A stretch of DNA of 33,080 bases from Oceanicaulis sp. (GTDB lineage: Bacteria > Pseudomonadota > Alphaproteobacteria > Caulobacterales > Maricaulaceae): contig JAFIEB010000127.1 in assembly GCA_020832735.1 (NCBI GenBank), positions 1 through 33,080 on the forward strand, given 5' to 3'. The position numbers were made by a program, and so were the translations under genes. This document shows positions 1-33,080 of the stretch, piece after piece (the stretch's first letter is position 1; every line of letters begins with the position of its first letter). A model generated the notes under the pieces. That model worked only from the letters and a program-made list of their open reading frames with translations. It had not been told where the DNA came from and ran no database searches.

Positions 1-24
1 GCGCTGTGGGGGGCCCCTGTACCG

Positions 25-50
25 GGCGCGCGCCGCTATTGGCGCGCGCC
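25..50. other. GC-only stem-loop near the left edge
   Basis: The self-complementary ten-mer GGCGCGCGCC occurs at 25-34 and again at 41-50, separated by GCTATT, so the two copies can form a ten-pair stem. It lies just before the terminator at 70-99 and probably belongs to the 3' untranslated region of a gene left of the window. No T-run follows it, so it is not a classical terminator by itself. Confidence 0.4.
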
Positions 51-69
51 TCCGTTTCCTCCCTGACTG

Positions 70-99
70 GTCCGGCGTCACAAGCGCCGGACTTTTTTT
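70..99 (+). terminator. Rho-independent terminator of an upstream gene
   Basis: A perfect eight-pair stem GTCCGGCG (70-77) / CGCCGGAC (85-92) with a seven-base loop is followed directly by seven T (93-99). This is a textbook intrinsic terminator for plus-strand transcription entering from the left. It separates the unseen upstream gene from clpS. The clpS promoter should therefore lie within about 100-215, where I see no convincing -35/-10 pair. Confidence 0.85.
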
Positions 100-220
100 G
101 TCCACACTTACCGGCCACTCTTGCGGATGTTGGCTGAAGCGGGGGCTTCCCAGCGCCCCCTGGATGCATATCTAATCAGGTCACGATGACTCACGCAGCG
201 CTGATCAAAGGCATGGGAGC

Positions 221-550
221 ATGACTGAACGGCGCAAGGATGATGAAGACGCCGGACGCGGCGCTGGCGTGGCGCTGGAGACGCGCACGCGCACAAAACG
301 CCCGTCCATGTACAAGGTGCTGCTTCTCAACGACGATTACACGCCGATGGAATTCGTCGTGGGCGTTCTGATGACGATTTTTCACAAGAACGCTGAGGAA
401 GCGACTCGCATCATGCTCCACGTGCACCAACATGGTGTGGGTCTATGCGGCGTGTTCACCTACGAGGTGGCCGAGACCAAGGTCGCCCAGGTGATGGACG
501 CCGCGCGCCGTTCGCAGCATCCTTTGCAGTGCACCATGGAAAAGGACTAG
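221..550 (+). CDS. clpS: ATP-dependent Clp protease adaptor ClpS
   Basis: A 109-residue protein of normal ClpS length. ClpS binds substrates with destabilising N-terminal residues and hands them to ClpA for degradation by ClpAP in the cytoplasm. The variable N-terminal tail (about residues 1-28) is charged and probably flexible. The core starts at [16 protein letters not shown] (31-46), whose N37-D38-D39 form the N-degron pocket. H69 in the LHVHQHG segment matches the conserved histidine of the pocket (His66 in E. coli), and CGVF follows as in the family. The ATG has GGGAGC just upstream. The stop is four bases before clpA, so the two are surely co-transcribed. Family assignment is secure. 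In alphaproteobacteria there may be a second ClpS paralogue elsewhere, which cannot be judged here. Confidence 0.96.
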
Positions 551-554
551 GCAC

Positions 555-2903
555 TTGCCCTCTTTCTCGCCCGCCCTTGAACACAGCCTGCATCGCGCGC
601 TCGCCGCCGCCAACGAGCGCAAGCATGAATACGCGACCCTGGAGCATCTGCTGCTCTCGCTGTGCGAGGATGAAGACGCTGGCGCCGTCATGCGCGCCTG
701 CGACGTCGATGTTGACGAGCTGCGCGAGGCGCTGCTGGAATATGTCGAGCGCGAACTGGCCAGCCTGAAAGTGGAAAAGGGCGAGGACGCCAAACCGACC
801 GCCGGATTCCAGCGCGTCATCCAGCGCGCCGTGATCCACGTCCAGAATTCCGGGCGCGACGAGGTGACCGGCGCCAATGTGCTGGTGGCCCTGTTCGCCG
901 AGCGCGAGAGCCACGCCGCCTATTTCCTGGCTGAGCGGGACATGACCCGCTACGACGCGGTCAACTTCATCTCCCACGGCATCGCCAAGCGTCCCGGCGC
1001 CGCCGAGGTCCGCTCCGCGCGCGGCGTTGAGGACGACGATGATGAAGAAGCGCCCGCCGCTGCGGGCGAGGAAAAGGACAAGGACGACGCCCTGTCGGCC
1101 TATTGCGTGGACCTCAACGCCAAGGCCCGCGCCGGTGATGTGGACCCGCTGATCGGGCGCAGTCACGAGGTGGAGCGCTGCATCCAGGTCCTGTGCCGCC
1201 GGCGCAAGAACAACCCGCTTCTGGTGGGCGATCCCGGCGTGGGCAAAACCGCCATCGCCGAAGGTCTGGCGCGCAAGATTATCGAGGGCGACGTGCCCGA
1301 AGTGCTCGACCATGCCGTTATCTATTCGCTCGACATGGGCGCGTTGCTGGCCGGCACCCGTTATCGGGGCGATTTCGAGGAGCGCGTCAAACAGGTGGTG
1401 AAAGCGCTGGAGCAACGTCCCCAGGCGATCCTGTTCATTGACGAGATACACACCGTGATCGGCGCCGGCGCCACGTCGGGCGGGGCGATGGACGCGTCCA
1501 ACCTGCTGAAACCCGCGCTGCAGTCAGGCACGCTGCGCTGCATGGGATCGACCACATACAAGGAATACCGCCAGCATTTCGAGAAGGACCGCGCGCTCGC
1601 CCGCCGCTTCCAGAAGATCGACGTGGTCGAGCCGACTGTGGCCGACTCCATCAAAATTCTGCAGGGGCTCAAACCCTATTTCGAGGACTTCCACGATATC
1701 CGCTTCACCAATGAGGCGCTGAAGACCGCCGTGGAGCTGTCCGACCGCTATATCGGCGACCGCAAGCTGCCCGACAAAGCCATCGATGTGATCGACGAGG
1801 CTGGCGCCTCCATGCGCCTCCTGCCGCAATCGCGCCGGAAGAAGACCATCGGGGTCAAGGAAGTCGAAGCCGTGGTGGCCAAGATCGCGCGCATCCCGCC
1901 CAAATCTGTGTCGAAATCCGACGAGTCCGTTCTCAAGGACCTGGAGGTGTCGCTCAAGCGCGTGGTGTTCGGCCAGGACGACGCCATCACGCGCCTGTCC
2001 AGCGCCATCAAGCTGGCGCGCGCAGGCCTGCGCGAACCCAACAAGCCGATCGGCTGCTATCTGTTCTCGGGACCCACGGGCGTGGGCAAGACCGAGGTCG
2101 CCCGCCAGCTGGCTTCCACGCTGGGCGTTGAGCTTCTGCGTTTCGACATGAGCGAATACATGGAGCGCCACACGGTCAGCCGCCTGCTCGGCGCGCCGCC
2201 GGGCTATGTCGGCTATGATCAGGGCGGACAGCTCACCGACGCCATCGATCAGCACCCTCACTCGGTGCTGCTGCTCGACGAGATCGAGAAGGCCCACCCT
2301 GACATCTTCAATATCCTTCTGCAGGTGATGGATAACGGTCAGCTAACCGACGCCAACGGCAAGAAGATCGACTGCCGCAACGTCATTCTGATCATGACCA
2401 CCAATGCCGGCGCTTCGGACGCGGCCAAGGAGGCCATCGGCTTCGGGCGCGGCAAGCGCGAGGGCGAGGATATGGCGGCCATCGAGCGCCTGTTCACGCC
2501 TGAATTCCGCAACCGGCTGGACGCGATCATCGCCTTCTCCGGCCTCAAGCCTGAAGTGGTCGGGCGCGTGGTGGAGAAATTCGTGCTGCAGCTGGAGGCC
2601 CAGCTGTCCGAACGCGGCGTCACCTTCGAGCTGACCGAGGCGGCCACGCTGTGGCTGGCGCGCAAGGGCTATGACGAGAATTTCGGGGCGCGCCCGCTGG
2701 GCCGCGTGATCCAGGAGCATATCAAGAAGCCGCTCGCCGACGAGATCCTGTTCGGTCAGCTGAAAAAGGGCGGCGTGGTCAAGGTCGATGTGGATCCGGC
2801 CGATGCCGAGAGCCTGGATTTCGAGATCATTCCGGCCGACCGTCTCAAGACCCCGCGCAAGCCGTCCCCGCGTCCCGCCCCCGAACAGGCGCCGGTGGAG
2901 TAG
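555..2903 (+). CDS. clpA: ATP-dependent Clp protease ATP-binding subunit ClpA
   Basis: A 782-residue AAA+ unfoldase that feeds ClpP. An N-domain begins [15 protein letters not shown] and includes the [11 protein letters not shown] repeat (about 1-145). D1 has Walker A GDPGVGKT (about 225-232) and Walker B ILFIDEIH (about 292-299). D2 has Walker A GPTGVGKT (about 506-513) and Walker [13 protein letters not shown] (about 572-583). The IGF tripeptide near 628 is the expected ClpP-docking loop, which marks this as ClpA rather than ClpB, as does the missing middle coiled coil. The start is TTG at 555. The N-terminal sequence matches the family from this codon, no ATG fits, and AAGGA (542-546) inside the end of clpS gives a ribosome site at good spacing. 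An acidic insert ([19 protein letters not shown]) links the N-domain to D1. The C-terminus is Pro-rich. Confidence 0.97.
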
Positions 2904-2939
2904 CCCGGCCGGGCGGCGCGCCTGGCGTGAGATGCGAGG

Positions 2940-3434
2940 TCAGACGCGTTCGCCCACAAGGGCGGTGACGCGTGTTTCCAGCTCCTCGGCCAGCGCCTTG
3001 CCGACCGGGTCTCTGTCGTCGCGGACATTCTGCAATATGGCGGCCCGGATGGCCCCGACATGCGCTTCGACCAGGCTGACCGGCGCGGCCGCGCGCTGTT
3101 CCCCGGTTTCGATGAGCTTGGACAGGGAGGCGGCCAGCCGGGTGATGATCGGGAACTCGTAAGTGCTGCCCAGCCCGCGCAGATCATGGGCGCAGGTGAA
3201 CAGCGCCTCGCCGGTTTCGCCCTCCAGGCCTTGCTCTTTCGCCGTGCGCATCAGCGCCTCGAGCTTGGCGACCTCCTCGCCCAGCCAGTCATTGAAATTC
3301 TTGCGCAAGCCGTCGAGCGCGGCTTCGGCGCGCGCCATCAGGTCTTCATCAGCAGACGGCAGGGCGCCGCCGATTTTCGCCTTGAGCATGTTGGGCGGAT
3401 TGATGATCTCTATCGGGCGTTCGCGCTGTGCCAT
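2940..3434 (-). CDS. Hpt domain protein (histidine phosphotransfer)
   Basis: A 164-residue soluble protein. The segment CAHDLRGLGSTYEFP (81-95) is an Hpt active-site helix with H83 as the phosphorylatable histidine and the usual small residues after it (G87, G89, S90). The surrounding 35-160 is predicted helical, as expected for the four-helix Hpt bundle. It has no kinase or receiver domain, so it would shuttle phosphate between other proteins. It is the last gene of a minus-strand run, 25 bases after the response regulator at 3460-3975, which makes that regulator its most obvious partner (inference). The N-terminal 30 residues (INPPNMLKAKIGG) are conserved-looking but of unknown role. It converges on clpA with only 36 bases between, and I see no T-rich terminator there. 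Confidence 0.85.
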   Translation of the reverse strand: MAQRERPIEIINPPNMLKAKIGGALPSADEDLMARAEAALDGLRKNFNDWLGEEVAKLEALMRTAKEQGLEGETGEALFTCAHDLRGLGSTYEFPIITRLAASLSKLIETGEQRAAAPVSLVEAHVGAIRAAILQNVRDDRDPVGKALAEELETRVTALVGERV

Positions 3435-3459
3435 GGCGAGGGCGTCTCCGCTGCAGGGT

Positions 3460-3975
3460 TCAAGAGAGGGGCGCGGCGTCGTCGCGCCGCTCTGGCCCCT
3501 GATACCCGCTCGCCAGCCGGCGGCGGTCGGGACCGAAAAACACTTTCGTCCGCACGAACGGGCGCGGACGGTTCACGATCGTCCGCAGGCGCTTGTAGAG
3601 GCCTTCGGCTGCAAACGGCTTGACCAGAAACTCGGTCACGCCTGCATCGCGCGCCTCCTTCACCTTGGAAGGCTCGGCATAGGCGGTCAGCATGATGATC
3701 GGGATGAGCGGGCAGGGGCTTTTGTCGGGATCACGAAGCGTGCGCACCAGGGACAGCCCGTCCACAGGCTTCATTTTCCAGTCGCAGATCAGCACATCAA
3801 TGCGTTCGGCGCGCAGGACTTCCATCGCCGAAGGCGCATCGGCGGCCTCATAGACCGCCACCACGCCGAAAGCGCTCAGAACAGAGCGCACGATACCGCG
3901 CATGGCGGCGTTATCGTCCACCACGGCGATGCGCAGTTTTGACAGCCCGGAGGCTGGAGAAGGGCTTGCGGTCAT
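3460..3975 (-). CDS. Single-domain CheY-like response regulator
   Basis: A 171-residue protein with a receiver domain at about 14-135. It has acidic pocket residues D20 and D21 (VVDDN), phospho-acceptor D65 (VLICDWKM), T98 (MLTAYA) and K119 (LVKPF), all in place. There is no DNA-binding or enzymatic output domain. Instead about 35 residues follow with the pattern FFGPDRRR...GPERR, an arginine-rich tail seen on stand-alone alphaproteobacterial receivers. I start it at the ATG ending at 3975 rather than 14 codons upstream, because AGGG lies a suitable distance before it and the upstream extension (LAARFVRRPG) is not receiver-like. It lies between nadK and the Hpt gene and probably exchanges phosphate with the Hpt protein. 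Its output is unknown; protein binding, as for CheY or DivK, is the default guess. Confidence 0.9.
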   Translation of the reverse strand: MTASPSPASGLSKLRIAVVDDNAAMRGIVRSVLSAFGVVAVYEAADAPSAMEVLRAERIDVLICDWKMKPVDGLSLVRTLRDPDKSPCPLIPIIMLTAYAEPSKVKEARDAGVTEFLVKPFAAEGLYKRLRTIVNRPRPFVRTKVFFGPDRRRLASGYQGPERRDDAAPLS

Positions 3976-4030
3976 ATCCTGCGACCCTGGACGCCTGACG
4001 AATCTTGCGGCGAGCATGCCCGGGATTTGC

Positions 4031-4045
4031 TTAATGGCGCGCTAA
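4031..4045. promoter_or_regulatory. Candidate CtrA-like site before the response-regulator gene
   Basis: TTAA at 4031-4034, seven bases, then CTAA at 4042-4045. The CtrA consensus in Caulobacter-type bacteria is TTAA-N7-TTAA, so this differs at one position. It sits in the only sizeable gap of the minus-strand cluster (3976-4053), about 56-70 bases upstream of the regulator start, where a separate promoter could lie. The motif is short and could arise by chance. Confidence 0.3.
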
Positions 4046-4053
4046 GCTGGCGT

Positions 4054-4815
4054 TCAGTCGGCGGTGAACTGTTCAGACAGGATGCGCTCTCCCAGCGCCA
4101 TGCCTTCGTCAAACAGCAGCGTCAGGGCGATTGAGCGCGCCTCGTTGACGGTCACGCTCACGGCGTCGCGGAACTCCTGGTTGTCAGCCACCACAGAGAC
4201 CGGGCGCTTGTCCGGCTCCAGCACGTCGAAGCGCACCTGGCTGCCATGGCGCAACAGCGCGCCGCGCCAGCGCCGCGGGCGGAAGGCGCTGATCGGGGTC
4301 AGGGCCAGCAATTGCGCGTCCAGCGGCAGGATCGGGCCGTGCGCGGAGAGATTATAGGCGGTCGAGCCGGCAGGCGTGGCCACCAGCACGCCGTCAGCGG
4401 CCAGCTCCTCCAGGCGCACGCGCCCGTCCACGCTGATGCGGATCTTGGCGGTCTGGCGCGTCTCGCGCAGGAGGGAAACCTCATTGATCGCCAGCGCCTC
4501 GAACGTGCGCCCGTCCGCCTGGCGTCCGATCGCCCGCAGCGGATGGATCACTGCGCGTTCAGCGGCGGCCAGCCGTTCGGGCAGGCCGTCCTCGCGCGGC
4601 TCGTTCATCAGAAAGCCCACCGAGCCGAAATTCATGCCGTAGACCGGGATGGTGCGGCCCATCACAGCGTGCAGGGCGTCGAGCATGGCGCCGTCCCCGC
4701 CCAGTGCGATCAGGCAGTCGGCCTGCTCCAGCGGCGATTCGCCATAGCGTTCGCTCAGGCGCTTGCGGGCGGCCCGGGCGTCGGCGCGGTCAGCGGCGTG
4801 ATAGGCAAGACGCAT
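4054..4815 (-). CDS. nadK: NAD kinase
   Basis: A 253-residue cytoplasmic enzyme that phosphorylates NAD to NADP with ATP or polyphosphate, the sole route to NADP. The diagnostic GGDG motif is at 39-42 ([11 protein letters not shown]), with the catalytic Asp at 41. The NE pair (111-112, INEVSLLR) and the glycine-rich [17 protein letters not shown] segment (141-157) bind the dinucleotide. The length fits the short proteobacterial form, and the C-terminal RILSEQFT is family-like. It lies 27 bases after the DUF2336 gene and 78 bases before the response regulator, all on the same strand. The ATG ending at 4815 has only a weak ribosome site, which suggests translation linked to the upstream gene. 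Confidence 0.95.
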
Positions 4816-4842
4816 CCGGACATCCGTAACTGTCGGTACAGG

Positions 4843-5892
4843 CTAGTGGATTGAACCGCCCGCGCCCATCCGGTGCAAGGCCCGTCGCGCATCATCGCGC
4901 GAGAAGGTGGAAAATATCTCCGAGCAGGCGCGCGACAGCGCGTCCGGCGCCATGGCGTGCGCGCGCCCGGAAGCGGTCATCGCGTCATAGAGATCTGCAG
5001 CTTCGCCCGGCGCCATCGCCATGGCGCGTGCGGCCAGCAGGCACGCCCTGAGCGGCGAACGGCGCAGGGCCTGGCGCCAGTCGGAGGCCTCCACCCCGGT
5101 CAGCCGCGCGATGGCGTGATCAGCGATCTCCGCGCGTCCGTTGCGTGCGGCCCGCAGCACGTCTGCGGTGGACAGCCCGCGTTCAGCCTGAAGCTTGCGC
5201 GCGATCTCTTCGGCGTCCCGGTCCGTATCTGCGTCGATCTCGATGGGCGCGCCCTCATCGGGCGCGCAGGCCAGGTCGGCCAGGCCGGGATAGGTGCGGT
5301 TCAGGAGTTCGCGCACCTGCTGTGCGGCGACGGCGTGGATCGCCCGCACAAAGCCCCCGCTGAGATCGCCACGGCCGGCCAAGGCCTGCTGCAGGTTTTC
5401 ATGCGCGCGGGCGACAGCGGCGAAATCGCCTGCCGACGCCTCGCTCAGCAACGCGCCCTCGTGACTGGCCAGCGCCATCAAACAGTCGCGCTCGCGATGG
5501 CGGGCCATGGCGGCGGTCACGGGCGCGCTGAGATGAATGCGCGCAATCAGCGCCATGCGGTGGTCATGGCTGAGCCCGGCCAGGGCGATCAGATCGCTCT
5601 CCTCCAGAACGAGGGAGCGCTCCAGCACCGGGCGGGCGATTTCGAGCGGTTCAAAGGCGAGCATCCGCACGGCATCGCGCGGCGCCCAGTCGCAGCGCGC
5701 CAGCCGGGCGGCGGCCCGGGCGCGCGCGCTTTCTTCTGCGGCGCGCAACAGCGCAGTCAGCACCGGATCGATCTCTGCGATGACCGGGCCGGGCAGGGGG
5801 CGGATCGTGCACAGCTCGCTCAGCTGGACAGCCTTGCGGCCCGCCGCTTGCGGTGAAATCGTATGCGGTGACTGGGCCGGCGCCGGCGGCAT
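4843..5892 (-). CDS. DUF2336 domain protein
   Basis: A 349-residue soluble, Ala- and Arg-rich helical protein. The stretch about 45-200 has the DUF2336 pattern: a segment LARCDWAPRDAVRMLAFEP, then IARPVLERSLVL, then ALAGLSHDHRMALIARIHLS. It is a run of short helical repeats reminiscent of HEAT-type scaffolds. The family is almost confined to alphaproteobacteria and its biochemical role is not established; I do not assign one. It has no signal peptide or membrane segment. It heads the minus-strand unit with nadK, the receiver and the Hpt protein, and diverges from egtB across 82 bases. The ribosome site is weak, but no other Met lies near the N-terminus. A scaffold or regulatory role in the adjacent phosphorelay is possible but only inferred from position. 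Confidence 0.82.
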   Translation of the reverse strand: MPPAPAQSPHTISPQAAGRKAVQLSELCTIRPLPGPVIAEIDPVLTALLRAAEESARARAAARLARCDWAPRDAVRMLAFEPLEIARPVLERSLVLEESDLIALAGLSHDHRMALIARIHLSAPVTAAMARHRERDCLMALASHEGALLSEASAGDFAAVARAHENLQQALAGRGDLSGGFVRAIHAVAAQQVRELLNRTYPGLADLACAPDEGAPIEIDADTDRDAEEIARKLQAERGLSTADVLRAARNGRAEIADHAIARLTGVEASDWRQALRRSPLRACLLAARAMAMAPGEAADLYDAMTASGRAHAMAPDALSRACSEIFSTFSRDDARRALHRMGAGGSIH

Positions 5893-5974
5893 GTGATTAT
5901 CCGTCAGGTGTCTCTGGCTCGCGAGCGTGCATGCGCTATGGTTAGGAATGGGTTAGCCGTGCGGGAGGGTCGCG

Positions 5975-7255
5975 ATGGCGAAGGACTTGGCCCAGGCCAC
6001 GGGCGAGGCGCTCCGTGCCCGGTTCCATGGCGTGCGCGCGCGTTCGCTTGCGCTGGCCGCGCCCTTTTCTGCTGAGGATCTGTGCGTCCAGGCGATGGAA
6101 GACGCCTCGCCGGGCAAGTGGCATCTGGGCCATACCAGCTGGTTCTGGGAAACCTTCCTGCTGACGCCCCACAGCCCCGGTTACGCGCCGTTCGACGCGC
6201 GCTTCAACTTTCTGTTCAACTCCTATTACGAGACGGTGGGCGCGCGTCAGGCCCGCCCCGAGCGCGGGCTGATCACCCGGCCCGGCCTCGATGCTGTCCT
6301 GTCCTATCGCGCCCATGTGGACGGCGCTGTTTCGGCATGGCTGGAGCGCGCCGATGAGAGCCAGCTGGCTGCAGCGTTGCCTGTCATCGAGACAGGCCTC
6401 GCCCATGAGGAACAGCATCAGGAATTATTCCTTACAGACATAAAGTACCTTCTGTCGCGCAGCGCTTTCCCCGAGGCGGGCTATCGCGCCCCGGCCCGCC
6501 CGGCTGCGCCCGCGCCTGAGCCGCTGGACTGGATCGTCTTCGAAGGCGGCGTTCACCGCTTCGGCCATGAGGGGGCGGGCTTCGCCTTTGACAATGAAGG
6601 CCCGGCCCATGACGCGGTTCTGACCCCGTTTGCGCTGGCCTCGCGGCCGGTCACCAATGGCGAGTTCCTGGCCTTCATCGAGGATGGCGGCTACCGCCAG
6701 CCCGGCCACTGGCTGGCCGATGGTTGGGCCCGGATCACCGACAGCGGACGCGAGGCGCCGCTCTACTGGCGCCGGGTGGATGGAGGCTGGCGCGAGTTCA
6801 CCCTGCACGGCGAGCAGGCGCTCGATCCTGATGCGCCCGTCAGTCATGTCGATTATTTCGAGGCTTCCGCCTATGCCGCCTGGACCGGCGCGCGCCTGCC
6901 CGAAGAGCGCGAATGGGAGCATGCCGCACGCCAGGCCGATCCCGCCGCCGGGCGCTGGATGGCCCCGGATGGCTGGCTGCATCCTGCCCCTGCGCCGGGT
7001 CCGGCAGCGGGTCTGGCCGGCCTTTATGGCGAAGTGTGGGAGTGGACCCGGTCGGCCTATGGCGCCTACCCTGGCTACCGCGCGCCCGAAGGCGCGATCG
7101 GCGAATATAATGGCAAGTTCATGTGCGGCCAATTCGTACTGAAAGGCGGATCAGCTTTGACCCCGCCAGGGCATATGCGCGCCAGCTACCGCAATTTCTT
7201 CCCGCCCGCCGCCCAGTGGCAGATGACGGGATTCCGGCTCGCCCGCGACATCTGA
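5975..7255 (+). CDS. egtB: Ergothioneine biosynthesis protein EgtB (sulfoxide synthase)
   Basis: A 426-residue non-haem iron enzyme that joins hercynine to gamma-glutamylcysteine or cysteine with O2, forming the sulfoxide intermediate of ergothioneine. The N-terminal DinB-like domain (about 10-165) carries the iron ligands: the HLGH motif (H50/H53) and HEEQH (H144, H148). The C-terminal FGE-sulfatase fold (about 175-426) ends in YRNFFPPAAQWQMTGFRLA, a hallmark of this family. GGGAGG lies just before the ATG. In many genomes egtD, the histidine methyltransferase, is adjacent. Here the next gene is an aldolase-fold protein and no egtD is present in the window, so hercynine must come from elsewhere. 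The FGE fold should not be read as a sulfatase maturase, because the DinB half is specific to EgtB. Confidence 0.93.
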   Translation: MAKDLAQATGEALRARFHGVRARSLALAAPFSAEDLCVQAMEDASPGKWHLGHTSWFWETFLLTPHSPGYAPFDARFNFLFNSYYETVGARQARPERGLITRPGLDAVLSYRAHVDGAVSAWLERADESQLAAALPVIETGLAHEEQHQELFLTDIKYLLSRSAFPEAGYRAPARPAAPAPEPLDWIVFEGGVHRFGHEGAGFAFDNEGPAHDAVLTPFALASRPVTNGEFLAFIEDGGYRQPGHWLADGWARITDSGREAPLYWRRVDGGWREFTLHGEQALDPDAPVSHVDYFEASAYAAWTGARLPEEREWEHAARQADPAAGRWMAPDGWLHPAPAPGPAAGLAGLYGEVWEWTRSAYGAYPGYRAPEGAIGEYNGKFMCGQFVLKGGSALTPPGHMRASYRNFFPPAAQWQMTGFRLARDI

Positions 7256-7347
7256 GCCGTTTGACGCCAAGGCGCGCGCGCGCGATCATTGATCACGGCT
7301 TTGGCCGCAAGCGCGCCCGCGCAGGGCGCAGCAAGGGAGAAACCGTC

Positions 7348-8112
7348 ATGGATGATCAGCCCAATATCTCGGTGAAAGATCAGGTTTCGGCCGAGGAGTG
7401 GAAGGCGCGCTGCGATCTGGCCGCGCTTTACCGGCTCATCTTCATGCATGGCTGGGATGATTTGTTCTTCACGCACATCTCCATGCGCGTGCCCGGACCC
7501 GATGAGCACTTCCTGCTCAATCCGTTCGGCCTGCTGTTCGAGGACGTGACGGCCTCGAACCTGGTCAAGGTGGACCTTGAGGGCAATGTCCTGCCGCCCA
7601 GCCAGTACGGGATCAACCCGGCGGGCTTCACCATTCATTCGGCGATCCATCACGCCCGTCCGGACGTGAAGGTGATCATGCATCTGCATACCGATCAGGG
7701 CGTGGCGGTGTCGGCGCAAAAGCGCGGCCTTTTACCGATCTCCCAGAGCGCTATGACGGTGATGAAGGACGTGGCCTATCACGGCTATGAAGGCATTGCG
7801 CTGGAAGAGGACGAAAAAGAGCGCCTGGTCGCCGATCTCGGTCAGCACAATCTGATGATCCTCAACAATCACGGCACGCTGACCACCGGCGATCATCCGT
7901 TCTCGTGCTACGTGCGCATGTATATGCTCGAACGCGCCTGCAAGATGCAGGTCATGGCCCAGGGCGCCGAGCTGGTGGAATGGGACAAGCCCATGCAGGA
8001 CCGGGTCTATGGCCAGGGCGAGCAGGCCTTCACCAATGAATTCTTCAAGGAAATCGCCTGGGCCGCCATCCGTGGCCGCGTCGACCGGCAATGTCCGGGT
8101 TACGATGTCTGA
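7348..8112 (+). CDS. Class II aldolase/adducin family protein lacking the catalytic Glu
   Basis: A 254-residue protein of the zinc-dependent class II aldolase/adducin fold. The zinc ligands are H112 and H114 (IMHLHTDQG) and H175 (NNHGTLTTG), spaced exactly as His92, His94 and His155 of E. coli fuculose-1-phosphate aldolase. The catalytic Glu73 of that enzyme aligns by the same spacing with G93 (NPAGFTIH), so classical aldol chemistry is doubtful. Many uncharacterised proteobacterial members share the NPAGF version. I start at the ATG at 7348, with AAGGGAG nine bases upstream; the same open frame extends further upstream but overlaps egtB. It follows egtB by 92 bases on the same strand, so co-transcription is possible. 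The substrate is unknown; hydrolase or decarboxylase chemistry on small acids has been seen in relatives. Confidence 0.88.
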   Translation: MDDQPNISVKDQVSAEEWKARCDLAALYRLIFMHGWDDLFFTHISMRVPGPDEHFLLNPFGLLFEDVTASNLVKVDLEGNVLPPSQYGINPAGFTIHSAIHHARPDVKVIMHLHTDQGVAVSAQKRGLLPISQSAMTVMKDVAYHGYEGIALEEDEKERLVADLGQHNLMILNNHGTLTTGDHPFSCYVRMYMLERACKMQVMAQGAELVEWDKPMQDRVYGQGEQAFTNEFFKEIAWAAIRGRVDRQCPGYDV

Positions 8113-8194
8113 TCGCGCCTGAGGCGAATTCTATATGGACTCTTCTCCTCATGCGGGTTTTTAATGCGTGCTCCCGGGACGGGGAGGCGCGTGC

Positions 8195-8959
8195 ATGGCG
8201 CATCGGGCGGGCGGCATGGCCTGGCTGGCGATCCTGGTCTGGGCGGGCGCCGCTGCGCCGGCCGAGGCGGGCGCCTGGACGCGCGCGCGCGGCGAAACCC
8301 TCCTGATCTCCACCCAGACCTGGCAGCGCCTTGACGGCGCGCCCGGCGGGATCGCCCAGTCAAAGGCGGAAAGCGCGCTGTATGTGGAATACGGCTGGCG
8401 CGATCATGTCACGCTGGTCGGACGCGCCGCTCTGCAGTCCATAGACCGGACTCATCTGGATTCCTGGCAGGGTCTGGGCGGCGCTGAAGCGGGCGTGCGC
8501 TTGCGTCTGTATCGTCAGGGTCCGTGGGCGGCGTCCGCGCAAGTTTCAGCCAGCGTGCGCACGCCGGGGGAGAACCGTTTCAACGCAGCGCTGGGCGAGG
8601 GCGGCGGCGATACCGAGCTGCGCCTGCTGGCTGGCCGCTCGATCGGGCGCAGCGCCTTCATCGACGTTCAGGGCGCCTGGCGCCGCCGTCCTGGCGAAAC
8701 AGCGGATGAATGGCGCCTGGACGTCACGGCCGGGACCCATATCTGGGGCGGTCTGCGGGTGATGGGTCAGAGTTTTTCAGTGTGGTCCGTGGGCGGTCCG
8801 GCGCATCAGACAGCATATTCGGGACATCGCCTTCAGGCCTCGGTTATCTGGCCGCTGAACAGCCGCACACGCATCCAGACCGGCGCGTTGGGCACTGTGA
8901 GCAGCCAGCATATGGGCGTGGAGCGCAGCGCGTTTGTAGCGCTGTGGCGCAGTTTCTAG
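8195..8959 (+). CDS. Predicted exported outer-membrane beta-barrel protein
   Basis: A 254-residue protein. It starts with a signal peptide (MAHRAGGMAWLAILVWAGAA..., likely cleaved after AEA near residue 27). The mature part is rich in alternating polar/hydrophobic strands (for example SALYVEYGWRDHVTLVGRA, LQASVIWPLNSRTRIQTG) and ends in a phenylalanine (ALWRSF), the classic C-terminal signal of outer-membrane barrels. I chose the ATG at 8195 because GGGGAGG lies just upstream; an in-frame GTG nine codons earlier has no such site. It precedes the RND pair by 86 bases on the same strand. It is far too short, and lacks the helical repeats, to be a TolC-type channel, so it cannot complete the pump. 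I do not recognise a specific family. Confidence 0.75.
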   Translation: MAHRAGGMAWLAILVWAGAAAPAEAGAWTRARGETLLISTQTWQRLDGAPGGIAQSKAESALYVEYGWRDHVTLVGRAALQSIDRTHLDSWQGLGGAEAGVRLRLYRQGPWAASAQVSASVRTPGENRFNAALGEGGGDTELRLLAGRSIGRSAFIDVQGAWRRRPGETADEWRLDVTAGTHIWGGLRVMGQSFSVWSVGGPAHQTAYSGHRLQASVIWPLNSRTRIQTGALGTVSSQHMGVERSAFVALWRSF

Positions 8960-9045
8960 CAGCCACTAACTATTTTGTGACCGTCAAACGCTTTGATTTT
9001 ATCGTGATCCGGCGCATATCCCCTTCATCCCTGTTGGAGTACGCG

Positions 9046-10164
9046 ATGAAGCGCGCAGCCTTTTTGATCATAGTCGCCGTGGTGTTCGTCCTGATGGCGG
9101 GTGCGGTCCTGACCCGCGCCCTCTTGTCGGGAGGCGGCGATGATGAGGCGCGTGGACCGGGGCGGGCGATGCCGGTGGCCGTAACCTCCGCCGAGCCGCG
9201 CGAGTTCGCCGAGGTGGTCGAGGCGCTGGGTACGGCGAACGCCAATGAATCGGTTGTGATCACCGCTACGGTGACAGACCGGATTTCGCGCATCGCCTTT
9301 GATTCAGGCGACCGCGTCAGCGCTGGCGACATACTGGTGGAGCTGGCTGACGCCGAGGCCGCAGCCGGGCTGACTGAAGCGCGCGCTGCCTTGCGCGAAG
9401 CCCAGCGCGAGCTGGACCGAACACGCGATCTGGCCGAGCGGGGTATCGCCTCGCGCGCGCGTCTGGACGAGCTGACCTCGAACATGGAGCGCGCGCGCGC
9501 GCGCGTCGCCGGGCTGGAGGCGCGTGTCGCCGAGCGCATCATTCGCGCGCCCTTCGACGGAGTGGTGGGCCTGCGTAATGTCAGTTTGGGCCAGCTGGTG
9601 CGGCCGGGCGATGTGGTGGCCCAGCTCGACGATGTCAGCATCATCAAGCTTGATTTCAATCTCCCTGAACGCTTCCTGTCCGTGCTGGAGCCGGGGATGA
9701 GCGTGCATGCGCGCACCGCCGCCTTCTCCGGGACGGTGTTCAGCGGTGAGATCGTCAATATCAGCAGCCGTATCGACCCGGTCGTGCGCACGGTCACGGT
9801 GCGCGCCGAAATCGACAATTCCGACAACCGCCTGCTGCCCGGCATGCTGATGACGGTGGAGCTGAGACGTGATGTGCGCGAGCGCCTGGCGGCGCCGGAA
9901 ACGGCGATCACCCGCACCGGCGACCGGGTGACCGTGTTTGTCGTGCGCGAGGAGGACGGGCGCGCCAGCGCGGTTCAGCGCACGGTGCGGCTGGGTCAGC
10001 GCCAGAGCGGATATTTCGAAGTGCTCGACGGCTTGCAGCCAGGCGAGCTGATCGTGGTTCACGGCGTGCACCGCCTGCGCGACGGCATGCCGGTGCGCAT
10101 CCAGAACGGACGCGAGGCGGCCAGTTCCCGGATCGCAGCTACCGTCCGGAGCGCGGCGTCATGA
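9046..10164 (+). CDS. RND efflux membrane fusion protein (HlyD/AcrA type)
   Basis: A 372-residue periplasmic adaptor that links an inner-membrane RND pump to an outer-membrane channel. It has an N-terminal hydrophobic segment (4-27) without a lipobox Cys, so it is anchored by a membrane helix. A lipoyl/biotinyl half-domain (about 70-105, [20 protein letters not shown]) is followed by a charged coiled-coil hairpin (105-165). The second lipoyl half (166-200, [19 protein letters not shown]) and a beta-barrel ending near [11 protein letters not shown] come next. The ATG at 9046 has TTGGAG upstream; the frame is open far further upstream but overlaps the previous gene in another frame. It ends in ATGA shared with the permease gene, a sign of translational coupling. 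The substrate is unknown. Confidence 0.92.
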
Positions 10165-13100
10165 CTCTGTCAGATATCGCCGTTCGCCGTCCCATGGTCG
10201 CCTTTGTGGCGAGCGCATTGATCGTAGTGTTCGGCATACTGGGCCTGCGCGACCTTCCCTTGCGCGAACTGCCGGATGTGGACCGGCCGATTGTGTCGAT
10301 CAGCGCCGACTTCCCCGGGGCCAACGCCGAGGTGGTGGAGAACCGGGTCACCGAACCGCTCGAAGCGCAATTGTCAGGCATTGACGGCATTGAGGAGATC
10401 ACCTCGCGCTCCCAGGACGGGCGCTCGCGCATCACAGTGACGTTCAGCCTGTCGCGTGATCTTGAGGCGGCGGCCAATGACGTGCGTGACGCGGTCAGCC
10501 AGGCCCGCCGGATGTTGCCCCCCGACGTGGAGGAAGTGCGCGTCAACAAGCAGGACTCCGACGCCCGTCCCTTCATGTGGTACAATCTCATGTCGGAAAC
10601 GATGACGGCCGAGGAGCTGACCGACTACGCCAACCGCTTCCTGCTCGACCGGCTCACCATCATCGACGGCGTCACCAATGTGCGCATCGGCGGCAATCGC
10701 CGCTACGCCATGCGTATCTGGCTGGATCCCCAGGCGATGGCTGCCCGCCAGGTCACGGCTGCTGATATCGAAAACGCCATCCGCTCTGAAAATGTGGAGG
10801 TGCCCGGCGGGTCGCTGGAGACCGCCGGCTCCCAGATCGCCGTGCGCGTCGAGCGCCTGTTCTCCAGTGCGGAGAGCTTTGAGCGCCTGCCGGTGCGCGT
10901 CATGCCTGACGGCCAGGTCATCCGGCTGGCCGAGGTCGCAGATGTGGAGCTGTCGGCCGAGGAGCCGCGCGCCCTGTTCCGCGGCAATCAGCAGAACATG
11001 ATCGGCCTTGGCTTCATCCGTCAGAGCCAGTCCAACGCCGTGGAGGTCGCCCAGGCCATTCATAACGAGATGGAGCGCATCCGCGTCCAGCTGCCCGAGG
11101 GCATGGACCTGATCGTGGCCAATGACGAGACCGTATTCATTCGCGAATCCATCCGTGAGGTCTGGCTGACGCTGGGCGTGGCCGCGACCCTTGTGGTGCT
11201 GGTCATCTATCTGTTTCTGGGCAGTCTCCGCTCGGCCATCGTGCCCGCCGCCGTGGTGCCGGTCTGTCTGATAGGCACGTTTGCGGTGCTGTCCGCCTTC
11301 GGCTTCTCGCTGAACATCCTGACCCTGCTGGCGCTGGTGCTGGCCATCGGGTTGGTGGTGGACGATTCCATCGTGGTCATCGAGAACATCCAGCGGCGGG
11401 TTGATCTGGGCGAACCGCGCATCACCGCCGCGCTCAATGGCGGACGGCAGGTGTTTTTCGCCGTGATCGCCACGACAGCCACGCTGGTGGCGGTGTTCGT
11501 TCCGCTGATCTTCCTGCCAGGGCTGATCGGGCGCATTTTCACCGAACTGGCGGTGGCCATCGCCGGCGCGGTGATCCTCTCCAGCTTCGTGGCGCTGACC
11601 CTGTCGCCCATGATGGCGTCCAAGCTGGCGCGTCCCAGCGCCAACGCACGCGGGCCGGCGCGCTGGGTCGATGACGCTACGGTCAAGGCGCGCAAGAGCT
11701 ATCTGGCCTCGCTGGAGATGGTGCTCAAGGCGCCGTGGATCGTCGCGCCGCTGGTTGTGCTGGCGCTGGCCGGATCCGCCTTCATGTTTTCCCAGCTGCC
11801 GGGCGAGCTGACGCCGGACGAGGATCGCGGCAGCTTTTTCGGCCGGATCTCCGCCCATGAGGGCGCCAGCTTCGAGTTCACCGCCGAGCAGGCTCTGAAA
11901 GCGGAAGAAGCCCTGATGGAGTATGTGGGCAATGGCGAGCTGCGCCGCCTGCTCGTGGTCGTGCCCGGCTTTGGCGGCGGTGGCGGCGACTTCTCCAGCG
12001 GCATGGTGGTGGGCACCATGGTGCCCCAGGACGAGCGCCGCGCAGGTCAGGAGATCGTCAACGAGATCAACGGGCGCCTGGGCGAGCTGACGGGGGTGCG
12101 CGCCTTCGTCACCATGCGCGGCGGCCTGGGCGGGGGCGGCGGCGGGGACGATGTATCCATTGTCATCCTGGGTCCCGAATACGAACAGATCGATGCTGAA
12201 GCCGATGCGATGATCGAGGCGATCCAGGCGGAGAATCCCAACCTTCAGCGCCCGCGGAAGAATTACGAGCCCAACTCGCCGCGTCTGGTCGTGGAAGTGG
12301 ATCGCGAGCGTGCTGCGGCGCTCGGCGTGCCGGTCTCGGACGTGGGCCGCACCCTGCAGACCCATCTGGGCGCGCGCCGGGTCGGACAGTTCATCGACCG
12401 GGGCGAGACCTATAACGTGATCATGGAGAACCGGGCCGCCCAGCGGGCCGGCGGCGGGGATCTCGATGTTCTGTTCGTGCGCTCGCGCGCGGGCGATCTG
12501 ATCCCGCTGTCAAATCTGGTCAGCATGCGCGAGACGGGCGAGGCGTCTACGCGCAACCGCCTGAACCGGCAGCGCGCCATCACCGTTTCGGCCACCCTGG
12601 CGGAGGGCTATACGCTGGGCGAGGCGGTCGAGTGGCTCGACGGCTACGCCTCGCGCAATCTGCCCCCCGACATGAACACGCAGTACACTGGAGCAGCGCG
12701 CGATTTCCTGGATTCCAACAACGCGATCTATTTCGCCTTCGCGATGGCCTTGCTGATCGTGTTTCTGGTGCTGGCCGCTCAGTTTGAAAGCTTCATCCAG
12801 CCCGCGGTGATCATGCTGACCGTGCCGCTGGCGGTGGCGGGCGGATTGTTCGGCCTGTACATGGCCGGGTCGTCGCTCAACATCTATTCCCAGATCGGAT
12901 TGATCATCCTCATCGGCCTGGCGGCCAAGAACGGCATTCTGATAGTGGAATTCGCCAATCAGGTGCGCGAGCAGGGCAAGAGCGTGCTCGACGCCACGCT
13001 TGAGGCGGCAGGCACGCGTTTCCGCCCCATCCTGATGACCGGCATCTCCACCGCCATCGGCGCGCTGCCGCTGGTGCTCGCCAGCGGGCCGGGATCGGAA

Positions 13101-13289
13101 AACCGGGTGACCATCGGCGTGGTGATCTTCACCGGCGTGATGGTGGCCACGCTCTTCACCCTGTTCGTGGTCCCGGCCGTCTACGCCAGCGTGGGTCGGT
13201 TCACCAAGACGCCCAACTGGGTCTCGCGCCAGATCGTTCTGGAACAGGACAAGGCCCTTCCCACAGGCACGGCCGCCCCGGCGGAATAA
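10161..13289 (+). CDS. RND efflux permease (HAE1 family)
   Basis: A 1042-residue inner-membrane proton/drug antiporter of normal length. It has a start helix (about 10-30), a large periplasmic loop, a block of helices (about 335-490), a second periplasmic loop, and a final helix block (about 850-1015). The proton relay is intact: D401 and D402 in [13 protein letters not shown] (AcrB Asp407/408) and K923 in [13 protein letters not shown] (AcrB Lys940). The stretch [11 protein letters not shown]...[11 protein letters not shown] is a glycine-rich segment in the second periplasmic half. The start overlaps the fusion-protein stop by four bases. No outer-membrane channel gene follows, so the pair probably shares a TolC homologue encoded elsewhere. 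No regulator gene is adjacent. The exported compound cannot be read from the sequence. Confidence 0.95.
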
Positions 13290-13370
13290 TCGGCCTGTGC
13301 GCGCCGCGCCTTGCCCCCGGCGTGCAAGCTGGTCCAGGCTGACTGAAAGACAATCACGGGGGGCGCGGTC

Positions 13371-14666
13371 ATGACGCGAGACGAAGGCCTGATCCGTCAG
13401 ATCACGCCCTGGGGCGTCTGGGTGCTGGCGGTCAACGGCATGATCGGGGCGGGAATTTTCGCCGTCCCGGCCGGCGCGGCGGCGGCGATGGGGGCCTGGA
13501 GCCCGTTGATCTATCTCGTGTGCGCCGCCCTGCTGGGTGTGATCATCGCCTGCTTCGCCGAGATCGCGACCCGGTTCCGCGAGACCGGCGGGCCAGTGCT
13601 TTACGTGCGCACCGCCTTCGGCCGGTTTGCAGGCTATCAGACCGGCATGGCGGTTTACGCCACGCGCGTCACCGCCTTTGCCGCCAATGTGAACCTTCTG
13701 GTCGCTTCGCTCGGCTTTTTCTGGGCCGATGCGGCCGAAGGTCCGGTGCGTATTGCACTGATTGCGCTGGTGGTGGGATCGCTGGCGCTCCTGAACGTCG
13801 CCGGCGCGCGTCCGGCGATGCAGGCCATGGGCGCGCTGACGCTGCTGAAATTACTGCCGCTGCTGGCGCTGGCGGTCGTGGGGCTGTTTTTCATCGATCC
13901 GGGTCTTTTCCCGCAGGCGGGCGACCAGTTCGCCCTGCCAGCTTTCAGCGCCTGGGGCGCTGCGGCCCTTTTGGTGATCTATGCCTTCGTGGGCTGGGAA
14001 TCAGCCCTCATCCCGGCGGGCGAGACCAGGAACCCGGCGCGCGCCATGCCGCTGGGCCTGTTCTGGGCGCTGGGCGTGGTGGCCCTGCTCTATGTCGTGA
14101 TCCAGACGGTAGCCGTGGGCGTGCTGCCCGACCTGGCCAGCTCCGAGCGTGCGCTGGTGGATGTGGCCGCCGTCATTTTCGGTCCCGTAGGCGCCCTGAT
14201 CCTGACCGCCGGAGTGATTGTCTCGGTGGGCGGCAACATCGCGGGCACGATGGTGACCGCGCCGCGCCTGACCTACGCCATGGCGCGCGAGGAGACCCTG
14301 CCGTCCTGGTTCGCAAAAATTGACGAGAAGCGGCGCACCCCGGCCCACTCCATCGTGTTTTTCGCCTTGCTCGGTTTCGTGCTGGCGGTGTTCGGCTCGT
14401 TCGTCTGGCTGGCCATGATCAGCGCGTTTGTGCGGGTGCTGGTCTATCTCGCCTGCATTGCGGCGATGCCGCGCCTGCGCCAGATCTCGCCCCAGACCGA
14501 GGGCGGCTTCATCCTGCCCTGGGGCTGGACGATCCCGCTCTTGGCCGTGGGCGGATCGCTGGTCCTGCTCAGTCAGGTCGGCTGGCAGTCCATGCTCTAC
14601 ACTGCACTGTTCCTGGCTGGCGCGGCGGCGCTCTATGTCCTGATGGGATGGCTGCGCGCGCGTTAG
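13371..14666 (+). CDS. APC-family amino-acid permease
   Basis: A 431-residue inner-membrane transporter with about 12 hydrophobic helices. The first helix holds GMIGAGIFAVP (about 23-33), the unwound glycine motif that binds the amino-acid backbone in APC transporters. Helix 6 region FVGWESALIPAGETRNPARAMP is also typical, including the conserved E-x-RNP loop. It resembles the AdiC/YjeH-like branch but the substrate cannot be assigned. GGGGGG just before the ATG gives a ribosome site. The stop TAG (14664-14666) overlaps the TAA of the convergent tatC gene (14663-14665 on the other strand), so neither gene has room for a terminator between them. Confidence 0.88.
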   Translation: MTRDEGLIRQITPWGVWVLAVNGMIGAGIFAVPAGAAAAMGAWSPLIYLVCAALLGVIIACFAEIATRFRETGGPVLYVRTAFGRFAGYQTGMAVYATRVTAFAANVNLLVASLGFFWADAAEGPVRIALIALVVGSLALLNVAGARPAMQAMGALTLLKLLPLLALAVVGLFFIDPGLFPQAGDQFALPAFSAWGAAALLVIYAFVGWESALIPAGETRNPARAMPLGLFWALGVVALLYVVIQTVAVGVLPDLASSERALVDVAAVIFGPVGALILTAGVIVSVGGNIAGTMVTAPRLTYAMAREETLPSWFAKIDEKRRTPAHSIVFFALLGFVLAVFGSFVWLAMISAFVRVLVYLACIAAMPRLRQISPQTEGGFILPWGWTIPLLAVGGSLVLLSQVGWQSMLYTALFLAGAAALYVLMGWLRAR

Positions 14667-15478
14667 TCTTTGCCGTCTTCGCCCGCCTCTTCATTCTCGC
14701 GCGGCTCGACCATCTTCACCGCCAGGATGGACAGGCCGTACAGCCCGAACATGGCTGCGCCCAGGAAGACCTGGCTGATCGGATCGGGCGGGGTGACAAA
14801 GGCGGCGAAGGCGGCGATGCCCACCACCGCATATTTCCAGGACTTGATCAGGGTCTGGCTGGTGATCAGCCCGGCCTTGCCCAACAGCGAGAGCAGCACC
14901 GGCAGCTGGAAGCTGACGCCGAAGGCGAGGGTCAGCGTGGTGACCAGATTGAGATATTCCGACACACGGGTGAGCAGCTGGATGCTGGCGCGGCCTTCGG
15001 CGGGCGCCTGCTCCTGGCCCAGCGCAAAGCTCATCACGAAGGGCAGGATGAAGTAGTAGACCAGCGCCATCCCGGCGGTGAACAGCACCGGCGCGGCGAT
15101 CAGGAAGGGCGCGAACGCCAAGCGCTCGTTCTTGTACAGGCCCGGACGCACAAAGGACCAGACCTGATAGGCCAGCACCGGAAAGGTCAGAATGACTGCG
15201 CCGAACAGGGCCAGCTTGAGTTTGACGAAGAAGAATTCCAGCGGTGCTGTGAAGATGAGCTGCAGCTCGAGGTCCTCGCCGCGCACTTGGCGGGCGGCCG
15301 TCTCGAAGGGAACCAGCAGGAAATTATAGATCGCCTCGGCGGCGATAAAGCAGATCACAAAACCGACGGTCAAAGCGCCCAGCGTCACGATCAGGCGCGA
15401 GCGCAGCTCTTCGAGATGCGCCATCAGGGGCGCGCGCGAGGCTTCAACCTCGTCTTCCTCGTCACGCGGCGCGCCCAT
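14663..15478 (-). CDS. tatC: Sec-independent protein translocase TatC
   Basis: A 271-residue inner-membrane receptor of the twin-arginine system that exports folded proteins. It has six predicted helices. The cytoplasmic N-terminus has the conserved APLMAHLEELRSRLI segment (about 15-29), which takes part in binding the RR signal. FVRPGLYKNERLAF is the typical first cytoplasmic loop. The frame is open for 29 more codons upstream, but these overlap tatB; I start at the ATG ending at 15478, four bases after the tatB stop. The C-terminal tail is acidic. Exported cofactor proteins, and possibly the sulfatases of this window, would be candidate clients only if they carry RR signals, which I do not see in the sulfatases. 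Confidence 0.95.
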   Translation of the reverse strand: MGAPRDEEDEVEASRAPLMAHLEELRSRLIVTLGALTVGFVICFIAAEAIYNFLLVPFETAARQVRGEDLELQLIFTAPLEFFFVKLKLALFGAVILTFPVLAYQVWSFVRPGLYKNERLAFAPFLIAAPVLFTAGMALVYYFILPFVMSFALGQEQAPAEGRASIQLLTRVSEYLNLVTTLTLAFGVSFQLPVLLSLLGKAGLITSQTLIKSWKYAVVGIAAFAAFVTPPDPISQVFLGAAMFGLYGLSILAVKMVEPRENEEAGEDGKD

Positions 15479-15482
15479 GGTG

Positions 15483-15881
15483 CTAGTCCGTCTTTCCAGA
15501 GTCGGGTTCCGGTTTCGGTTCCGGCGCCGGGCGCTTGGCGCGGCCCGCCAGCCGCGGGTGCTCACGGATATCGGCCGGGCGCGGCATGGCTTCGCCGGGC
15601 TCTTCGGCCATGGCCTCGGCCTCGGCTTTTTTCAGTTCGGCGCGCACTTCATTGACCGGGTTGGCGGACTTGAGCGCGTTGATCTCCTGGCGCAGCTCGT
15701 CCAGTTCCGCCTGGCGGCCCAGATCATCAAAACTGCGCTGGAAATCGCGGGCCATGGCGCGCATTTTGCCCATGAAGCGCCCGGCCTTTCGCACCATGAG
15801 CGGCAGGTCTTTGGGGCCCACCACCACCAGGGCGATGATGATGAGGATCAGCAGCTCAGGCGCGCCGATGCCCGGGTTCAT
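15483..15881 (-). CDS. tatB: Sec-independent protein translocase TatB
   Basis: A 132-residue membrane protein that forms the substrate-binding complex with TatC. A single short N-terminal helix (PELLILIIIALVVVGPKDLP, about 8-27) with E9 at its start and the GPKDLP hinge is characteristic. An amphipathic helix (LMVRKAGRFMGKMRAMARDF) and a long acidic, Pro-rich tail follow. The tail APEPKPEPDSGKTD is likely disordered. It sits three bases after tatA and four before tatC, a compact operon in the usual A-B-C order. Confidence 0.95.
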   Translation of the reverse strand: MNPGIGAPELLILIIIALVVVGPKDLPLMVRKAGRFMGKMRAMARDFQRSFDDLGRQAELDELRQEINALKSANPVNEVRAELKKAEAEAMAEEPGEAMPRPADIREHPRLAGRAKRPAPEPKPEPDSGKTD

Positions 15882-15884
15882 GGC

Positions 15885-16133
15885 CTAGCTCCCGGCGCGC
15901 TCGTCCTCGCGGCGCGGCTCGCCCGGCGCGGCGCCGTCAGAACCCAGGGCGCCCGGCTTGCCGGCGTCCTTGTCGGACGCCTCGTCATCCTTGCCGTCGT
16001 CCTTCAGTCCCTTGCGGAACGCCGTGATGCCCTTGGCCATGTCGCCCATCAGGGCTGAAATCTTGCCGCGCCCGCCAAACAGCACGAGCAGCAAGAGCGC
16101 CACGATCAGAATGCCTGTCCAGTGCGGACTCAT
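15885..16133 (-). CDS. tatA: Sec-independent protein translocase TatA
   Basis: An 82-residue pore subunit of the twin-arginine translocase. One N-terminal helix (GILIVALLLLVLFGG, about 7-21) is followed by the FGGRGKI hinge and the amphipathic helix ISALMGDMAKGITAFRKGL, the family signature. A charged, Asp/Glu/Gly-rich tail of about 35 residues completes it. It is the first gene of tatABC. The promoter must lie in the 161-base gap to the divergent dienoyl-CoA isomerase gene; GGAG is visible about 11 bases before the start. Confidence 0.95.
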   Translation of the reverse strand: MSPHWTGILIVALLLLVLFGGRGKISALMGDMAKGITAFRKGLKDDGKDDEASDKDAGKPGALGSDGAAPGEPRREDERAGS

Positions 16134-16294
16134 TCAGATGTCTCCATCACACCAATCCGCGCGCCTGTGCGCGCACCTTCATCCCTAGAGGATAATCGCT
16201 TTGCGGTCCAATAGCCCGGGCGCCGTACAGGCGTTGCGCGCAGCGCAGCCAGGCCCGATGCTGAGCGCTGATCTTCATCTGCCGAGGAGAGCCC

Positions 16295-17131
16295 ATGGCC
16301 TGGACCAGCTTCGCCGTCACTGAGGACGGCGCGATCGCCCGCCTGACCCTTAACCGCCCGGACAAGCGCAACACCATGACCCCTGCCTTCTGGCGCGAAC
16401 TGCCGGAGGCGGTGATGGCGCTATCGGACGCCGGGCGCACGCGGGTGTTGATCCTGGACGCGGAAGGACCGGTGTTCAGTGCAGGCATGGACATCGCCGT
16501 GTTCACAGACCCGAACGCGCTGACTACCGCTTCAGCTGATGCGCGCGAGGCTTTCATGACCGCAGCGACCGCCCTGCAGGACGCTTTCACTGCGTTCGAG
16601 CGGGCGCGCTTCCCGGTCATCGCAGCGGTGCAGGGGCCCTGCGTGGGCGGGGCGGTGGACATGATCACGGCCTGTGATCTGCGCTACGGCACGAACGAGG
16701 CGTGGCTGCGCATCGAGGAAACCAATATCGCCATGTTCGCTGATGTGGGCACGCTCCAGCGCCTGCCCAGGCTGATCCCGGAGGGCGTGGCGCGCGAACT
16801 GGCCTATACCGGCGCGCGCCTGGACGCGCAGCGGGCTGAACGGCTCGGGCTTTATAACGGCGTCTTCGACACGCCCGAAGCCCTGCGAGCTCATGTGGAC
16901 GCCGTGGCGCGCGAGATCGCCGCCAAGGCGCCGCTGGCTGTCAGCGGCACGAAGCGCTCCTTCCTCTATGCGCGCGACCATTCGGTGGAGGACGCCCTGG
17001 CTCACGCCATGGTGCTGCAGGCGAGCGTGTGGAACCCCGATGACATCATGGAGGCGATCACCGCCCGGGCCGAGAAGCGCGAAGGCGTCTTCCAGCCCCT
17101 GGCGCCGGTGCGGCGCATGGGAGAGACCTGA
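16295..17131 (+). CDS. Delta(3,5)-delta(2,4)-dienoyl-CoA isomerase (crotonase family)
   Basis: A 278-residue crotonase-fold enzyme that shifts double bonds in dienoyl-CoA during breakdown of unsaturated fatty acids with odd-numbered double bonds. The oxyanion-hole loops are FSAGMD (61-66) and PCVGGAVD (115-122). The three acids that define dienoyl-CoA isomerase are present with the exact spacing of mammalian ECH1 (Asp176, Glu196, Asp204): D122, E142 and D150, in GGAVDMITACDLRY and EETNIAMFADVGTLQRLP. The ADVGTLQRLP string is highly specific to this subfamily, so plain enoyl-CoA hydratase is unlikely. The ATG at 16295 has GAGGAG at ideal spacing. It stands alone, with no other beta-oxidation gene in the window. 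Confidence 0.9.
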   Translation: MAWTSFAVTEDGAIARLTLNRPDKRNTMTPAFWRELPEAVMALSDAGRTRVLILDAEGPVFSAGMDIAVFTDPNALTTASADAREAFMTAATALQDAFTAFERARFPVIAAVQGPCVGGAVDMITACDLRYGTNEAWLRIEETNIAMFADVGTLQRLPRLIPEGVARELAYTGARLDAQRAERLGLYNGVFDTPEALRAHVDAVAREIAAKAPLAVSGTKRSFLYARDHSVEDALAHAMVLQASVWNPDDIMEAITARAEKREGVFQPLAPVRRMGET

Positions 17132-17150
17132 AACTCAGGACGAAGCTCCG

Positions 17151-18089
17151 TCAGCTTGTCGGGCAATCCTCGGTCTGCTCGGGCGGGGCGCCGGTATCGG
17201 CGTCGCCCGGCAGGGGGATCCATTCGTGTTCGCCCGGCGGCAGGACGAAGGGCGTGTTCTTGAAGCCGCCCGCGATGCTGGCGCGCCAGTCGGCCCGCGC
17301 CTGTTCGATGCGCGCCTTGCTGGAGGAGACGAAATTCCAGTCGATATGGCGCTCGCCGATATTGGCGCCGCCCAAGATCATGATCCGGCTGTCGGCGCGC
17401 ACGCGCAGCACAGGCGCTTCGCCGGGCGCGAACACCGCCATATGCCCCGCGCTGACCGGTTCGCCGGCGATCTCGATAGCGCCGGAGACCACGTAAGCCG
17501 CTAGTTCGCCATGCCCGCGCGGCAGGTCGATGGCTGCGCCCGCCGGCGCTTCGGCGTGGATGTAGACGATGGGCGAATAGGCCTTCACCGGCGAGCGGTG
17601 CTCGTACGCCGTGCCCAGGATCAGGCGCAGCATCGCGCCGCCGCGCTCGAATTCCGGCAGCTCGGCTGCGGCGTGATGATGAAACGCCGGTTCGATCTCC
17701 TCCGATCCGTCCGGCAGGGCGATCCAGATCTGGATGCCGTGCAGGTCCTGCCCGGCCTTGCGGGCCGCCGGGCCGGTGCGTTCGGAATGGGTGATGCCGC
17801 GCCCGGCGGTCATCAGATTGACCTCGCCGGGGCGGATGGTCTGGTGAACGCCAAGCGTATCGGCGTGATCCATCTCGCCCTCGAACAGATAGGTCACAGT
17901 GGACAGCCCGATATGGGGATGCGGGCGAACATCGATGCCATGGCCGGGGGCGAATGTGGCCGGGCCCATCTCGTCAAAGAACACGAACGGCCCGACGCGC
18001 CGGCGCTTGGCGAAAGGCAGGACACGCGCCACGGAGAAGCCGCCCAGTTCTTTCTTGCGGCCGGGGATGATGCGTTCGATTTCGGACAT
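17151..18089 (-). CDS. Pirin family protein
   Basis: A 312-residue double-cupin protein. The N-terminal cupin has the pirin metal site, H57 and H59 (RPHPHIG), H101 and E103 (GITHSERTG), matching His56, His58, His101 and Glu103 of human pirin. Bacterial pirins are iron-binding, some act as quercetin 2,3-dioxygenase and some modulate metabolic enzymes; the role here cannot be chosen. The C-terminal cupin (about 170-260) includes the sequence YIHAEAPAGA. The start is set at the ATG ending at 18089, with AAGGA upstream; a longer frame would overlap the preceding gene. It lies 22 bases after the FkbM gene on the same strand and probably shares its transcript. It converges on the isomerase gene with 19 bases between. 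Confidence 0.9.
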   Translation of the reverse strand: MSEIERIIPGRKKELGGFSVARVLPFAKRRRVGPFVFFDEMGPATFAPGHGIDVRPHPHIGLSTVTYLFEGEMDHADTLGVHQTIRPGEVNLMTAGRGITHSERTGPAARKAGQDLHGIQIWIALPDGSEEIEPAFHHHAAAELPEFERGGAMLRLILGTAYEHRSPVKAYSPIVYIHAEAPAGAAIDLPRGHGELAAYVVSGAIEIAGEPVSAGHMAVFAPGEAPVLRVRADSRIMILGGANIGERHIDWNFVSSSKARIEQARADWRASIAGGFKNTPFVLPPGEHEWIPLPGDADTGAPPEQTEDCPTS

Positions 18090-18111
18090 CGCGGGTATCC
18101 TTGCCTTGAGC

Positions 18112-19023
18112 TCAGCCGGTGGCGGGCTTGAGGATATGGTGGATTCGGGTTGTTTTTTCGATGCGATAGCCGCGCGAGCGCGCCAAGCCGGCCGCATCCG
18201 GCCCGGAGGCTGAATCGGATGAAGCGCGTTTCAGGATAATCAGATCGGGCCAGCGTGCAGGGGCGGCATGGGCGAAGAAGGCGCCCAGCACGGACGCTTC
18301 GGCGTCGCCGGCGTCGATTTTCAGGGCGTGGACCCGGTCCACGCGCATCTCGTCCATCAGGGTCGCCAGCGTTGTCACCCGCACCGCTTCGCCGCCCGAT
18401 GCTGCAGCTTGTCCAGGCGCGCCGTGCAAGATGCGCTGCAGGCGTTCCCCTTCGTAATCGGCCAGCGCCACGCCGGAGATCTCGATCCGCGACAAATCGT
18501 TCTGACGCGCATTGAACGCCAGGCGCCGGCGCAGGCGATGGCGCGGCTCCACCGCGATCACCCGGCAGGCCGGCCCGCCGGCCTGGGCTGCGACCAGCGC
18601 GTACAGTCCGGCGTGCGCCCCGGCATCGACAAAGGTCTTGCCCGGACCCATCACCGCGCGCAGCGCGTCCAGCTCGTGAGGGTCGAAGCACTGCGGCGTC
18701 AGGAAAGCGCGCTTTTCGCTCAGTGTGTCCCGGGGGTGAAGGCGCAGGGACAATCCCAAAACCTGCACATCCGCCGCCTCGTCCTTGAGGCCGGACAGCG
18801 CGGCCGGGGCCAGTGCGCCGGCCAGCCTAAGGCCTGCCTGCCCGGGAGGCAGGGCGCTGGCGATCCGCCGGGTGGTCTGGACGATCCAGCCGGGCCTGAA
18901 GCGGCCATACTGGGCGTCTGTCTGGCCGGGAACCGGCGTTTGACGCGGGCGCGCCCGTGCGGCGCGGCGATCCGGCTCGGGCGCCTGAGTGATGGCGGGG
19001 GGCGCGTCGGGGGCGTCAGTCAT
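18112..19023 (-). CDS. FkbM-like SAM-dependent methyltransferase, variant motif
   Basis: A 303-residue protein. A Pro/Ala/Arg-rich, probably disordered N-terminal third (1-60) precedes a Rossmann methyltransferase domain. SAM motif I is KTFVDAGAHAGLYALVA (129-145), and VIAVEPRH (155-162) supplies the ribose-binding acid. The FkbM family usually carries a D-x-E-G-x-E motif after the fifth strand. Here the corresponding LKIDAGDAEASVL (235-247) reads D-A-G-D-A-E, with the central Glu-Gly changed. FkbM members methylate sugars and other small hydroxyl groups; the substrate is unknown. A TATAAC box lies so close to the ATG (ending 19023) that a leaderless message is possible. It diverges from the M28 peptidase gene over 104 bases and is followed by pirin. 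Confidence 0.8.
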   Translation of the reverse strand: MTDAPDAPPAITQAPEPDRRAARARPRQTPVPGQTDAQYGRFRPGWIVQTTRRIASALPPGQAGLRLAGALAPAALSGLKDEAADVQVLGLSLRLHPRDTLSEKRAFLTPQCFDPHELDALRAVMGPGKTFVDAGAHAGLYALVAAQAGGPACRVIAVEPRHRLRRRLAFNARQNDLSRIEISGVALADYEGERLQRILHGAPGQAAASGGEAVRVTTLATLMDEMRVDRVHALKIDAGDAEASVLGAFFAHAAPARWPDLIILKRASSDSASGPDAAGLARSRGYRIEKTTRIHHILKPATG

Positions 19024-19029
19024 GCCGCG

Positions 19030-19035
19030 GTTATA
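19030..19035 (-). promoter_or_regulatory. Candidate -10 box, possible leaderless start of the FkbM gene
   Basis: On the minus strand TATAAC spans 19035 to 19030, and the ATG of the methyltransferase begins six bases further at 19023, where transcription would be expected to start. No Shine-Dalgarno sequence precedes that ATG. No good -35 is seen 17 bases upstream, so this is only suggestive. Confidence 0.3.
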
Positions 19036-19053
19036 GCGCAGCCGTACGTATGC

Positions 19054-19073
19054 GCCTACTCCATGAGGTAGGC
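19054..19073. promoter_or_regulatory. Inverted repeat in a divergent promoter region
   Basis: GCCTAC at 19054-19059 and GTAGGC at 19068-19073 form a perfect six-base inverted repeat with an eight-base spacer, midway between the FkbM start (19023) and the M28 start (19128). Its position suits an operator controlling one or both genes, but no regulator gene is adjacent and chance cannot be excluded. Confidence 0.3.
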
Positions 19074-19127
19074 AGACCGGCGCGTTATGACTAGCATGGC
19101 CTTGTGAAACATAGAGGAGTGCGTGTC

Positions 19128-20579
19128 ATGCGTCTGGCGATAACAGCGATCTCGGCCGTGCTCCTTTGTGCGGCGGCGCAGGCCGATGAACTCACAGATG
19201 AAGCGCGCGTCCACGCCCGCGCCCTGGCCGAGGCAGGGCTGGAAAGCGATCTGGCCTACAGGCTCACTGAATCGCTGACAACCGAGATCGGACCGCGCCC
19301 GGCGGGGACGCCGCAGGAGGCGCGTGCGCGCGACTGGGCGGTGGCGATGTTCAACGAGCTGGGCTTTGAGAATGTGCGCGTCGAGTATTTCCCGATGGAT
19401 TTGTGGACGCGCGGCCATTCCATCTTCGAGGAAGTGGAGATCACCCACCCTTATCCGCAGGAGCTTTACGCCACCTCGCTGGGCGGCGCGGCGGCCACGC
19501 CCGAGGGCGGGCTGGAAGCCGAAGTGGTGTTCTTTGACAGCTTTGACGACCTGCTGGAGTTTGACGGCGCGGACGACGCGCTGGAGGGCAAGCTGGTCTT
19601 CGTGAATGACCGGATGACCGCTACGCGCACCGGCGAGGGCTATGGCTGGGCCAATCGCAAGCGCACCCTGGGCTGGGTGGAGGCGGAGAACCGCGGCGCG
19701 GCGGGCCTGCTGATCCGGTCGGTGGGCACGTCCTCGCACCGCTTCGCCCATACGGGCATGATGAGCTTTCCTGCCCAGCGCCTGCCGAACATTCCCGCCC
19801 TCGCTGTCTCGGCGCCGGACGCTGACCAGATCGAGCGCATCCACGCCATGGGCGAGACGATGCGCGTGGCGCTGCGCACCCATGCCGGTTGGCGCGGCGA
19901 GGTGACCAGCGGCAATGTCATCGCTGAAATTGTGGGCGCCGAGGCGCCTGAGGAAATCGTCATCATCGGCGCCCATCTCGACAGCTGGGACACCGGCACC
20001 GGCGCGCTGGACGACGGGGCGGGCGTGGGCATTGTCACGGCGGCGGCCAGGCTGATCATGGAAGCGGGCGTGCGCCCGCGCCGGACCATCCGCGTGGTGC
20101 TGTTCGGCGCCGAGGAAGTCGGGCTGGTGGGGGCGCGCGCCTATGCTGCCGCCCGCATGGCGGACGGCACGGTGGAGCAGCACATTATCGGTTCGGAATC
20201 CGATTTCGGCGCGCGCAATGTCTGGCGCCTGTCGTCGGGCGTGGGTGAACATGCCGTGGGCTTCTTTGACGCCATGCAGGAAGAGCTCGCCTTTCTGGGC
20301 ATTGAGCGCGGCGGCAACAGCTCTGGCGGCGGGCCGGACATGATCCCGCTGGCGGCGATGGGCGTGCCGATGGCGCGCCTTGATCAGGACGGGACGGACT
20401 ATTTCGAGTTCCACCACACGCCCAATGACACGTTCGACAAGATCGTGCCCGAGGAAATGGCCCAGAATGTCGCCGCCTGGGCCATGTTCACCTGGTTCCT
20501 GGCCGATAGCGATGTCGACTTCCGCGCGCGGCCTGAGACGGAGGCGCAGGACGCGATCGAGGGCGAACCGGCGCAATAG
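19128..20579 (+). CDS. Exported M28-family zinc metallopeptidase
   Basis: A 483-residue secreted di-zinc exopeptidase resembling plasma glutamate carboxypeptidase/aminopeptidases. A signal peptide (about 1-19, ending AAAQA) is followed by a prodomain-like region and a PA-type inserted domain (about 120-250). The catalytic domain has H283 and D285 (GAHLDSWDTG), D296 (DDGAGVG), E329-E330 (GAEEVGL), D359 (ESDFG) and H430 (HHTPNDTFDK), the complete metal and catalytic set. The protein should act in the periplasm or outside. I start at the ATG at 19128, with GAGGAG nine bases upstream; an in-frame GTG eight codons before adds only charged residues before the signal peptide. The stop faces the Nudix gene, with a hairpin between. 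Confidence 0.93.
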   Translation: MRLAITAISAVLLCAAAQADELTDEARVHARALAEAGLESDLAYRLTESLTTEIGPRPAGTPQEARARDWAVAMFNELGFENVRVEYFPMDLWTRGHSIFEEVEITHPYPQELYATSLGGAAATPEGGLEAEVVFFDSFDDLLEFDGADDALEGKLVFVNDRMTATRTGEGYGWANRKRTLGWVEAENRGAAGLLIRSVGTSSHRFAHTGMMSFPAQRLPNIPALAVSAPDADQIERIHAMGETMRVALRTHAGWRGEVTSGNVIAEIVGAEAPEEIVIIGAHLDSWDTGTGALDDGAGVGIVTAAARLIMEAGVRPRRTIRVVLFGAEEVGLVGARAYAAARMADGTVEQHIIGSESDFGARNVWRLSSGVGEHAVGFFDAMQEELAFLGIERGGNSSGGGPDMIPLAAMGVPMARLDQDGTDYFEFHHTPNDTFDKIVPEEMAQNVAAWAMFTWFLADSDVDFRARPETEAQDAIEGEPAQ

Positions 20580-20582
20580 TTT

Positions 20583-20609
20583 CCCCGCCGCAAATCCGGT
20601 CAGGCGGGG
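20583..20609. terminator. Possible bidirectional hairpin between convergent genes
   Basis: CCCCGCC (20583-20589) and GGCGGGG (20603-20609) form a seven-pair GC stem with a 13-base loop, filling the 33-base gap between the M28 and Nudix stops. It lacks a long T-run on either side, so termination would be weak or factor-dependent. Confidence 0.4.
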
Positions 20610-20612
20610 CCG

Positions 20613-21023
20613 TCATGCCCGCCCCCGCAGCCGCGCGGCGTCGCTAAGCGCTGTGCGTGTCGTGTCCCAGGCGATGCGCGCCAGCGCCTCGTCAAACGGG
20701 ACGAAGCACGCCTCCAGCGCGTCGTCGGCGGCCTCCGGCTCGCCGCTGATCCAGTCGGCGCACCAGTCGACCATGACAAAATGGGTGTCTGGCTCGATGG
20801 ACTGGTAGACGCCGATGAGGCCGGCCAGGGCGATCTCCACGCCGGTTTCCTCGCGCACCTCGCGCACGAGGGCGTCTTCAAGCGTTTCGCCATACTCCAC
20901 CTTGCCGCCGGGGATGGACCACTGGCCCTCGAACGGCGCCCGCCCGCGCCGGATCAGCAAGACCTCGTCCCCGCGCCAGACCACCGCCCCGACGCTGACC
21001 ACAGGGCGCGCCTTGACGCTCAT
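20613..21023 (-). CDS. Nudix hydrolase (MutT/ADP-ribose pyrophosphatase-like)
   Basis: A 136-residue single-domain Nudix enzyme that hydrolyses nucleoside diphosphates linked to another group. The Nudix box runs from G40 to V62: G40, E46, R54, E55, E58, E59 and G61 all match the consensus (segment GKVEYGETLEDALVREVREE). The N-terminal VSVGAVVWRGDEVLLIRRG is the usual first strand. The start is the ATG ending at 21023; the open frame continues upstream only as shadow of the neighbouring gene. The substrate is not readable from the sequence, with ADP-ribose or oxidised nucleotides the common options. It diverges from the SRAP gene, with 39 bases between starts, so they share a promoter region. 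Confidence 0.9.
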   Translation of the reverse strand: MSVKARPVVSVGAVVWRGDEVLLIRRGRAPFEGQWSIPGGKVEYGETLEDALVREVREETGVEIALAGLIGVYQSIEPDTHFVMVDWCADWISGEPEAADDALEACFVPFDEALARIAWDTTRTALSDAARLRGRA

Positions 21024-21062
21024 GCGCCGCGGGCCTTGAGTGGGGCGGGCAAGGAGATGGAG

Positions 21063-21743
21063 ATGTGCGGGCGGTATGTCATCGCGCTCACTGTGGACCA
21101 GTTGCGCGCGCTGTTCGAGTGCGAAGACCGGCCCAATCTGGCGCCCAGCTGGAACGCCGCGCCGACACAAGAGCTTGCCGTCGTGCGCCGGGGCGCGGAC
21201 GGGGCGGCGCGCCTGTCGGCGATCCGCTGGGGGCTGGTCCCGCACTGGTCGAAGACCGGGCCGGCGGGCGCCAAACCCCTGATCAATGCGCGCAGCGAAA
21301 CCGCGGCCGAGAAACCTGCATTCCGCACGGCCCTCAAACGGCGCCGCGCCCTGATCCCGGCCGACGGCTTCTTTGAATGGCAGGCCGGCCCCGATGGCAA
21401 GCAGCCCTGGTACATCACCCGCACCGACGGCGCGCCCCTGGTGTTCGCCGGGCTGTGGGAGCGCTGGGGCGAGGGCGAGACGCGCATTGACAGCTTCGCC
21501 ATTCTGACCCGCGAGGCCGGGCCGGACACCGCCTGGCTGCATGACCGGGTTCCGGTGATCCTGGAGCGCGGCGCGTTCCAGACCTGGCTGGACCCGGACA
21601 GTGATGCGCAGGGCTTTTTCGCCCCGCCGCCCGAGCGCGCCCTGAGCGCCCGCCCGGTCAGCCGCCGGGTCAATGCGGTGCGGGTGAACGAGGCGAGCCT
21701 GCTCGATCCGGTGGACATCAAAAGCGCAGGTGAGACCGGGTGA
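21063..21743 (+). CDS. SRAP-family abasic-site processing protein (YedK/HMCES)
   Basis: A 226-residue protein that shields abasic sites in single-stranded DNA by forming a thiazolidine link through its N-terminal cysteine. The start is fixed by function. The ATG at 21063 is followed by TGC, so removal of Met exposes Cys2 (MCGRY), and AAGGAG at 21051-21056 is placed correctly for it. An ATG two codons earlier would bury the cysteine. The active-site residues C2, N75 (PLINARSET), E105 (GFFEWQ) and H160 (WLHDRVPVIL) have the same numbers as in E. coli YedK. It is single-copy here and divergent from a Nudix hydrolase, two genes linked to nucleic-acid damage. The stop is followed by the 425-base gap with the repeat element. 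Confidence 0.94.
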   Translation: MCGRYVIALTVDQLRALFECEDRPNLAPSWNAAPTQELAVVRRGADGAARLSAIRWGLVPHWSKTGPAGAKPLINARSETAAEKPAFRTALKRRRALIPADGFFEWQAGPDGKQPWYITRTDGAPLVFAGLWERWGEGETRIDSFAILTREAGPDTAWLHDRVPVILERGAFQTWLDPDSDAQGFFAPPPERALSARPVSRRVNAVRVNEASLLDPVDIKSAGETG

Positions 21744-22168
21744 GATTTTTCGAGAATTTGGGGGCGGGCGATTCCTATTACGCTTATCACCACCCTCCCG
21801 CTTCTCCGGCCTCTCTGGCGGGGACCGTGCGGCGCCCGGCGCCAACGCGGCGCGGTGGAGAGTGCGGCATGTGACATGACGCGCGCAGTCTATACCGGCG
21901 CGGGGCGGGGGTGGATAAGGGAGGCAAGGTCACTGCCTTCCCGGAATTTGCGCAGCAAATATCCGGGGTCCATCCCCTGAAGTTTCAACCGCCTCAGAGG
22001 CAGGACGGTCTAGTGGATGGGTCGGGTCTCCCCGGCTCAAGGCCATGGCGTCCGGGAAGGCAGGTTTGGTGGAAAGGGGCCTCGTTCGCTCTCCTCACGC
22101 CAACATTTCCCTTTCCCCCGCCAAAGGCGTAGACCTGAGGGGCGCCCACCAGCCCCCGGAGACACCCC
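21744..22168. other. 425-base intergenic region
   Basis: No credible gene is present: a 73-codon plus-strand frame and several minus-strand frames cross it, but none has a ribosome site or recognisable family. The left part (21744-21905) is GC-rich with no clear signal besides the small palindrome CATGTGACATG at 21868-21878. The centre (21933-22063) is the inverted-repeat element listed separately. The right part (22064-22168) should hold the promoter of the lipoprotein gene; I see no strong -35/-10 pair there. Confidence 0.6.
21933..22063. repeat. 131-base nested palindromic element with 13-base terminal inverted repeats
   Basis: CTGCCTTCCCGGA at 21933-21945 and its perfect reverse complement at 22051-22063 bound the element. 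Further inside, CCGGGG (21963-21968) pairs with CCCCGG (22030-22035), CCATCC (21970-21975) with GGATGG (22015-22020), and GCCT/AGGC (21991-21994 / 21998-22001) closes the tip. The whole could fold into one long interrupted hairpin. The left arm also forms its own hairpin (21941-21966, stems CCGGA-ATTTGC / GCAAAT-TCCGG). There is no coding capacity and no obvious target-site duplication. This architecture fits a small non-autonomous mobile element or a dispersed intergenic palindrome. Copy number cannot be judged from one window. Confidence 0.6.
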
Positions 22169-22432
22169 ATGCGTATCGCACTCGCCGTCATCGTTCTCAT
22201 GCTGGTGCTGGCGGGGTGCGCAGAGCCGGCGCCGGGCGGGGTGCAGCCAGGCGCGCCGGGCTTTTTGTACGGGCTCGCCCATGGCTTTTTGTTGCTCTTC
22301 ACCTTCATCGCCAGCTTCTTTGCTGATGTCGCGGTCTACGCCACGCCCAATAATGGCTGGCCCTACGATCTGGGCTTTCTGATCGGGGTGATGGTGTTCT
22401 TTGGCGGCTCGGCCGGGTCAGCACGGCGCTAG
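22169..22432 (+). CDS. Small putative lipoprotein of unknown function
   Basis: An 87-residue protein. Its N-terminus is a lipoprotein signal (MRIALAVIVLMLVLAGC) with a lipobox LAGC, so Cys17 would be lipidated. The mature part has a short Pro/Gly linker and a hydrophobic segment (about 36-52, GLAHGFLLLFTFIASFF) followed by YATPNNGWPYDLGFLIG and a second hydrophobic stretch. The pattern of a short lipoprotein with a YxxxNNGWPYDLGF-type motif suggests a conserved but uncharacterised alphaproteobacterial family. The ATG has GGAG upstream. It stands between the repeat element and lpd, with 81 bases to the latter. I assign no function. Confidence 0.75.
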   Translation: MRIALAVIVLMLVLAGCAEPAPGGVQPGAPGFLYGLAHGFLLLFTFIASFFADVAVYATPNNGWPYDLGFLIGVMVFFGGSAGSARR

Positions 22433-22513
22433 GGCTGGCGCTGCCGGGTTCCCCTTTGGGCGCGGAGCGGCTAGATCGGGCGCGACATCCCTTTGAGCCA
22501 AAAGGACGCCCCC

Positions 22514-23941
22514 ATGTCTGAGCGCAAAACCCGCAATTGTCAGGTTCTCGTCGTGGGCGGCGGGCCGGGCGGATACCCGGCGGCGATCCGGGCGGGACAG
22601 CTGGGGCTGGACACGGTGATCGTGGACAAGGCGGGGCTGGGCGGCACGTGCCTCAATCGCGGCTGCATCCCGTCGAAAGCCTTCATCCACGCCGCGTCGA
22701 AGTTTGAAGAGATGCGCCATCTGGCCGGCAAGGCCGATATGGGCCTGTCGCTGTCGGCCGCGCCGCAGCTCGACATGGCGGGGCTGACGGCGTGGAAGGA
22801 CGGGATCGTCAACAAGCTCACCAAGGGCGTGGGCCAGCTCCTCAAAGCGGCCAAGGTCGAGGCGGTCAATGGCTGGGCGGTGTTCAAGAACGCCAAGACC
22901 TGCGTTGTGACGCTCGCCGATGGCGGCGAGCTGGAGATCACGGCCGAGCATGTGATCCTGGCCACGGGGTCAAAGGAAACCGAACTGCCCTTCATGCCGT
23001 TTGGCGGCGCGGTGATCGGCTCCACGCAGGCGCTGGAGCTCACCGAGTTGCCGGAAAAACTGGTGGTGGTCGGCGGCGGCTATATCGGGCTGGAGCTCGG
23101 CATCGCCTTCCGCAAGCTGGGCAGCGCGGTGACGGTGGTCGAGGCGCTCGACCGCATCGTGCCGCTTTACGACGCCGAGCTGACGCGCCCGGTTACGATG
23201 TGGCTGAAGAAGAACAAGGTCGAGCTCCACCTCAAATCCAAAGCCAAAGGCGTGGTGGAGGAGGGCGGCAAGACCTTCCTGGAGTTCGAGACGGCGGGCG
23301 GCGAGACCCAGCGCATCGAGGCGGACAAAATCCTGGTCTCGGTCGGCCGCAGGCCCGTCACCGAAGGCTGGGGGCTGGAAAACATGGGCGTCGACATGGA
23401 CGGGCCGTTTGTGAAAATCGACAACCAGTGCCGCACCGCCATGCGCGGCGTCTACGCCATTGGCGATCTGACCGGCGAGCCGCTGCTGGCCCACAAGGCC
23501 ACGGCGCAGGGTGAAGCCGTCGCCGAGATCATCGCCGGCCACAAGCGCCGTTTTGATCCCGCAGCGATCGCCGCGGTGTGCTTCACCGAGCCCGAACTGG
23601 TGGGCGCCGGGCTGACGCCGGACGAGGCGAAAGCCAAAGGCGAGGACGTGATCACCGGCAAATTCCCGCTGGCGGCCTCGGGCCGGGCGCTGACCATGGA
23701 GGGCGGCGCCGATGGCGGCTTCGTGCGCGTCACCGCACGCAAGAGCGATCATGTGATCCTGGGCATTCACGCCGTGGGCAAGCATGTGTCCGAGCTGTCG
23801 GGCGAGTTCGCCCTGGCGCTGGAAATGGGCGCGCGTCTGGAAGACATTTCGGGCACAATTCACGTGCATCCCACGCTTACAGAGGCGTTTGCCGAAAGCG
23901 CGCTGGCCGCTCTGGGTCACCCGATTCACATTTCCGCCTGA
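22514..23941 (+). CDS. lpd: Dihydrolipoyl dehydrogenase (E3)
   Basis: A 475-residue FAD flavoenzyme that reoxidises dihydrolipoamide in 2-oxoacid dehydrogenase or glycine-cleavage complexes. The FAD site is GGGPGG (15-20), the redox disulfide C46/C51 (GGTCLNRGCIPSK), the NAD site VVVGGGYIGLELG (about 184-196), and the second FAD site YAIGDLTGE. The C-terminal base is H452 with E457 (HVHPTLTEAF). I start at the ATG at 22514 with AAAGGA upstream. No E1, E2 or lipoylation gene is in the window. The sequence GGYPAAIRAGQLG and CLNRGCIPSKAFIH leans towards the branched-chain type (LpdV-like), but this is weak evidence. Confidence 0.93.
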   Translation: MSERKTRNCQVLVVGGGPGGYPAAIRAGQLGLDTVIVDKAGLGGTCLNRGCIPSKAFIHAASKFEEMRHLAGKADMGLSLSAAPQLDMAGLTAWKDGIVNKLTKGVGQLLKAAKVEAVNGWAVFKNAKTCVVTLADGGELEITAEHVILATGSKETELPFMPFGGAVIGSTQALELTELPEKLVVVGGGYIGLELGIAFRKLGSAVTVVEALDRIVPLYDAELTRPVTMWLKKNKVELHLKSKAKGVVEEGGKTFLEFETAGGETQRIEADKILVSVGRRPVTEGWGLENMGVDMDGPFVKIDNQCRTAMRGVYAIGDLTGEPLLAHKATAQGEAVAEIIAGHKRRFDPAAIAAVCFTEPELVGAGLTPDEAKAKGEDVITGKFPLAASGRALTMEGGADGGFVRVTARKSDHVILGIHAVGKHVSELSGEFALALEMGARLEDISGTIHVHPTLTEAFAESALAALGHPIHISA

Positions 23942-24187
23942 GTGGGCTGCATCACATAATCTGTGTAATTTCAGCGCTGTATATTCTTATGCCGAGCGTG
24001 TTCAGTGAAAGCGGCGCTACGCACGACTGCAATCACGCGCTGCGTTAAGCGAACGGCAAGGGCTTTGCGCCATAACCAGTCCTGTCCGAAGCGGACCAGG
24101 GCGGATCAACGCGCCCGGACCTTCGGGCTTGGGTAGATCCGGACCGGCGCCGCGGCGCGGTCTTCAAACAACGGGTTGGGTGTGACG

Positions 24188-24520
24188 ATGAAAAAAGTCT
24201 ATGCGATGACGGCTGTGCTGGCTCTGGCCGCCGGTCTGGGAACAGCTCCGGCGATGGCTGCATCGGCGGATCGCGAGCTGGACAGCTTCGAGGCGCCGGA
24301 ATTTCCGCGCGCGGCGCAGCGGCGCAATCTCGAGGGACATGTCACGGTGCGTTACTCCGTGACCGAGGACGGTGAAGTCGCTGATGTGGAAGTGGTCGAA
24401 GCCACCCCCGCCGGCGTGTTCGAACGCTCTGTGATGCGCGCGCTGGAAGCCTGGCGCTATGCGGCGGGCGAGCGCACTGAAAACATGGAGCGGCGCTTCG
24501 ATTTCGCGTTCGCTGACTAA
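24188..24520 (+). CDS. Minimal exported TonB C-terminal domain protein
   Basis: A 110-residue protein made of a signal peptide (about 1-24, ending PAMA) and one TonB C-terminal domain (about 35-108). The domain shows the family pattern PEFPRAAQRRNLEGHVTVRYSV...GEVADVEVVEATPAGVFERSVMRALEAWRY. Classical TonB has an N-terminal membrane helix that contacts ExbB/ExbD and a Pro-rich spacer; both are missing here if the signal is cleaved, so it could not transmit energy alone. If the signal is uncleaved it could act as a very short TonB. The frame opens four codons earlier at a GTG, but ATG at 24188 is preferred. The 246-base upstream gap has no gene. A strong terminator follows. Confidence 0.82.
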   Translation: MKKVYAMTAVLALAAGLGTAPAMAASADRELDSFEAPEFPRAAQRRNLEGHVTVRYSVTEDGEVADVEVVEATPAGVFERSVMRALEAWRYAAGERTENMERRFDFAFAD

Positions 24521-24534
24521 GCTTTCCGGGAGAG

Positions 24535-24563
24535 GCGGCGCAGCGTTTGCTGCGCCGCTTTTT
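24535..24563 (+). terminator. Rho-independent terminator after the TonB-domain gene
   Basis: A perfect ten-pair stem GCGGCGCAGC (24535-24544) / GCTGCGCCGC (24549-24558) with loop GTTT is followed by five T (24559-24563). It ends the transcript 15 bases after the stop codon and isolates the chemoreceptor gene downstream. Confidence 0.9.
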
Positions 24564-24578
24564 CCTTGACGGGGATGA

Positions 24579-24588
24579 TTAACCTTAA
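24579..24588. promoter_or_regulatory. TTAACCTTAA motif before the chemoreceptor gene
   Basis: TTAA occurs at 24579-24582 and 24585-24588, giving TTAACCTTAA 12 bases before the ATG. CtrA in Caulobacter relatives binds TTAA-N7-TTAA or TTAACCAT, so this resembles the second form (TTAACC). It lies within the 37-base gap after the terminator, where the promoter must be. Low confidence. Confidence 0.25.
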
Positions 24589-24600
24589 CGGGGCCTTGAT

Positions 24601-26640
24601 ATGAAATTTGCTCTCCACTCGGTTCAGACGCGCCTGATCGCAGCGTTTGGCGGGGTTATCGCCATCATGCTGGCTGTCATCGCCGCGGCCATGATCGCCT
24701 TCACACAGGCGGACCGCGCCCTGGACGATGTGGTGGAGCGCACCGCCCCCAGAGCGGCCGCCGCTCAGAGCCTGCAGGCGGCTTCGGCCGCGCTGACCGG
24801 CGAATTCGCCGCATTCTCGCGCTCGCGCGATGCGATTGACCGTACGGTGTCGTCATCGCGTCTGGACGCCCTGCTGGAGGAAGCCTCCGTCGCGGTCGCC
24901 GATCTGCGCGCCGCCGGTCTGGAGGCGCACGCCGCCGACGCGCTCTCCCAGGCGCTGGACGATGTGCGCGAAGCGGTGAACGCCGCCGCGGGTCCGGTCG
25001 CGCAGCGCCTGGACGCGCGCGCCGACCGCGAGCGTGCGCTGAACACGGCGCTGGCCGAGCGCGCGCGCGCCGCTGACGCGCTGGAAGCGGTTCTGGACGC
25101 CACCGAGGACGAAGGCGTGATCGAGACCCTGCTGCGCGCCTCCATGGCGGTGAATCTGGCTGCGACGCGCTATGCCGAGCTGGGCGCTGCGGCGAGCGCC
25201 GCCGATGTTGCGGGCGTGGAGGACGCCTTCGAGTTCGCCGCTGACGAGGTGCGCATCAATCTGGCCATTCTGGGCGCAGCCGCAGGCGCGGATGTGACCG
25301 CGCCGGTCAACGCTCTGCTGTCGTTCGGCGAGGGGCCGTCCGGCCTGTTCGCCCTGCGCCGGGCCGAGCTGGAGGCCGAAGCGGCCGCCGAAGATCTGGT
25401 GGAGGAGGCGCGCATGGCCGACGCCCAGCTGGCCGAGCTGGTGCGCGCCACGCGTGAATCGGCGCTGGAGCAGCAGGCTGCGGCCAGCGAGGCCGGACGC
25501 GCCGCCATCGCCGGCGGTTCGGCCGCGATGATCGTGTTCGGGCTGATCGGCGTTGCGGTCGGGGCCGGCGTGATCTGGTTCTATGTCACCCGGAATCTGT
25601 TGCGCCGCCTCAAGCGGATCAGCGCGGTCATGACCGGGCTGGCCGGCGGCGAGATCGGCGAGGAGCCGGCCGCTGACGGCCGCGACGAGATCGCCGAGAT
25701 GGCCCGCGCCGTGGCGGTGTTCCGCCAGAACGCCATTGAACGCCGGCGCCTGGCCAGCGAGCGTGAGGCTGACGAAGCGGCGCGCGCCCCGCGCGCCGCG
25801 GCCATCGAGGCCCTGATCGCCGCGTTCGAGACTGTGTCCCAGCGCGCCCTGTCGGCCGTGACGGACGCCGCCCAGGAGATGGACTCGGCCGCCCACGCCC
25901 TGACCGAATCCTCGCGCAGCGCCGGCGAGACCACCGCCCAGGTCAACCAGTCGGGCGCGCGTGCGGCCGAAAACGTCGATACGGTGGCCGCCGCCGCCGA
26001 GGAGATGACCGGCTCGATCGCGGAAATCGCCCAGCAGATCGCGCGCTCCACCGAGATCGCCCAGACCGCCGCGACGCGGGTTGAGGAAACCAATCACGAC
26101 GTGGCGGCTCTCAACGAGGCGGCCTCGCGCATCGGCGACATTGTGCGCCTGATCAACGACATCGCCGAGCAGACCAATCTGCTGGCGCTGAACGCCACAA
26201 TCGAGGCGGCGCGCGCCGGCGAGGCGGGCAAGGGCTTCGCCGTTGTGGCCAGCGAGGTCAAATCCCTGGCCGAGCAAACCAGCCGGGCCACTTCCTCTAT
26301 CTCTGATCAGGTTGGCGGCATCCAGTCGGCCACCGGCAAGGCGGTCAGCGCCATCGGCAATATCGGCGAGGTGATCAACGAGATGAACGCCATCTCCGCC
26401 GCCATCGCCGCGGCCATGGAAGAACAGCGCGCGGCCGCCAGCGAGATCACCCGCGCCGCCCAGGAGGCCGCCACCGGCACGCGCGACGTGTCCCAGTCCA
26501 TCTCCCGGGTTGACGCGGCGGCTTCCGAAACCGGCCAGTGCGCCGCCCAGGTCAGCGCCGCCTCCGAGGCGCTGAACCGGGAATCGGGCACGCTGCGCGG
26601 CGCGGTGTCGCAATTCCTCACTGGCGTGCGCGCGGCCTGA
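24601..26640 (+). CDS. Methyl-accepting chemotaxis protein
   Basis: A 679-residue inner-membrane chemoreceptor. Helix 1 (about 12-36) and helix 2 (about 303-328) enclose a large, Ala-rich helical periplasmic domain (about 37-302) of no recognised ligand class. A HAMP domain (about 328-382) and a long cytoplasmic coiled-coil follow. The signalling tip is [20 protein letters not shown] (521-540), then [19 protein letters not shown]. The C-terminus ends FLTGVRAA with no CheR-binding pentapeptide, common in alphaproteobacteria. It is preceded by the terminator at 24535-24563, so it has its own promoter. No che genes are in the window. The ligand is unknown. The REP-like hairpin and tRNA follow. 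Confidence 0.93.
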
Positions 26641-26667
26641 CCGGCCCGCGCACTCAGGCGCTGTCAT

Positions 26668-26705
26668 CCCCGCGCCGGACGCTTGCACGCAAGGTCCGGC
26701 GCGGG
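26668..26705. repeat. REP-like GC palindrome
   Basis: CCCGCGCCGGAC (26669-26680) and GTCCGGCGCGGG (26694-26705) form a perfect 12-pair stem. The loop itself pairs CTTG (26682-26685) with CAAG (26690-26693), giving a 16-pair arm with one bulged base. It begins after GTCATCC, a start typical of alphaproteobacterial intergenic palindromes (TGTCATCCCCGCGC...). It lies 28 bases after the chemoreceptor stop and may also end or stabilise its transcript. Confidence 0.6.
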
Positions 26706-26744
26706 TATACGCCTGCCTCCGGCCCGAACAGGCCGCCTTCCCCC

Positions 26745-26821
26745 GGCGGGGTAGATCAGCTGGTTAGAGCGCAGGACTCATAATCCTGAGGTCGGGAGTT
26801 CAAGTCTCCCCCCCGCTACCA
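26745..26821 (+). tRNA. tRNA-Met (CAU), elongator type
   Basis: A full 77-base cloverleaf with encoded CCA. The acceptor stem is GGCGGGG (26745-26751) / CCCCGCT (26811-26817) with discriminator A26818. The anticodon stem is CAGGA / TCCTG with loop CTCATAA, so the anticodon is CAT at 26779-26781. The T arm is GGGAG-TTCAAGT-CTCCC. A CAU anticodon could be initiator Met, elongator Met or Ile2. The D-loop length and absence of the CxA 1-72 mismatch disfavour initiator. Positions 4 and 5 are G, not the C4/C5 used by TilS for Ile2 in E. coli, so elongator Met is favoured. Oddities are an A11-G24 mismatch in the D stem (normally C11-G24) and a G1-U72 wobble. Confidence 0.93.
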
Positions 26822-26854
26822 GGTTCCTCTCTCACGACGTCCAGACACCGCCGT

Positions 26855-26879
26855 CCGCCCGTCATCAGCGGCCGGGCGG
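26855..26879. terminator. GC hairpin between tRNA and sulfatase gene
   Basis: CCGCCCG (26855-26861) and CGGGCGG (26873-26879) form a seven-pair stem with an 11-base loop, immediately before the minus-strand sulfatase stop codon at 26881. It could end transcription from both sides but lacks a T-run. Confidence 0.35.
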
Positions 26880-26880
26880 G

Positions 26881-28689
26881 TCAGCGCCAGATCCGGCGGC
26901 GGCGGCGTTTCATCGCCAGATATCCGGCGGCGAGGGCGGCGGCCAGAAGGGTCAGGCCTGTCAGGATCAGCGCCAGGGCGTTGTTTTCAAAGAAGGCGCG
27001 CCAGCCCATCGCATCAATGCGGCCCTGGGCGTCGAAATCGGCCGGGACGGGCAGAACGCCCATGCGCTGTTCGTAGGCGCCATAGGCCTCGCGCATGCTG
27101 GCGAACAGATCGGGCCGGCTGCCGGCCAGATCGCGGGTCTCGCCGGGATCGCCGGCCAGATTGAACAGGCGCCATTGCCCGTCGCCATAGGGCGCCATGT
27201 TGCGGGTGAGCTTGTAATCGCCGCGATAAAGCGCGGACTGGCCCGACATTTCCAGACCAATGGCGTCCTGCGGCGCATAGATGCGCTCTGCTTCTCCGGT
27301 CAGCAGCGGGGTCAGGCTGCGTCCGGTGAAGGGCTCGCGCCCGTCCATCGGCGCGGCGCCGGCCAGATCGCTCAGGGTCGGGGCGATGTCGGTGACGAAG
27401 GTGAAGGCCGGCGCGATCCCGCGCGCGGTGACGCCGGGTCCGGAGATGATCAGGGGCACGCGCACCCCGCCCTCGGCGGCGTGAAACTTGAACAGGGAGA
27501 GGGGCGAGGAGGAGGCCGCCGCCCATTCCGGGCCGATCCAGGCATAGGTTCCCCGCTCGCCCAGACGCGCGGGGTCGCGCGAATAGCCCTGCAGGGCCAG
27601 CCAGCCGAGAAAGGCGCGGCTGCGGCTGGGATTGTTATACTCCGGCCCGTTGTCGGACAGGATGATCACCACCGTATCGTCATAGCGGCCGGTCTCGCGC
27701 AGCCATTCGGCCAGGCGCCCGTAATGATGGTCGGCCGCCTCCAGCATGCCTGCGGCGACCTGACGGCTCATGGCGCTGTGGGCCTGCTCGCGCGGCGACA
27801 GGCCGGACCAGCGCCGCAAGCTGCCGGGAAGCAAGGGCGGGGGCGCGTCTTCGGGGATCAGGCCCAGCGCGGCTGCGGCGGCGTGGCGGCGTTCGGCCAG
27901 CGCCTCCCACCCGTCGTCATACACGCCGTCATAACGCTCGACATACTCGCGCGGCGCCTGCAGCGGAATATGGTTGGCCTGAAACGAGACGATGGAGAGG
28001 AAGGGCTGGTCCGGCTCAAGGTCGCCGAGATAATCGATCATCTTGTCGACGATGAAGGCCGAGGAGTAGAAATCCTCCGGCAGTTCATGGGCCGGGGCGT
28101 CATCCTCCCACCACTCGGCGCGCGTGTAATGGGGCAGATAGGGGCGGTGCTCCCAGTTGTCGGCGCCGGAGGAATCGAGAATGAAGCTGCGCGCAAATCC
28201 GCGCCCGGCGGGCAGGCTGGTCGGCGAGCGGCCCAGATGCCATTTGCCGGTGATCAGGCTGACATAGCCCGCGCCTGACAACTGCTCGGCGATGGTGGCG
28301 ACGCGGGTGTTGAGCTCGCCCTCATGGCCGGGCTGGCCCAGCTGCTCTGGCAGCATGAGATGCTCCAGCGTCGGCACGCCGGTCAGATGGCTGTCCACCC
28401 CGGTCATCAGCATGGCGCGGGTCGGCGCGCAGGTCGGCCCGGCATGGAAGCTGGAGAACATCACGCCGCGTTGCGCCTCGGCGTCGAAATGCGGCGTGCG
28501 CATTTCCGAGCCATAGGCGCCCAGATCGGTAAAACCGATATCGTCCAGAATGACGATCAGGAAATTGGGCCGCACGGGCGCTGGCGCCGGCTCTTCAGCC
28601 TCTTCGCGAGTGAGCGCGGGCGCGGTGAGGAGCGCAAAGCAGGCGGCCAAGCCCGCAAGGCGCCAGGCGTCAGTTCGGCCAGTAGACAT
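26881..28689 (-). CDS. Exported type I sulfatase with C-terminal membrane anchor
   Basis: A 602-residue alkaline-phosphatase-superfamily sulfatase. The FGly motif C-x-P-x-R is CAPTR (C87-R91), with metal residues D49-D50 (ILDDIGF), GKWHLG and ILSDNGPEYN further on. Cys87 must be converted to formylglycine by an FGE or anSME enzyme not seen in the window. The N-terminus has a signal peptide (about 1-28, ALLTAPALT). The C-terminus has a hydrophobic helix (about 572-592, NNALALILTGLTLLAAALAA) followed by MKRRRRR, so the catalytic domain is held outside by a membrane anchor. Several ATGs cluster; the one ending at 28689 has GAGGA best placed. The gene overlaps the end of the upstream sulfatase by 20 bases, so the two are one transcript. 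Its substrate is unknown. Confidence 0.9.
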   Translation of the reverse strand: MSTGRTDAWRLAGLAACFALLTAPALTREEAEEPAPAPVRPNFLIVILDDIGFTDLGAYGSEMRTPHFDAEAQRGVMFSSFHAGPTCAPTRAMLMTGVDSHLTGVPTLEHLMLPEQLGQPGHEGELNTRVATIAEQLSGAGYVSLITGKWHLGRSPTSLPAGRGFARSFILDSSGADNWEHRPYLPHYTRAEWWEDDAPAHELPEDFYSSAFIVDKMIDYLGDLEPDQPFLSIVSFQANHIPLQAPREYVERYDGVYDDGWEALAERRHAAAAALGLIPEDAPPPLLPGSLRRWSGLSPREQAHSAMSRQVAAGMLEAADHHYGRLAEWLRETGRYDDTVVIILSDNGPEYNNPSRSRAFLGWLALQGYSRDPARLGERGTYAWIGPEWAAASSSPLSLFKFHAAEGGVRVPLIISGPGVTARGIAPAFTFVTDIAPTLSDLAGAAPMDGREPFTGRSLTPLLTGEAERIYAPQDAIGLEMSGQSALYRGDYKLTRNMAPYGDGQWRLFNLAGDPGETRDLAGSRPDLFASMREAYGAYEQRMGVLPVPADFDAQGRIDAMGWRAFFENNALALILTGLTLLAAALAAGYLAMKRRRRRIWR

Positions 28690-30331
28690 ATTCGTCATCC
28701 TCATTGCGCGGCCGCCCCAGCGGCGTGTCGACATTGACCGGCATTTCCACGATGGACGGCCATAGCGGCTCGGCCTGTTCTGCGTAGTGGGCGTCCATGA
28801 GCGCGCGCAGCGCCGCGGCGCGCCCGGGCTCGGATTGGGCGAGGTTCACCAGCTCGCCGGGATCGGCGTCCAGATCGAACAGCCAGACCTGATCGGGCCG
28901 CTGCGCGACCTGCAGCTTCCAGCCCTGATGGATCACGGCGCGGTAGTGCCCGCTGCGCCAGAAGAGCGTCTCATGGGGCGCGCCGTCAGCCTCGCCGGTG
29001 AGGAAGGGGGTGAGGTCGCGCCCGTCGATCACCCGGTCCCGGGGCGGGGCAGCCCCGGCGACAGCGGCCAGGGTCGGCAGGATATCGATATGCTGGGCCA
29101 GGCCCGCCATCTCGCTGCCCGGCTCGATCACGCCCGGCCATCGCATGAAGGTCGGGACGCGGATGCCGCCATCAAAGAAGGTCGCCTTCCAGCCGCGATA
29201 GGGGTCATTCAGGCCGGGGACGCCGATATAGTGCGCCCCGCCATTGTCCGATGTGAAGATCACCACCGTATCATCGGCCAGGCCCTGCGCATCCAGAGCG
29301 TCGAGCACCTCGCCCACACCCCGGTCGAAGGCGGTGATCATGGCGGCGTAGACGCGCGTGGCGTGATCCTCGATATGATCAAGCGCCTCATAATCCTCGC
29401 GCGCCGCCTGCAGGGGCGAATGGGGCGCCCAGTGCGCCAGATAGAGGAAGAAGGGCCGGTTGCGGTTGGCTTCGATGGCGCGCACGGCCTCTCGGGTGAA
29501 ATAGTCGGTGAGGTAGATGTCCGGCGCAAAACGCGGCCCCGCACCCTCGCGCACCGCCGCGCGGCCCACCGCCCAGTAGACGGCGTCGATCGGGTCAAAG
29601 TCCTGGCGCGCCTCGACCACGCTGTCATCGCCGGCGGGCGCATAGAGCAGGCCGGCCAGCTCCAGGCTTTCGTCAAAGCCGTGCGAGACCGGGTCCGAGC
29701 CATGGCTGCCGCCCAGATGCCACTTGCCGATCAGGATGGAGTGATAGCCCGCCTCGCCCAGCATCCGGGGCAGGGCGATCTCGCTGGCGGGCAGGCCCAT
29801 GTCGGCGAACTCGGGCATGCGCCTGTCGGCGCTGTGAAACAGGAAGGGGGGATCCATGGGCGTTCGCCGCTGCGCCCGGCGCACGATGAACGGCATGCCT
29901 GGCGGCATGGGGGTGAATTCAAATCCGAACCGGGTCGGCAGGCGCCCGGTCATCAGGGCCGCGCGCGAGGGCGCGCAGGTGGCGCTGGCGGCGTAGGTAT
30001 TGGTGAGCTGCACGCCTTCGCGCGCCAGCCGGTCGATATTGGGCGTCGGGACCGAGCCTCCGGCCACGCCGCCATGCAGGGTGATGTCGTTCCAGCCCAG
30101 ATCATCGGCCACGATCAGGACGATATTGGGCGGCCCGTCCCGGTCGAGCGCGTCATCAGGACCTGCAGCCCACTGAACCGGCCGGTTCGGACCGACCGGA
30201 TCGCGCAGGTCCTGCACAAGCCCTGGCAGGTAAATCACATAGCGGTCGAAAGCCCACCAGCCGCTGACGCCCAGCGCCAGCACGACGCCGATCACGGCCA
30301 GGGCGCGGGGTCCGAAATGTCCTGTACGCAT
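28670..30331 (-). CDS. Exported type I sulfatase
   Basis: A 553-residue sulfatase, the first gene of the sulfatase pair. An N-terminal hydrophobic segment (about 9-25, RALAVIGVVLALGVSGW) is a signal or anchor. The catalytic motifs are D76-D77 (IVADDLGWND), the FGly motif CAPSR (C119-R123), GKWHLGGSHG and FTSDNGGAHY. It ends in the acidic aromatic tail DDEYVYWPN. The start is the ATG ending at 30331 with GGGGGAG ten bases upstream; the frame opens 21 codons further but with no signal. It diverges from the TetR gene across 125 bases. It resembles arylsulfatase A/GALNS-like proteins; a polysaccharide or aryl sulfate is the likely target, but none is identifiable. Only about 30% of the flanking genes look carbohydrate-related, so a utilisation locus is not proven. 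Confidence 0.9.
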   Translation of the reverse strand: MRTGHFGPRALAVIGVVLALGVSGWWAFDRYVIYLPGLVQDLRDPVGPNRPVQWAAGPDDALDRDGPPNIVLIVADDLGWNDITLHGGVAGGSVPTPNIDRLAREGVQLTNTYAASATCAPSRAALMTGRLPTRFGFEFTPMPPGMPFIVRRAQRRTPMDPPFLFHSADRRMPEFADMGLPASEIALPRMLGEAGYHSILIGKWHLGGSHGSDPVSHGFDESLELAGLLYAPAGDDSVVEARQDFDPIDAVYWAVGRAAVREGAGPRFAPDIYLTDYFTREAVRAIEANRNRPFFLYLAHWAPHSPLQAAREDYEALDHIEDHATRVYAAMITAFDRGVGEVLDALDAQGLADDTVVIFTSDNGGAHYIGVPGLNDPYRGWKATFFDGGIRVPTFMRWPGVIEPGSEMAGLAQHIDILPTLAAVAGAAPPRDRVIDGRDLTPFLTGEADGAPHETLFWRSGHYRAVIHQGWKLQVAQRPDQVWLFDLDADPGELVNLAQSEPGRAAALRALMDAHYAEQAEPLWPSIVEMPVNVDTPLGRPRNEDDEYVYWPN

Positions 30332-30394
30332 GGGCTTGTGCTCCCCCTGTTGGCCTGTGACGCACGACAGGCTTGCCTTGTTGGCCGGCAGCAT

Positions 30395-30418
30395 TATTAT
30401 ACGACTGTATATTTACAG
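30395..30418. promoter_or_regulatory. Divergent promoters with a palindromic operator
   Basis: A perfect inverted repeat CTGTA-TATT-TACAG lies at 30405-30418. On the plus strand TATTAT at 30395-30400 follows TTGCCT (30373-30378) by a 16-base spacer, giving a possible TetR-gene promoter with the palindrome at its start point. On the minus strand TATAAT runs from 30401 to 30396, a perfect -10 for the sulfatase gene, with the palindrome just upstream in its spacer. The region is clearly AT-rich against its GC-rich surroundings. Binding by the adjacent TetR protein is an inference. Confidence 0.6.
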
Positions 30419-30456
30419 GGCGCTCCCTGTCCACCTCAAAAACCGCGCAGGGTCTG

Positions 30457-31128
30457 ATGACAGCTTCTGACACCCCGGCTCATGCTGCGGCGCGCCGTCC
30501 GGGCCGCCCCGTAAAATCCGATCCTGAAACCCAGCGCCAGCAATTGCTGGGGGCCGCCGCCGCGCACTTCGCCCGTCAGGGTTTTGAAGGCGCGTCCTTA
30601 AGGGCCATCGCCGATGAAGCCGGACTCGCTCATGGCCTGATCCGGCATTATTTCGGCGCCAAGGATGCGCTGTGGGAGGCGGTTGCGGGCTATCTGTTCG
30701 GGCATGTGCACGTCGCCATGGCTGAGGCGCTGACGGACGTCGATCTCAATGATCCGGTCGCCCGCATGGAGGCCCAGGTGCGTGCGACCGTGCGCACTGC
30801 GGCGCGCATTCCCCATCTGGCCGGGTTCGTGATGCAGGCCGGCATTGCAGGCGGCGCGCGCTATGACTGGCTGGTCGAGCACTATCTGCGCCCGGCCTAC
30901 GATTTCTCCCTGGAGCCTTTCCACCAGATGCGCGCCCAGGGCCGGGCGGCGGGCATTGATCCGCATTTCGCCTTCATGCTGTCGACCAACGCGGCCATCG
31001 GGCCGTTCGCCCAGGCGGCCAATGCGCGCGCTCTGGCGGGCATCGAGCTGACCGATCCGGGGATCGCAGACGCCTATGCCGACGCCCTCATTTCCATCCT
31101 GAAATATGGCGTGTTGCGCCACAGCTGA
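30457..31128 (+). CDS. TetR-family transcriptional regulator
   Basis: A 223-residue regulator. The DNA-binding domain spans about 24-75. Its helix-turn-helix is ASLRAIADEAGLAHGLIRHYF (46-66), with the G-L-x-x-Y-F pattern typical of TetR and the follow-on AKDALWEAV. The C-terminal half is a helical ligand/dimer domain of no recognised subclass. A GRPVKSDPETQ tail precedes the first helix. I start at the ATG at 30457, with CAGGG upstream; a longer in-frame extension begins in the operator region. It is divergent from the sulfatases and 19 bases before the GST-fold gene, so it probably represses one or both arms through the palindrome at 30405-30418. Ligand unknown. Confidence 0.9.
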   Translation: MTASDTPAHAAARRPGRPVKSDPETQRQQLLGAAAAHFARQGFEGASLRAIADEAGLAHGLIRHYFGAKDALWEAVAGYLFGHVHVAMAEALTDVDLNDPVARMEAQVRATVRTAARIPHLAGFVMQAGIAGGARYDWLVEHYLRPAYDFSLEPFHQMRAQGRAAGIDPHFAFMLSTNAAIGPFAQAANARALAGIELTDPGIADAYADALISILKYGVLRHS

Positions 31129-31147
31129 ACTGTCACGAGGAGGCCCC

Positions 31148-32182
31148 ATGCTGCCGGGCGAATATCTGATTTACGGCGCCGACCCATCATATTTCACGCG
31201 CATGGTGGAAGCGGCCATGCGCTATATGCGCATCCCTCACCGCGCCCTGCCCAAATCCCCGGACGTTCGCGACCGGCTGGAGGCGCGCGCAGGCACGCAC
31301 CTGATCCCGGTGGTGGAGACGCCCGAAGGCTGGGTCATTCACGATTCAACCTACATCATCCAGCTTCTGGACATGCGCTACCCTGACCGCCCGGTGATAC
31401 CGCGCAGTCCCGCCCAGCGCATTCTCTGCCGCGTGCTTGATGACTGGATTGATGAATGGTTCACCCGCGCGGCCCTGCATTTCCGCTGGGTGGATGATGA
31501 CGGCGCGCGTGAAGGCGCGCTGGCGATCGCGCACGATCTCGCCGGGGCGCCGAAAGATCGCAAGCCTGATGACGGGGAAATGGCCACCGTGCAGGCCGTG
31601 GCCGATATGATCCTGCCCTGGGGCCGCAAGGCGATGGGGGTGATGGCGGCGGGGCCCGATCACCAGGATCAGCTGCGCGCCGAGTTCGCGGCGTTCCTGA
31701 AAATCCTTGAAGCCCATTTCGCCGTCATACCGGCCCTGTTCGGAGAGCGCCTGTCCCTGGCGGATCTGAAAACCCTCGGCGCCATGAAGGCTCATTTTGC
31801 CGCCGACAGCGTGGCGAAGGCGTTTGTGACGGCTCAGGCGCCAGGCCTGCTGGACTGGACCGGCCGCGCCTGGGAGCGGGTGGCGGGTGATGAGACCTGG
31901 CTGGACGCAGACGCGATCCCCGAAAGCCTGGAGCCGCTCTTTCCTTTGCTGCTGGATGGTTTCGGGCGGTTCCTGCCGGAGAACCGCAAGGCGGTCGAGG
32001 CGGGTGAAAAATGGACTCATTTCATGCTGGAGGGCAAACCGGTGCGTATGTTCACCCGCCCCGATGCGGAGAAGAGCCGGCAGGCCGTCATGGCGGAAAT
32101 CGCCGCCATGTCCCAGACTGACGCCCGGGCCGCCGGAGCGGCGCTGGCGAGCCGCGGCCTCGCCTTCCTCTACGAGGACTGA
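31148..32182 (+). CDS. GST-fold protein of unknown function
   Basis: A 344-residue protein. The N-terminal 1-85 is a thioredoxin-fold GST domain: [21 protein letters not shown] (start of helix 1), then [26 protein letters not shown], where the PVV segment includes the cis-proline position and the D-S pair binds glutathione in GSTs. The remaining 250 residues are helical and longer than a normal GST C-terminal domain (about 120), with an extra tail (about 250-344). Whether it binds glutathione cannot be told. It has GAGGAGG before the ATG, lies 19 bases after the TetR gene and four before the YfcG-like gene, so it is in one operon. No catalytic Cys, Ser or Tyr can be named with confidence. Confidence 0.8.
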
Positions 32183-32186
32183 CGCC

Positions 32187-32846
32187 ATGTTTGATCTCTA
32201 CACCGCGCCGACGCCCAATGGCTGGAAAATCTCCATTGCGCTTGAGGAGCTGGGCCTTCCCTACGAGGTGAAGGTGCTCCAGCTTCAAAAGGGCGATCAG
32301 AAGTCTCCAGAGTATGTGAAGCTCAATCCCAACGGACGCATCCCCACACTCGTCGACCATGAGGCAGGCGGCCGGGCGGTCTTTGAATCGGGCGCCATCC
32401 TGCTCTATCTCGCTGAAAAGACCGGGAAGCTGATCCCGGCCGGGGCGGACGGGCGCTGGCAGGCGATCCAGTGGCTGTTCTGGCAAATGGGCGGCCTGGG
32501 CCCGATGCAGGGTCAGGCCAATGTGTTCTTCCGCTATTTGCCCGAAAAAATCCCGCTCGCCATCGAGCGCTACCAGACCGAGACACGGCGCCTGTATGAG
32601 GTGATGGATGCGCGCCTGAGCCAGGCGCCCTATCTGGCCGGGGATGACTACTCCATCGCCGACATCGCCTGCTTCCCGTGGGTGTTCGCCCATTTCTGGG
32701 CGGGCGCGCCGCTGGACGGGCTGGATCATCTCAATGATTGGAAGGCGCGGCTTGAGCAGCGCCCGGCCGTTCTCAAAGGGCTCGGCATCCCGCCCTTGCC
32801 GGATCTGGACAGCCTCGCCTCCGCCGGACGGGACATGGTGACGTGA
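32187..32846 (+). CDS. Nu-class glutathione transferase (YfcG-like)
   Basis: A 219-residue protein closely resembling E. coli YfcG and Ure2-type enzymes, which reduce disulfides with two glutathiones. The signature is [20 protein letters not shown] (4-23): T9 and N11 correspond to Thr9 and Asn11 of YfcG that hold the glutathione sulfur. It continues [11 protein letters not shown] (about 47-57, cis-Pro) and [17 protein letters not shown] (about 67-83). The C-terminal domain is of normal length. The start is the ATG at 32187, four bases after the previous stop; the next gene starts inside its stop codon (TGATG). It is therefore in the middle of a tightly coupled operon. A role in thiol/disulfide or electrophile chemistry follows from the family; the substrate is unknown. 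Confidence 0.9.
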
Positions 32847-33080
32847 TGGCGGCGCCGCGCAGCCTGATCCCGGCGCTGATCACGAGCCGGCGGGTGCGCG
32901 CCGCGCAGCGCGCCCTGGCCGGTCTGAGGCGCCGTCTGTCCAGCGCGCGGCCCGTGGTGCGCTATTTCCATCAGGCCGGTGATCCCCATTCCTGGCTGGC
33001 GGCGCGCGCGCTTGGCCATCTGGCCGGTCAGTACGGCGTGCAGGTGCGCCCCCATCTCGTGCCGCGGCCCGGGCCGGGCG
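32846..33080 (+). CDS. DsbA/HCCA-isomerase-like thioredoxin-fold protein (partial, cut by window end)
   Basis: The first 78 codons of a gene that runs off the right edge. The start ATG overlaps the stop of the YfcG-like gene (TGATG). After an Arg-rich N-terminus (1-37) comes VVRYFHQAGDPHSWLAARAL...YGVQVRPHLVP, the first strand and helix of a DsbA/2-hydroxychromene-2-carboxylate isomerase fold. The position of the CxxC disulfide motif reads DPHS, so it lacks redox cysteines like the glutathione-dependent isomerases. Its end and specificity are outside the window. The arrangement after a GST suggests glutathione-linked chemistry (inference). Confidence 0.65.
   Translation, partial: MAAPRSLIPALITSRRVRAAQRALAGLRRRLSSARPVVRYFHQAGDPHSWLAARALGHLAGQYGVQVRPHLVPRPGPG

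Follow-up and report, generated by a model that had tools for sequence, protein, structure and literature searches.

The CGTC REPs, defined by Di Nocera, De Gregorio and Rocco in 2013 (PMC3733652), are described in the parts of that paper drawn on here as CCA-tailed stem-loops that form head-head dimers, some with structured spacers, and that come with several loop types. They are dispersed, occur in several bacterial phyla and include the Neisseria dRS3 and the Rickettsia RPE-4 and RPE-6 repeats. According to the same parts of the paper REPs are located mainly downstream of coding regions, and the CGTC REPs apparently lack a dedicated transposase (Y1 or other) and are not associated with transposase genes; the mobilising genes may have disappeared. 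The second relevant system is REPIN-RAYT (the REPtrons), in which short palindromes are scattered over the genome and a few-copy gene is flanked by the same palindromes. The enzyme of these systems is of the HUH/Y1 type and their palindromes carry a GTAG tag. An excerpt of PMC9465073 includes both RayT and a GIY-YIG gene in a list of clade-specific genes and leaves the two unlinked, and among the matches listed in a search of open-access full text (subscription papers and preprints lie outside its scope) we found no paper linking GIY-YIG nucleases with REPs.

The window, by which we mean the whole 33,080-nucleotide stretch of Oceanicaulis sp. DNA that was analysed, contains a 425-nt gap between an SRAP-family gene (Pfam PF02586; 20781-21743, forward strand) and a forward-strand ORF of 87 aa (22169-22432), which had no Pfam match and is followed by an lpd-type gene. 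The original prediction was that this gap contains a foldable, gene-free segment of 131 bases bounded by a 13-base inverted repeat. The perfect 13-nt repeat was located at 21933-21945 and 22051-22063, and the ORFs of at least 80 aa that cross the element do so mechanically; no sign of a gene within the element was found. When folded as RNA the 131-nt segment gave -66.3 kcal/mol versus a shuffled mean of -49.4 (z -3.96), a value equalled by none of 200 shuffled sequences, and the 129-nt element folded with DNA parameters gave z -4.0. A search of positions 21800-22200 against Rfam gave no matches at E values up to 5, and a plasmid collection searched with the window DNA also gave none.

The element is multicopy, as had been anticipated. 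A search of the genome from which the window derives (G000) gave 14 matches, two of which overlap on opposite strands, and a profile search of the fetched loci placed copies at 14 distinct sites in the same genome. An extra, diverged copy located after the E2 gene of contig C39 brings the total to at least 15. Matches to the repeat were found in at least 6 of 15 genomes of the genus and in at least 14 of 61 sampled genomes overall, counts that are lower bounds, about 14 candidates having been scored per genome. The matches outside the genus were mostly to the left hairpin alone, TCCCGGAATTTGCGCAGCAAATATCCGGG, a pattern which among the matches listed was found also in named Caulobacter, Phenylobacterium, Hyphomonadaceae and other genomes. 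Several hairpins of the pattern common in Caulobacter were present in a MAG labelled Klebsiella pneumoniae (L103, L107, L109, L137, L145, L148), suggesting that this MAG is mislabelled or mis-binned.

Alignment of 54 copies from six genomes gave a consistent order: TGYYT, a left hairpin CCCGGA-tip-TCCGGG, CCA(TCC), a spacer that varies from copy to copy, GGATGG(GT), a right hairpin and RRCA. In the window the whole REP-dimer element, TGCCTTCCCGGA ... TCCGGGAAGGCA, extends from 21934 to 22062 and is assigned to neither strand, its limits being given by the inverted repeat and by dispersed copies with the same ends. The left outer tag TGCC (21934-21937, forward strand) is TGYY in the family, the first T and the G being invariant in the alignment. 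The left REP hairpin (21938-21972, forward strand), defined by the fold and by covariation, consists of the stem TTCCCGGA/TCCGGGG, the inner stem-loop ATTTGCGCAGCAAAT and a CCA tail. A small spacer hairpin, GCCT/AGGC (21991-22001, forward strand), is formed between the two REPs in the fold of the window copy. The alignment places the right REP hairpin, of opposite orientation and with a TGG tail, at 22014-22058 (reverse strand), and the right outer tag GGCA (22059-22062, reverse strand) is the complement of the left tag, as seen in both the inverted repeat and the alignment. In many copies the inverted repeat is longer than the ends first reported, for example CCCACCCC on the left and AGGTGGGTTGTTTGATC on the right. 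In the alignment the right inner stem of the window copy seems three C residues short (GGTCGGGTC versus the consensus GGGTCCCGGGTC); owing to this apparent loss the copy looks decayed, and judged by its sequence it is probably decaying.

The hairpin tips are modular (TTTGC, GGGC, GCCGC, CCGC, CGGC, CGAGC, CCCCGG and others) and are swapped with both sides changed; in the three pairs of the left inner stem both sides had changed in 13, 22 and 23 of the 54 copies. In 90% or more of the copies the left hairpin is followed by CCA, which in the dimer fold pairs with the tail of the other REP. The stem starts with TT; in 49 of 54 copies the pairing partner of the first T is in the outer arm. Covariation was scored on a four-way structure drawn by hand by the author, in which 93.7% of cells pair and 142 cells have changed on both sides versus a shuffled mean of 54, with slid versions giving at most 57. 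The number of pairs with double change, 12, was less striking (27 of 500 shuffles gave as many), and RNAalifold alone found double change in 11 of 24 pairs. Hence, the paired arms carry compensatory changes, another point at which the original prediction held. The architecture is that of a head-to-head dimer of two CCA-tailed hairpins, which can form a four-way, cloverleaf-like fold. As the element is symmetric on both strands, covariation cannot separate a DNA cruciform from an RNA. A structured RNA, one of the identities first proposed, is therefore neither supported nor excluded: the strong covariation is equally expected of a DNA cruciform, and Rfam offered no match.

The CCA tail and the dispersed head-head dimers, some with structured spacers and with several loop types, are features that the window family has in common with the CGTC REPs as described in the parts of PMC3733652 cited above. 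The tag differs, being CGTC, TGTC or CCTC in the CGTC REPs versus TGYY here (TGCC in the window copy; only some copies have TGTC), as does the start of the stem, a complementary AT in the CGTC REPs versus TT here, the first T of which pairs with the opposite REP rather than with its own tail. Because of these departures in the tag and the first stem bases we regard the window family as a variant, not a member, of the CGTC REPs. Neisseria dRS3 and Rickettsia RPE-4 and RPE-6 differ from it in both sequence and host.

The dispersed REP-type repeat that had been offered as one option is thus supported, and the second option, a non-autonomous mobile element, is plausible; the narrower MITE label is not established. 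The element does have terminal inverted repeats, is about 130 nt long and is dispersed, as a MITE derived by deletion from some still unrecognised insertion sequence of the DDE type might be. However, neither a parent element nor a target-site duplication was noticed among the fetched loci, and the copies are imperfect outside and modular inside. We consider an origin of this kind highly improbable. Since the copies cluster, integron attC sites were also considered, and were dropped on inspection by eye; attC sites are recognised by GTTRRRY core sites and an accompanying integrase.

The window locus itself has a history that can be read in part from relatives. The 87-aa ORF and the lpd-type gene are conserved as a pair in G001, G011, G012 and G013, and upstream of the orthologous small gene the element is present in G011 and G013 and absent in G001 and G012. 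In G011 the gene to the left of the element is not SRAP but that of an E2 (2-oxoacid dehydrogenase acyltransferase), and the same holds for G013 as judged by the shared 3' end. In G012 and G001 (L083, L086) a different palindromic repeat, CACCCCTCACCTTACCTCTCCCC..., occupies the space from the E2 gene to the small gene, whereas in G000 the left neighbour is the SRAP gene and the E2 gene is found on contig C39, with the diverged element copy after it. An exchange between two element copies would explain this arrangement most simply; an assembly error at the repeat could also account for the changed neighbours. The empty sites expected in relatives were found only in this form, presence in two and absence in two; no clean pre-insertion site is available, because the two element-free relatives carry another repeat at that place. 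The SRAP orthologues yielded no orthologous gap.

In the REPIN systems the partner is a Y1 transposase. A search for Y1/RAYT (PF01797) gave no match in the 15 genus genomes, some of which are fragmented assemblies; the same search was positive in 5 of 14 control genomes. RAYT was set aside as a partner on this result. The family also lacks the GTAG tag, and the gene found beside it is of another type. In G008, G011 and G012 a gene encoding a 98-aa GIY-YIG nuclease, which matches Pfam PF01541, is enclosed by tandem arrays of the element lying no more than 60 nt away on both sides. The array lies close to thiC in all three genomes, and the three sites probably go back to a single ancestral one. 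In G000, G001 and G013 the stretch after thiC is occupied by other sequence, and no empty sites could be called because the neighbourhood is too rearranged. Downstream of thiC the sequence looks different in each of six related genomes (L396-L401), with a thiC-like fragment in G000 and, by eye, in G001, making this an apparent insertion hotspot.

G000 yielded no close homologue of the partner nuclease, and the link of this enzyme to the window's own genome is therefore indirect. The sole GIY-YIG match of G000 (L228, G000:C117:2611-2877) is 53% identical to the query and belongs with another repeat type, that of tag GCGTTT. As this gene of another group has GCGTTT dimers beside it, two repeat types coexist in the window's genome. 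In G001 and G013 the repeat is present and a nuclease match absent, G013 being in 420 contigs. Two further observations concern the gene. In genus g20 the genome without a GIY-YIG match (G037) has one repeat match, and the two with it (G041, G053) have 14 each, a comparison of three genomes only. An IMG/VR contig (L214, 31-4893) matched the REP hairpin at three places, of which 337-369 is closest to a GIY-YIG ORF near position 31; the contig is filed as viral and may be misfiled bacterial DNA.

The protein has the GIY-YIG domain with the characteristic Y, Y, R, E and N residues: Y9, Y20, R30, E67 and N86, which we take to be the GIY-YIG catalytic positions, are invariant in 34 proteins. The only sequence relative in the PDB at E 0.001 was the UPF0213 protein 1zg2. 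The predicted structure was confident (pLDDT 94.1), and its best PDB fold matches were UPF0213 (E 6e-4) followed by Slx1 chains (E of at least 0.03), one of them with 5' flap DNA. The likeness to UPF0213 and other small GIY-YIG proteins, and to Slx1, thus lies in a sequence relative, the fold and the conserved residues. Slx1 acts on branched DNA, according to PDB titles, whereas the partner nuclease is a single domain of about 98 aa and its Slx1 matches are weak; the modelled fold likeness to Slx1 is suggestive only. Searches with the nuclease of PHROGs, PADLOC and NCBIfam gave no match.

We asked whether the association of repeat and nuclease gene is general. GIY-YIG matches at E 0.001, weak ones included, were present in 48 of 61 related genomes and in 56 of 142 genomes sampled across the class. 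Loci were placed by tblastn for 98 strong homologues (58 from searches and 40 picked from lists with their flanks unseen at picking) and for 34 of 40 weak homologues, which served as a built-in comparison (the six without placement were dropped). For strong genes the motif TCATYCCS, which misses other tags such as TGYYTT, GCGTTT and CTCTT, occurred in 74 of 194 flanks at distances up to 300 nt and farther out in 14/192, 20/192, 6/189 and 12/182 (3-10%); for weak genes the values were 6/68 near versus 7/68 at 300-600 nt. Of the 98 strong genes, 53 had the motif within 400 nt on one side or both, and 25 had it on both; the corresponding numbers among the 34 weak genes were 6 and 1. A consensus-free measure, the similarity of left to right flank (score of at least 25), gave 68/91 for strong genes near versus 14/91 at 600-1000 nt (paired p 6e-14), with a smaller effect for weak genes (16/32 near versus 5/32 far, p 7e-6).

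The cspA gene was used as a control in the same genome set, where 27 of 30 loci were usable, three being cut by contig ends; owing to short flanks, three of the 98 strong loci were dropped from this comparison and seven from the pair comparison. In the related genomes none of 54 cspA flanks had the motif versus 45 of 96 GIY-YIG flanks, and left and right flanks were similar at 6 of 27 cspA genes versus 41 of 48 GIY-YIG genes. In the class-wide sample the motif was found in 28/94 strong versus 6/68 weak flanks, and flank similarity in 30/47 versus 16/34, scores that are not significantly different (p 0.22). A scan for head-head dimers with matching tags was positive near 37 of 98 strong genes (far, 3/90), 4 of 34 weak genes (far, 1/32) and 1 of 27 cspA genes (far, 2/26), as well as in 5 of 12 named records. 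We conclude with confidence that CGTC-like repeats are associated with one GIY-YIG subfamily in many lineages.

Dimers beside a nuclease gene recur elsewhere in its own genome. In all five genomes tried the nuclease-side dimers matched widely, with at least 47 matches in G022, at least 12 in G016, at least 116 in G047, at least 26 in G048 and at least 27 in G045 (matches, not copies), and among the matches listed nearly all fell on the own genome's section of the joined query, the few exceptions being in G048. In a pair test, pairs of nuclease loci whose outer flanks are unlike each other (3916 in all) were binned by normalised protein score. Near-flank repeats were common to the pair in 11 of 11 cases at scores of at least 0.8, 7 of 27 at 0.7-0.8, 7 of 149 at 0.6-0.7 and 21 of 3729 at lower scores. 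Few groups are represented among the 11 close pairs, and not all of these are independent, three of them (G008, G011 and G012) counting probably as one site; the clearest independent case is that of two nuclease-plus-repeat copies on different contigs of G022. Over all pairs the rank correlation of protein and repeat was weak (rho 0.067; 16 of 300 permutations were as high). By eye, the tags shift with the nuclease group: TGYYTT in G008, G011 and G012; GCGTTT at G000 C117, at the second genes of G008 and G011 and in G027, of another genus of the family; CTCTT in G003, G005, G009 and G026; and TGTCAT and CGTCAT beside other nucleases.

The plasmid collection contained 33 records with a nuclease homologue, of which 12 were opened for taxonomic spread and judged by eye. 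CGTC-like hairpins or dimers were seen near the nuclease gene in ten: Sinorhizobium meliloti, Novosphingobium aromaticivorans, Rhizobium CIAT894, Azospirillum lipoferum 4B, Neisseria gonorrhoeae, Planktothrix agardhii (a cyanobacterium), Sphingobium, Aeromonas caviae, Spirosoma oryzicola and Shinella. In Rhizobium L51/94 and Photobacterium nothing was seen but a hairpin lying over 100 nt downstream. In the N. gonorrhoeae record CGTC-type hairpins lie on both sides of the GIY-YIG gene, and by resemblance these are dRS3. Such repeats, for which the cited parts of PMC3733652 report no associated transposase, are here found alongside GIY-YIG genes. In the S. meliloti record (L354, 820-1680) the apparent 3' end of a second nuclease copy lies upstream of the GIY-YIG gene with the same REP next to it, and direct repeats of 116 nt that are 96% alike suggest that a unit of gene plus REP has been duplicated in tandem.

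In A. lipoferum the nuclease gene with a dimer on each side interrupts sufB-sufC, which is without the insert in five relatives (A. ramasamyi, A. oryzae, B510, A. thermophilum and A. argentinense). GIY-YIG enzymes include homing nucleases, and a free-standing GIY-YIG gene could have used pre-existing REP dimers as its homing target while the repeats multiplied otherwise (by slippage, recombination or a transposase not yet known). The gene within the operon would then be a homing event, as would the gene-plus-repeat unit found at two sites of G022, and the repeats of G001 and G013 would need no nuclease. However, no CGTC-like hairpin was seen by eye at sufB-sufC in the five relatives, and it follows that the gene and its dimers arrived together or that a REP was lost. 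The sharing of repeat type by close nucleases in all 11 pairs, not all independent, also speaks against repeats that multiply separately from the gene. We consider homing into repeats spread by other means unlikely.

It could also be argued that the element is a selected regulatory structure, such as a transcription terminator or a stabiliser of mRNA ends, that ordinary recombination has spread, and that its link with the nuclease is incidental. Some copies lie, by eye, directly after stop codons, in keeping with the placement of REPs downstream of coding regions in the cited parts of PMC3733652, and the strong fold with its covariation would be expected of such a structure. This explanation has no counterpart in Rfam and leaves unaccounted for the repeats beside nuclease genes in several phyla, the tandem arrays and the sufB-sufC insertion, and we judge it a distinctly poor prospect.

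The window contains one copy, probably decayed, of a clade-specific, non-autonomous family of REP dimers. We think it rather likely that the partner of this repeat type is the small GIY-YIG endonuclease, acting by cutting followed by host repair. The steps that we infer for the candidate nuclease are recognition, cutting and copying of REP dimers: the enzyme would recognise the folded, tagged REP dimer, either as a cruciform or as a hairpin on the lagging strand, and would cut it, upon which host recombination would repair the break from another copy. Such repair would spread REP dimers and occasionally a gene-plus-REP cassette in a homing-like manner. The model has to call on host repair, since GIY-YIG enzymes break DNA by hydrolysis and have no strand-joining activity.

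A broader proposal, to which we give even chances, is that these elements constitute a second kind of REPtron, present in Proteobacteria, Cyanobacteria and Bacteroidota, in which a structure-selective GIY-YIG nuclease is paired with cognate, tag-matched REP dimers and cut-and-repair replaces HUH transfer. The frequent flanking of the nuclease gene by CGTC-like repeats makes the question of how these repeats spread testable with a protein of 98 residues and a DNA of 130 nt. If true, the proposal would explain what a large family of small GIY-YIG proteins does and would add a second case of bacterial replicators that combine an enzyme with palindromes, the GIY-YIG enzyme being a candidate for the missing machinery that spreads CGTC-type repeats.
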